From Symbiodinium natans (taxonomy: Eukaryota > Sar > Dinophyceae > Suessiales > Symbiodiniaceae): a stretch of DNA of 64,000 nt. Positions 1 to 64,000 of the stretch are shown here, in pieces. Location of the stretch: the NCBI GenBank assembly GCA_905221605.1, contig CAJNDS010000207.1:1-64000 (forward strand). The letters run 5' to 3'. Below the pieces are notes generated by a model, which was not told the DNA's origin, did not search any database, and saw only the letters and a list, made by a program, of their open reading frames with translations. Every line of letters begins with the position of its first letter. Positions within the stretch are counted from its first letter, which is position 1. The position numbers and the translations under genes are program-made.

Positions 1-3000
1 CCTCTGCAGGCAGCTTTAAACTTGTAGGAGTGCTCAACATAAGAGAAACGTGCACAGGGAAGGCCCATACACGCGAAGCCAGAATTGCTTAGATTTTGCA
101 ACCCCAGATTTGGAATTGCGCAAACTGGCCACTTTGCAACCATGTGTACGCGATATTGCAAGGCCTCAGAGGCCTTACTCTTCGGGCGTTTAAGGCCTTT
201 CGAGCCTTTTCAAGGCCTTTCGAGGCCTTGACAAAATCCCAAAACCCCTTAGCTTGCAAGATTTCAAGGCCTCGGAACCCGGGCTTATAATACTATTAAA
301 GGGGTCCCCGCAAGGCCTCGAGCCCAGAGGAACCCGGGCTGCCTCTCTTCTGGTCTCTTCTTTCATGTGAAAAGAATTTTAAGCCGCAGCTGGCTCCAAG
401 TCCTCTTCATTCTCTATTCAAAACGTCACGACGGACCTCGAAGGCGCCTCGACCGCTTAAGATGATCCTGCAAGCTATTCTTGCTGCCGCAAGTTTACTT
501 CTCGATGGGCCTCAGAAAAGGCCTCGATGATCCTGAGCTTTCAAAGTTTCATGAGAAAGTCCTGAAAGGCCTTCTGCATGACATTGCAAGCTGACGTTGG
601 TCTCCAGCGGGCAAGCAAACTGGAGGAGGCCTCGAGAAGCTTCGAAGCCTTCGGCAAAGTCTGAGGCTCAAAGATGATGTTACGTGTGAGCCGAGTGAAC
701 GCTCCCCGCCATTTAAACATCAACAACGCCCTTCGAGAAGACAACTGACGTTCACGAGGGCTTTCGATGGGGGCGTCGGCCTTCCCTATATCTTCTTCTT
801 CTTTGGGCCATTGGGCGCATGGCAACTTAAGTTCCGGGCCGGCGCAACACGCTTAAATATCTTCGCTGTCCAAAACCCAAGCCCGCCAAAAGCTTTTATT
901 CTGCAATGTCTAGCAGGCGACTCTGCACAACCACAGAAAACATTGAGACCACGTTGGTCAACTTCCCAGAGCTTGAAGCGTGACTTCTATCCACAGAAAA
1001 AGCAAACAAAGACCGAGACACCTGCAGCTCAGCTGCGTTTGCCAGATCCGGAACCAAAAAAACGGGGCCGTCTTACGGCCCCAAAAATTGGGGCCGCAAA
1101 TGGACCCAGCTCTCGTAATACAATTTGGAACTAAATTGCGGGGTTGTAAAACCGCAACTCCAAAATAGGGGCCGTCTGGCGGCCTCAATTTTAGGGCCGC
1201 GGATTCTTCTATTTTTGGACTTAATCTTGCGGTTTCCACTGGGGCCCACAGACAAGCACTTAACGCGGAAAACTCAGAACCACAACCTCTGCAGGCAGCT
1301 TTAAACTTGTAGGAGTGCTCAACATAAGAGAAACGTGCACAGGGAAGGCCCATACACGCGAAGCCAGAATTGCTTAGATTTTGCAACCCCAGATTTGGAA
1401 TTGCGCAAACTGGCCACTTTGCAACCATGTGTACGCGATATTGCAAGGCCTCAGAGGCCTTACTCTTCGGGCGTTTAAGGCCTTTCGAGCCTTTTCAAGG
1501 CCTTACTTATGGGGTTTCAAGGCCTTTCAAGGCCTTTCGAGGCCTTGACAAAATCCCAAAACCCCTTAGCTTGCAAGATTTCAAGGCCTCGGAACCCGGG
1601 CTTATAATACTATTAAAGGGGTCCCCGCAAGGCCTCGAGCCCAGAGGAACCCGGGCTGCCTCTCTTCTGGTCTCTTCTTTCATGTGAAAAGAATTTTAAG
1701 CCGCAGCTGGCTCCAAGTCCTCTTCATTCTCTATTCAAAACGTCACGACGGACCTCGAAGGCGCCTCGACCGCTTAAGATGATCCTGCAAGCTATTCTTG
1801 CTGCCGCAAGTTTACTTCTCGATGGGCCTCAGAAAAGGCCTCGATGATCCTGAGCTTTCAAAGTTTCATGAGAAAGTCCTGAAAGGCCTTCTGCATGACA
1901 TTGCAAGCTGACGTTGGTCTCCAGCGGGCAAGCAAACTGGAGGAGGCCTCGAGAAGCTTCGAAGCCTTCGGCAAAGTCTGAGGCTCAAAGATGATGTTAC
2001 GTGTAAGCCGAGTGAACGCTCCCCGCCATTTAAACATCAACAACGCCCTTCGAGGCGACGGACTGACGTTCACGAGGCTTTCGCTGGGGGCGTCGGCCTT
2101 CCCTATATCTTCTTCTTCTTTGGGCCATTGGGCGCATGGCAACTTAAGTTCCGGGCCGGCGCAACACGCTTAAATATCTTCGCTGTCCAAAACCCAAGCC
2201 CGCCAAAAGCTTTTATTCTGCAATGTCTAGCAGGCGACTCTGCACAACCACAGAAAACATTGAGACCACGTTGGTCAACTTCCCAGAGCTTGAAGCGTGA
2301 CTTCTATCCACAGAAAAAGCCAACAAAGACCGAGACACCTGCAGCTCAGCTGCGTTTGCCAGATCCGGAACCAAAAAAACGGGGCCGTCTTACGGCCCCA
2401 AAAATTGGGGCCGCAAATGGACCCAGCTCTCGTAATACAATTTGGAACTAAATTGCGGGGTTGTAAAACCGCAACTCCAAAATAGGGGCCGTCTGGCGGC
2501 CTCAATTTTAGGGCCGCGGATTCTTCTATTTTTGGACTTAATCTTGCGGTTTCCACTGGGGCCCACAGACAAGCACTTAACGCGGAAAACTCAGAGCCAC
2601 AACCTCTGCAGGCAGCTTTAAACTTGTAGGAGTGCTCAACATAAGAGAAACGTGCACAGGGAAGGCCCATACACGCGAAGCCAGAATTGCTTAGATTTTG
2701 CAACCCCAGATTTGGAATTGCGCAAACTGGCCACTTTGCAACCATGTGTACGCGATATTGCAAGGCCTCAGAGGCCTTACTCTTCGGGCGTTTAAGGCCT
2801 TTCGAGCCTTTTCAAGGCCTTACTTATGGGGTTTCAAGGCCTTTCAAGGCCTTTCGAGGCCTTGACAAAATCCCAAAACCCCTTAGCTTGCAAGATTTCA
2901 AGGCCTCGGAACCCGGGCTTATAATACTATTAAAGGGGTTCCCGCAAGGCCTCGAGCCCAGAGGAACCCGGGCTGCCTTTCTTCTTTTATGTAAAAAGAA

Positions 3001-3410
3001 TTTTAAGCCGCAGCTGGCTCCAAGTCCTCTTCATTCTCTATTCAAAACGTTACGACGGACCTCGAAGGCGCCTCGACCGCTTCAGATGATCCTGCAAGCT
3101 ATTCTTGCTGCCGCAAGTTTACTTCTCGATGGGTCTTAGAAAAGGCCTTAATGATCCTAAGCTTTCAAAGTTTTATAAGAAAGTTCTTAAAAGGCCTTCT
3201 GCATAACATTGCAAGCTGACGTTGGTCTCCAGCGGGCAAGCAAACTGGAGAAGGCCTCGAGAAGCTTCGAAGCCTTCGGAAGTCTGAGGCTTAAAGATGA
3301 TGTTACGTGTGAGCCGAGTAAACGCTCCCCGCCATTTAAACATCAACAACGCCCTTCAAGAAAACAAACTGACGTTCACAAGGCTTTTGGCTTCTCTATA
3401 GCATAGACCT
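1..3410. repeat. Tandem satellite, unit about 1,317 bp, three copies
   Basis: Three head-to-tail copies begin at 1 (already inside the array), 1286 and 2603. Copies 1 and 2 are nearly identical; copy 1 lacks a 32-bp piece that copies 2 and 3 carry in their AAGGCCT-rich part (near 1505-1540). Copy 3 is more diverged, with many C-to-T and G-to-A changes, and fades out near 3410. Each unit contains clusters of the palindrome AAGGCCTT, a GGCC-rich fold-back segment, and the same string of short open frames on both strands. Those frames are repeated by the satellite and show no conserved protein signature, so I do not call them genes. Confidence 0.93.
1053..1215. repeat. GGCCCC/GGGGCC fold-back segment inside the satellite unit
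   Basis: Two imperfect inverted blocks (a run like GGCCCCAAAAATTGGGGCC, then GGGGCCGTCTGGCGGCC) flank about 70 bp of AT-richer sequence. The same block recurs at about 2370-2532 in the next satellite copy and, diverged, at 6165-6325 outside the satellite. The arrangement resembles a short fold-back (MITE-like) element, but no target-site duplication could be fixed. Confidence 0.6.
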
Positions 3411-3970
3411 CGGTTACCGCCAAGATTAAACGGGAAGCTCAGGCCGGAAGATTTATCCTGGTTTTATCCAGAGTGTTTCTGTCATGGCCCGCTGGGAATT
3501 TATCCAGCCCGCGCGGGGTTAGATTGTTAGCGGAGTCATCGTTGTATGTTTTGTCAGACAACAAGGGTTTGCATTGAAGGTCGAGCCTGGGAATTTATCC
3601 GGCTCCTTGTTTGTGCTGGGAGTGGCTCTAGCATCAGCATTAGACACGATTTGTGCATCAGTTCATGTCACCTTTCTGGCGCCGCTGTGTCCAAAGCGCT
3701 TTAATGCAATGGTACCTGTCACAAACAGGGAAGAGGAGAGTATGCCCTGGGCGTGTTTTGGGTGAACCCGCCTTCCGCTGCTGCTGCCTGGGGTGCACCG
3801 CCGCGGTCCGGGTGAAGTCCCGGTGGTCTGACGTTAGGGTTAGGCCCCAAGGAATTTATTCTGGGGTTGTTGTTTTCTCAAACACATAGTGTCGACCTCA
3901 TTCCGACTCATTCCTATCTGCTCCAACCCACAGCTGAAGGCTAAAGTCCCAGAGGCTCCACTCGGGGGTA
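3411..3970. other. No gene seen; short repeated motif
   Basis: Unique-looking sequence between the satellite and the long duplication. The motif GGAATTTAT recurs (near 3495, 3590 and 3850) and a TTAGGGTTAGG telomere-like stretch lies near 3834. No open frame with protein-like composition was found. Confidence 0.5.
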
Positions 3971-5740
3971 CCCGCTAGGCCACGCACAAGCGGACGTGAC
4001 TTTTGCACACAAAAGCGGACCCAGAATCTGGCCTCGGAACAATTTCCTGCGCAAAAACCCGGAGCACATATGGAAAACCTACTCCTGCGGAAAAATACAG
4101 CTGGGTTAGCCCCAGCGGCTCCTGGCTGCCTGGCCGCGTCACTTCTGATTCTCCCAGCCATCAGCATCCACCTCCACAACCTCACCTGGCAGCGCTGCAA
4201 AGCCGCACGACACACTGCGCCGCTTGCATCTTGCCTATCTGGAGGAGCGCCGACCGCATCATGTGACAAATTCCAAAGCTTGAAGTAACGCTGAGGAAAT
4301 CCATGGTGCCATGGAAGCTCATGGAAACCCTCGCTGAAGCTTCTGACATCTTTTTCCAAAGCCGCGATCGAAACCCCGCGGAGATTTTGCAGGAACCCTC
4401 ACAAAGCTCCACTGGAAGCTTTAAAGACCTACGCACGACCTAGAAAAGAAAACCCACAGAAACCCCGCGGAAACCCTCACACAGCCCTAAGAAACCCACG
4501 GAAACCCCTTCAAAGCTGTCAAAAACCATGAAAAACCCACGGTAACCTTCACAAGACATTAGAAAACCTTCCGAGAGCTTCAAAAACCTACGCAAAATCT
4601 AACAAAACCACTGGAACCCCGCAAACCTTAGAAAACCCCAGGGAAACCATCTGAAAGCTTTTAAAAAACCAAGGCAAAACTTGACAAAACCCACGGACAT
4701 CCGCGGAAACCCTCACAAAACTTTAGAGAAATTCAAGGAAAACCTCCGGAAAGTTCAAAAACTGCACGAAATCCCACGGAAACCCTCACGAAACCCTTGA
4801 GGAACCTACCAAAACCATCCAATAGGTTTTAACACATGCACGAAATCTAAGGAAACCCACGGAAACCCCCAGAAACCCCGCGGAAACCCTCGCGAAACTG
4901 TAGGGAAACCCAGGGAAACCCTCCAGAAGCTTAACAAACATGAACGGAAACCCTGCGGAAACCCCTTTATCAGAACTGGATTCACCCTTTGGCAATTTAC
5001 AAAGTTATTAAAGGACAGGTGCAGGAAACCCGCCACCCAATCACCGCACGCCAATGTCAGTATTATACTACCGGTCGTCCCCTAAAGGGTGAAGGACGCA
5101 AGAGGTGTTCTTCTGCTTCTGGCGAGGGACCTGTGTCAGCTGGGGCATGCCTGCCATACGAATCAATGGTCGCTGACCGTCTAAGAAGCACTTCGCGCCT
5201 TCAGGCAGAACGTCAAGGTACACATTGGTCTTTCACCAATCGGGTTCAGAAAAAGGAATACAGTCTACGTCTGCCTGGCTTCACCGTCCACGTCACAACT
5301 TGCTATAGAACAAGACTGACTTCCTGCCTCAGGGTTCATGTCAGACTCAACCCAAGGACCTGACTGAAGGCATGACTGGTTTCTTGCACCCAAAGCGCGC
5401 ATGGCTGTTGCTACAACCATACACAGCTAGGCCACCAAGCAGCGCACGGATGAGCTTGGACACCTCCGGCCGCGCACCGGCCGGCCGCGCCTGCGCCGCA
5501 ACGAATGTGAAGCCTCTCGCATCGCCAAAAATCGGCCTTGAAGACCTCGGCAACCTCCTCCACTGAGTACTTCGCTGAGCGAGTTGCGAAGGGCTTGCGA
5601 CACCTTGGAAGCACAAACATGGACCTACGGACTATGTCTGGGCACTTTTTTCGGCCAACAAATCAGGCTCCGACGTGGCAGACACGGCGCAAATACGCTA
5701 GCTGTGGCCGAGGAGCTGCTTGAGGCAAGAGAGCGCTCAG
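3971..5740. repeat. Long duplication, copy A
   Basis: This interval is repeated in the same orientation at 6482-8022 (copy B), beginning with CCCGCTAGGCCACGC in both. Over the first 780 bp the copies differ by few substitutions and small indels. Copy A is the longer; copy B has many small deletions in its second half. The open frames shared by both copies differ by frameshifts between copies and look non-coding. Confidence 0.88.
4370..4990. repeat. Degenerate minisatellite of CGGAAACCC-type motif
   Basis: A run of related 20-35 bp pieces built from CCACGGAAACCC, CCGCGGAAACCCTCAC and GAAGCTTTAAA motifs. It lies inside copy A of the long duplication and recurs in copy B (6890-7400), where its last part is inverted. 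No coding signal. Confidence 0.75.
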
Positions 5741-5755
5741 CGAGCAGCGGCTCAG

Positions 5756-6022
5756 ATGCAATCTGTTGAAGACACATGGCCCGTAGGCGCAAAAATTAGC
5801 AAAAGTCTCTGAGAGTCTTGCAGATCTCAAGGCATCTTGAAAAAACAATCCGGCACAACATCCAGCAAAACAGGTCTACGTGCAAACAAAAGCAAAAGTA
5901 CATTGCGAAAATAGCAAACAAACGCAAAACAACGCAAATCTCCGAAATCTCCTGTAAACAAGGAACAACATTTAGGGCTGCTAAACGCAAGCTAAAAGAC
6001 AACCGCATGAAAGTGGCCTCCA
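5756..6022. repeat. Left arm of a long inverted repeat
   Basis: This stretch of about 260 bp is the reverse complement of 8639-8885, with about 85-90% identity by eye and several small indels. The shared sequence includes the pieces around TCTTGCAGATCTCAAGGC and GGCCTCC at its inner end. The arms are 2.6 kb apart and enclose the fold-back segment and copy B of the long duplication. No transposase frame was seen between them. Confidence 0.82.
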
Positions 6023-6129
6023 CAGTTGCAGCTCCCTTTCTGCTGCAGCGCTTCGGACAAGCCCCTGATCCCCAAGCTTATGTCCTGCACGCTGCTCCCC
6101 AAGGTTCCTGGAACAAGGGCAGGCGCAGG

Positions 6130-6481
6130 CACGCTGACGAGACCCAGCTGCGTGAGCCCAGGGCTCAAACTTGCGACCCCAAAAATGGGGCCATCTCGCG
6201 GCCCCAAAAATGGGGCCACGAAATGCACCCAGCTTCCCTTATTATAATGTGTAAATACATGAAAAGGCTGGAACTGCGACCCCAAAATTGGGGCCGCCTG
6301 GCGGCCCCAATTTTGGTGTCGCTAAATCTGCATTTTTCGAGCCCCTGCGCTCCCCAGATTGCGACGCTACAGCAACTCTGACCCACAGGCAAGCTCCTAG
6401 CGTGGAGAATTTTTTTTAAAGAACAACGACCCCCCACAGGCAGCTTTCTTGCGGAAGTGATCAACATAATAGAAACGGGCA
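6130..6481. repeat. Diverged relative of the satellite unit
   Basis: This block resembles satellite positions of about 1021-1345: the GGCCCC/GGGGCC fold-back pair, then a CAGGCAGCTTT...CAACATAA...AGAAACG stretch. It joins directly to copy B of the long duplication. The mosaic shows that satellite-type sequence also exists outside the tandem array. Confidence 0.65.
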
Positions 6482-8022
6482 CCCGCTAGGCCACGCAAGC
6501 GGACGTGACTTTTGCACACAAAAGCGGACCCAGAATCTGGCCTCGGAACAATTTCCTGCGCAAAAACCCGGAGCACATATGGAAAACCTACTCCTGCGGA
6601 AAATACAGCTGGGTTAGCCCCAGCGGCTCCTGGCTGCCTGGCCGCGTCACTTCTGATTCTCCCTGCCATCAGCATCCACCTCCACAACCTCACCTGGCAG
6701 CGCTGCAAAGCCGCACGACACACTGCGCCGCTTGCATCTTGCCTATCTGGAGGAGCGCCGACCGCATCATGTGACAAATTCCAAAGCTTGAAGTAACGCT
6801 GAGGAAATCCATGGTGCCATGGAAGCTTATGGAAACCCTCGCTGAAGCTTCTGACATCTTTTTCCAAAGCCGCGCAAAGCATGAGAAAACCAATCGAAAC
6901 CCCGCGGAGATTTTGCAGGAACCCTCACAAAGCTCCACTGGAAGCTTTAAAGACCTACGCACGACCTATGTAAGAAAACCCACAGAAACCCCGCGGAAAC
7001 CCTCACACAGCCCTAAGAAACCCACGGAAACCCCTTCAAAGCTGTCAAAAACCATGAAAAACCCACGGTAACCTTCACAAGACATTAGAAAACCTTCCGA
7101 GAGCTTCAAAACCTACGCAAAATCTAACAAAACCACTGGAACCCCGCAAACCTTAGAAAACCCCGGGGAAACCATCTGAAAGCTTTTAAAAAACCAAGGC
7201 AAAATTGACAAAACCCACGGACATCCGCGGAAACCCTCACAAAACTTTAGAGAAATTCAAGGAAAACCTCCGGAAAGTTCAAAAACTGCACGAATCCAGT
7301 TCTGATAAAGGGGTTTCCGCAGGGTTTCCGTTCATGTTTGTTAAGCTTCTGGAGGGTTTCCCTGGGTTTCCCTGCAGTTTCGCGAGGGTTCCGCGGGTTT
7401 TCCGTGGGATTTCACCCTTTGGCAATTTACAAAGTTATTAAAGGGCGAGAGACCTGTGTCAGCTGGTGCTTGCCATACGAATCAATGGTTGCTGACCGTC
7501 GAAGAAGCACTTCGCGCCTTCAGGCAGAACGTTAGGTAGATTCTTTCACCAATCGGGTTAGAAAAAAGGATACAGTCTACGTCTGCCTGGCTTCACCGTC
7601 CACGTTACAACTTGCTACAGAACAAGACTGACTTCCTGCCTTCATGTCAGACTCAACCCAAGGACCTGACTGAAGGCATGGTTTCTTGCACCCAAAGCGC
7701 GCATAGCTGTTGCTACAACCATAGCTAGGCCACTAAGCAGCGCACGGATGAGCTCAGACACCTCCGGCCGCGCACCGGCCGGCCGCGCCTGCGCCGCAAC
7801 GAATGTGAAGCCTCCCAAAAATCGGCCTTGAAGACCTCGGCAACCTCCCACTGAGTACTTCGCTGAGCGAGTTGCGAAGAGCTGCGACACCGGAAGCATA
7901 AACATGGACCTACGGACTCTGTCTGGGCACTTTTTCGGCCAACAAATCAGGCTCCGACGTGGCAGACACGGCGCAAATACGCTAGCTGTGGCCGAGGAGC
8001 TGCTTGAGGCAAGAGAGCGCTC
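6482..8022. repeat. Long duplication, copy B, with local inversion
   Basis: Direct-orientation copy of 3971-5740. The segment 7291-7403 is the reverse complement of copy A around 4870-4981, and about 80 bp of copy A is missing within it. Both inversion edges carry a GGATTTCA-like sequence. Small deletions are scattered through the second half. Confidence 0.85.
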
Positions 8023-8638
8023 AGCTGCCTTTCAGAGTGCCTGGTTGTTTTGGTTGGACCTTTTTTGCTGGCAAATGTCAAGAGACCTTTTCTGTTGGAT
8101 CGAAGTGGTGAGATCTTTTGCTGGGCAAATGTTCAGAGACCTTTTCTTTTAAGTGTAAAAATTTTGACTTGTTGCAGTGTTGGGTTAGACTTGGACTTGC
8201 AGACACCTCTTTGCCTTCAAAAAAAGATTATTTTTTTCACTTGGATCGGATGTCTTAAGCCCCAGTTTTGATTTGAAAGTTTACACTCAAAAATCGATTC
8301 CAAGCCCAATTTTTCAAAAAAAAACAGACCAAAGGCAGTGTGGTCTGGCTTTGTGTTTGTTTTCTTTTGATTTGATAAAGAATGACCCTTTCTTTTGAGG
8401 AAGCAGTTTTGGGTAGGCCAAGGATTCATCAGAATAAATTTCCTGTTTTTTTTTTTTTTTGTTGGCTTGAGGCCTTCCTGCTAATGACCGTCTTTTTCCA
8501 ACTCCACACACCAGACGTTAAGAATGTTAAACTTGAATGCTAGGAATTCTAGAATTTATGAGAGGGCAAGGAAGAGGCATGTATAGGCTTGCAGAATTTA
8601 AGGTGGAGGGTTTCAGCATTGTAGGTTTAGTCTTACTT
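8023..8638. other. AT-rich spacer, no gene seen
   Basis: T-rich sequence with two related pieces (GCAAATGT..AGAGACCTTTTCT) near 8070-8150 and a 16-nt T run near 8444. Open frames are short and compositionally driven. Confidence 0.5.
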
Positions 8639-8885
8639 TGGAGGCCACTTTCATACGGTTGTCTTTTAGCAGCTCTAAATGTTTTTTCTTGTTTACAGAA
8701 GATTTTGGACATTTGCGTTGTTTTGCGTTTGTTTGCTATTTTTGCAATGGTACTTTTGCTTTGTTTGCACGTAGACCTGTTTTGCTGGATTTGTGCCGTA
8801 TTGTTTTTTCAAGATGCCTTGAGATCTGCAAGACTCTAGAAGACTTTTTGCAATTTTTTGCGACAGATTGCGGATCTGAGCCGCT
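8639..8885. repeat. Right arm of the long inverted repeat
   Basis: Reverse complement of 5756-6022; see that entry. It starts GGAGGCCACTTTCAT and runs to the CTGAGCCGCTGCTCG end, so both ends of the arm are recognisable. Confidence 0.82.
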
Positions 8886-8952
8886 GCTCGAAAGACAATC
8901 TTAAAAATCTCAGAAAACAGGCAAGATAAAACAAATCTTCAAGAAAATCTCT

Positions 8953-9052
8953 TGTCGTGTGTGTGTGTGTGTCTGTGTGTGTTGTGTGTATGGTGTGTGC
9001 ATGTGTGTTGTGTGTTGGTGTGTGGTTGGTGTGTGTTTGGTTTTGGTGTTGG
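8953..9052. repeat. GT-rich microsatellite
   Basis: Interrupted (GT)n with TGG and TTG interruptions. It lies just before the CTA array. Confidence 0.9.
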
Positions 9053-9137
9053 CATGTGCTTTCTTTATTTAGCAAAAAACAATGAAGGGCCCTAAAGGCA
9101 CTCACTGCGTCCCAGTAGACACGCACCTTCTACGACC

Positions 9138-9347
9138 ACGACAACTGCTACTGCTACTTACTACTACGACAACTTCTACTACTACTACAAGTACTACTAG
9201 TTTTACTGCTGCTACTATTACTACTACTATTACTACTACTATTACTGCTACTGTACTCTACTACTACTACTACTACTACTACTACAAACTACTACTACTA
9301 ACTACTACTACTACTTACGACTACGCTACTACTTACTACTTACTACT

Positions 9348-9396
<49 letters not shown>

Positions 9397-9567
9397 ACTA
9401 CTACTACTACTACTACTACCTCACCCTACTATTACTACTACTACTACTACTACTTCTACGACTACTACTACTGCTACTGCTACTGCTATCACTATTACAT
9501 CACTACTACTTACTTTGCCCACTACTGCTACTACTACTGGACTACTACTACTACTACTACTACTACT

Positions 9568-9627
<60 letters not shown>

Positions 9628-9733
9628 TACTACTCTACTACTACTACTCTACCTACTACTACTGCTACTACTACTACTACACTTCTACTACTACTACTAC
9701 TACTACTAACTACTACTACTACTACTACTTCTC

Positions 9734-9766
<33 letters not shown>

Positions 9767-9840
9767 TACTACTACTACTCTACTAAACTACACTACTTAC
9801 TTACTACTGCTACTACTACTACTACTACTACTACTTACTT
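9138..9840. repeat. (CTA)n trinucleotide array, about 700 bp
   Basis: Almost uninterrupted CTA/TAC triplets with sporadic phase slips and CTG or ACT variants. Long open frames through it encode only Tyr, Leu or Thr runs depending on phase and are artefacts of the repeat. Confidence 0.97.
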
Positions 9841-9849
9841 CTAAGCTAC

Positions 9850-10112
9850 TGACGCTACTGCTACTGCTACTGCTACTGCTACTGCTACTGCTACTGCTAC
9901 TGCTACTGCTACTGCTACTGCTACTGCTACTGCTACTGCTACTGCTACTGCTACTGCTACTGCTACTGCTACTACTATTATTATACGATGGCCTACTAGC
10001 ACTATTATTAGTATTATTACTACTACTCTACTACTGTTATTAATTCTACTGCGACTGCTACTGCTACTGCTACTGCTACTGCTACTGCTACTGCTACTGC
10101 TACTGCTACTAC
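9850..10112. repeat. (CTACTG)n hexanucleotide array in two tracts
   Basis: Two tracts of the hexamer CTACTG (about 9854-9972 and 10050-10111) are separated by a degraded CTA/TTA segment. The first tract is highly regular. It directly continues the CTA array, so the hexamer probably arose by fixing a CTG variant. Confidence 0.95.
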
Positions 10113-10587
10113 AACTGCTCCACTGCAAGCGGCTGTGCTTGTGAGATAGAGACATGTCCCCTCGCTTCGTGCGTTGTGTAGGTTGCATTTTGCAGCAAGC
10201 ATCATTGTAGCGTGTGATGCAGTGACGTAGCAATTGCATGTGGTTTGCTCTTGCTTTTGTACAGCTTCACGGTTGTAGACCTCTCGAACGTAGGTCGTAG
10301 CTAGCAGTTTGTGTAGCTGAGCTATTAGCCGAAGGCAACAAACCCGCCCTAGTGCTTGTAACGTACTGCAGCTGCGCAGCAGGTTTCGCAGGCTCTTGAG
10401 TACCGAACCAATTGGGATCGACTGCACCGTGATCCGGGACTTGCGTGTGGAGCAAGGAAACAATCGGCAGACCGAGTGACTGCGCTAAGCCAAGCTTTAC
10501 CCAAGTAGCCTGCTTTGGACGTTTCCACGGGGATCCACTGGACCTTCTTCTAGTTGGGGGCTGTTCTGATTTCTCCAAGCAGCTACA
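10113..10587. other. No gene seen
   Basis: Mixed-composition sequence between the microsatellite and the candidate gene. No conserved reading frame or repeat was recognised. Confidence 0.4.
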
Positions 10588-11121
10588 ATGGCGATGCCGT
10601 CTTCAAGAGGCTACGTGGCCGGGCCCGCTGGCCCAAGGCCTAGAAGTTTGCGTCTTGATCCTCCGAGGCGTCAGACCTCGCCGAGTGATCCTGCCTTGAC
10701 TTCAGATGACAAGGTTCGAGTGGCATTAGAGGCGGGGTGCTGCAAGCTCGGAGGCGAGACTTGTTGTCGCCCAGAGGCCTGGTTGCTGAGGTTGTCAAGC
10801 CCAAGAACAGGTATCGTGGCCTCGGCATGACCCAGCACATCAAGATCCAGAACCTGCTCATCGCGGAGCTTTGTCAGAAAGTCCTTGGCGATCTGCCTCT
10901 GGATGAGCCTCCGTGCCGTGGGTCACCTAGCCTAGTGCCAGTCACTCTTCCTCCTCTTCCAGCCCGGCAGAACCATGAGACTTTCTAATCTGATCACGCT
11001 CCAGCACTATTTGCAGGAGGTGGGTGCGGACTCCGTCTACTTGCAGCTTGCTCCAAGGACCAAGGACTTGGTTCAATCCGCGATTTCTCTCTTCGAAGTC
11101 CTAGCAGCTCGTTGTTCCTGA
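10588..11121 (+). CDS. Candidate small gene of unknown function, about three exons or frameshifted
   Basis: I do not recognise the protein. An ATG at 10588 opens a frame (MAMPSSRGYVAG...) with protein-like composition up to about 10735. The next protein-like stretch (LVAEVVKPKNRYRGLGMT, about 10765-10920) is in another frame. A third (LITLQHYLQEVGADSVYL, about 10975-11121) ends in TGA at 11119. The middle piece is helical and basic; the last is an amphipathic helix pair. Either two very short introns separate the pieces, the last acceptor lying in the TCTTCCAG or GGCAG near 10965, or frameshifts make this a decayed gene. Flanking repeats on both sides favour a recently rearranged region. Confidence 0.42.
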
Positions 11122-11194
11122 GATGGGGCTGTAGCCGGGCTACGGCCATGAGAGCAGCGCCAGTTTTTGCCGAAAACGCTATCTGCGGCTGCAA

Positions 11195-11560
11195 CCTGAA
11201 GAGGGCCGAAGCTTCTGGGCTACGAGCTTTTTGACAAACCCCCGCTTGTTCACTTTGCCCTTGCTGCTTCGGCTGCGAAACGGCCGCTTCACACACTCAC
11301 TCTTCAGGTGTGCCGAGAAGGAAAATGGGCGCGGATGGGCTGAGCGATGCATTTTCATGCAGACCATGAAACTGCTGAAGCGAAAGCTCCGCAGCTTTGT
11401 GTGGCCCACCCTCCGGCCCGGAAAGAAGGCCGAAGCTTCTGCGGGCAAAGCCCCGCTTGTTTACTTTGCCCTTGCTGCTTCGGCTGCGAAACGGCCGCTT
11501 CACACAGACTCACTGTTGGGCACGGATGGGCTGAGCGATGCATTTTCATGGTTTCTCATA
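11195..11560. repeat. Imperfect tandem duplication, about 215-240 bp
   Basis: The block around CTTGCTGCTTCGGCTGCGAAACGGCCGCTTCACACA and ATGGGCTGAGCGATGCATTTTCATG occurs twice (about 11207-11356 and 11429-11551). Minus-strand frames through both copies are repeat-driven. Confidence 0.85.
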
Positions 11561-11960
11561 TGAAAGCATACGGGGCTGCGGCCAGAACACGATGTGTAGC
11601 TCAGCGCAGCGCAAAAGCTGTGGTTTTCATATGAAAACACACCAACGGCGTAATTTTTCCATATGAAAGCATTCAAGAACTATGGTTTTTCGTATGACAA
11701 CAGCTTGATGTTTAGTTCTGTGCAGCACAAAAATTTTGGCTTTTCGTATGAAACAAAACCATGTTGTTTTCATATAAAAGCACACGAAAACTGGTTTTCG
11801 CGGCACAAAACAGATCGATGTTTAGCTGTGCGCAGCACAAAAGACTGTGCTCTTTCGTACGAAAGCACACTGCAACCATGGTTTTTCATGTGAAAGCACA
11901 AACTCGGGTTTTTCGCATGCAAACTGCTCGATGTGGAGCTTTGCACAGCACTACCCCGAA
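11550..11960. repeat. Array of TTTTCATATGAAAA-type palindromes
   Basis: About nine variants of a 14-16 bp palindrome, the most perfect at 11623-11638 (GTTTTCATATGAAAAC). They alternate with the phrase GATGTTTAGCT.TGCGCAGCACAAAA every 90-110 bp. The palindrome core varies (CATATG, CGTATG, CGTACG, CATGTG, GCATGC) while the flanking T and A runs persist. Confidence 0.8.
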
Positions 11961-12150
11961 ACATGGAGGGGGTCGTCCACGATTGGGCCTGCGCACAGTG
12001 CTTAGGCGAGTGCGACAGGGCCACGCGGAAACACTGGGGTGCTTATCGTTCACGATTTGGAATGTGCACGGTTTCTAGGCGAGAGCGATAGGGCCACCTG
12101 GAAACATCGAGGGGTCGTTCACGATTTGGAATGCGTACGAGGCCTAACAA
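11960..12150. repeat. Short tandem repeat, unit about 75-85 bp
   Basis: The phrase GTCGTTCACGATTTGGAATG...GGCGAG.GCGA.AGGGCCAC..GGAAACA occurs about two and a half times. Confidence 0.8.
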
Positions 12151-12560
12151 AAAAGTCCCAGAAATACACCTTAAATTTTCCTTATCTACTTCCGCACCCT
12201 AAAACCATCCTAAATACTGAACCCGTCTTGAGCCCCAAAAGCCCAAAACCCGAAGAACCCAGCCGCGACTGAAAGCAGTGGCCCCAAAACGAAGGCAGGG
12301 TGCTTTCGTAATTGGAAGTCTGTAGGGTTGAGAGATTGGGACGGAGCAAGAGCCCGAACCGGCTTACACGTAAGCCAAAGTTTGAAACTTACCTTGCACA
12401 CCTCTCTAGGCCTCCAACCACTTCCAAAGTCTCCAATTCGTCATCCTGGGCTTGCACAAGCCTAGTCTAGGGAAAGGGTTCCCTTTGGGGCAATCGGGGT
12501 TAGATTCTTCTCAAATGCTTCTCATCACGATTGCAGCATTTTGGCATTTCCCGACGGAGA
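12151..12560. other. Upstream region, no gene seen
   Basis: Contains CCTAAA/CCCTAAA-like pieces and no convincing frame. No TATA box is evident before the next gene. Confidence 0.4.
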
Positions 12561-12580
12561 CGCTTTCCTTCATTACCGCA
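12533..12580 (+). promoter_or_regulatory. Likely spliced-leader acceptor, with possible relict leader
   Basis: A pyrimidine-rich stretch (CGCTTTCCTTCATTACCGCAG) ends in AG at 12580, 11 nt before the start codon at 12592, as expected for trans-splicing of the dinoflagellate leader. AGCATTTTGGC at 12534-12544 resembles the middle of the known leader (…TAGCCATTTTGGCTCAAG). The match is short and could be chance. Confidence 0.4.
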
Positions 12581-12591
12581 GGTTGACCCCC

Positions 12592-15500
12592 ATGGCGGTG
12601 GAGTCAGTTTTTTTGGCGGCATTGTGCTTGTTTTCTGCTTCCGCATCATCGAGCGTGCCACGGCAGCTGGGCGAAGTTGATGTGGTTGAGGAAGTGTGCA
12701 ATGGCATCGGCCAGGGATTCTGTCAGACCAGCCTCAACATGCCCACGGGCGTGACAATGTCCTACAAGGACGCATGCGCAAACAATGTGTGTAGCTGGTC
12801 GTGTGGGCAAGAGTCCTGCACCCATAACTGTTGCAGCTGGACAAGCCAGGCGTGCACGAACAAATGCTGCTGCTGGGGTTTCCTGAAATGCGGCTGCTCC
12901 AAGAGTAAGTGCGGGGAGATGTGCATCAACAAGCCAGAGTTCGGTTGCAGCAAGTCAAAGTGCGGGGAGACTTGCGTGGACATCCCGTGCACAGGTGCCA
13001 GCAAGCAACATTGCGGTCAGACGTGTGTGAAAGTGCCGGATACCTTGCGAATCGACTGGACACTTGGATTTGCCACCTCTGGCTGCTAATGCTTTTAGCT
13101 AAGTCGATGTTGGAGGAGTTCGTCTTTAGCCTGGTAACAAGCAAGTTAAGCAAATCATTTGAACCAAGGGAAGACGTGTCTCCTTGTGATCACTTCGGCG
13201 TGGGGTCATTGGTTCGCACCGCCGAAAAGACCTGCAGCTGTCTCGGCAAGTTGAAGGGCTTCCTGGAGCAAGTGTCTGAGTTCGACTCGGAGCCATCTGC
13301 CAAGGCCCTGACAGCCGCATCGGAGATGTTGGCGTGTTTGGTGAAGAATGGCTTTGATGTACAGACCAACAAGCCGGCGGCCCAACTTTTGTTCATTCGT
13401 TTTTTTTGTGTGTGTGTGTGACCAAAGTCTCCGCTAAAGATTTTGAGTTGGGGTTCCCCACTTGTATCATCAGAAAACTAAGGCAGTGGTTCAGCAGTTG
13501 ACTGCTGGAGATGACTATGTCATCCAAGCGGCGCCCGTTGACTTGGAGCTCTACACATCCATGGCAGTCGCTATCAGTGCTTGCGTTGGTGGTGGCGCAT
13601 GTGATTTGATCCATGGTGTGACTATGGACTACTTCAGGTCTGCCGCCCAGGACAGCTCATTTCCTCAGGTTCTTGGTCATCAGAATAGTGAACGATAACT
13701 TCGTAAGTGTGTCCAATATGGTCAACAAGTCTCCAGATCTTTGCTTCTCATGTCTTTACCACGGGGATTGCTGTTGATGCATAGACAGCTAGAGACGCAG
13801 GATGTTGGCGCCGGTTTCGAAGACTTCGTTCAGACCTTCGTCCTGACCGGCCTGCTTCAACCTTTGGTGACCGCCTCGGAGGACCTTCGCCCCAAACAGT
13901 AGTCACAGCATTCTTTTCCGTTCTACCCGCATGATTTCCACATTGCCCGCATATATCCCGACATAGCATATAACCCCTGCTTGGTGTCCATCTCGGAGGT
14001 GCCTCAGATGCTGGCAAACGATTTGCCGCAGGCACTGCGTTGCAAGGCGAACGCCACAGAGGCTGTGGGGTAGGGCCTTGCGGGTGTTGGAGGTGCACCC
14101 ATTGAAATTTGCTTCTACCAAAACATGTCGGGCTCAGAATTCAGGGTTGGGTTGCAGCATGTCGTCGTGTGTACCATATTGTTTTCACGCACCTTTCGAG
14201 AATCCAACGCCGCGTAACTGCCACGGAGGAAGCCTTCAAGAAACTGCAGATGAAAATCGAAGGCATCAAGGACTTCTTCCAGAACTTGAGGTTGAAGGCT
14301 CTGTGATTGGTTAAGGGGGGAAGAGTCAAGTGGATTTGGTGCATAACCCGTGAGGAGCACACAACTAAGACAAAAATGTCAGATAAAGATGCCTTCATCT
14401 TTGGTCCTAGACCCTAAACCACCCCAAAGCTTCGTCGGCCCTGTCAGGTGGAGAACATCCAGGAACAGTCGCGGAAGACACTGGATGCGCTCGACGGAGT
14501 CCTGGAGGCTTTGGACAGCTCGGTCACGGCTGTCATCGAACATCTCCAGGAGGGAAAGGCCAACCGCAGAGAGGGTCTAGGGTTTGGACCGTTTATGCCG
14601 GCTTCGCGGATTTTTCCGGATAGTTTCCAGTTTGGGCTGGGTTTCATCTTTTGTTTAGACTGTTTCGTGATTCGTGTCAGCTTGTTGCTGACGTGGTCAG
14701 GTTCTGGACATGTTTTCTACAGGTACTGGTGTGTCGTGCCGAGGTCCGATGCCATTATTATTTCGGCCATATTTTCCGTTTCATTTGGCAAGAGAGCGCG
14801 AGGCAGCACATTTGTTGCAATGGTCGTAGCTTCAAGTACTACCTGTGGCTCGTGTATCTTGTGTCACAATGCTCTGCAAAGTAGTTCTGCGAACATTCAC
14901 ATAGACTCACACCTGTAGGTAGAGCTGTTTGTATTCTTGCTCTTATGGGTTCACCTTTACAGACTTAGACCACAAAACCCTCCTGGTACCCTTGATTGGA
15001 GATGTATGGCCCCTGGTAGTGTTTACTTAGGTGAGGCCCTAAGAGAAGGTATATAGGTGGAATGTCCCTAAGCCCTAAACCCTTAACCCTGGCTTCACAT
15101 TCACCGACTCCGATGATGCAGGTGCCTTTGCTTGACGCAGTGAAGCAGATCTCCGACTTGCGCGAGGTGAAGGATCCTTGGCTTCTGCTCTCTGGGTGTA
15201 CAGGGGTGTAAAAGGGTTTGTCTAGGGGTGTCTAGGGGATGTGGGAGTATGCGGTTATGGGGGTATGGAAGGGTGTAGAAGTTAGGGCGTATCGGGCGCT
15301 GGAGCATTTAGCCTCCCAATAGAACGCCATCTTGGTTTTGGCCAGGCAGGCTTCTGAGACTTGTGTTTCTTGTTGCTGTTTCTTGCGTTGCAGATATCTT
15401 GGCTAGACCCCACACCCTAAACCCTAAATCCTTAGCAATGAGGATCTATTCGACTCGCTTGAGAGCCTGAAGGCTGAGGCTGCAGCGGTGAAGGATCGCG

Positions 15501-16601
15501 CGGAGGAGTTGGATGGGCTGAAGCTGGAATTGAAGGACTTTCTGTAACCCCAGGAATTCACAACAATGGAGCATCAGATGGAAAAGAACAAGGAAAGAGA
15601 AATGGAGACTGGGTTATATAGGGGGTGGTTATAGAGACTCTGTAACCCCATTTACCACAACTGGCTAGGTAAACCACATAAAGCTGTACATAGTTGGGGT
15701 TTCAGGGTTTCCTCCAAACACCATCAGTATTCTCTTCTCATGTTGGGAGAGGTTAATGTTTCGATTTGGTGTTGTATGGGGTTTAAGTTTGATGGTTTCG
15801 ATTGCTGAGATCATGTTTCACTTCCAATCGTCTTGACGAGTGAACAAAGACATCAGCTTGCCGTAGTTCCAGAGATTTCAAGGTGCAAAGGAGTAACACT
15901 TGGTTGCCGCACTTTCATCCAGGACATGGGCGCTATTGACAATTGTGGCTTGAACGATTTGTTGGACGACCTGAAGGAGATTCCCAGTTTGAAAGACTGG
16001 GTGGCTGCGCCTACCCATATGATTGAGGTGCTTGACATCAACGCCAACAGCGTGCAGGCCTTTGATTTTCATTACTCTGGACCAAGAGTCCTACATGGTC
16101 CAACATAACCCATGACATGTTTTTGTTTTTTGCTTTGAAGCGGGCGGGCTGTGAGCAACAGAGAGAGAGAGAGAGAGAGCAAATAATCACGAAAGTTGAG
16201 GGGTAGTTTCCTACAGCACCTACAAAGCATGTGCAGGCAGGTATTGTCAGCTACAACCAGTGGGCCGACTTGAACGTGGAACTCCCGTGCTCGAAGATGG
16301 AGCGCTGGGAATCTTCACTGCTGGGTCAAACTGTCTCGGCAGACATCCCCAAGTTCTTCTCTTGCGACTTTTCCTACAAGTTGCTAGGTCGCTGTTAAAG
16401 AATTTAAAGTAAGTTGCCCCTGTTATGGGTAGGGCTTAGGGTTTATGGTGCCATATTGTGAGTGTATAGTGAACAACACGACTTCCTAGCTTTGATAACT
16501 TGGTTTAGATTCCTTGACAGTAATCCAGGCTGCCCTTGCCCAATGAGCACATCCCCTACTTGCGCATCAAGGACGCGGCTAAAGCTTTGGCAGCAGCGTG
16601 A
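12592..16601 (+). CDS. Secreted cysteine-rich/helical protein, 12 exons, 589 aa
   Basis: I do not recognise a named family. Deduced exons: 12592-13046, 13169-13358, 13483-13617, 13801-13881, 13909-14069, 14201-14297, 14448-14558, 15122-15166, 15443-15543, 15883-16057, 16237-16382, 16529-16601. Together they are 1,770 nt, exactly in frame, and every junction phase agrees. The N-terminus is a signal peptide (MAVESVFLAALCLFSASASS). Residues about 45-150 are cysteine-rich, with three related CxxxxCGxxC units (SKSKCGEMC, SKSKCGETC, SKQHCGQTC). The rest is mostly helical, with coiled-coil-like parts (exons 6-9) and a few cysteines near the C-terminus. Introns 1, 6, 7, 10 and 11 start GC and intron 4 starts GA; the others start GT. 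A secreted or surface protein is inferred. The exact ends of exons 1, 2 and 4 are the least certain. Confidence 0.8.
15071..15430. repeat. Telomere-like CCCTAAA pieces in introns
   Basis: Short CCCTAAACCCT-type runs occur near 15071-15089 and 15411-15427, inside introns 7 and 8 of the cysteine-rich gene. Similar short pieces occur elsewhere (about 3834 as TTAGGG, 47985). They match the plant/dinoflagellate-type telomere motif but are only two or three units long. Confidence 0.5.
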
Positions 16602-18096
16602 GCTTTCAGACTGGATATGCAGCGAATCCTAAGCGAGTTCGCGATGTATAGATGCAAAGTCAGATTGTAAAGTCAGATTGTAAAGGTCTCTTGTGTCAAA
16701 CGAACATGGAACTTGAGAAGAACATAGATGAACGAGGCAGCGTCACGTGCCATGTTCCATGTTTGCTGAACCAAGGGTTCAACCCTCGAACATCCAGTTC
16801 AGAGTTTTGGTCCCGATTAGTGGGTGGCAGCAACATGCCGTGTGTCCATGGCACAGTGGACAGTGGACTCTTCGGTGCCGTTGCTGGAAACTTTATAAAC
16901 TACTTGTAGCCATGAGTCAGGTTATAAATCGCTCTGGCTCAGAAGTGAACCTCGGTGGTAGCAAGGCATGTGCCTTGGGTCAATCGTACAGTGCACAGCG
17001 GACCCCAGCCATCGCCTCAAAACCTGAAAGCTGGAAGGAGGTATGAGCGTTGTCATAGATGGCCGTTCCACGATGCTGTCGCAAACAGCTTTAGGCTCCG
17101 ACTGGCCGCAAGTAGCCGATGTATGCACACCACCCATGTCACACCTGCCAAATTGCGTGTGGGTCGAGCGCAAGCTCGCCCTCAAGGCAATGAATGGATC
17201 ATAGGTTCAATAGATGCCAAGCCTGAACACTACTGTAAGACTGTAAGCCTGTAAGCTTTGACAGGAAATTGGCAGGGTGGTGTGGCCGTTGGACTTGTGA
17301 AACACTGTGGTTTCATTCACATCTAGTGAATCGTGCTCAGTGCACAAATGCATGCGTTTCCCAAAAGGAGTGCCTAATGTGCCAGGCACGCAGCCGCACT
17401 TTGACTGGAGTGTGAGAGGTTGTCGTGGTTTGTCGCCTTTAGCCCTCAAGCCGTTCAGTGACCTCTACGAACAACCCGAGCAACTTTCATAGCTTGCTTT
17501 GCCTGGGCCTTCTGCAGCAGCGAGGGCTCGTCGGGCTCGTGGTTTGTTCCTGGGTGGGCCTGGAGTCGTGCTGCATCTCCAGGTTGCTTCAAGAGGTGCG
17601 CCTCCGTAGGAAGCTGTTGGGGTTTCCGGGTGGATCCAGCGGCGCTACGGCTGCTACGTAAAGGTGGCAGGGATTCGGTTCAGGATAACTAGGATAACAT
17701 ATGTAGGTGAGATGTCTCTATACTTCTTGCAACTTGTATCGATGGGTTCAATCGTTTCAGACCCGCAACAAGATGATGCTTCATGAGCACCCAAACTGAA
17801 ACAAATCCCTACGTAAACTCGCACAAGACAGCTGGGCGACTCGACTTACCTTCACCACGACATAAACCCGGCAAGTCGTGTTCCGGGACAGGTCCTCCAC
17901 ACACTGGGATGGACGGCCAGCGAGCGAGGGCGGTGAACTCGGGGGGCTCCAGGTAGTGGAGGCTCACTTTTTTTGTCTTCAGATGTCTTGAGAGTTCTCT
18001 TAGGGAGGAGATGTGGTGTCCAAGGCCGTAGGATGAATTGCAGTGCTTAAACGTCTTTTTTTGTGCAGTGTACAGCCGTTTCTTGGCCTGTGTAGC
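16602..18096. other. No supported gene
   Basis: Probably the 3' flank of the cysteine-rich gene. A few open frames (for example about 17458-17661) lack any conserved features or consistent neighbours. A duplicated GTAAAGTCAGATT phrase is near 16655-16685. Confidence 0.4.
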
Positions 18097-19290
18097 CTAC
18101 AGCACCTTTGCTTTAGTGCCAACGGGCATCTCCGTGAGATCGCTTGCCCCTTGGACGTCTTGCCAAGGGAACCAAGACGTTCTCGCGATCGGATGCTTGA
18201 GGCCTGCGGCCCCGGCACGATGTCCCCACAGAGCGGCCGCAGCGGAGCCGCGCAGGAATGGAGGTGCGGGGCTTCGTTTTGCATCGCAGCTCTTGCATCT
18301 GGTGTGACGTTCACAGCTTGATGAGTTCAAGCCCCACCTGGCTGCACAAAAGCCGATGAGCAGCTTGAGCCCGGAGCTGTTCGAAGGCCCTGCCCGAGCA
18401 AGTGCCACGCACTCTCTGAAGCTGCAGGTCGCGGCGTCTCAGCGCCCCGGCAGTCGCTTCTGCCCTTTGTCTCCATAACTGCGTGTGATGCTGTGTGACA
18501 ATGTGTCCACAAGACACCATTCGCTTCTCCAAAATTTTTGGGATGCTTAGTCATTGGCTTCCTCAGGGGCAGCCTGAGTTTGTAAAGTCTAAAGAATGTG
18601 ATGAGTGTGACGAGTGTGAAGCAACAGAGTGCTTATGATGTGTGTTTTGTCGTTCGACGTTGTCGGCGGCCAATTTGTTCAGGTCGGGATCAGCCGTGTA
18701 GTTGGTAGTTTCGTAAGCTGCAGCCTGTTGGGGCACATCTAAATCCTCCAAAGCTGCTAGTTGCACAAGTTCCAGACACTTGCTCTAAGTGTGAAGTTGG
18801 TCAGGAACCGCGCCCAATCCATTCTCGCAAGAAGGAGGCCTGCTTTCATGCAGTACATGCTCACAATCTCGCACAGTTTCACACACATGAGCTGTTCCAT
18901 GACGACAGCTTCAGATGCTTGCAGCCATCCATCTATTTGCGGAAGGGTTGCGCATCCTAAGGAGCTCTTCCTTGACCATTTTGGTTGTCTTCAGCACGTC
19001 ATCAGTGCAGGTCACGAAGCCAGCCAAGAACGAAAGTGGACTTGGGCAGTGGGTCGGACGCCGAGCCATGCATCAGCTTTGCCTGTGTTTTCTGCTGCAA
19101 GATCAATTCAACACAACGCAGAAACCTAGACAGCCCGAAGTAGCACTGCCATGCAAGTGTGTTACTCGTAGTCCAATGAAGGCCTTGCGTTGAACGCAGA
19201 CATCTTGGCAGCATGCAAAATTTCTCGGATCATGTTTGCCAAGGTCACCACACGCATGGCTGCCTGGCGAACGGCTCCAAGTGAAATGGG
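18097..19290 (-). CDS. Exons of an unknown helical protein on the minus strand
   Basis: Several minus-strand stretches read as well-formed helical protein. In transcript order they are about 19290-19193 (VRQAAMRVVTLANMIREIL), about 18955-18800 (SEAVVMEQLMCVKLCEIVS then a KAGLLLARMDWAR helix), about 18750-18620 (LAALEDLDVPQQAAAYETTN) and about 18530-18340 (basic coiled coil with RRRDLQLQRVRG). A possible C-terminal exon is at about 18290-18097. AG acceptors precede the exons (for example CTCCTTAG before the second). No family is recognised; the stretch 19012-18955 also looks codable in another frame, so that boundary is open. This is the only region where coding evidence clearly favours the minus strand. 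No start codon was fixed. Confidence 0.5.
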
Positions 19291-20867
19291 GTACAGGCTT
19301 TCTCAGTGGCAGAGTTGCTCAGGAAGTAGTCATGGCTGGCATGCAGTACGATAGTGCGATCAAGCTGAGCGGCAGGATCGACATGTTTCCACCTGGATGG
19401 CACGCTCGAACCCCGGATGGTCCAGAAACTGCGCAAAAGACCATTGTTTGCACTCTGAAGCCTCAGTAAACCTTGTGTGTGTGTGTGTGCGAACGCGCGA
19501 CACTTAATTTGACACCAGAAGGTGCACAGCTGTTGGAGATTTTGTGAAGCATCGCTTTGTGCAGTGGGATGTCGCAAGCTGCCCAACCTTGAAGAAGACT
19601 CTGCACTTGCCTTGTTCCAATGTTTTATGCAGCATCCAAGAGAACCCCCAAGAATGATTCGTAATCTCTCAAAAAAGACCCGCGGCCGGAGGTCCAGGAG
19701 GCGTCCTGGCCCGAAGAGCCGGTCGAAGGCAGCCTTGAGTGGACTTCAACAACGACTCTGTAGTCACAAGAGGAATTCAACCCCTTGCAAGCCCTTCGCA
19801 GACTTCCCAAGAACGCGAGGCTGGCTTCCGGTGGTACCCCGTGGCTTCGTGAAGACCAGCGAGCTGGCACCAGCCCGCCTTCTCAGCCTGGGTATAATTC
19901 AGACAGAGGGAGTGTGAGGGCACAGAGAGAGCAAGGCTTCAGTTGGGACCAGCCTTAGGGAGCAGCAGCTGCATACCACAGCAAGGACAAGGCATCTGTG
20001 TCCGTCTTTCAGGAACAAAGGCGTTCCAAGAGGCACAGGTCGAGGGTCGAGGGCCTACTTCTGCCTCGTTTCAGTTGGGGCTGAGCTGCGGAGGGGAAGG
20101 TGTTCGGTCCAGGCTCCTTGCGCTCTTGCAAGAAAAGCCACGAAAAAAAAGCAAGCAATGAGAGAGAGAGAGAGAGACCAAGAATTGTGTACGAATGGAA
20201 GAGTTTCCCACGTCAAACAGAGCTGCTTGCATCAAGGCACCGGCGGAGGACCCGTCCGAGATTGGCAGTTTAAATGTCCATCAAAGGGTGCTAAACATGC
20301 CTAGGCTTGTTGACCTGATGCCTTGGAAGCTGAAAGGTGTGAGCACTTGGTGCACAGTGCAGTTTTGAAGAGGAAGTTCCGTCAACATCTTTCGGAATAG
20401 CATCTTAGTGCGTCTTCCTGAATGTGCATCAGAGGCATTGTCCTAGTCAGCGCATGCTTGGAGAAGGAAGGCACTCGAAGCAAACGCCCTGCAGTACCTT
20501 GCATTGTGCGGACAGGCATGCGCATGATCGATGCCTTTCAGGACGAGCCTACGCTGCTGACGCCTCCTCCAGCCTCGTCTCGAGGCAACTGGGGAAGCTC
20601 TCTCAAATTTTTTATGCTTCAGCATCGGAAGGGTGCTACCAACTCTAGCAGGCTCTCCACTCAGCAGTGGCAGCAGCTCTTCGCCACAGGCCTCAACGAC
20701 CTGTACGTTTCGTTGTTGTGAAATGTGAGTCTTCTGGTTCCCATGCTCAAGATGTATTTTAGAATGCTGTCCTGGATATTCGGCTAGAGTGGACGTGCAA
20801 GGTTCGGGGTTCCAAGGGGTCGAAGAGATCTTCCCGTGACTCTTGATCAGGTCGATAAGTTGGTCTG
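19291..20867. other. No supported gene; GT and GA microsatellites
   Basis: Contains (GT)n near 19473-19488 and (GA)n at 20159-20176. Possible upstream exons of the minus-strand gene are not distinguishable from background frames. Confidence 0.35.
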
Positions 20868-22540
20868 CAGCTGAGCTTATCGCTGGAGAGTCACAGACGC
20901 AGCGGACGCAGATCTCACAGCAGTACAGGTAGTTCCTTCATTGATGCTTGTAAGATCTTGTAAGCTTCCAGTGGGGGCAGGGCAGGGTGCATCGAAGGAT
21001 CCGCCGTCTGCTGCAAGTGCACGGGCGGCACTTCTAGCATTGCGTGAGGAGCATGTACGTGAAGCGCTGAGATTGTGACACGCACCACTCGCCGTTGTCA
21101 AAGTCCGCTGGTCACGTGCCTGTACAATCTGTGAGGTTTGCGGGAAGCCAACATACAGCTCCGGGAGCGGGAGCTTAAAAAAAGGCGCGCACCATGCCGC
21201 ATTTGAATGCGTGTGCCGACATTCTGGCAAAGTAGTGGCACGGTTGCACAGAACTTGAGGCAGGAAATCGACAGCTTGAACCGCGCCCGCGATTTGACCG
21301 CAAAAGAGTGCCTCCCTCAGTGGCTCTCTTGGGAAGGCGATGGAAGGCGACGAAACAGGGATCTTGCAGCTCTCACTCGCCTAAAGACTTTGCGCTGGTA
21401 AGGTTGTCCACAATCCAAGAGCAGCTGAGCTCAAGCAAACAGGCAGGGCAGCATGGGCGAAAAATAGCGAAATGGCCGCGGGCTTGCGTCCCAGAAGTCG
21501 CAGTCGCAGGACTTGGAGCATGGGCACGAGGAGCTGCGAGTGCTCCTGAAGAAGCTGGAGCTCTGCCGCGAGGTGGCTTGGAGAACTCTTGACTCTTGGA
21601 GAAATGCTTGAGTTCAGGCTCAGACACGGGGCTGTTGGGGGCTGGTGTTGGACTCTGTTGCACTGGCAGGCCGTGGTGACGGCCGTGAAGAGAGCCTTGG
21701 TGGCAGGGGTGGGGCCTTGCAACGTCTCTCAAAGCTCCGGCACAGCTCAGCACAGCTCAGCAAAGCTCAGGATGGAAAGTCCATGATCTGTCTGATGTGT
21801 CATGTGATGCTGCACATGTGACATCATATGTCTTCGATTGCAATCTCAATCCTTGAGGCATCGATGCAGTGTACGAAGAGGTCCCCGATGTGGAAAGCAA
21901 GGACCCGATACATTTTCATGATGCAAAGCAATCCGAAGCTGTGCTTTTGGGTTCAGTTATGTTCAGATGAAGGATGCAAATTTGAGCGGGGACGAGGCCG
22001 GTCCAGCAGTGACCTCGGATCATTTCCGCGGTCGCTCCCTCCATAGACGGGAGAAGACAAACCATAGCTGCTAACCGAGATGGTGGCACGGGCTCGGCAA
22101 GTGCGTGGGCAGCAGGCGAGTGCAGTAAGATCATACGGGATGGTGCAAGTGCAGTCCGGGCAGTGCGGGGGTTCCGAGCATGTTTCTGGACCCAAAGAGG
22201 CGAAACAGAAGGCTGCCAATGCAATGGAAGCCGACCAGGCCGGTGGGATGTGGGCCAGATCCGGACTGGCCACACGGACGCACAACACACTCTCACTGCT
22301 TTTGGTTTGCAGAGGCCATCTCGGAGCTTCTGGCAGTTGTGGGCAATCCATCAACGATCTTGCCAGAGGAGGCCGAGGCCTCGAGCCATGCTGAACTGTG
22401 TACTGTGAGAACGCAGATTTTTGGCACACAATCCCCAGGAGAAGTACATGACGACGGGGGAGAACGCTGAGTGCACCAACCCGGCAGCCGCTCAGCCAGC
22501 CTACGACAGCTCACGGGCAGCTCTAGAGGTGAAAGGCAGA
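20868..22540 (+). CDS. Candidate multi-exon coiled-coil protein, partial
   Basis: A series of short plus-strand pieces, each after an AG and each rich in charged heptad-like sequence: about 20870-20931 (AELIAGESQTQRTQISQQYR, followed by a GTAGTT donor), 21000-21080 (ASARAALLALREEHVREAL), 21232-21300 (AQNLRQEIDSLNRARDLTAK), 21490-21580 (SQDLEHGHEELRVLLKKLEL), 22187-22240 (KEAKQKAANAMEADQAG), 22313-22397 (EAISELLAVVGNPSTILPEE) and 22425-22535 (NPQEKYMTTGENAECTNPA). The pieces agree in style but no family, start or stop was fixed, and some junction phases are unresolved. A structural or cytoskeletal role would be a guess. Confidence 0.45.
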
Positions 22541-25496
22541 AGGTGAAGGTGATGTCCGGAACAGGTCCAGTGGATATGCCGCAAGTCGCATGTCATGCAT
22601 CTCACATGGCTCAGAAAATCTCAGAACCCAGGAAAAGTCCCTGGAGACGAAGGTGCATCCGTGTCACATGCAAGGAGCTGTTCTCTGGGCTCAGTTGTCA
22701 TGAGATTGTGATGTGCCGGAGCTTTTCTTGTTCCTGCCTGAAACCGACAACAGCCCATCAAAAAACAGTCTGCCTTTGTGGCTGCTCTTGTGAGTGCGTG
22801 ATTTGGAGGTGTGGTGCAGCCCGGCCAGACTCCCTGCTGACCAGCGAGCGAGGGTCCTACCATGCTGGTGTGGAGAGAGCGGACGGCATACAAGCGCCCC
22901 ACCTCGGCGCGGCCCGCGTGGTTGTGGGAAGTTCAGGGCAGAGCTTCCCATCATTCTCTAGGGCGCTGAGTCGGCAAACCCTGAGCCCAGGATCTGGAAC
23001 CCTACTCGTACAATCCTTCCCGGATCATCCTCGCTGTTCTGCTTCCTCGAAAGGTCCTGGGTGGAAGATAAGCCCTCGTTGTGCCCTGGTCATTCGGTAG
23101 GCATGTCCCGAAAGAAGTGCCAGCATCTTTACACCTGGAAACATTGGAACAACTGGGGTTGAAGTTCTATGGGCTTGGTGCTTATTCGTTCCTGTCGGTC
23201 CATAGTGCAAACAAAAACGGAGCAGGGGCCTCTGGAGCGAAGCCCAAGCAGAACTGCGGACCAAATAAAGGGGTGGAGGTGGTGGGTTCTTTTGCCCCAA
23301 GCGCCTAGGGCCTCGGCCTCGGTGGATGGTTTCAAACATGCGTCGTTTGCCAGAAAAAGTTTTAAGATGACCAGTTGGTTGGTGCCAAGGCGCCGCTGCG
23401 AGATCTCAACCGCGCCTGAGTTCATGGCAAGTTGGTGTCACCAGCAGAGGTTTGTCCACAAAGGGATGCCCCTGCAATGTAGGATCGATTCTTATGTCCA
23501 GCGAACAAGTCCACGCGGCGTCTTCGCTTTGCTTGAGTGCATTGCAAGCGACTTGTCAAAAGCTAGAGCTCAGTTGGAACTGCTGACTGAGCCTTGCGCT
23601 TAGCTGCAAGGTGCTGAATTTGCTTGCCCAGTTGCCAATTCGAAATTTACGGGTGCCTCTCCCTCGGGGCGCGCTCGCAACCCTTCCCCTGCTCTCAAGT
23701 CGCAGAGACTCAAAAGTCTAAGCCTTGACGCAAAAAATCGAAGCGAGGAAGGTTCCGCGGACTAGGACCAACTACGTGCCTCTGCTCAGAGAGCGCAACA
23801 AAAAGGCTTGGCCTGCCGCAGTCCTGTGATGTCTGGCGATGTGCTGCTATTGCTTGGCATCTTCTTGCTATTTCTCGTGCTTTTTGCTCCATGCAGATGT
23901 GCAATCACTTTTAACCTGATGCAGCTGACGCTAAGCAACCGCCCAGATTCGCGACTGCAACCAAAGGGCTTGTTCCCTTACCCTACCCCGCAAAAAGGCA
24001 GGTTGCGCTTTTTCTCCAGAGGGTTTCCTTGTCCGACGAGTCTTCCTGAGGTCACACTTGCGGCGTGTTTCGGCTTGCCAGCGGGGCTGCGGTGAGACTC
24101 CACCCCCCGCAACCCATCCGTGGGCAGTTTCGCCCGTCGAACGTAGGACTCTCACAGTGCTTGCGCCTGTCTATGCTCTGCTTGATGGGTTGAAAGAAAC
24201 CAGGGCCTATACGCACATCGGATAGGGCATCAGAGCTCACGACTCATGACCATGCACTTAAGGTAGATGGGCCTTGGTGTGTCTCGGCAAGGCCGACAGC
24301 TGTGTTCAGACGTTCCCTTCCATATTTTGATTTCACTTGATGTCGTTCAACATCTTGGGCCAGCGACATGTCACGAGCGATTGCATGTATGCAGTCGGCC
24401 TTGGGTCGTGTGTGCCAGCTCGCTGCCGAAGATCCGTCTACATGGTTAAGGTAGGTTGTAGATTCGTAGATGCTCGCGTGTCTGTTGATCACAGATGCAT
24501 CACCGCAGGCCTGCGTGTTGTCGGCGCTTGCGGCGCTGCATGCCTGCTGACAGCTGACGAAGCCTCAGCTGCTGAAAGACATGGGCAGTCTGAGTATAGC
24601 TTGTGTTGCGCACTGTTGCGCACGAGCTTCAGGAAGCGATAACTTCTGCGCACTTCACAGGCCAGTTTTGTGGGATTCTCTAGGGGCCATATGGCCGGCC
24701 ACATAGAGATCATGCAGCCATGCAGTCTGCAAGCCAGTTGTTCGTCTGTCAACAGATTGCAGTCATTTCCGCCTCGGCGGCTTCCCCAGGAGTTAAGGAT
24801 CTACATGTGGACCAAACTACAGGCCAGGGCAATTGCATGAATTGCATGCTTGTCGTGTTTGTGCTGCGTGGATTCATTGTGCCGCTCTTGCGCTACTTGC
24901 ACCCCACTTGCACTGCACTTGCACTGGACTTGCGCTGCACTTGCTCTACACTTGCACTGCACTTGCCCTGCACTGCAGCCCTGTGCTGGCACTGCGCATC
25001 CCAAGAGACCCCAAGAGATCCGCCAAGGTTCGGCCTCGTATTCGGTGCCATTGAAGAGGAGGCGGCGGCAGGCCGGACATGACTGGACATGACTGGACAT
25101 GGCTTCGGAGTTCGTTGATTCGTGGGATGTCGATGGGGTGTCGTGTGGGCCTTTCAATCGGCTTCTCTTCTGCAATGTGCGAAATTTGAAGGTGCGCACA
25201 TGTCAGCCTCCTGCACCACGCCGTGCCATGCCCTGCGTCTCTGGTCATCTTGCGATCTTGTTGGTGGCTGCAGCAACTGCTTGAGCTTAGATGCCCAGAG
25301 ATGCCAAGCCCAAGAATTCGTCTCCTTGAACTTAGCGAACAAGAATCCAAAAGGCTGGGCTTGAATCCAGAACCACTTAAAGCCCCCAGCGATGCAAGAA
25401 TTTTCAAGCATCACGTGCACACAACTGAAGTGAGCCACAAGTGAGCCTCCCCGGAACCCTGGCAGTAGTACCCATTTGATCCATATTTGATCCCCA
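22541..25496. other. No supported gene except isolated frames
   Basis: A long stretch with many open frames but no conserved motif. Isolated peptide-like pieces (about 23140-23215, LETLEQLGLKFYGL; about 25099-25190, ASEFVDSWDVDGVSCGPF) may be exons of flanking genes. Treated as undecided. Confidence 0.35.
24888..24985. repeat. Minisatellite of TTGCACTGCAC-type unit
   Basis: About eight copies of an 11-12 bp unit related to CTTGCACTGCAC, imperfect. Confidence 0.85.
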
Positions 25497-26500
25497 ATGC
25501 TGTCCAATACCGACTTACAGCGCCTACTGGAATCCGATGGCGACATCGAGGAGGCGCCCCTGAGGGGGGAGAGAACCTTCTGTTGCCTTAGTTGCAACTG
25601 CGGCAATTCTTATGCTTGGGCGATGATATGAGATGAGCAAAAACAGGGTGAACAAGGAGTGAATAAGGTGAACAGCAGGCCTGTTTTTTTTTTTTTTTTT
25701 GGGGGGGGGGGGAGTTTTTGGCATGAATGACGGAAGATGCGAGGTGCGCTCTCTGTGTGCGCAGGTCAAGGCCGAGCCGAAGAATGCTGAGCCTGAGCAG
25801 CCCGAGCCCAGGCCCGTTCCAGCAGACTCCGTGAAAAGAAGGTTCCTATGCTACAGTTTTCTGTTGCGACATTGGAATGTTTTACTTTTTTCGCTTATGT
25901 CATATATGTCAACCTTTTCTGTAGCACCTGAGCTGCAAGCAGAAGCCCAAAGCCTCACAGGCCACAATGTGCCACCCTTGAAGAGCCTTCTCTCTCTCAG
26001 CTTTCTTAGATTTCCACGCAGTTCTCATCATCATCATCTCTTCATGCTCCGGGCCTTTTTGCGAGCAGCACCAGTAGATAGCAGGTGCAAGCCGGAGGCC
26101 ACCAGCGAGGTGGTCCTTTGCGATGGCGGCGTGAGGAACACTGTGGTGCAAAGGCGCCCCCAGGGTCAGGGATCGGTTTTGGTATGCCTTGGTCTTGAGA
26201 GCTTTCAGCTTTCGAAGCTCTACTGAGTTGTTCGTGCCTTTGAAGTGCAAGAGACTTTCCCAACACAGGGCAGCAGCCGCGGGCGCCCGAATAGGCCTGC
26301 TGTCCAGCGTTGAATCATGCTCCGAGATGTTAGAGTGTTGTGGAGATGCTTGTGCATGGGGTCTCACTGTGTCACTGTGCATGGGAGGTGATGGCTGCAT
26401 CATTGGCTATCGCACAGCCGAGGGGCAGCCCCTGAAGGAAGCCTGTGGCCCAGCCACAAGCACAAAAGTCACGGATCCGGTCATCGCTGGTGAAGACTAA
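25497..26500 (+). CDS. Candidate exons of an acidic/proline-rich unknown protein
   Basis: Peptide-like pieces in order: about 25499-25567 (LSNTDLQRLLESDGDIEEAP, opening with an ATG), about 25766-25845 (VKAEPKNAEPEQPEPRPVPA, after a GCGCAG acceptor), about 26088-26140 (KPEATSEVVLCDGGVRN) and about 26413-26500 (TAEGQPLKEACGPATSTKVT, ending TAA). The second piece is a low-complexity E/P linker. The intron between the first two contains a T17 run followed by a G13 run. No family is recognised and junction phases are not all consistent. Confidence 0.35.
25682..25712. repeat. Abutting poly(T) and poly(G) runs
   Basis: About 17 T followed directly by about 13 G. Other single-base G or C runs of 9-13 occur at about 26870, 29773, 31361, 47850, 51729 and 61487, all in non-coding positions. 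Confidence 0.9.
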
Positions 26501-26699
26501 AAGTGCCCACGCGAGCAAATGGGTTTCCGTTGTGCAAAGGCTGAAATTGGCAGTCCTTCCCTGCCCTGGGCATTGGAAGTTACGGCCCGCAGTCTCCTGG
26601 CCTGCAGTTTTTGGTCTTCTAAGCCTGCAGTGCTCCTAGCTTCACGTAGGCAAGGCTAACATGTTCAGATAAGTTGATGCCTCAAGTTCTTTGGGAAAG

Positions 26700-27665
26700 C
26701 AACAGGCCAATTCTGAGGGCTGCAGGGGACTGGGGTTCTCCATGGTTCTGGTGCTTGAAAGCCGAGGAGTTCAGGTGGGTGACGTGGTTGACGTCGACCC
26801 TCGCCGCCAAGATAAAGTTCACCTTAATTCGTTAAGCAGTGGCATTTGCAGTGTTTGTTTTGCATCCCTCCCCCCCCCCCCAAACCTGTGTTCTGGCTGC
26901 TTGCCCACGTTGCAGTGGCTTTAAGCATGACAATCACATAAAGCCCTGCGGTTTGCACCCAGGGAATTCCAAGGTGGGCATCGGCGAGCATGCCCTCGCC
27001 GACGACGAGGACAGCGTGCACGACTCAAAGTGCCCGGAGCGCACTGGCCTTGGTGGCTTTTAGGGGCGCGAGATGTGCGAAGGAGGCATGGAGAGACCAT
27101 GGTTGGAATTGCCTGCGCTATTCTCTGGAGAAGTGGAGGTCGATGGAGGTTCGAAATTGCAACCGTCCGCGGCAGCCAGCGCGACAAGCTCCTTGAACAC
27201 TTCAGACTTTCGGTTCCGGCCGGCAGCCGTGTGAGGATCTGTTGAGGGAGTTACTGATGGGCTCATTGCAATTTGGACTAGGTTCCGCATGTCCGTGGAC
27301 GAGCGAATAGACATGGCGACCCAGCTTCGTGCCCTGCATGCAATTCCTTGAACAAGGGGCTTTGTAGGTTGAGCAGCTTGCTTGAACCCAAGGTGAACGA
27401 GGCAATGCAATGCTCAAGAGAGGACTGGCGTTGCCGACCGACGCCACCCATGTATGTCATGCTCGACTAGGTATTGTTTGCGAGGACGCCTGCAGCGAGC
27501 AGCGGACTACTACGAGAGGGGGTCATCCCTCATGGATGTCATCGAAGCAGAAGACATGGGAGGTATGGGAGGTATGGGGGGCATGGGGGGCATGGGGGGC
27601 ATGGGTGCGATGGGCGGAATGAATGGAATGGGTGCTGGCATGGGAGGCAGGGGCTGCACCACGTG
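26700..27665 (+). CDS. Candidate exons, including a Gly-Met repeat C-terminus
   Basis: The clearest piece is about 27478-27663: RLQRAADYYERGSSLMDVIE, then an uninterrupted GGM repeat (seven GGM units followed by GAMGGMNGMGAGMGG) and a stop at 27664. Upstream pieces about 27280-27350 (MSVDERIDMATQLRALHAIP) and about 27368-27410 (LSSLLEPKVNEAMQ) could be earlier exons. GGM tails occur in several chaperones and co-chaperones, but no chaperone domain is visible here, so function is left open. Confidence 0.38.
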
Positions 27666-28139
27666 ATGCCGGATAGATCGCCCATAGTCACTTGTCGCTG
27701 TAGCTCAGCTTTGAATGCTTCAGTGCAAGGTGGAAAAAAGGATGAGAAGGCAGTGGCAAACAACAAGCGTATTCGCGACTGCGGGGTGCTTACGAAGGCA
27801 GCATGTTGCTGCAGGCATCGCGTGCGTAAACAATTTTGCATGCTTGGCTGGAAGCTGGTTTTTGAGGTCAGAAGCCGATCCTTCTGAACTGGGCTCTTGT
27901 TCTCATGAAGAGGATCTGCACGTGTCTGTCACACATGTTCGAATACACTGCCTTGATTTGCCTCGCCCGTTCCTTTGAATTTCATGTTGCACCCGGCTTA
28001 CTACGGGGGACACCACCGCCTCCCCAAACAAATCTGAGACCGTCAAAAAAGACACTTCACCCGGGAGCCCGCGAACAAATTTAGGGGAGGGGGGAGGTCT
28101 GGGCTGAACATGCTGAACCCAAGACCATTTAGCCCTGAA

Positions 28140-28335
28140 CCTTTACCGCCAAAAGGCCCGAAGCTTTCGCGCCTTCCTTGGCCTTTTGGGCTCTAAGGCC
28201 TGAAGCTTTTTGCCTTCCTGGGTTGACGTCAAGGCCCTTAAAACCTGAAGCCTTGAGGGCCCTGCTTGCCTTCCTGGGTTGAAGTCAAGGCGATTAAAAC
28301 CCTGAAGCCTTGAGGGCTCCAAGGCTTGAGATTTT
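28140..28335. repeat. Tandem repeat, unit about 60-65 bp
   Basis: The phrase CTGAAGCCTTGAGGGCCCTGCTTGCCTTCCTGGGTTGA.GTCAAGG occurs about two and a half times with length variation; AAGGCC motifs recall the satellite. Confidence 0.8.
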
Positions 28336-29027
28336 CGATAATGTAGCGGGTAACCCAAACAGGCCTACTGCAGCGAATCTGGCCCGGGGGGTGCCCAAAT
28401 GAAATTTGTTTGGGGCCCCGTTTCGAAAGGAAGATGAAGCTGGCTGGGCTTAGCTTCCTGAGTTCTCCGGGCTGTTCTGCAGAGCATGAGAGAGCTGTGT
28501 ACCCGACTGTCTGGAACCAACAAAAGGATATAATTGTTCAGACTGCAGCTGACTTCACCCCCCAGAAACCCAACAAACTTATGATTACTCCCACCACAAA
28601 CTGAGTTCACCAGATGATTCCGGGAAACTTGTGAGTATAAAAGCACTAGATAAACTAAACCGAGAGCAGCCACTCAGCATAGCCTGAAATGCATGTGTTG
28701 GTGGTAGTTAGGAGCCAGTGGCAAGAAGCGGAGCGGAAATGTGCCGAAGTCATTCTCGATATCGACAGCTCGTGTGCCCCCGACTCGGACTGAAGCGCAC
28801 CAGCACACCTTGGCACAACTTGCCTGCTCTGCAAGCTTGTGCAAAGACTGGAGTCCGCAGCAGCTGAAGGTGAAGGCTTTGTTCCGAAGAGGGCAGCTGG
28901 GTTCCCCAAGCCTTTGCTGTGATTCTCTTGTAGCACCGTTCACGAGTCGGCGCGGGAATCTCTTTCATCGTCTTGCATGTTTGCAAGGTTTGCAATGTGT
29001 GCACGAGGGTGTGGGCCCAAGGTGCCA

Positions 29028-29850
29028 GGTTCAGCTCGGCAACTTGGACGACGCCAAGAAGGCCCCCCCGCCGCCATGCCGAAGTCATGTGGCCAATTGA
29101 TGGCAATTCAGGTGGCCGCTTCTTTTTTTTCCTAGTGCTGTCTGGCTTGATTTTCACGTTTCAGAGGACTACCCCTGCTTTCGGCACCTGGGGTATCGAC
29201 TTGCGACAGTCACCGAAGATGCCGCAACTCCCCCCTGAGACACATGAGTAGTGGCTCATGAGTCGTGGATTCGGGGACGTCAGGACCTTTTGCAAGCACG
29301 GGACCTGGACGACTCCATCGCAGGGGACGTGGAAAAGGAGCTGGCGAAGCTCAAGCGCCAGCAGAAGGTGGGGTTGCCCCGGAAAGAATTACCTTTCGAA
29401 TCGTCCCAGAGCCCCTAAAGTTTTCTCTTCTCCGGCATTCCCGTGAGATCCTGGACCGACAAGATCGTGGGTGGGCCCAGAAGGCATTGCAGAAACTTGC
29501 TGCAAGCCATTTTCTGGGCCTTGTAGCGGATGGTCGCATGTGCTGGCGTCTCCGACAGTAGCAGGGCTTTTCGGGCTTTTCTGGAACCTCGACTCAGGAA
29601 GGGCCTTGCCGACACACGATCAGCGAATTCAGCGAGCAATGGCAGCAATGGCTATCCCAAGCCTGAGGCGCCCCACCTTCGCAGATTTTGTTGCACACGA
29701 CCAGGCACACAAAGAACACACATGGATTAGGCATGGATTAGGTAGTGTTGTGGCTGTCGCGCGCAGAAGCCCTGCCCCCCCCCCCGGAGCCTCAGGGCGC
29801 AGACAAGGAAGATGACATCGAGTGTAGCATCAAGGACTCCCGCTGCCTCT
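29028..29850 (+). CDS. Candidate exons of an unknown charged protein
   Basis: Pieces with protein-like composition: about 29030-29085 (QLGNLDDAKKAPPPP), about 29168-29247 (GTWGIDLRQSPKMPQLPPET, then TAG), about 29302-29368 (DLDDSIAGDVEKELAKLKRQ, followed by a GTGGGG donor) and about 29785-29830 (EPQGADKEDDIE). They precede the exostosin gene on the same strand. I cannot join them into one reading frame or name them. Confidence 0.35.
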
Positions 29851-30105
29851 GTGTTTTGGGCCTATTGCTAACGACTACAGAGTACATTTCTCCCCACTCG
29901 GGCTACCTTCGCAGTCAGAACCCTGCCGGATCGTGCTGGTATTTGTAGTGCATAGAGGAGCGCTGTCCTTGGTGCCGTGATCCGACTTGTGTGCATCGCC
30001 GGAGCGTGGCTCGAGCAACTTCTAGGAGAGTGCGGGAGAGTTCGATTTTTCCTGGCTTCGCCTTCGGAATCTACAGTGAAGGATCAGCATGGAGAAGCGA
30101 GGGAG

Positions 30106-33100
30106 ATGAGCATGCTGAGAGCCATCATCGGATTTGCAGCCAGCGTCGGCTCACGGGCACAGGGTAACGAAGCATGTTGGCGCGTTGGCTTCTCTTACAG
30201 CTACTGCTGCACTCCACGTAATCCTGAATGCTTTGACTCCATGTACACCTACGAGGTTTGCTGTCTGAATGATCAAAGGGGTTCCCAACTGCCAAAGGAC
30301 TGCCATCGTGCAGAAGACTTGCAGAGTCTTCCGCGTCAGTTACAGTGTCGCGGAACGCGTTGGGTGACCGCCGACGAGTGGGCTGGGTTCTTCTGGGCGC
30401 ATCAGTTGTCACAGGCGCTGGGAACCTCATTTCTCGGCTGGCCTAACGTGTCGGCACTGCTCGAAAAGGCCAACCGTAGTGTGCAGGCAAGGCAGGCCAG
30501 TGAAGAAGATTGCGTTTTTGGTTTTGCGGCCGTGATTCTTCACAGCTTGCCGGGAATTGAGAGAGAGGTGGGCAGTGATGCTGCGAGAAGAGCGAGCCAC
30601 CACGCCCAACGCCTGTTGCAGCAAGCAAGTGGCCTGGAAGACTGCCGCTGGCTGCAAATGGTAAACCACGACATGTTCGGCCACTACAATCTGGTCATGG
30701 GCTTGGATGTGCGGTTCCAGGGCTGGTGCCCAGAAAAGGCTCCGCGAATTTACGTTTACGATATGGGAGACCTGGCCGACCGGCCGCTCTCCTGTGCTCG
30801 GATCGGCTTCTGGGGCTCGGAGGTCTACGTGGACCGCTTCCTCAAACACTCTGGCTGCCGCACCCGCGATCCGGAGGCTGCAGACTTGCACCCTGACCGA
30901 ATCTTTGGTATTCTTTGGTGCTGTTTGGTGCTCCGTGGCACTGTGCTGCACCTGTCCTTGTTGAGCCCACTTTGCCTCCTCAAAGCCTTCAGCACGTTCA
31001 GCACGTTCAGCCTTGCAATGTTTGTCTAGGAAGCGTGGACGGGGAGGACTGGCATTCTGCAATTCAGCTCTCAGGTTCTTCATCCCCCTGTACCTGACTT
31101 GCTGGGAGCTGCATGTGGGCAAGCGGCTCTCGGAAGAGGGACAGTCGCTAGGCCGGCAAGGCTCCTTTCGCTCCTCTTTCGAAATCACAACGTCTTTGCA
31201 TGCCTCTTCGGATGTGACCAAGGCGTACAGCAATGGACGACATGCATGACCGCATTCTGCGTCTTCCCTACCTGCAGAGGTGCGGTGTGTGTGTGTGGGT
31301 GGTAAATTAGGCCTCCCTCCGTACAGAATGAGTACAGACAGGAGTCTTGCAAGACTGTGGGGGGGGGGGGAGCAGGGAAGTTATGGATTTCCGTCCCCAT
31401 GTATTAAGGACGTGTGGAGCCGAAGTCAATGCATAACAGTACTTTCGCAGGAAGGAAGGAATGGACCACGTGTTCCTGTTCGGGTCGTCCGTGTGGCAGC
31501 TGAAGAGGCGGGCATTGCATCTGCCATCCCTCATCCCGTGCTAAAGGGTTGTTAATGAACAATGTTCGTTGTTGCAAGCAAGGGCCCTGACTCAGATTTC
31601 ATGGAGTGTTTCTGGGGCAGGTGGCGAGACCTGTTCCCCCGATCGATCCTGCTCGTTGTGGAGTCCGAGCCCATCGAGTCTGACGGCACCTCTGCGACAG
31701 CGACTGTTTGCCCGAGCCTCGGATCGATATCGTGTTCTTCTCAGAGCTGGGGATGCAGTCTGGGAGCCCGCTGCACTTGCAGTCCACTTCGCTGTAGTTT
31801 TGGCTCGAGCGTTCCTCTTCGATCTCTTGGCTGTTCTGGTCCTCTGGGCTTTCCAATCGAAGGATGGCAAGCTGCTGCCCTCCCGGCTCATGGCCAGCCT
31901 GCCAGAAGCCAGACGAGTACAAGCCCAAGGGCACGGAAACAAAGCTAGGCGAGCTGCCAGTGTACACCGTCGGCACCGGAGACAAGGCAGATTTGAGTGC
32001 TTGCTTGCAAGACTCAATGCTTGCAAATCACATGCCGATATATGCCGATGCTTGTTTAAGAGTGTGAACCTCACCTGCCCTGCAAGAAAAGGGCATCTTG
32101 GTGTTGCCGGACATCTTCGGCTGGTCCTCCAACCAGGGCCGTCTCATGGGCATCGCAGACACCCTCGCAGATCAGGGGTACCGCGTGTTGCTCTCAGACC
32201 CCTTCTATGGAGACTCCGCGGTTGGCAAGGAGGACGTCATGGGCTGGATCATGCAGTTCCCATTCGAGAAGAAGATCGGCGCCGACATCGAGGCATGTGT
32301 GAAGCACCTACAGGAGCAGGGATGCAGCAGCGTGGGTGCGGTTGGCTTTTGCTGGGGCGTCTGGGCATTCTGCAAGTCCGCCTCCTTGGGCGTGCCTCTG
32401 AAGTGTGCCTCGCCAATGTAAGCCACCATCTCGTCTTTGCTACATCCATCAGGGTTTCCCTTTGTGCAGGGGCCGAACCGTATGCCACTGGACCGAGGTG
32501 GCGTCGGACCTCATCCCAGCACAAGACTGGAAGGCGCATTCGGTGGAGATGAGCAGGCGATGATGGACAAGGTCAACATGCCTGTGCCCGGGCTGAATCA
32601 CGAGAGGCTTGACGCGACTTTGGCCTCATTCTAAGAAGCATTGGTGGAGGCCACTTTACCGCATAAAGGCCAGGTACTGTAGGCAGAGGTCTCCTTGAGC
32701 TTACTTGGCTTTTGTGCAGTTTCACAAAGTTGTCCTTTTTCTGAAAGGTTGGTTGTTTAAAGATTGATACTTGTTCTATGGCTTTTTCTGCACTGGTCGC
32801 TCGTGAGGTGCTGCTCATGCCAGCCGGCAACGATCCAGAGAATCTCAAGGCAGGAAAGAACCAACCAAGTCATATAGTTGAGCACAGATTTCAGTCCATT
32901 TTCAAAGTCCCAACGCCTGTAATGCAGGAGGGCGGCGCCATCGCCGAGTCCATGGCCAAGAAGGCCCAGTCCCTTCCTTGTGTGCTCACGGTGTCCAGAA
33001 ACAAAACTAACAGCTCTCGAATGCTCTGTTTCACTTCGTGCCAGGGCGGCAAGACCATCACCTTCCCGGACCGCGGGAGGGCGACCGTGATGTCGGCTCT

Positions 33101-35235
33101 GTATTCTCTGTATTGTTTCGGCAGCAATTCCAGCAGTGCGAGTGCATGGGACATTCTTCGAGATTGCCCTTGTTATGCTGGTATGCACTAGCATCACTAG
33201 CATGGGCAAACTGATGGAGCGACCCTCCAGTATGTCACATGCCTGACTCTTCAAGGGCAAGAAGCACTTCTGTGATCTTCTGTGCCTCGTGAAGGACATG
33301 CAGCACGGCTTCTGCGCGCGTGGAGACCTCGCGCAGGCGGAGGTGAAGCGTGATGTGGAAGCAGCGATGCCGCTGTGCACTTCTTCAGTCCCTTCTGCCC
33401 ATGTGGCATGAGTCCATGTGTGAGACCAGTTTCGCTGATCTACTCGCCAAAGCCAGCCGAGGAAACATATGGTGGACTTCTTCAAGAGCAACCTCTGAGC
33501 CTTTTGAATAGGATTGCGGACGTAGGACGTAGGTTTTATATATTCTGATCTTTTGATTTCACCCAGCTACACCTACCCAGAGCTGGAGCGAGGCGAAGTC
33601 ATGGCTGCGCCGTACAAGGGCTGCAGCTTCTTAAGTTGACTAATGTTGTTCAGAGCTGGGAGACTAAGGCTGGCACTGCAAGGACTGTTTCCAACCCTGG
33701 AAAGACCTTGTGGTGCCCCCGCTGACGCCGCTGACCGGCACGCGCGGCTGGCCTTGTAGTTATTTGGGAACGTGAAATGTCGACCAGACCTCGGGAGCCT
33801 GTGATCCTTACATATCCCTTGTTTCGCACCGAGGCAGCATGATGTCGAGGTCCAAGCCCTTTCATGAGCGTGAGTTCCTCATGTCCGGGGCTTGGACAGC
33901 TTGGGAGAGTTGGGTTTCCCTCGCTCCGGCGCAGCGGCTTGCTATGCCGGTGAGGACTTGGAGGGGCCAGCACGCGGAGTCCGGGCTCCCAGAGGTGCGC
34001 CGCGCCTACACGATCACCAACGAGACCGTGCGCACGGCGCTGATCCACAACCTCAGTGCTTCGGTCAAAGGGAGGGAAGGATGCGCCGGTGAACGAAAGG
34101 TTGTGTTTGTCATTGAGTTCTTTGATGCTCAAGGTCACCTTCCAAATGTTTCCATCGGTTCGCCGGTGTCTGGCTACGCAGACTTGATGGCCAGCTCCAA
34201 ATTTTGTTTGTGCCCCAAAGGACGCGGACTGTGAGAGAAGCTAAACAGCTAAACACATGGGAATGTAGAGTGAGCCATGGCCTCGTGTCCGGTATCTCGA
34301 TTGCTGCCCCTGTGTGTTGCTTCTGTGGAGAGTGCCGGGTTCTCTTCAGCCAACGATGATGGACGTTTATAGTTTCCGAGCTTCCCAGAAAACGGTCCTC
34401 GCTCTCCAGTTTGGTGCTGATGGATGTGTTGTTTCTGCTCATGCTGCCCACGTGCAGCTTATCGCTGTGTTGCTTTGTTTGTTTGGCTTGTGTTTGCCAC
34501 GCCTTCAGAAGAAGTAGAGGGGTGCTGGGCAAACTCAGCTTGGGCGGCTTTGTTGCTGGCATGCCTTGCGGTTTTCTGAGCCGTTACTTTGCCGCCAAAC
34601 TACGACTGCTTCGTTGCATCATTGGATGTGTTTAGCAATGTTTAGCAGCCGTTTACTCTTGAAAGCCGTTCTTGAGCATCAAATGCTCCTGCCCCATGGA
34701 ATTACAGGGGTCCCTGCTTGCAGGAGCCAGCTCATACACCTCACGGGTCTTCGAAGCTTTGTTTGCTGGTTGCATTCCCGTGATTCTGTCCGACCACTTG
34801 CGCAACTCGGCAGCGTAGTCGTGTATTTCCACACTGCAGATGGCTGACAAGCTTGACAATTGGACCGAATTTGACACTCTTTGGCTCGAAATCAGGTCTG
34901 CCCTTTGATCACGTGGTGAATTGGTCCGAATTCAGCATTCTGTGGCCCATGGCGAAGGCGGCCGGGAACCCAGAACCTGTGAGCGCCGTGAACGGATGCC
35001 AGTTCCGGCCCGCGAAAGCGTGAGCCGTGCACGTCCCCCAAGGATCTCAGTCTCTACGACTACCTCCAAGGCCTGGCCCCTCTCAAAGTGTTGGAGCGCT
35101 TGGAAGATGGTGCTTGTGCCAGGCCTCCTGGAGCACGACACCGCAAGAGTCCTCGAGCTGCAACGCCGAGGGGGAGAGTTGCGCTGCTGGTTCGACTACT
35201 TCTCGCAGGAGAAGGCAAGGCAAGACCGCTTATAA
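30106..35235 (+). CDS. Exostosin-like glycosyltransferase (GT47 type), about 12 exons
   Basis: Deduced exons: 30106-30887, 31075-31151, 31231 to about 31286, about 31455-31501, 31579-31693, 33683 to about 33745, one or two between about 33780 and 34000, about 34000-34226, 34724-34801, 34896-34957, 35043 to about 35110, and about 35150-35235 (stop TAA). Exon 1 carries a short hydrophobic start and a cysteine-rich module (CxxxFSYSYCC...YEVCC), then the exostosin core (RIYVYDMGDL, EAADL|FFIPLYLTC, MDHVFLFGSS). Later exons give WKDLVVPPL, GYADLMASSKFCLCPKGRG|, SSYTSRVFEALFAGCIPVIL and WFDYFS, all typical of the family's C-terminal nucleotide-sugar half. Most fixed introns start GC (30888, 31152, 31694, 34802, 34958) or GA (31502, 34227). 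The fifth fixed intron (31694-33682) contains a complete other gene. A Golgi/ER polysaccharide or glycoprotein role is the family expectation. Confidence 0.82.
31794..31863 (+). promoter_or_regulatory. Possible leader relict and acceptor before the hydrolase gene
   Basis: GTAGTTTTGGCTCGAG at 31796-31811 resembles the dinoflagellate leader (GTAGCCATTTTGGCTCAAG) with three bases missing and one changed. A pyrimidine-rich stretch ends in AG at 31861-31862, just before the ATG. The nine-base core alone is expected by chance about once in a window this size. Confidence 0.3.
31864..33498 (+). CDS. Dienelactone hydrolase family protein, 8 exons, 244 aa
   Basis: Exons 31864-31986, 32092-32404, 32498-32583, 32808-32849, 32928-32963, 33045-33068, 33295-33368 and 33462-33498 sum to 735 nt in frame. 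Length and sequence fit the alpha/beta-hydrolase DLH family (carboxymethylenebutenolidase-like). All three catalytic positions are present: Cys in GFCWG (32350-32352), Asp in AGNDPEN (32832-32834), His in MQHGF (33304-33306). Donors are GC (31987, 32850, 32964, 33369), GT (32405, 32584) and GA (33069); all acceptors are AG before G. The start follows MASCCPPGSWP, the usual N-terminus of this type, with an AATCGAAG acceptor just upstream. The substrate is unknown. The gene lies entirely inside an exostosin-gene intron, same strand. The last exon could instead continue to about 33639, but the TGA at 33496 gives the family length. Confidence 0.9.
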
Positions 35236-35785
35236 GACCGCCAAGAGATGGCAAGAGTGATGCGAGAGAAGTAGTCATGCGTGAAGGACCCGCAGGAGTG
35301 CTCTCCATATGCTGCGCTGCTGAGCGGTCTCAGCCAGCGAGTTACCGGGCTGCTTCTTAGTGCTTCCCTTCTTCGCAATTGCATCCAGCGCTGTCATCTG
35401 TCCTCCCTTGCCCTCCTGTCTTGGCTGAAATGAGCTGTGTGTGACCTCAGGTGACGAACATGCCTCGGACTCGTTTCCCTACCGTCAGTGATCCGCAGCT
35501 TTGGAGTAAAAAAAGGGATGCCCGTGCAGATTCAGATTATTTGCTTCCCGAGTTTGTTCCTTTACATCCCGACTTCAAGTACTATGCGAGCCACTAAGAA
35601 CTGAAAAGAAATGTGAAGATCAATGAGGCGTAGGGTTAGCGCTGATTAACGTTGACTACTGCGGACTAACGTGATTGATGCTGAGAGTCCTCTCAGTCTG
35701 GCACCTGGCATCATCACGTGCAACATCATATGTAAAAAGCTTTCAAGCTCCGCGGAAGGAGAGCTCCAAAACGAGACTTATGCCC
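35236..35785. other. No gene seen
   Basis: 3' flank of the exostosin gene. Contains a repeated CGTTGACTACTGCGGACTAACG-like phrase near 35640-35670 but no supported frame. Confidence 0.4.
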
Positions 35786-36410
35786 TCTATGCCCTCCGGC
35801 GGCGCAGCCCCAGGCCTTCCTCAGAATTCGGAAGGCGTTCAGGTGTTGCAGATGCGGATTGCGGATGGGTCCTTGTTGGTCTCAGGGTAAGGAGGGGGTT
35901 GAGGCGGGTGTAGGATGCGTCAGGAGCATGTGCTGCAGCTGCCCAGCTTCTGAAGCTTTCATGGTAAAGCGTAGGGCAGGCATTGTCTGAAGCTCAATCC
36001 TCTATGACCGAGCTGTCAAGGTGCATCTCTCATCGAGCCTCTTCTGCAGAGCGTGGAATTTGAGTGCTTTCTGCCACTCGGCCTCAATCGACAGCGATGT
36101 GAGATTCCGAGGACGTCCTGTCCGCGCAGGAAGCAGCTGCGAAGAAGGATCTTCTGCTCTGAGAGTCTTGAAAGTGCTGAAGCATCAAACCCTGGGTCGT
36201 GTCCTTTGCCATCCAGGATGACATCGACGAGGACACCTACTGCCGGCAGAGAGAGGTCAGGCTTTCAGGAGTTCATCGCAGTGGGGAAGCGATGCCACAG
36301 CCTGTGCGGGGCTGGCCAGGCCATCTACAACCAGTTCATGACGGGACAGAGGCAGATGATGGAGAATGGGTTTGGAGCTGGGTTTCCTGTTCGCCTCGGA
36401 TATTGCTAAC
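35786..36410 (+). CDS. Candidate multi-exon gene of unknown function
   Basis: Pieces in order: about 35783-35888 (MPSGGAAPGLPQNSEGVQVL then MRIADGSLLVSG, followed by a GTAAGG donor), about 36103-36163 (EDVLSAQEAAAKKDLLL), about 36213-36255 (DDIDEDTYCRQRE, after an ATCCAG acceptor) and about 36268-36390 (EFIAVGKRCHSLCGAGQAIY then MTGQRQMMENGFGAG). The composition is convincing for protein, the order is collinear and splice signals are present, but I recognise no domain. Continuation into about 36420-36578 is possible. It lies between the exostosin and protease genes on the same strand. Confidence 0.45.
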
Positions 36411-36579
36411 GTGTCGGGACAGGAGGTGGACAGAAGACACGTCGCACTCCGAAGACCTCAGAACCTAAACGGCCCCCAATATTTTCGTGACATTATGTAC
36501 TGGAGCTTGGTCTGGGAAGCATGCCGGTATGTCAAGTTCGCCGGAGCCTTGTGTGTGCACCCTTTGTATCCTCTGTAAA

Positions 36580-37753
36580 CTTTAAGAAGGGGGTGGCGAA
36601 TAACCTCTGTTGCAGCGCGTGCCAGCTGCACCATTCAGCCTAGGCAGTACCTTGCAGGATCGTGCAGGCTAGTAGACTTACCAAGCCCGAAATCCATTTG
36701 CAGAAGGCCGAATGCAGACTGACCTTCCGGGATTGTCGATGAATTTGATAGCCACGTTAGGCGGCTACTGCAGAAGCCAGAGCTGCAACTTCCATTTTCT
36801 CACTCTGCGACACGCAGACAAAGACCTGACCATTGCTTGATGAAGACGCCGATGTGCTGGGATGCGCGGTGCTAGGGCCGTTGCTAGTTGAGTACTGTCT
36901 TTGACGTTCTTGACGTTCTTACTGTCAGGCCCTCATGGCTAGTTCGCTCCTTTCTTTGATCAAGGGCTTTTGGAGCTCCAGGCCGTCAGCTTCTCGGAGC
37001 AGGGGAGCCTTCGCAGCACCAGGCCAGAATCTGCTGAGCCTCGCTCTTTCAATGTCACCGGCCTCGTCTCGTCACAAGAAAGGAGTCTTGTTTTTTGCTC
37101 TCCCCCCCAACGCACTGGAGCATGCAAAGCCCGCAAGTAGCTAAGGACTCATCGCAGGTTGGGATATAGCATGTAGTACTGTAGTACTGATGTAAACAAC
37201 ATAAAACTCCTTCTGCGGCCTCCTGCGCCCCAAGCACCGGCCACTTGCAGTTGCGCAGTTGCGAGCGCTGAGCGCGAAGGCTGCAGAAGCGAGTGCCCGT
37301 GCCGAAGAAAGAGGAAGCTCATTCCTCCGCGGCTCGTCGGCACTCCCCTCGTCGTTTGGGGTCTTTATTGAGAGAGGGATGAGTCTGGTGGAGCTGGCAT
37401 CACTTAGCAGACGACCCGCACACAGGATGCACAGCACGTGTCTTTGTTTCGGCAGTGCTTACTGCAACTGGGCTTCCAGGGTCGCAAGTGCTGTATTACT
37501 ATGATCACTTCACACACACAAAGGCAAGAGAAGCGGTTTCCCTTCAAAGAGCCCCACAATATGTTTGAAAGAGCTCCAGGTCTTTGAAGGGCTGGTGGGT
37601 AGGCCACTGAGTCCCAAGGGCTGCGGGAGGGATCCTAGCTGTTGGTACGTCGGGGTTGGCGGATTTGCTTAAATCCCACCCCAGATCTCCACAAATCCCC
37701 CCACAAATCTCCACAAATCCTCCAATTCCGAAGTCTCAGGGCTCACAAGCCAG
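36580..37753. other. No firm gene; possible 5' end of the protease gene
   Basis: An ATG frame at 36935 (MASSLLSLIKGFWSSRPSAS) and an Ala/Glu-rich frame near 37256-37400 could hold the signal and propeptide exons expected upstream of the protease domain. Neither can be joined in phase with confidence. Near 37668-37722 a CAAATC(T/C)CCCCA motif repeats. Confidence 0.35.
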
Positions 37754-40700
37754 CGAATACTATGGCATCCTGCGGCTCGGGACCGAAGCAAACCGTGCGA
37801 CAGAGGGCACCTGAGCTGCGCATCTTTGCTGCGCATCTTTGCTTCGCATCTTTCCTCTGCAACCTTTGTTGGGCAGGACGCCGGCTCAGGAGTTCGAGGT
37901 CGTCTTTGACACAGGCCGCGGTGCTGCTCGGGTAGGGATATGTAGACACAAGGCAGAATCGCAAAAACATAGACTGACCTGGAAGGCAGTGGCAATCTGA
38001 TCATACCGTCCACCGCCTGCGGGAGTGATGCAGAGCTCTTGGCATCAATGGTCGTGGTGGAAGCAGAAGCAGTGTCAGAATTGTGAAGGAAATCGCACGG
38101 AATTTGCATCAGATTTCGAGCACATGCGCTGTTTCTTTCAACTTGTCTTCCTCCCCGGAGACATGGGCAGATATGAGCAGATTTTGTAACACACAGACGG
38201 CTGTTTGCTGAAGAGTGCACCACAGTTTGACAGACCCCGCGTCCCGATTCCCCAGGCGTGCAGTATGCACCGACGCTTCAATAGCAGCGCATCGCGCCTG
38301 GGGACCTGGGAAGCAGAGTTTGAACCCGCACCTAGCTCGAGGTTTCCTGATGCATGTAGCCCGAGATTTCTGAAGTTTATGGAGCCGTTAGTTTTTGTTC
38401 TTAAAGGGGCTACTTTTTGCAGTGCTGCGGACGGGTGCTCTCTCTGTGTTAGAGGCACTGCAGTCGACGTGGCCTTTGCTTGGCACTCGGTTTGGACATC
38501 CTTTGTGAGTCTGGTCGAGAGCAATGCTTGCCCTGTTCTTCACGTAGAAGTCATAAGCTGAACTAATTGAAGTTTAATTTGTCAGGAAGGCTAGTAAGGG
38601 TGTGTCAGCGATTGTGTGAGGCAGGCAAGTTCAGCTCTGAGCTTGTCAGGCCGAGAACCCTGATGATCAGGTGCTTTGAGAGTTCCTCTGAGAGATGCTG
38701 GTGAGTTCTCTTCATTCTTTCCATGTGGCTCCCTGAAGCTCCGCCCACTGTCCTTTCTGGCTGCCAGCGTGCGAACGCCAGGTCCATGCAGCATGAAATC
38801 AAAAAAGCTGGTGAAGTTCAGCAACGCTCCGGAGAGAGATATGGTGGTATAACTTGCATGCTGGGCGTTTTTTTTCCAATCGCATACTATGGAGCATTAT
38901 TAGCATCTCAAAACCTGGCCGAGCAATTTGCAGCAAGCCCCTGCACCAGCCCTGCAGCCAAGCCCCCCACAGCCATCGTACAACTTGCTAGCACCAGCCG
39001 GTTCGACCAGTGCATCAGCCGCCGCAGTACCGCCATGAGAGGCTGGCGCTGCGGGCTTTGTGTTTTCTCTTGCTGTTCGGAGAATGCTTCTGATTCCGGA
39101 GGCCCGTGGGCCCAGGGCCCAGGCAAGGGGATGGGTGCCACGGGCCGAGGAGGCCGCGCAGGGTCGCGTCTTGAAATTCCAATAGCATGACCCCAACTGT
39201 GTGGTCAGGTTATGGCGGTGGCTATGGTGGTGGCTATGGGGGCAATTATGGCGGCGGTGCGGACGCTTATGGCGCCGCCGGTGGTTATGGCTGTGATGGG
39301 GGCTACGGTGGCGGTGGCTATGGTGCTACTGGCTATGGTGTCGGTGGCGGTTGTTGCGGCAGCGATGCCTATGGCGGCTACGGCCCGGCAACGCAGCAAA
39401 CCCAAAGGCGGATTTGCACACCATAGTCGCACACGGAGCACAGCATGGAACATCACTGAGTCGTCAGTTCCTGTTTCGTAACCTTGAGCAGATATGGTCC
39501 ATACTCGACTGGCGGTCGGCATCTTACTGCATCAGACTTGCTGATGATGTGGTGTAAGAATCTAACGTCTTCCTACGGATCGCCATATGAGCCGAGGAGC
39601 GTCAGGTGCTTCTTGGGAGGCCATGGATGTCGCATACCAAGAAAACCTGTAGAGATGCATAGAGGTGTATCGAGTTGACGCAGGATGGAGCTGGGTATGT
39701 GGAAACCGAGAAAGACAGGCCCTTGCCTGACTCTCCCAGCTATACAGGCAGCTTCATTGTCTTTGTCTGGTGGATCACGGCTGCAGTCTGTTGCAAGCTT
39801 TCTCCAAGGGTTCGTATGTTGTTGTCAGTCAACGCTCCTTTCCGAGGTTAGTTCGCTCGATCAAAGATATCCAGCGCTCGGGGCTCAGCTGACGAAGCCA
39901 CTAAGATCCTGAATCTCCATGCTACTCGGACCCTTGACAGCGTGGCTTTGCAACCCATGCTCCTGCACCACCGGCCACACTCTCCTGTCCGGAAATCGAC
40001 GCTTGAGGCAGTGACCCCGCCGGGAAGGAGCAGTGGGAGCGGTGGTCGCCCCAGCAACAGTGAGGTTCCAGAACCGATCTTCCAGAAGCTATTTCTGTAT
40101 ATGCATCTGCCTATGTAGATGTAAAGAGCACAGGTGATTGCGTGTTCTGTGTAGGTTTGCGGATGCAACACGCATGGGCAGCAGAGATCCCAGCGCTACC
40201 CTCAGCTTTCTGGGTCTGCTGGGTTTGACGTATCGAGGCCGACAGGCTGAGTTGATGGGTGTGTGGTGGCTATGTCGGTGCAGCACTTGCAGCATCTTCC
40301 ATCCACACTATTCTACTCCAAGCCCTCCCTACATCCCTCCTAAAACTCGAAATGCAGCGTTGCCGCCGCCCTCTTCAAGGCCGCCATCCTGAGGACCATC
40401 TCCGGGGCTTCCTGCAGGCCCTTCAAGGCGGCAAGGCCCCTTTCGCCCGTTTGCCCTCTCCGAGCAGCTGGTGTTTTAGTATCTTTGAGTAGGTTTGGCT
40501 AAAGCTCAGGCTTTTCACACTTTTTTCCACAGAAAGGCTGTACTTCACTCTCAGGTGTAGCAAATTCAAAGGCACGTGACCCTCCTCGACTGGGTAGTCC
40601 CGGCAGGTGGGTGCAGAAGAGGGCGAGGGGGCGTTGGTTGGCCGAAGTCCCTACTATCGGCCATAGATGCTCTGTCCAACAAAAAATACCAATAAAGTGG

Positions 40701-43700
40701 CGCAAACTTGCGCCAGGTGTGTTGGGGAGAGGATAGAGGTGGGGTATGTGCTTTATGCTCCCCAGACACCTACGGCACGAGGCCTCGGCGGATTGCTGAG
40801 CGGGGGAACGGTTTGGCGCGCATCTCGAGCACTCCAACACCAACTTGAAGCATCGGAAGCTCCTACATAAGGGAAGATCATGGACAAATGCGCCGGTCAA
40901 GACATTTTTGGCTCGGAAGGCTGTCCACAAGCTGCGTTTTCCGGCAATGAATCTCAAGTTGGATTGGCTTGTTTCGGGCCTGCTGGACACGACAAAGCTT
41001 GTAGGCCTGCTTGTGTATTGTGTGGACGCGTACGCTCGAAGCTTTGCTGCCACTGAAGCCGAAACCATCGAGGCAGAGAAGAACATGACTTCAAACATCA
41101 CAAACAACAACACGTCGATTTCTTCGATGGATGTCGTTGTTGCAGGTGGTCCGAGTGCTGCCTGGCTCGTGAGCAGTTTGTCACTTATCCTCACAATTCT
41201 GTGGGTTTTACGGGTCCACCAGGCCGAAGCTATTGCAGGGCAGCGAGTGCTCGCCATTCCCGCATTATGCTGGTGCGTTGCAATGCCTGTGCTCTACTTT
41301 CCAGTGGCTTACTGGGTGTCAAGTCCAGCGCTGGTTGCAGTGGTGTTGATTCTTGGAGTCGTCGTGTTTTGGGGCAGCGTGGTCATAGCGGAAAGCTGCG
41401 ACCGTCGTCATTTCAGTGATCAGGAACTAGCTGCCATGAGACCTCAACTGCGGCTTGCCTTTCGCAACCAGATTCCCTTGCTCGGTGCATGGGCAGCATA
41501 CAGCATGTCGGATGACGAAATGGTCTTTATCAAGTGCATCAACAGCGCCTTCGACCACAGCTTTTATCGTGAAGTCTTGCGCTTTGTGCAGGACTTTCTC
41601 TCCCATTCTCAACGCATAGATGTTGAAGATTGTTGAAGCATTTTTTCAGGTAGTTGGTGATGCCTTGGAAGCCGAGCTCCATTAGTTTCTTTTAACATAT
41701 GTTTTTAATCATGCTTTCTTCATGTTCAACGCGTAATGTCTGTGATGCCCCCTGAAGCAGGACGTCCCCGCATTCCTTTCTTTCATCTTGGACTTGGTCT
41801 TTCTTGGCGCGAGCCTTTCGGCTGTGTTCAACATCCTTACGTCTGTTGCCTGCATCGTTTGGTACCTCTACAGGGTCAAGAAGCAGAGAGATCAGAGCAA
41901 TGAGCGCAGCCAACCCAGAGAAACGGAGTAGTCTTAAGTAACAAAAGGCCGAGGCCGAGACGTGCAATTTTCTTGCCACAGCTAGCAGTGGCTGGCTCTT
42001 TGGCTTTCCAACTGGACTTTACCACTTGGACATATGGGAACCGTGAACATGGCATGATGCGGCCGCAGTCTGTCAGTGGGGAGTTGGCACGCTGCGACAG
42101 TTTCAATCCAGATGTTTTCACGTTTTCGCCAAAGGCGAGGCAAAGGTGATTGTTGTCGGCAATGACCAAATGAGGAGAAACACGCAGCCTAATCATGCCA
42201 GCTGTCAACGGGGCGACGGATTCAATCAATCAGCCTGACCACGACACCCTGACAGCCTCCTCAAACCATTCCGCAGATCAGTGTGGCTGGTGCGAGCAAC
42301 GACCCTGAACCCCTGAACCCTGGAGCCCTAAGCAGCAAAACCCGAAACCCGACTATGGCAGATGCCGGAGCAAGTCGCGTCCCAGCTGGGAAGCACCCGG
42401 TTCCTTCGCCTCCGAGGTGGGTGAACAGTACTCCACTGACCACATCTCACAAAGCATCACCTTCGTAAGTGCAAGCCCTGAAGCACCTCTTTGCTCTCTC
42501 TTCCTGCGAAGCAGCCCAGTTCTCAAGAGACCTTGAATTATACGTTGTACCGATTAGACATCCAGAAAATCTCGCCATGCTCATCAAGCCCCAAAAGCAG
42601 AGTCCAAACGACTACAGGCGTGCCATTTCAGGCAGAGCTCCACGAGGCCGCCCTGGAAATCGTACTTTTTAGGGGTGCTTTTGGGCATTGCTCATTCATT
42701 TGCAGGCAGATGCTGTTGAAGATTTCTCGGAGTACGTGTGTTCCCACATATTCCGAACCGTGTTCCCATGTGAGCCCAAGAGCTCTTCCCTGGCGTGGAA
42801 GGTGGTGGACTTTTTGTCTGAGTTCAGCATCCCCCAGGAGAGTGTCGTCAACATCTCAGACCAGCGGTTTGTCCTGCGACGATACGACGTCCATCAGGAT
42901 AGCGGGTCAAGACATGTCAAGACCTGGACCATGAAATCAAGCCATGGAGAAGGTCTTCGGACGACGTCCTGATGGTCGCATCACTGGCGAGGCTGTGGTA
43001 GTCAGCGGTTCTGTGGTTCTTTTGCCCTGTCTTTCACTTCAGTGCCGCAGTGCTCATCTCTCTGAGGCCTACGTCATGTTCCGCAGCATCGAAGAGGCAG
43101 AGCACGCACTGAACTCCCTTCAGAACAGAGCCCTCATCTCAACACCACCCATGAATGTGTCTTGTCGTAGCAACAGGCTCCTCAAAGGGCCCTCTCAAGA
43201 CTCTCTTTTCAAGGAAATCCAGGGTCGGTACATCGAGCTCTTCCGCTCCACCGAGGCACTCTTGAGCTTGAGCAGTCTATCGAGTCTGTGCTAGCAAGTC
43301 ATCTGTGTGGATACAGTAAGCTGTAGGGTGAGGCATCGAAATCGGCACGTTGCACCGAGCTCGAAATCCCGAGCCTTCAATCCAAAGTGAAGCATTCCCA
43401 GGAAGACTTCCACAGAATGTCTGGTCCCAGCCTCACTTCGACTCGGTTTCAGGGTCTTCTCAAATCCTCAAGTCCTTGGGTTCGAAGAACGGTCCAGGGC
43501 TGAATCCTTTTCAGGTGCCGTATTGGGCTTTAGGTTTCGGTCAAAAAGGGCCAGAGTTTGGAGCTCCGGTGTTTCAGGTCTGGGGGGTGAGGGTTGTCTT
43601 TCGTGATTCTTGGCGATTCGTCGATAGTGTTTTAAGAATGAGCTGTTCGACTTTGTGCTGTTGAGCGTTTTAGCGCACGCAGCATTGCCGTTTGCTGCCA

Positions 43701-46700
43701 GTGGCATTGTGGTCACTTGGCTCCGATAATGACTGCAGTCGTTACCACAACAAGTAAGCATGATGGCTGCAAATCTGCTGTCACCACATCCGGATCTGCA
43801 GACATGCTGGATGATGCTTCCCGAACAGTGTGAGTATGCGAACTGCCCATGGTACACCACCCAAATCCCGCTCTGCATGCGTAGCTGTATGCTTTTCCCG
43901 TTGACTCTGAAGCGTCTGGGTCTAGGAAAGCCGAGGCTTGAAAGCCACTGCACCACAAACTGCCGAAATGGGCAAGGTGGGGCCGTGGGGAAGCATCGAC
44001 CGCATCGCAACAGAGTTGAGAGCGTTGCGGCAAGCGGAGCTTGTGTTGGTTGAGCCATGCCATGCAGGAGTACTTGGTGATGAAGATCAAACAGATCCAG
44101 CGCAGTGGCCAGGAAGCCAAGGACAGCTTGCTTGAAGATGTAGCATGTAGTTGGACCCTAGTCCGCGGGCTTCAGGCAAGAACGACTCGAAGTCTCAAGC
44201 CACATGCATGCCAGGATGCGTGGTACAGGTACTGCGAGAGCACGCGTACCGGCAACCATGACCCAGCTCGACACACCCCGGAGCCTGGATCTCAGTGTGC
44301 TGACACTGTGCATGGCACTGCATGCTGGTAGCTAAGCTGTCGAGTCAGGGCAGCGGAGTCACCGGACACAGTGGCCATTGACCCTGGGCCCCAGGTCGCT
44401 GAAGGCCTTCATTGAGGTGGCGCCCTCATTCCACTTGCACGTGACAAAATGCACACGCGAAATTCACACAGCTTGACCTGGGCATGCGCATGACCCCCCT
44501 GTCTCACGATCGCATGATGCAGCGAAGCCGAGGCCTACGAGCGTGGGGAAGCTCCAGAGCAAGCTGCACAGAAGGTCGGTGTCGCTCTCAGGATTCCTCA
44601 GCAGTTCTAGTTAGATCATGCGGCCTTTTCCCACATCGCTGTTTGGCTGAGTTCAGCTCTCGCCGATTCTGCGACTGAGAGGCGCCCAGCTCTCAGAGAG
44701 CTCAGTTCTGGCCCTCTTGGCCTTCCTCATTGGATTTGAGGGAAGAGCCTCTGCTCCAAAGGGTCGCGTGGATGTGACCAAATGTGGCCACACTATCTCT
44801 CAGGTCCCGTTCCAGGCAACTGTAGACGATGTCGTGCAGTTTCTGACCGAGTTCGGCATTGACCAGTCGGGCTCTCAACATCAGGAACGGCGATGGCAGC
44901 GCAGACGCCTCAACATCTGACTAAGGTCGCGCGTGAGGATGTCGCTGCGTGAGGGTGGCAGCCCTGAAAATGACGAGCAAACGTTGTTTTTGATCGATGC
45001 GCTTTCGCATGTTGCGCCTGTGCAGTGCAATTGTCCCGGTACTGTTGCTGTGTGATGCCGTTGCCCGTGATGCTTAGGTCGGCCAACGGGAGAAGCCTAT
45101 GTCCAGTTTTCCAGCTCAGGGCTCAGCAGGTGTGGCACCGTGGCAACAACAGTGTCACTGCAACCTCTTGTCTGGAAATGTTGGGCACCTTCGTCACAGT
45201 CGTGTAGCTCAAAGCCCCACTCAAAGCACGCGGAGCAGGCAGATCCCAACAAAACCCCGACCAAATTCTCAGTCGATTCCTCGCACAGGGTAGTCGCCAA
45301 AAGTACAGCTCTTGCGCTTCTTTTTGGTTCCCCGAAGGATGCCCAGGGTTAAGTCACGGCTCTGTCACGTTCAGCGCCTGATTGGGAGGAGCAGAGCCCT
45401 AGACTTCCTGAGCTTCCCGAGCCAACAGTGGTCCGAAGCTCAACACACCGGCTGTGCGCTGAGGCGTACAGGATGCCGAGTCTGCCTTGCAGACCAAGCA
45501 GCGCCAGGCCATCCCAGACGGCTCAAGATATCGCGAGATGACTCAAAAGATGGTTGAGAACGTGGTTTAATCTTGTGAAAGAGGGTACGGGTTCAAGGGT
45601 TTAGAAGACGGTGCAAAATTTGGAGAGGGTTGAGTTTCGGGTCTATTCAGGGTTAGCCATACATGTCAAAGCAACTCACAGCATCGCTTGTGTTCCCGCT
45701 TGCGCTATGACATGGGATGTGCCCGGGGTCTGCGTGCCCTTTGTCTGCGTCTCCTTGACGCCATTTATCTGTCAATTTCGGCAGGAGATCATTGGCCGCT
45801 ACATCGAATTGTTCCGGTCGGGGGCCCTTGCGACTTTGAGACGAGACCAGTGGGAGTGACATTACAGCTCTGCTTTTCTTGTTGAGCCATTCAGAATTCA
45901 GAGAAGCTGTCTGGTCAGGTCATGCCAAGAGGACTTCGACAAGAGCTCGGGCTCCGGCTTCTCTGCGGGAGGGATGCAAGGAGCAAGCCACATTGTTTGG
46001 GGTCGCCAGGTTCCCGTTGAAAATGTACAGGGGTCGGGTCCTGCTCAGCACATGCAAGTGTTACTTCGCCGCCCCCCTTCTTAACATTCAGAGGAAAATT
46101 GAGATTGGCCTCTTCCCACAGCGCGCTTTCTCGTTCAAAGTTTGGTCGCATGTTCGCTCCAAGTCGAGTCCAGCATAGTCCAACACTAGCTTCACTAGCT
46201 TGCTCAGTTGCCAGAACTGCTGGGCAGGAGCCTGGAGCCAAAATGCCGTGCCCCCGCCCGTCATGGCATTGACAAATGCTCCGGCGCCGGGCAGCAAGGA
46301 CGTGCAGATACATGAGCGCGAAGTGAGATTCAATTTCTTTCCATTCACACATCCCATAGGTTCTCCAATTCCTCAGACGATGGCCTTAAATCATGAACGG
46401 CGTGAAGTTCCTCTCGAAAGTTCAGGAGGGTAGGGCATTACAAACTAGATACGTGGTGCGATATGCTTCTGAAAACGGCCGATGGCAATTGGTGTCGCTA
46501 CGCCAATGCGTGTTCGCTACGTGTTTAGAAGGGGAAGTGTTCTCCTTTCGCCACAGACTGGCCCCCGACTATTCTTCACACATAGCAGACTATGTGTCAA
46601 CACTCCATATTGCACCTTCAACTCACTGTTTTGGTGTCCCCTCTCCCACATACAAGTGGGGTATCCTGACACGAGGGTGATGCTCGAAGGGGTTTGACAC

Positions 46701-49700
46701 CGGGATGCTGTGTGGCCAAGTATGCCGGAATCCACCTCCGTGTTTCTGCCGCACTCCATGTTCTACTTGCCAGAAAGTGACAGGCCCACCACGAACCTGC
46801 CAAAGCCTGAAACCCTGAAGCTTTAGAGATCCAAAGACACTCAACCCCGAGAGGAGGAGCTCGTGGCGGCAGTCAAAAAGCCGGAGGCCCAGTAGTTGGA
46901 AAACCGGCGCGCATCCTGCGAATGCTTTCGGTACTTTCAGTATTTCCGTGGTGTGGCTGGTGATGGGATGCAGGGATGGGGTGGGGCGGGGTGCAAAAAT
47001 CCACTTGCTGGTGATTTGTAGTTCGATCCCAGAAAGAACTGTCAGTTCAGGCCTTTGGAGGTTTAGGGCTGGGCTGTTTCAGGATCCTTGTGTGTCGTGA
47101 GTGTTTTGCGAGCTTCGACCTTGTCTGCGCTGGTGAAGGGAGAGCTGCACTGTGCCGACTTGTGATGGATACATACTTGAGCCGAAAGCAGCATCAAAAA
47201 CTCCACGTTTTTCCTGGTGTCTCCGAGGATCCAGCGGAACTATGAAGATGGCAAGACAAAGTGGGAGGAGTACTGTGGGGTGCTCCGTCCTTGCCTGAGT
47301 CCTCGCACTGGGGTTCTCCTGATCTTAGCATTCGAAAGCACAAGGCACAAGTGCAAAGGTTAAGGGCCGTAAGCATCGTTGAACATCGTCGCGGCGCATT
47401 TCTGATCTGTGGCATCTGGGACACTTGACACTTCCTCCTGGAATGCCTCAGACGGCGATGTCCCCAGGCACCGGCAATCGTGATCCTGCGCGACACACGC
47501 CGCAAGCGCTCAAGATGTTCCTGGAGGCCGAGTTTGAGCTCGAGTGGGTCAGCGATTCTTTCGGCGCCTTATTCCGGAAGCCTCGCGCTTTCAAACTGCT
47601 CTCACGGGGCATGTCCTTGCATGTCCTTGCGACATTGTGCAGGCGTTTGAAAAAGGCGAGATCCCGACAGAGCCGCCGCGGCCTCATGCCTTAGGCAACA
47701 AGTGAGCGTGGCGCACATGAGCTGGCACAGTAGCAGCCTACAGCATCCAGTAACATGAAGTTCGAAGATGTGCAGGAAGCTGTGAGAGCACAATCTGCAG
47801 CCACAGGTAGGGCAGTGTGAGAAAGGTGAGAAAGAAGAACAGCCTCCTCCCCCCCCCCCCAAACATCCCAAAGACATAGTTTACATACTCATCCCAAAAT
47901 GAAGCCAGGATCTATGGCAAAGTCCTCCGTCTTCGTGGAGTGGCCAATTGCACGTTTGGATACGTTTGGGGGCCTGTTTTAGAGGGTTAGGGTTCGCTGG
48001 GGATCGCTGGGCGTCACTGCAGTATCTTTGTCATGCCCTTGCGATATTGCGACAGCGCCCTGGAGCACCTCGGAATGCAGGTGGTGTATGGTTCAGTGCA
48101 TCGCTCGGCTCGGCAAACGAACCCCTTTCCAAAAGTAGCTCAGCAGATTCGTGCGGCGCAGGCCGCCCACCACAGTGTATGCAACAACCAAAAGGTGTTG
48201 GAGTCGTTCAGTGTCAGAAACATCTCTTCCAACACGGATGCTGCTGATATGTGATGCAAACCGACAGTGGAAGGATGCTTTGCGTAACGCTGTTTTCGTC
48301 TGGGCGCCGCTCGTAAAAGCCCTTTCAGGTACCCTTCCAGAGCGAGCTCTCAGACGTGGTCTCCTTTCTGCCCACATCTCGGGAACCTCTTTCAAACCTT
48401 CGAGCTTGTCATTTTGGGTTCATTCGGTTTTTACTTGCCTCAGAGTGAAGGGCGGATTATAGCATCGACGAGAAGAGCATTGTCATGGGCCGTGGGGCTG
48501 ATGGCAAGAAGACGGGCGAGGCCCGCGCCTCAAGCCTTCGACACGGGAAGCTTCGGCTTCTTTCGGCTTCGGAGATCATCGCAACTTTTATCACAACTCA
48601 GTAGCGGAGTCAGGCCTAGCAAAGTGCACTCGTAGTACGTATGGATGAGTTGGCTCAAGACTTCGCCGGATTGTTTAGCAGGCCTACGTCATCATGCCCT
48701 CAGTGGAGATTGCGGAGAAGGCCCTTGAGGCAGCTTCCCAGTTCGCCTTGCCACGGGTCAGGTTGCGTCCTTTTCGGAGGGGTCGATTGCTCCAGGGGAT
48801 TCCAGGGGACCAATCGCAGGGGGCCTGAAGCTTGCAAGGCCTCGGGCGTTCAGCATGCGCAAAATGCACAAATCACCTGTTCACTATTGGCTCGTTGGTG
48901 GCTACGTGTGAACAATTGCAAGAAGCCACTGGACATCACCAGGACAAGCAGAAGCAGGAAATCCACGGCCGGTACATCGAGCTCTTCAGGCTTGGGGTGG
49001 AACCATTCTTTGGCTGCTGTGCCACAAACCTTCCAAGCCCAGCGACCTACTTCCGGGCACGAAAGCTTCTTTAGGAGCTCTTTGACTTAAGTCTCTGGCC
49101 TTTCACCTACCTGCGACCTTACTGGCTGGCTGCACCATGCTGCCCTGTTTGCTTTGGCCATGAACTGGCATGGATACCGAGCACCTTCTCGAGCTTTGCT
49201 TTGCGTCAGGGCTTCGCTGGACGATTGGGATGAGTCCAAGGCCGGAGCTTAGGATGCCGAGGGATTTGCAGGTTTGCGACTCCCAACCTCCCAGTAACCT
49301 CCCAGCCTAGCGGAACCGGTCTTCTGCGCAAGGTCCACCACGAAGCGTTTATGCGTTGCGGCCTCGGGGGTGCCGCGCACTGTGCCGGGCAAGTGTGATT
49401 CCGCGTGATTTTTCATGCTGATCCTGTAAACAGCAGCATGCAGCAAAACACTTCGCAGCGCTGGAGAGACTTTTGTTTCTTTGGGAGGCATGCATGGCTA
49501 CACCGCAGATGCCATCAATAAGGAGGCCTTGGTTGCGGAGGTGCGGCCTCTCGGTGGTTGTGTGCAAGCTGTCGCCATGGGTACCAGATAGGGGGCGCAC
49601 GGGAACGTGTCAAGTGCGCGTGGAGGTCAAGCACATTCAGCGATCCAGCGAGGATGGGCGTGCCAAGCGGGGGTCTCTGTTCAACAACGGTCTGAGGTTT

Positions 49701-52700
49701 GGGGCTTCAAAGTTGCAGTCACAAGGTACCACAGACTGAGAAGAGACCCTAAAGAGCTTGAGTCTTTCTCCTGGGGTCACGAGTTTCCGACATTTCGAGA
49801 GGCTTGAGGGTTCGAGCACGCTTGCACTGTGGTGGTCAGCGCGCTATATCGCTTCAAACCCCCTACAGCGAACTGCGCGTCGTGCTCGGTAGGCGACCCA
49901 AAATGGCTTGTGAGAGTTAGAGTCCTGGAAGCCGCAAAATCAATCAGATCATTGTAGCGCAATGCGCATCTCGCCTGCGCGTAGATAAATGCCACACAGG
50001 AGGAGGGTATCAACATCATGAACTGCTGTCGTCACGCTCACCACACCCACTCGAAGTTTACAAAGCTTGGCCAAGCCGTGCCAAGATCAAGCGCTCAAAG
50101 TCGCACTTGTTCCAACAACAGCAATCGACACGTGGCACTGTAGACGATGCTGGCCCCAGTCTGTGAATAATAGGAGGATCAGCCAGAGATGCAGGCTCAG
50201 AACATGGCGACCTCCGAAGCCCTGTAATCAGCCGTATGCATACTGGCATCGCATGCTCATGGGATTCAAGGTGGGAGCAGTTCTGCGATGTTCTTCGCAC
50301 CGCCAACCGCGACCCATTGCGGCACACGTCGGACACGTTGCAGGGGGACTCGGACTTTGGAGATGAACTCTGAGCAATGTCTACGGTAGAAGGTTCCGAG
50401 CGCTGAGCTAGAGTCATGATGTAGCAGGATGTTAACGCATGTTAGCGCAAGCCCGCGCTCCGCCTCGGCCTGTCCCGGTAGGTGGGGTAAGACTTTCTCC
50501 ATGCAGTCTATAAGAGGAGAGACGGGTCTGGGGGCTCGAAAGGATCCATCACATGCAAGCATTCACAAGCCATAGAAGGCCTCACAAAAATCCAGAAGTC
50601 CCTGACCACAAGCCCTGCAACATCGCTCACCTGCAGCCCTCAAGGCCATGGGCATCAGAGAGCATGGGCATCAGAGAGAGAGCCGGAATTCACAAGGGTC
50701 CATGCAGGGTCTCGAAAAAACTCCATAGGAGGTGCATAGGTCCATGGGTCCGGGCCCGAAAGCGGGTGTCCAGGGGCCTTGAGCTGACTCCCACCAGGGC
50801 CCAAGCCAAAAAACAGGTTGGAGAGTTTGGCTTTGGAGTTTGGCTTTCGGTCCCAGGATTGCTACCCCGTTCAAAGCCATGGCATCAGGGATTTTGGAGT
50901 TTCGGGCCTTTTTTTTCCATCTAGTTTTGAAAGAATGGCTTCTCTTGCTCTTGAGTCCCTTCCCGATTCTCCAAGGCGTGCTTTCGCGCAGGCCCGATGT
51001 TGGCTGCAAAGAACCCCCGAATGGCTAGATCCATGAAGAGACCAAAAGTGACAAAGGGTTTCTGGGATTGGACCTGAGCTGTCCAAGCCCATGGCGCCCG
51101 TACATACATTGCCAGAAGATCTTGCAAAGATGGGATGGCAAAGGTTGAGTGTGTGTGTACACGCGTGTAGTCACTTCTGTAGCATGTTCTATGTCGGGAG
51201 TCTAGTGTGCGTCAACAGTGTACTACAGCAACCCTCATTGTGTGGCAAGTATCTTTCTAGTGTCAACTCGCACTTATCCGATCGGTCGGCATGGTGCGAC
51301 TGCCTGCTGCCTGCAGGGGTTCAAGAATGGAGAGGACTTGAACGCGGTTGCAACCATGTTGGGTCGGCTGGCCGAGTTAGTCATGGATATCGCGCTGACA
51401 ATTGCCATCTACTGATAGCCCCCAGATGGGCTTCATGAACCTCAGGTGCTTGGTGTCTCAAGTGCGCATGTCTCTAGAAATTCCTTGTGTCCAGGCAAAG
51501 ACAGCCCGGTTGTGCGGATGCGTGGAGTCTTCCCCTCAGAGTCGGAGCTGGTTACCTTCTTCCGGGTTGGCCGAAGTACGAGAAGGAATCTACGTTAAAG
51601 GTCTTTCCCCTTGGTGCAGGTGTCGACATGGCTGGGCATTTGGTTTTGAGGTCTATAGCTGAATTTCAGGGGGCCCATCACAGAGCGTGAACAAAGCTGT
51701 GTGGACACGGGCTGTTTTACTTTCCCGTGGTGGGGGGGGGGGGAACTTGCTTGCATGGATGCCAAAAGCAAAGCGTTCTAGAAATATCGAGGGTGTAGCC
51801 TGCAAACAGCTTGCCTCAAACAGCTGAGCCGACTTACTCCTGCACTCCAAGCCGCGTAGACTGAGCCAAGAAACCCAAATCAACTCAAACTCCCTGTTCC
51901 CAAGAAGCTGTCCCCCATGGCAGATCACGACAGTTGAGGTGCCCTTCCAAGCGGGGGTAGAAGACATTCTTTCCTTCTTGAGCGACTACAGCATCCGGGA
52001 GCACCTCGCCTGGACTGTGGGCCAGTTGAGGTTGCGGCGCTTTCGACGTGAGGTATAGATGAATATCACACTGACATACAGTATCAGCGCTCATCGTAGT
52101 CTACATGATGACAGGTAGGTTCATTCTGCATGCACACTCTTGTTGTCATGAGTTTTTTCTGTGGAAGTGCTGGCAGCACGCGAATTGGCCGCGGATCTAT
52201 CTGGCATCGCTTCAAGCTCCAGAGCACGTGGAAAAACACCAGGCTACACGTATGCACGTAGAACCTGGAGCTGCTTTTCCCAGGCACGACATCACCTTCA
52301 TGAAGAGGCCTGATGGCCGGCACATGGGCGAGGCTGCCCCAAGCTCCATGATACAAGATGAGCTCGATTGCTGCGATTTCAGGTTTTGGGGTGTAGCGGC
52401 TCTAGCGGTTTGCAGGTTTAGCATGACTTATCTAAAGGCCGTCATGGACACAAACAACCTGTCCGTCTTCCAGCTTTCTGTTTGCACTTGAGTCAGAATT
52501 CTGTTCGCAGTCTCTCAGCGCAGGCAATTGTCGTGTTTCCCAATGCCCAGCTCGCTCAAAAGGCTTTAGCCAGCGTCCCAGATGCCCACTGGCAGTCCGA
52601 ATTGGTTTTGACCTGCAAAACAGAAGCCTAAAAAGACATCCAAAGTGCATCGCCCCTTGTTTGCACGCTGCTGTGAGGATGAGAAGCAGCGCCATGAGAT

Positions 52701-55700
52701 CCAGGGCCGCTACATCGAGCTCTTCAGGTCTGAGGGGTAACACCGCAAACAGGTCACATGTCGGCGTTTCTGGGGCAGGTTTAGGGGTGGGGAAGGCTTG
52801 CATATGCATGAGTAGTGTTCTCAAACCGCGAATCTCACAGCCCGGAATGACCGGGACTCTGGGCAGATCGAGTCACGGCGAGCTTGAAGAGTGTCGCACG
52901 TGGGCACCTCAGAGCTCTTGCGAGTTGCAGCCTTTGCGAGTTGCGAGAATTTCCCTGAGCTTTTGCGAGATGTTTCAGACTTGGCCTGATGAGGATGACG
53001 CACATGCCGAGCGCACCGCGGAACGCAGGAAAGGAGAGTGCAGGTGTCGTTGCCTCAGGCTGCTCGCTGTGCATGTATGCTCGGATCGTTCTTGAAGTGG
53101 CGTGACTTCGCGGGGGGAGTAGGGTATGCAAGGCTGCTGTGTAGAGTGACCATATCACGTGGCTTCCTATTTTGACCCGTTCTGGAATTTCTTGGTGCGG
53201 TCAGGCAGGAAAATATTCCCATCTGTCCTGCGCAAGTTGATCCGTCCCCATTCCATGACCGATATCGCCGATATCGCATGAAGCTGAAGAGACCTGCCTT
53301 CACCCAGGGCTGGACCGGCACACCGAGTGCAGGCGCCCAGCGCTGCAATGACAGTTTGTGCTTCGGTCAAGGCATGGCAGGAGATCCAAGATGTACGGAA
53401 TCTTCTGAAAGAGCCCTGTTTAGTTTGACCAGGCATTTAAGCTCTTAGTATTCCTATAAGCAACACTTTCGCAGGTCGAAGAGTGAATACGTATCCAAAA
53501 TCTCCAGATTCGTATTTTAAGACGTAGTTTGCTTCCTTCCTCAGTTGTGATGTTTCCAGAAGCAGCTGCGCTTGGAATTCCAATCTGGTCTCCAGCCCTT
53601 GCTTCTGGTGGACTATTGTCAAGCGAAAGCACCTTTTTTCACGCTTGGACTGGGCAGCGCTTTCTTTCTGCAGGTTGGGCTCCTGAGTGGGGGGCTTGGG
53701 GTCCGGAGCCCAGTGTGCAGAGCACAGGGTGGCAAGGCTTATTGGGGGACCCGCCTTTAGCTTCTCTTAGATTCTTCGGTCAGGTCAGATTCCTTTTTGC
53801 ACGCCATGGGTCTCTTCATGGGAACATGGGAACGAACGCGGGCATTGACTTTTCTGAGCTCCCTCTTCTTTCCTCGCCTTCGAATGACCAGGAGTGTGAG
53901 CACATGCGCGCACCCATTCTTCCAACCATTTTTCCACCATTCTTTCACCATTCTTCCCTTCTTTTTCCATCTGCCAAAGATGTGCAAAGACTCTTCGAGG
54001 TGATGCCGGCCGTGGCGTCATGCCTGCGGCTGGCGGCGCCGGGCCGTTTCGGCATGTCAATGTGCAAGTCCCGAACCCTCCACACCCGAGTGCAGAAACG
54101 ACGCATCTTCAGCTCACAGCCAGGTATAGCTGGGCGACGAGCGGTAAAGGCGCGGGCAAGCCCATGACAAATCTCTGACTAGAATGTCAAGTTTCGATGA
54201 ATGTGTGGCCCGGAATTCAACAACTTTTACCAACGTTCACTGCTAGTCGCCAGAAACTCTGGGGGTGTCGGAGTCCACTCTGTAATCGTCTGGTTCGAAC
54301 ATGTTGTGAGACTCCAGAATCTGAAGCCTTTACCGTTGTCAGGACTATTCGGCGGTTCTGCCGGCTTCCGTGCGCTTGGCTGGCTTTGTGCGGCTTAGTA
54401 GGCTGTTCGTTCTGACTAGAAAGTACAGTTGTTTGACCATCATGTCAGCCTCTGCTTGTTTGCTCCGCAGCTTGTGATACAGCGTTTTGCTGATAGTTGA
54501 GCTGAGTAGAAGACTTGTGGCGTTATTAAGGCTTTGCTGCAGCAATGCACGAATTTTGTGGCACAGATCGTAGTGCACCATCGACACCCTTGTGCTCGCA
54601 TGTCAGGTGGAACTGGACCCTACGGGAGACAGTGACCCAGCAGCTGCCAGGACAGATCGGCGCAGATTTGCAGAAACTTCTCTGAGGCCGAAGTTCCAGA
54701 CACAGAAGTCAATGACGTCATTCTCCCTTGTGCAAGGAGCGTGCTTTTCAAGTGCGTATCAAGGGATCAAGCTTTCTCTGGCGTTCCAGCGATCCCTTCG
54801 AGTGAGGACATGTGGTAGGGAAAACAGCCAGGCTGTCTTTCCCTGCACTCGGTCCAGCCCACAGCGTAGTGACTACGTAGTGCTTTCGGATCCGGGGGCG
54901 AAGCTCCAAGCAGCGAGCCGAGCCGAGCCCGTTCGACGAAAAGAGCTCGACACCCTCAAACTGCTCGGACCTGCTAGGACCTGCTAGGACTACTAAAGCA
55001 GTATCTCCGAGGCTCTGCAAGTTTCAGTGGGCCCTTCTTGACAGGTCAAGCCAAATGGAGGCCCAGCGTCCCGATTCGACTTGACAGCAGATATTCAGGT
55101 CAATAGCGGCAACAAAGACCAAGTCTTTGATGCGGTAGTCCCCAGTATTCCCAACACATCTCAGTACTTTCACTTTCATCTCCTTCTGAGACCGCGACGT
55201 TGTCACCATCACTTTCGGCACTGGAGAGATCAGCGGCGTCTTCATGAAGGAGAAGCGATCCAAGTCAGATGAAGAGCCAGCGTCAAGTGTCCGAGTCCAG
55301 GGGACAGCATAGGCTTCTTGGCCATGCGTGCAAACTCAGCCGCAGCATGCATTTTCAGATCTTTCAGAGGCACTGCAAGGTACTTGGCAAAACCTGGGTT
55401 ATGGGAGAGTAGTGCCGAAACCACTCCCCAGCATTCCACTCTGAGCCAGGATGACACGAGAAACAATTTAGAAGCAAGCTGGAAGCCAATTTTAGCACCC
55501 CTCACGCATCACTCCTGTGCAACAACCTTTTCATGCCTTTCCTTGTTTTTTACGGGCCATGGCGACGTGTACCTGTGTAACACAGATGGACCCGCCGCCG
55601 TTGCTGCAAAGCATCCAGAAGCGCCAGTCCACGGAGTCCGTGACAGAGTCCACGGAGTCCATGGGCCTGAGCACGGATTTGGGTGCGCCGAGCGATGAGC

Positions 55701-58700
55701 TGCTCCGCAAGTCCACCGACCATTCGGCCTTCCGGATGGTGGCCCCCAGGATGCCCGGGTTCCAACTCCGAAGGTTTTTGTAAAGACATGATTCTTTGCT
55801 TTTTATGTTGACGGCTAGTTTTGGCTTTCTTGGCTTTTGTGCCATCGTTGCCATTGCGCTTCAACGGCCGCTACCTGCTACCCTCGCACTGTAACCGAGA
55901 CATGTTTCCGATGCTCAGCGCCAGGATACTGGATGAGTGTGCCAGTTTGGGAGCCAGGAGCATGCCGCTGCAGGCGCTCCGAACACGGACCCTTCGCACC
56001 ACGCCCACGAACCGCAGCCGCGTTGCCGCCAGCATGCCGATCGAGGCCTTGCAACGGTCGATGATGTGCAGCACATCGGGCATGGAACTTTTCCACAGAA
56101 GGGACTCCGTGGTGTGTTCGGAGCCCCCTCCGGCCTCGCCATCCTCGCCTCACTTTCAGGAGCTCGATGACGTGACGAGGATAATGTCCGGCATGTCCAA
56201 TGACTTTGAAGTGGACGAGGACGGTCTGCTGCACTTGGACGGCGAGGATGATCTTGTCAAGAAGGTTTCCAGCAGGTTTTCGCTTGAAGCCCTCGACGAG
56301 GGTGCGACCCAGACGTCCAGTGGCCTCTGGAAGGACCCGGAGCAAGGGGTCATCATCGTGGACTGGGATGATACGCTATTCGCAACCACTTGGCTCGCTG
56401 CAAAGAGCGAGTTCAAGTCCTGGCAGAAGATGTGGGTCTCGGGCGCGGCGCCAAAGCTGTCTGAGGAGGACGCACGTGATCTGGCGGAGCTGGACAAGGC
56501 CGCACGGGCCTTCCTCTGTGCCGCCTCCGCGCTGGGCAAGGTCTTGGGGGGAAGCCGGTAAGCCGGTAAGCCGGTCCGGTAATCCGGTAGGTCCAACTAA
56601 TCAAAGAGCATGTTCCCCCCCACATTCCCCATCCACGGAGTCTCCTCTGCTTTTTACTTCGGATGGCCAAAGTCTCAAGCCCCAGACATGTCGAAACCAT
56701 GCCAAGTCAGGTGGTGTGTGTGACGCTCTCGCGGAAACCCTGGCAGCACAATACCATGAGCCTTGGCTTTGCTGGAGCCCTGCAGGTTGGCGTCTATTCT
56801 ATTCTCATTCTAGGCATGTTCAAAAGACGGCGTATAGTTAGCACCAACGCGACTGGTACAAGTTCAAATCTGCAGGATGTTCCGGGCCGTAGGCCATGCT
56901 TGCACTTCGCTATTGATCTCTAACTCGCACTCCATTCATCTATCTGTTCTGCATATTTTGTTTTGGGAGTCGCTCTCTGTTTCTCTCATTTTCTTTCTTA
57001 TCAGTGTAAAGTCAATCCTGCAAATCTATCTGTCTGTCCATCTAGCGTCGTGTGTCTCATGTAAGTATGACTGACAGACAGAAGGAACGAGCGAACCAAC
57101 GCACGAAGGTGTCTGTCTCTCTCACTCTCGGTTTCCTCCCTGCGTGTATATACACATGGGGAATATGTACATGAGATGTAGACGCAGAATGCTACATATA
57201 ACAGGAACGCATACATGTGATATACGCATTCATGGCTTGCTTGCACTCAGCGTCGGCATGGGCTACCGGATGCTTCGTTGAGGAAGAAAACTAGAAATCC
57301 TCATCTTAAGCGTATCAAAGCCTCCCTGTATCTTCAAAACCCTTCCAGTTGTCCAACCCCGTGAGAATTTGGCCGCGCATTCGCTCAAAAAGCCTAGACA
57401 ATAACAGGTAAAGGCAGCCGCGAACGAGACAACGCACAACAATGCAGACAACTAGAGCAACAACGACTGCCAAACACGAGAACAACGCCCAAAGAGCAAC
57501 GCGACAGCTACTGGGACTGGTCCGAACAGTCCTTAGAAGACTTTTGATTCTGCTGATGATTGTATTTTTTGTTTCGCTGCTGCACGTTCTCGGAGTTCAA
57601 TCCGAAAGCATCAGTTGGTTCGTTTTAGTTGGTTTGTGTGATGCTTTTGCTTCTGCTCTGTTCAGTCCCCGACAAGTCCTGGGAGCATGTCTCACAAGCC
57701 CAGCGATGTTCCAACTCAGGAAGGCCTTCATGCCTGAGCTTGCCAAGGCATGGGAAGATGCAGGCGGCTTCCACTTGGTGACCTAGCGTTTTGGTGCGTT
57801 GGAACACGTCTTAGGGGGGGGAACGGCCACGTGACTCTGATGGCAGGCGTGGAGGTGATCTACGCCAGTGAGGTGATGTTGCGACGGTACTCCTCAGGCC
57901 TTTCATCGCCTACGCGAATGCCAAAAGCAGAGCGTCGAGGGATGTCGAGTCTGTGATTGAGCCTGCAAACGCCTTTGCTGATTGTGTGTTCCCGAAAGTA
58001 GACGGAACTTCGGGCCACGTCCCCCACAACCCAGAACCGTAAACTGTGAGCGCCAGTGATAGCTCGAACAGCCTCCAGCCCGAAATCGGAGGTGGCGGCG
58101 AGTGCCGCCACGCCTCGGGGCCAGGCTTGGTCGAGCAAGAAGCTGCTTCGACCGCTTGGGGTGTTGGAGGGTTGTTGTGAGTCAAGGCTTCCCGGTGTTG
58201 AGGGGGAAGTTCTCTTTTGTTTTACAAGGGCTCCTGTCAAGCTTGCTCATAAAAGAGACTCTAGTTTGGAGCAACCTCCAATGGTTGAGGGTGTTGAGTT
58301 TGCAGAAGTCTTTGTTTGGGTCTTTAGAGCGGATGCGTGAGCGACCTTGCAGGGTTTGCATTGCGTCGAAGGTGTGGTAGTCCAAAGACTGTTCCCCACC
58401 TTGAGCCTGACACAGTCTCCCCAAAAGCTCGTTGGGTGCAGAAGCCCAGGTGATCCTCATGGGTCAGTCCATCAAGAAGAAAGAGATGGCCATGAGGAGA
58501 GTAATCAATAAGGCCTATGGGACAGGGAGCTGGAAGAACGTGGTCAGCATTGGAGATGGCGAAGCCGAGTTCAATGCGCTGCGAGATATTTCCTTCAAGC
58601 ACACTAACCCCACAAGTGGTGTGACTGGAAGTCAGAAGCGCTTTCGGATGAAGGCCGTGCAGATGTTGGACTCCCCGGCCTGTAGTGAGCTCACGACGCA

Positions 58701-61700
58701 GCTCCAGATCCTTCAGGCCTGGATGCCGGCCCTGATGCATCTGGACGACGACTTCTTCCTGACTCTCAGCGATGGCGAGGAGGACATCTTGGCCATGCAC
58801 AACAGGCTGCTTGAGCGCCTTGAATTCCAGAACTGATGCTTCGGCATTGGCCTGTCCGGCCAAGTGCTACTACTAGGGCTTCGCGAAGCCGGCGAGGTTT
58901 CTGCGAGTTGTGACTATGCATCTTAGAAAACGTACGCCTTTCTGCCAGCCAGCAGTGCGGCCATTATACGCGAAAGCCCTTTTTTTAGCATTGAGGAAGC
59001 TTTGCATCCTCATCGGGTAGGCAGCAAGAGCACCAGGACTCAGCTTTACCCAGCCTGCATCGAGCAGGGACAGGCTGTGGGCCGGATGGCTTTGCGTGGA
59101 CTTCAAATCACACAGCGAGAGCAGCAGGAAGGTTTGGGCAATTCGGCCATTCTGACCACATCCTGTGCGATTTCTTTTGATTTCAATTCTCAACGATCCC
59201 ACTAACCCAATCGCGACTCGAGTCGCTTCGACAACAAAACCTACGTGGCTTTCTAAGCAGACACCAGTTGAAAAGACGGGTCTTGGGGTCAGGGTCTCTG
59301 GAGGTCATGAGTTTGCCCTTATGTGCACCAGTGACTACCATGGTCTGAAGGACAATGCCTGCCACCTTTTTATGCGCAGCGCATGTCACGTGCCAATTGC
59401 CACTTTGCAGACGAAGCTGCTTGTACATATCATCTCACTAGGGCATCCCAGCTTGAAGCGGCGGCGGCTTTCTACAGAGTGGCAATTGCTTCTGGAGCTG
59501 GGAGGGAGCGCGGCTTTGGACAACCATGCGGATTTTCCTTCCCGAAGCCCAGCAGTCACATCCCTCCCAAACTGGAGGGTTTGTTTCATCGCCGTTTCAA
59601 TTGGACCTCCCCAGAAACCAGAAAGCTCTTAGAGTGTCCGAAAAAATTCTGCGCTGCTGTGGGAGCTCTCCTGCTGTCGAGGTTTCGGGGTAGGTTAGGC
59701 GCTGTATTGGGTGTGCTACATGCATCGTGTTCCTCGTCATCCAAGTCCCCGAAAAGGAAGTCATTTTCTGTTCACACCCGCGTCCGCTCAGCTCGACTAG
59801 CTTGAAGCAGGATGCATGTTTTGGGCTCTTTTCAGTTAGACGTTCGGCTTGGATTGCAGTATAGGCATGCGTGTCGCCGTTTTTGATGAGCTGTTGAGCT
59901 GTCGGTCCGCCTGCGACAGGGAGACAGGGACCGGTCGAAGTATGGGTAGCAGGGCTAGGTTTGGAAGCTTGATAGCCTTTGAGAGGGTCAACATGGAGCA
60001 GATGAATGTAAGATTGCCTGTAGTGTCCTGAGATGAAGTTTCGTACTCCGATTGGCTGTGCCCGGGTTTGGGCTTCCTATCGGGCACCAATGCTTCATCT
60101 CACTCTACTTCGCTTCAAAATTACTGTAGCCCTCTTAGGCCCCATGATGTGGACGCAGGATCACATTTGCCTCGGCGACATCTGCACTCATGGCAATTTC
60201 ATTGCGGTCACGGAGGTGCCACAAACGAGTGATGTTCAGTCTTCCTGAATCAAGACAGAGTAGTACAGTGTACAGTGCTTATGCAGTATATTGCATGCAA
60301 ACATGCAGCATGCACGCGTGCATGTCTGTCTGTGAGTGAGTGATTGAGTGAGTGAGCGACTGAGTAAGTGAGCGTGTGTGTGTGTGTGCGTCTGTGTGCG
60401 GGTCCGACTCTGTCGTCGTCCGTTTCAAAAGCAAGCAAAATGAGTGGAAGCGTTTGGACATACCCAGAGAAACCTACTTCAACTTATCGCAACCGAGTTC
60501 AGGAAGGGTTGAGCAAAAACCCCGTCGGTCGGGTCCCTGATTGCTCTTGACACAGGGCCTATCTGAGCCTATCTCTATACAGCACAGGATATCCCGCAGA
60601 ATTGTTCATCCATGTTGGCCAATTCGTGCGGCTCTCTGCGGCTGTGCGTTCGGCTGTGTGTTCGGCTGTTCGAAATGTTTGCCTTTTCGCAGGAGACGGA
60701 GCAGCCGTTCAGCCTTGTCCCCTTCGATGGCATCTTCGGGTGGCAGTGGGAGGGCAGATGGGTCAACAGAGACTCAGAGTGCGTGGGGTTTGGCTAGTGG
60801 GGGACCTTTGCATTTGTGCGTGTCACGGCACTTAAGCTCCCTGAATGCGCACCTCGCCTTCCAGATTGTGGGTTTTCTGGCTGGTTTTGGGATGCTCAAG
60901 CCCGCTAGACTGCTAGCCCCAACTTGATCCCTTTGCTTTCACGCCGCTGGCCTGTTCGGGGGGGGCTCCGGAGCCAAAACCCGATGGTGGTGGAACGCCG
61001 CCTCTCCTGCAGGCTGGGGCTGCCGCAGATGTCGCAGGCGCCCCACTTCAATGTGTCTAGCTCAGGACTTGTTTTTGCATGTGTTTTTTCTCGGACCGTG
61101 ACGACTGGCGCACAAATCCCTCGTCCCTTGCATCCCCGAAGCCTTCAAGCCCAGGCTCATTTGACTCCCCAAAGTCAAGCCCACGGAGTCCGAGGTTCTG
61201 GACTGCATGATTCGAGACAAGGTGGGGAACACGAAGCTTCTGACCTGGGTTTGATTTGAGGATGTCCAAAAAGCGTGGTCTCTGGCTGCAGCACGGCCGA
61301 CCCTGCTTTGCGCAATCTTTCTTCAGTCGACCAGCTGGGGACTTCGTCAAGACAGCGGAAACGTTGTTGGCCCAGGTTCTGAAGAAAAACCTGTTTTCAG
61401 TCTTCTTGGCTGCCGACGATCGCGATGAAAGCGAGATCTCCTTTGGAGAGCAAGGAGCTTGGACTGGACATTTTTTTTTGACCGGGGGGGGGGGGTTCAT
61501 GTAGTTTCGTGTAGTTTTCTGTGCTTATGCCTTTGGGAGCTGCGAGGCTTACCTACTCTTTGCGCTGTTGGGCTGAACCTTTATGGGCCCTTGAAAGCTG
61601 TTCCCAGGAGTGCAGCTCCAAATCCACCAGCTTGAGTAATCGCTTGAAGAGAACGATCCTAAAACCCCAAATTGACAGTGCCGGGGCGGGGAGGGGTGAG

Positions 61701-62249
61701 TTTCAAACCGTCCTGTCCGGGTTTCTAGCGAGTTTGTACTGCTGCAGATGTAGAGGAAGTCCTGCCAAAACCGTCATGTACAGCCCGAGCCGCTTTGCAG
61801 AGCAAGCGAGGGATTCTGTGTCCTGAAGACCCTAGGTTGAAGCCTGAGCGCATGTCTGACCAGCTCTTCTGGGTCCCGGTTTCCAACCCCGGCTACTGGC
61901 AGGACGGGGTGGACAAAGCGGGAGTATTTTGAGTCCCAACGTTCAGTCGCAGGATGTGATTGGACGTGAACGTTAGGGCTCGTCCCTGGACCCAACCGGG
62001 CTACCGCGGCTACAAATCTCTAGCGAGCTGCAGGGTGATCCATAGTCGGCGGGTAGACTTGCATTCTGGAGGTAGAGATGGAGGATGTCGCCGTCGGGGA
62101 CACGCCACAAGGTCTATGCAATGGAAAGTGTCAGGTGGGACTCTGGGGATTTCGGGATGGAGTTTCCCAAGTCGTACAGACCCTGCACCCCGAAGGCAGC
62201 CGTGGACACTGGCACTTCACTCCTCGCCGGGCCGTCGAGTGTGGTACGC
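37754..62249 (+). CDS. Pepsin-type aspartic protease, at least 14 exons over 24.5 kb (partial)
   Basis: Exons: 37754-37780, 37877-37914, 37986 to about 38030, 38264-38295, 55088-55117, 55191-55249, 60159-60212 (or 60215), 60693-60739, 61013-61052, 61195-61221, 61376-61449, 61836-61902, 62072-62134, 62196-62249. Read through, they give an ordered A1-family core: EYYGILRLGTPAQEF, first active site FDTGSGN (Asp codon 37908), HRRFNSSAS, flap FGTGEISG (Phe where Tyr is usual), FDGIFGLGLPQMS, FSVFLAADD, WVPVSNPGYWQ, MEDVAVGD and second active site AAVDTGTSLLAG (Asp codon 62205). Phases agree at nearly every junction; donors are GA (37781, 55250, 61903), GC (37915, 38296, 61450) and GT (60740, 61053, 61222, 62135). 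Two introns, 38296-55087 and 55250-60158, hold other genes. The signal/propeptide and the last part of the C-terminal lobe were not found. Two separate half genes is the alternative for the 16.8-kb gap. Confidence 0.8.
38296..38933. other. Start of the 16.8-kb protease intron, no gene seen
   Basis: No conserved frame. An open frame around 38430-38560 has ordinary composition and no splice-supported neighbours. Confidence 0.4.
38934..39620 (+). CDS. Gly/Tyr-rich, RGG-containing RNA-binding-type protein (partial)
   Basis: Exons in phase: 38934-39026 (Pro/Ala-rich, QAPAPALQPSPPQPSYN), 39116-39155 (GPGKGMGATGRGG), 39209 to about 39390 (GGYGGG-type repeats, about 60 residues, ending YGGYGPA), about 39493-39555 (YGPYSTGGRHLTASDLLMM) and about 39560-39607 (SYGSPYEPRSVR). 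Donors are GT at 39027 and GC at 39156. Low-complexity GY and RGG sequence of this kind marks hnRNP/FET-like RNA-binding proteins. No RRM is seen in these exons; it may be the N-terminal part of the quasi-RRM gene downstream, or a separate gene. It lies inside the long protease intron. Start and stop not found. Confidence 0.6.
39621..40900. other. Undecided stretch with weak coding signal
   Basis: Frames at about 39885-40090 (LHATRTLDSVALQPM then HRPHSPVRKSTLEAVTPPG) and about 40150-40255 (RMGSRDPSATLSFLGLLGLT) read as plausible protein and could be further exons of the GY-rich gene. Junctions could not be fixed. Confidence 0.3.
40893..40919 (+). other. Tandem relict of the dinoflagellate spliced leader
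   Basis: GGTCAAG followed by ACATTTTTGGCTCGGAAG. Aligned to two leader ends in a row (…GGCTCAAG then CCATTTTGGCTCAAG), it needs one missing C, one C-to-A change, one extra T and a GG insertion. It stands 27 bases before the ATG of an intronless gene, where a relict from a reverse-transcribed, trans-spliced mRNA is expected. Identification rests on the known leader sequence. Confidence 0.6.
40947..41636 (+). CDS. Intronless multi-pass membrane protein, 229 aa
   Basis: I do not recognise a named family. One uninterrupted frame runs from ATG 40947 to TGA 41634. About four membrane segments are visible: residues about 5-28 (LVSGLLDTTKLVGLLVYCV), 72-93 (AAWLVSSLSLILTILWVLRV), 104-127 (LAIPALCWCVAMPVLYFPVA) and 131-152 (LVAVVLILGVVVFWGSVVIA). 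Between the first two lies a polar loop with three N-glycosylation sequons (NMT, NIT, NNT), placing it on the lumenal or outer side. A soluble tail of about 75 residues follows (SDQELAAMRPQLR...HSQRIDVEDC). The lack of introns, against short-exon neighbours, plus the leader relict just upstream, indicates origin by retroposition of a mature mRNA. It sits within the protease intron on the same strand. The frame is open further upstream to 40845 but without an ATG. Confidence 0.78.
   Translation: MNLKLDWLVSGLLDTTKLVGLLVYCVDAYARSFAATEAETIEAEKNMTSNITNNNTSISSMDVVVAGGPSAAWLVSSLSLILTILWVLRVHQAEAIAGQRVLAIPALCWCVAMPVLYFPVAYWVSSPALVAVVLILGVVVFWGSVVIAESCDRRHFSDQELAAMRPQLRLAFRNQIPLLGAWAAYSMSDDEMVFIKCINSAFDHSFYREVLRFVQDFLSHSQRIDVEDC
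41637..42610. other. No supported gene
   Basis: Between the membrane-protein gene and the first quasi-RRM exon. The phrase CCCTGAACCC repeats near 42303-42320. Exons encoding the start of the quasi-RRM protein may be here but were not identified. Confidence 0.35.
42611..52736 (+). CDS. Protein with four quasi-RRM domains (hnRNP F/H / ESRP-like), partial
   Basis: Four copies of one RNA-binding domain, each split into 3-6 small exons, lie in order. Copy a: exon ending 42631, then 42706-42720, about 42802-42858, 42953-42991, 43067-43129, 43214 to about 43250. Copy b: 44804 to about 44862, 45078 to about 45120, 45472 to about 45510, 45785 to about 45825. Copy c: 48329 to about 48373, about 48471-48520, 48682 to about 48740, 48958 to about 49000. 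Copy d: 51939 to about 52001, 52284-52332, 52524-52574, 52684-52734. Each starts VPFQ(A/S), continues with a (D)FL-S/T-(E/D)(F/Y) helix, an RPDGR..GEA(Y)V RNP-like strand, an AEHALNS/AQKALAS-type helix, and ends (E)IxGRYIELFRS. That ending is characteristic of the hnRNP F/H, GRSF1 and ESRP group, which bind G-rich RNA and act in splicing. Linker exons, the start and the stop were not found. Donors are mostly GC (42632, 42992, 43130, 48521, 52333). Confidence 0.75.
43300..44790. other. Linker or intron between quasi-RRM copies a and b
   Basis: No conserved exon recognised. Frames of up to about 195 codons on the minus strand (43468-44058) lack protein-family features. Confidence 0.35.
45830..48320. 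other. Region between quasi-RRM copies b and c
   Basis: No firm exon. On the minus strand CATTTTGGCTCCAG (46231-46244 reversed) resembles the spliced leader, and the minus-strand frame there (GGGTAFWLQAPAQQFWQL) is open, but no further support was found. A C11 run is near 47850 and TTAGGGTT near 47987. Confidence 0.3.
49005..51930. other. Region between quasi-RRM copies c and d
   Basis: Two plus-strand pieces look codable: about 49487-49590 (MHGYTADAINKEALVAEVRP) and about 51318-51412 (GFKNGEDLNAVATMLGRLAE); they may be linker exons. On the minus strand, 49889-49905 reads CAAGCCATTTTGGGTCG, close to a tandem leader relict. Repeated phrases (TTTGGCTTTGG..TTTGGCTTTCGG) are near 50825-50850. 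Confidence 0.35.
52737..55087. other. 3' part of the long protease intron, no firm gene
   Basis: Frames such as about 53980-54090 (DVQRLFEVMPAVASCLRLAA) and about 54600-54700 (ELDPTGDSDPAAARTDRRRF) might be C-terminal exons of the quasi-RRM gene. They share no recognised domain. Confidence 0.35.
55586..58836 (+). CDS. HAD-superfamily hydrolase (phosphatase-like), about 6 exons
   Basis: Exons: 55586-55773 (an upstream in-frame ATG is at 55559), 55925-56540, 56711 to about 56743, about 57710-57760, about 57847-57895, and 58442-58836 (stop TGA 58834). The N-terminal 190 residues are Ser/Thr-rich and probably disordered, with a TESVTESTES run. HAD motif I is VDWDDTLF (nucleophile Asp codon 56361). 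A VCVTLSRKPW strand follows, corresponding to motif II. The Lys of motif III probably lies in QSIKKKEMAM and motif IV is SIGDGEAEFNAL (Asp codon 58555). Fixed donors are GT (55774, 56541). The start at 55586 directly follows a GTAACACAG acceptor suited to leader trans-splicing. The middle exons' ends are approximate. The whole gene lies within one intron (55250-60158) of the aspartic protease gene, same strand. Substrate unknown. Confidence 0.8.
56930..57260. repeat. Simple-sequence patch in a HAD-gene intron
   Basis: Interrupted TCTG/CAGA and CATA/TATA microsatellite-like sequence (about 57020-57090 and 57140-57215). AT-richer than its surroundings. Confidence 0.6.
57442..57709 (+). other. 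Open frame with hydrophobic segments in an intron, undecided
   Basis: An ATG at 57442 opens a frame with a basic start and two hydrophobic stretches (RRLLILLMIVFFVSLLHVL and ISWFVLVGLCDAFASALF), and it runs into the HAD exon beginning near 57710 in the same frame. It could be an alternative exon, a small membrane peptide or a chance frame. No other HAD protein is expected to carry membrane segments here. Confidence 0.25.
58837..60158. other. Remainder of the protease intron, no gene seen
   Basis: No conserved frame or splice-supported exon between the end of the HAD gene and the protease exon at 60159. Confidence 0.45.
60290..60410. repeat. Simple repeats in a protease intron
   Basis: GCATGCACGCGTGCATG palindrome-like start, then (GAGT)n and (GT)n. 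The minus-strand His/Thr-rich frames here are repeat artefacts. Confidence 0.8.
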
Positions 62250-63640
62250 GCCGTGGCCGCATGAGGTCGTGGTTTTGCGGGGGCTGTTTGGGTTTGTTCT
62301 TCGGGTCATTGAAGGATTTCCTTTTGATGGTTCTTCTGGGAGGTGTAGTGTCGGGTGAAGTGTCTTGGTTTTGAGCTTTAGGCTGGTTTGGTCTTCGTCT
62401 TTGCGGCGTTGTCTCCTGTGCACATTCTTGTAGGGGTCGCGCTGTGAGCTTTGCGCAGGCTGTTGTGGGCATGTGCGCTAAAATTGTTTGAAAACCAAAA
62501 CAATAGTTGAGGTTTGGACAGCTCAGATTCGGAGGTTTGCTAGTCTTTGTGGATGGCTACCGGCATCAGACCCAACCAGCCGGGCAAGTCTCGGCATGGC
62601 CTGTCGCCTCCCTCTGCGTCTCAGGAAGCCTGACGAAGAGGCCCGGTGGAGCGCTTGCTTTGCTTGGGTTGTGGAAAGGGCACGTTCTTTGGGTGAATTG
62701 GGGCGACTCGGACGAGGATGCCATCATGGGCTAGAGTTCAATGAGAGCTTACCAACACCGACTGCAGCTGTGAGGTGTGATAGGTTAGTCAGTGTGTTCC
62801 TGTGGTGGGTGCTTATCGGTTCTTCGGCTCATTCTGCTCACAGCCTTCACCAGCAATGACAGAAACTCAGATATGAGCTTTACTCTGAACCATGTGACGG
62901 CTCAGCAAAAGACAGGACCTGAGCTTTCAGTGCTTTGAGTCGCTCTTCAGAGAACAGTACCAGTGCACCGGAATGTTGCTGCTCGACTGGCATGCGCCAT
63001 GCCCTTCGGCAGCGCGACGTGCACCGCGTCTGCGGAGCGATGGATGGCCGCTGATTTGGCCAAGGCGGCCGTTGATATTTCAAGTGTTTGGTGGATTTCT
63101 CTTTGGGATCTCTGGTGTCTTTCCAGTTCACACCAACAGTTCTGTGGTCCTGTGTGCTTTCTTCAACCAGATGGATCTGTCGGACGAATCCGCCTGCGAA
63201 CTGCTGCTGAGGGTGCTTCTTTCCCGGGCAGAGCACCACAGCGGAGAAGTCTTCGCAGCTCTGCCGGTGACAGCGGTGGTGGGCCGTGCCCCAGAAGACA
63301 CTTAGTCTGTGATGGATCGATCGTCCGCGGCATCGGCAGGGTTGCACACCCTACAAACACCAACCACAAGAAACAAGCCTAAACATCTTACATCATCCTA
63401 CAAAATAGAACCTGGTAAGACTCGAGGTGTCGCAGCCAGCGGTGCTGCGCTTGCAGCTGGACTGAGATGCACCGGGCGGAGCCCAGCTTCCTGCAGCAGA
63501 ACGCGAAGACGGTCAGCTGAGGTGTCTAACTTAGGCTTCTCCGAAACGCTATTGGGATATACGGCTGCAATAGATCAGATATGCCAAACATCATGTACCA
63601 ACTCGATACCTGGCAGTCAGTGACAGTGCATGTTTCGCAT
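62250..63640. other. 3' continuation of the protease gene region, exons not identified
   Basis: The last C-terminal exons of the protease should lie here or be lost. A frame about 63130-63300 (QMDLSDESACELLLRVLLSR) looks like protein but not like this family, and may belong to the gene entering at 63.6 kb. Confidence 0.35.
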
Positions 63641-63892
63641 TCACACGCCAGAGGTCCGTGCTCGCCTTCGCCTGCCAGACTCGTTCGACGAAGCAGAGGA
63701 CCTGGAGAAGCAATGGCAGGCAGGTCCATGTTCCCCAGCTGTAAGAAGTGTTAGAATTGGAGCGACGGACTGGCCAGCTGATGATGCGAGCTGGGCTTAG
63801 CAGGAGTACTACGAGCAAGATGAGCGCGATGCCAGGGAGGGCTGGGCAATTGACGTATTGGACAATGACACGTGCCATGGCAGCAAGTGATG
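63640..63892 (+). CDS. Partial gene at the window edge, unknown acidic/helical protein
   Basis: Two exons with strong coding character: about 63645-63718 (VRARLRLPDSFDEAEDLEKQ, followed by a GCAGGT donor region) and about 63801-63892 (EYYEQDERDAREGWAIDVLD then NDTCHGSK, after a GCTTAGCAG acceptor). An upstream exon near 63168-63300 is possible. No family is recognised; the gene probably continues beyond 64000. Confidence 0.45.
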
Positions 63893-64000
63893 CGTGCAAG
63901 ACCGATTGGGCTACTCCCCAACACAACCGTCACCTTGCCATTTCGCTGTAACTACACAGCAGTTGCACAACTCGGCAGAGTTGAACAGGTTGTTGAAGCA

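Follow-up and report, generated by a model that had tools for sequence, protein, structure and literature searches.

A putatively functional multi-exon dienelactone hydrolase gene within a probable 2-kb exostosin intron of the dinoflagellate Symbiodinium natans

Introduction

In a related dinoflagellate, genes within introns are known to be frequent. Stephens et al. 2020 (PMC7245778) report that 4898 (8.4%) and 3359 (6.5%) genes lie inside introns in two isolates of Polarella glacialis, counts that are taken here without a split by exon number or strand, and state that the nested structure was confirmed by full-length transcripts. The same paper describes the genes of the order Suessiales as strongly unidirectional, and a pipeline in which the gene combiner allowed in-intron predictions only for introns longer than 10 kb. 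Dinoflagellate retrogenes with relict spliced leaders, as well as intron-containing retrogenes, are also known, as described in a review (PMC6050394).

The window analysed here is a stretch of 64,000 nucleotides of Symbiodinium natans (contig CAJNDS010000207.1, positions 1 to 64,000). It contains a complete gene for a dienelactone hydrolase (DLH) of 244 aa at 31864-33498 on the + strand, flanked by two sequences that complement each other within a single exostosin (GT47) domain. As in the account of P. glacialis (Suessiales; PMC7245778), apparently of the same order, a gene lies within an intron of a multi-exon gene; unlike the introns of more than 10 kb to which that annotation was confined, the predicted intron here is of 2 kb and holds a gene that is itself multi-exon. 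The initial annotation of the locus had called same-strand nesting of a multi-exon gene unusual, a description that finds no support for nesting as such in the P. glacialis frequencies, and the present case is a neat example and not a new phenomenon. As in the retrogenes described in the review (PMC6050394), a leader-like motif precedes the start codon by 50-100 nt, whereas here it comprises only 12 nt with one mismatch, and retroposition is a proposal. The two products resemble the DLH family (PF01738) and the exostosin GT47 family (PF03016) in that their domain scores exceed the curated cut-offs.

Results

The two flanking exostosin parts cover complementary stretches of a single domain. Two hand-joined pieces scored 42.3 and 73.7 bits against the GT47 profile (PF03016; Pfam cut-off 33.4), the upstream part corresponding to profile positions 3-154 and the downstream part to 187-278. 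The first host exon lies in a frame that is open from 29956 to 31026, and its donor, after 30887 and before GC, was chosen in four of four spliced alignments, as was the donor at 33743 of the exon that follows the large intron. The joined exostosin piece of 89 aa, used as a query, matched only the window itself. No unusual domain feature of either DLH or exostosin was seen in the Pfam search. The coordinates of both genes are given in Table 1.

Table 1. Exons and other features of the host exostosin gene and the inner DLH gene, in window coordinates.
Feature	Position	Strand	Basis and remarks
Host exon, N-terminal region and GT47 start	30112..30887	+	Start codon not fixed
Host exon FFIPLYLTCWELHVGKRLSEEGQ...	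31075..31160	+	3′ end uncertain: from L015 alignment; three others differ
Host exon GMDHVFLFGSSVWQLK	31453..31505	+	Edges approximate; other alignments 31440 or 31451 to 31483-31498
Host exon RWRDLFPRSILLVVESEPIESDG, last before large intron	31621..31685	+	5′ edge from one distant-homologue spliced alignment
Host intron holding whole DLH gene	31686..33668	+	About 1,983 bp; earlier version 31694-33682
Leader-like motif TTTTGGCTCGAG	31798..31809	+	-66 to -55 of DLH ATG
DLH exon 1	31864..31986	+	ATG 31864; alignment to intronless C791 from 31873, first 9 nt open frame only
DLH exon 2	32092..32404	+	C791 alignment; catalytic Cys128 at 32350-32352
DLH exon 3	32498..32583	+	C791 alignment
DLH exon 4	32808..32849	+	C791 alignment; Asp183 at 32832-32834
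DLH exon 5	32928..32963	+	C791 alignment
DLH exon 6	33045..33068	+	C791 alignment; then GA donor
DLH exon 7	33295..33368	+	C791 alignment; His212 at 33304-33306
DLH exon 8	33462..33498	+	C791 alignment; TGA stop
Host exon after large intron WHCKDCFQPWKDLVVPPLTPLTGT	33669..33743	+	Start 33683 in three distant-homologue alignments
Host exon with WRGQHAESGLPEVRRAYTITNETVRTALIHNL	33900..34055	+	L015 alignment; 5′ edge uncertain, distant homologues give other edges
Host exon PNVSIGSPVSGYADLMASSKFCLCPKGRG	34134..34230	+	Homologous loci and L015 alignment
Host exon SYTSRVFEALFAGCIPVILSDHL	34731..34801	+	Homologous loci and L015 alignment
Host exon LPFDHVVNWSEFSILWPM...	34896..34951	+	Homologous loci and L015 alignment; 3′ end not fixed

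The continuity of the host across the large intron was evaluated with a query in which the exostosin exons were already joined. It was found that 4 of 18 exostosin places in the genome (L014, L018, L022 and L025) gave an alignment that ran through the host join in a single frame. Since L018 and L025 belong to the same locus, three other exostosin loci bridge the join. The remaining 14 places did not bridge it: L029 and L030 aligned as two separate pieces, the alignments of L020 and L028 were weak, and 10 places did not align. Introns of 90 and 216 bp, with boundaries read by eye, lie about three codons from the join in L029 and L030. The paralogue L015 is among the 10 unaligned places, and bridging there was read by eye from the shared WHCxDCF motif and an open frame.

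The initial annotation had described a break in the exostosin frame and its resumption, and this stands as a matter of open frames: the frame breaks after ...VVESEPIESDG and resumes at ...DCFQPWKDLVVPP. The edges that it had given fare less well, with an exon start at 33669 now preferred over 33683 and the donor at 31693 being one of three. The 14 nt from 33669 to 33682 read in frame as (G)-W-H-C-K, and the start at 33669 is preferred because L015 has SWHCQDCF where the window reads GWHCKDCF; the host acceptor is thus more likely to lie at 33668/33669 than at 33682/33683. A rough spliced alignment with L015 also starts the exon at 33669, whereas three more distant homologues, which are without the WHCxDCF motif, chose 33683. 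The host donor is not unique. Three candidates, each followed by GC, were read by eye from the sequence, of which the one after 31685 is preferred and those after 31693 and 31709 are possible; the four spliced alignments used none of these sites. Across the three versions the large intron measures 1.96-1.99 kb. For both edges of this intron the alignments with the four homologues gave conflicting positions; they also set exons within the DLH region, and some skipped the host exons just before the intron. Therefore, spliced protein-to-genome alignment, which is too permissive with distant exostosins, was used for recurring edges or with L015 alone.

The eight DLH exons form a single open 244-codon frame between the two exostosin parts, and all of them lie on the + strand together with the exostosin parts, so the two genes do share a strand, as had been claimed. 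The DLH profile (PF01738) gave 67.1 bits against a curated Pfam cut-off of 21, a score obtained with hand-joined exons in a first typed version of 241 aa. Dienelactone hydrolase has a Cys-Asp-His catalytic triad, as in the bacterial enzyme. Cys128, Asp183 and His212 are all present by motif, and they align to the same residues of the solved DLH structure 9n2w.

The genome contains at least three DLH copies. The intronless paralogue C791 shares 620 of 726 nt with the nested DLH in an alignment free of indels and thereby defines seven introns. The differences are distributed 15/12/79 over the three codon positions, and the pairwise values are dN 0.06 and dS 0.71-1.0 (dN/dS 0.06-0.08). Judged by its extent, the absence of indels and the codon-position bias, this match exceeds chance. 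As far as the sequence can tell, given the open frame, the low dN/dS and the triad, the inner DLH is a complete gene under selection. The third copy, C1776, has other introns, with no intron position in common with the nested DLH where the two were compared by eye, and the seven introns of the nested gene are absent from both paralogues. With the paralogues serving as natural cDNAs, two proposals of the initial annotation are supported, namely a multi-exon DLH gene with intact coding sequence inside an exostosin intron, and the use of GC, GA and GT donors with AG acceptors.

The seven introns probably arose after the nested line had split from the third copy. At E <= 0.001, with very common words skipped by the search tool, repeats of these introns were not found elsewhere, the only matches being those of exons to C791 and C1776. 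An origin of the seven introns as introners is unsupported, as their sequence is not repeated in the genome at this threshold.

In the motif TTTTGGCTCGAG, 11 of 12 positions agree with the 3′ end of the spliced leader of dinoflagellates. Its statistics are weak: an equally good score was reached by 48 of 8000 random pieces of 170 bp, and five such 12-mers, the focal one among them, occur over 293,442 positions in loci that partly overlap. It is a possible relict leader and hints weakly at an mRNA-derived DLH copy.

In the surroundings, 20 ORFs (17 on the + and 3 on the - strand), picked by eye from 127 ORFs of at least 110 aa in the window, all gave no Pfam match; the remaining 107 include the three DLH/exostosin frames. 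None of the tandem or short repeats in the vicinity of the gene was attributable to the DLH borders, and searches for tRNAs and Rfam families gave no match in the window.

Discussion

At the level of sequence, the nesting of the DLH gene in the exostosin intron is real, and we consider it very probable that a putatively functional DLH gene resides in an otherwise ordinary GT47/exostosin intron. Leader trans-splicing, proposed here from sequence, could plausibly supply the inner gene with a 5′ end of its own. A single pre-mRNA would then be processed in two ways. Excision of the large intron as a whole would give the exostosin mRNA, and the inner gene would be lost with the intron; joining of a spliced leader upstream of 31864, together with RNA cleavage after 33498, would give an eight-exon DLH mRNA. 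Candidate trans-splice acceptors are the AG directly before the ATG and the GTAG that precedes the leader-like motif (31798). Alternatively, transcription could start from a promoter belonging to the inner gene.

Two histories compatible with the nesting were considered. The first, to which we give nearly even chances, is that the nested copy is older and intron-bearing and that C791 is a retrocopy of its mRNA, so that neither a relict leader nor a gain of introns after nesting is needed. C791 is intronless, and the N-terminus of the nested DLH (MASCC) resembles that of the third copy (MAACC), whereas that of C791 is changed and tandemly repeated. Against this, a TTTTGG motif related to the leader-like one lies at -58 relative to the first ATG of C791, so that the leader-like motif may predate both copies.

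The second history, which belongs to our preferred reading of the locus, is that a DLH copy, perhaps derived from mRNA, landed in the host intron. Without 31864-33498 the host intron would measure about 350 bp, within the range of the other host introns modelled from the L015 alignment outside the DLH region, which measure 78-500 bp. A more specific form of it, which we regard as rather unlikely, is that a leader-tagged DLH mRNA was reverse-transcribed into a short exostosin intron, that its relict leader (TTTTGGCTCGAG at 31798) would now serve as promoter and trans-splice acceptor, and that the nested copy later gained its seven introns.

It is quite improbable that the DLH gene has split its host, leaving the upstream half, the DLH gene and the downstream half as three neighbouring units, with the exostosin reduced to a pseudogene or to two partial genes. 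The host donor is ambiguous, and the last upstream exon has a frame that is open to 31945, so that a truncated exostosin is possible; however, the host pieces on both sides are open and have kept conserved motifs, including WHCxDCF at the join. An assembly artefact that wrongly joined a DLH locus into the exostosin gene is hardly credible, since the stretch occurs once and whole in the genome (a second whole copy of 31694-33668 was not found in the genome of 759.4 Mb in 2543 contigs, other matches being DLH exons on C791 and C1776), and the DLH gene lies between recognisable host exons, none of them cut, as a random join would rarely leave it.

On the reading of a nested DLH gene, the locus suggests that in genomes of this kind an intron of only 2 kb can accommodate a multi-exon gene, and leader trans-splicing would be a ready route to the expression of genes in introns of this size. 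The three DLH copies, one intronless, one nested with seven introns and one with other introns, constitute a small natural experiment in intron gain and retroposition. If the nested DLH did arise from a leader-tagged mRNA in the way described, a short pre-mRNA would yield the host product through cis-splicing or the guest product through leader trans-splicing. The 2-kb intron would then harbour a compact switch between mutually exclusive cis- and trans-splicing, and such a class of genes would escape annotation restricted to introns longer than 10 kb.

Structure of the nested hydrolase gene

The window covers the initial 64 kb of a contig of 196,934 bp, and its three-frame translation showed pieces of a dienelactone hydrolase (DLH). 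The first typed version of the nested protein was compared with the genome (759 Mb, 2543 contigs), and beyond the window it matched an uninterrupted frame on contig C791 at 89% and also one piece on contig C1776. Alignment of the C791 frame to the window, with introns allowed, gave seven introns of 105, 93, 224, 78, 81, 226, and 93 bp, with the donors GC, GT, GT, GC, GC, GA, and GC, respectively, and an acceptor of AG followed by G in 7 of 7; this alignment rewarded GT, GC, or GA donors and AG acceptors, and so the splice dinucleotides are partly rule-chosen. Donors of these three types would fit a dinoflagellate of the Symbiodiniaceae type. The spliced product has 244 codons, without a stop and without an indel relative to C791. 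The eight exons proposed in the initial annotation were recovered by alignment to an intronless frame.

The same typed protein scored 67.1 bits against the DLH Pfam model. Cys128, Asp183, and His212 are all present, in agreement with the solved DLH 9n2w. The nested gene and C791 are identical at 620 of 726 nucleotides, with 15, 12, and 79 differences at codon positions 1, 2, and 3. Because the frame is intact at this synonymous distance (dN 0.06; dS 0.71 by NG86 or 1.0 by YN00), the comparison indicates that the nested gene is maintained, although pairwise dN/dS alone does not divide selection between the two copies.

Locations of features
Feature	Location	Strand	Remarks
Nested DLH, eight exons	window 31864-33498	+
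Probable large host intron	window about 31686-33668	+
Host exon start, preferred	window 33669	+	TAAG/GCTGG
Candidate host exon ends	window 31685; 31709	+	GACG/GCACC; GTTT/GCCCG
Leader-like motif	window 31798-31809	+	TTTTGGCTCGAG
Direct repeats	window 198-2081, 1515-3387 (region 198-3387)		97% over 1,886 bp; tandem unit about 1.3 kb
Direct repeat	window 3966-4774, 6477-7297		about 820 bp, 96% identity
Second repeat pair	window 5121-5741, 7444-8025		91%
Low-complexity region	window 9073-10040		frames are Y/L/T-rich runs
GC 0.39	window 8001-10000
DLH query match	C791 355703-356428
DLH frame	C791 355559-356431		290 codons
N-terminal tandem repeat	L012 (C791 locus) 4560-4706		SCCSFGSSQPLESPLLIPVSRE / GCCSFRSSQPSEPPLLIPVSRG; not seen in nested or C1776 copies

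The host gene and the edges of its probable large intron

In the typed joined exons, Exostosin_GT47 was matched at positions 3-154 by the upstream part and 187-278 by the downstream part. A family search found 18 exostosin places in the genome; a host mid-piece, already joined across the junction, matched 8 of these and none of the other 10 (E up to 1). Loci L029 and L030 matched in two pieces, and L020 and L028 weakly. Because the alignments of L014, L018, L022, and L025 cross the join without a change of frame (L018 and L025 being one locus on contig C1729), both sides of it are, by alignment, one domain stretch in three loci.

The N-terminal host exon matches L015 best; the joined query did not find the mid part of this locus, which by eye reads VEARPLLGPEDDERILPGTSWHCQDCFRFGLDVVLP at the junction region without an intron. 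Across the acceptor of the initial annotation, the in-frame reading of the window is GWHCKDCFQPWKDLVVPP. The annotated pair 31693/33683 is in phase but loses WHCK, and so the acceptor before 33669 is more likely; this exon start needs one donor-side base, which an upstream exon ending at 31685 or 31709 would supply. The L015-guided spliced alignment chose 33669, whereas L014, L022, and L018, which lack a VEARPLLGPEDDERILPGTSWHCQDCFRFGLDVVLP-type motif, led to 33683. These four alignments are weak evidence because none chose donor 31685, 31693, or 31709 and every one of them put exons in the DLH span or past the host exons.

In L029 and L030, a similar HC motif has its Cys codon interrupted by an intron (90 and 216 bp, respectively) that lies three codons away from the site preferred in the window (boundaries by eye), so that an ordinary intron near the join is read in two relatives. 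Subtracting the DLH span from the window intron leaves about 350 bp.

History of the hydrolase copies

The C1776 copy gave five exon matches (E below 1e-4) and further exon-like pieces. By eye, without a computed junction alignment, its exons are continuous at all seven nested-intron places, with introns of its own elsewhere; C791 has 0 of the 7. Since the seven introns are common to neither copy, the nested line probably acquired them once it had split from C1776, and C791 either never had them or lost them as a retrocopy. A recent introner origin is not supported, as no copies of these introns were found elsewhere in the genome at E ≤ 0.001. The nested N-terminus (MASCC) resembles that of C1776 (MAACC), whereas that of C791 is repeated and altered, which speaks for the nested copy being the less changed of these two. 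Several exon flanks of the C1776 copy (locus L013) are rich in telomere-like TTTAGGG/CCCTAAA repeats.

Leader-like motif

TTTTGGCTCGAG, at -66 of the DLH start, matches the 3′ end of the spliced leader at 11 of 12 positions, and is the only such site (≤1 mismatch) on the window + strand; the - strand has two. With a gap allowed, 48 of 8000 random 170-bp pieces did as well as this match, as did 28 of 5000 shuffled leaders. A related motif with two mismatches is present in C791, at position -58 relative to the first ATG. We treat the window motif as a hint of a leader relic. Its position falls inside the -50 to -100 range, for which a review describes better conservation and a possible promoter-like role (PMC6050394).

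Relation to described nested genes

In the available parts of PMC7245778 and PMC10522408, we found no description of so small a host intron or of a seven-intron guest, details that may be published elsewhere, and those of PMC10522408 do not describe nested genes. The PMC7245778 pipeline, as given there, predicted nested genes only within introns >10 kb. According to the same paper, genes in Suessiales often run in one direction, and nested genes made up 8.4% and 6.5% of all genes in two Polarella genomes, with full-length transcripts said to confirm them (PMC7245778, in part). Therefore, on that account, nested genes of this kind are already known.
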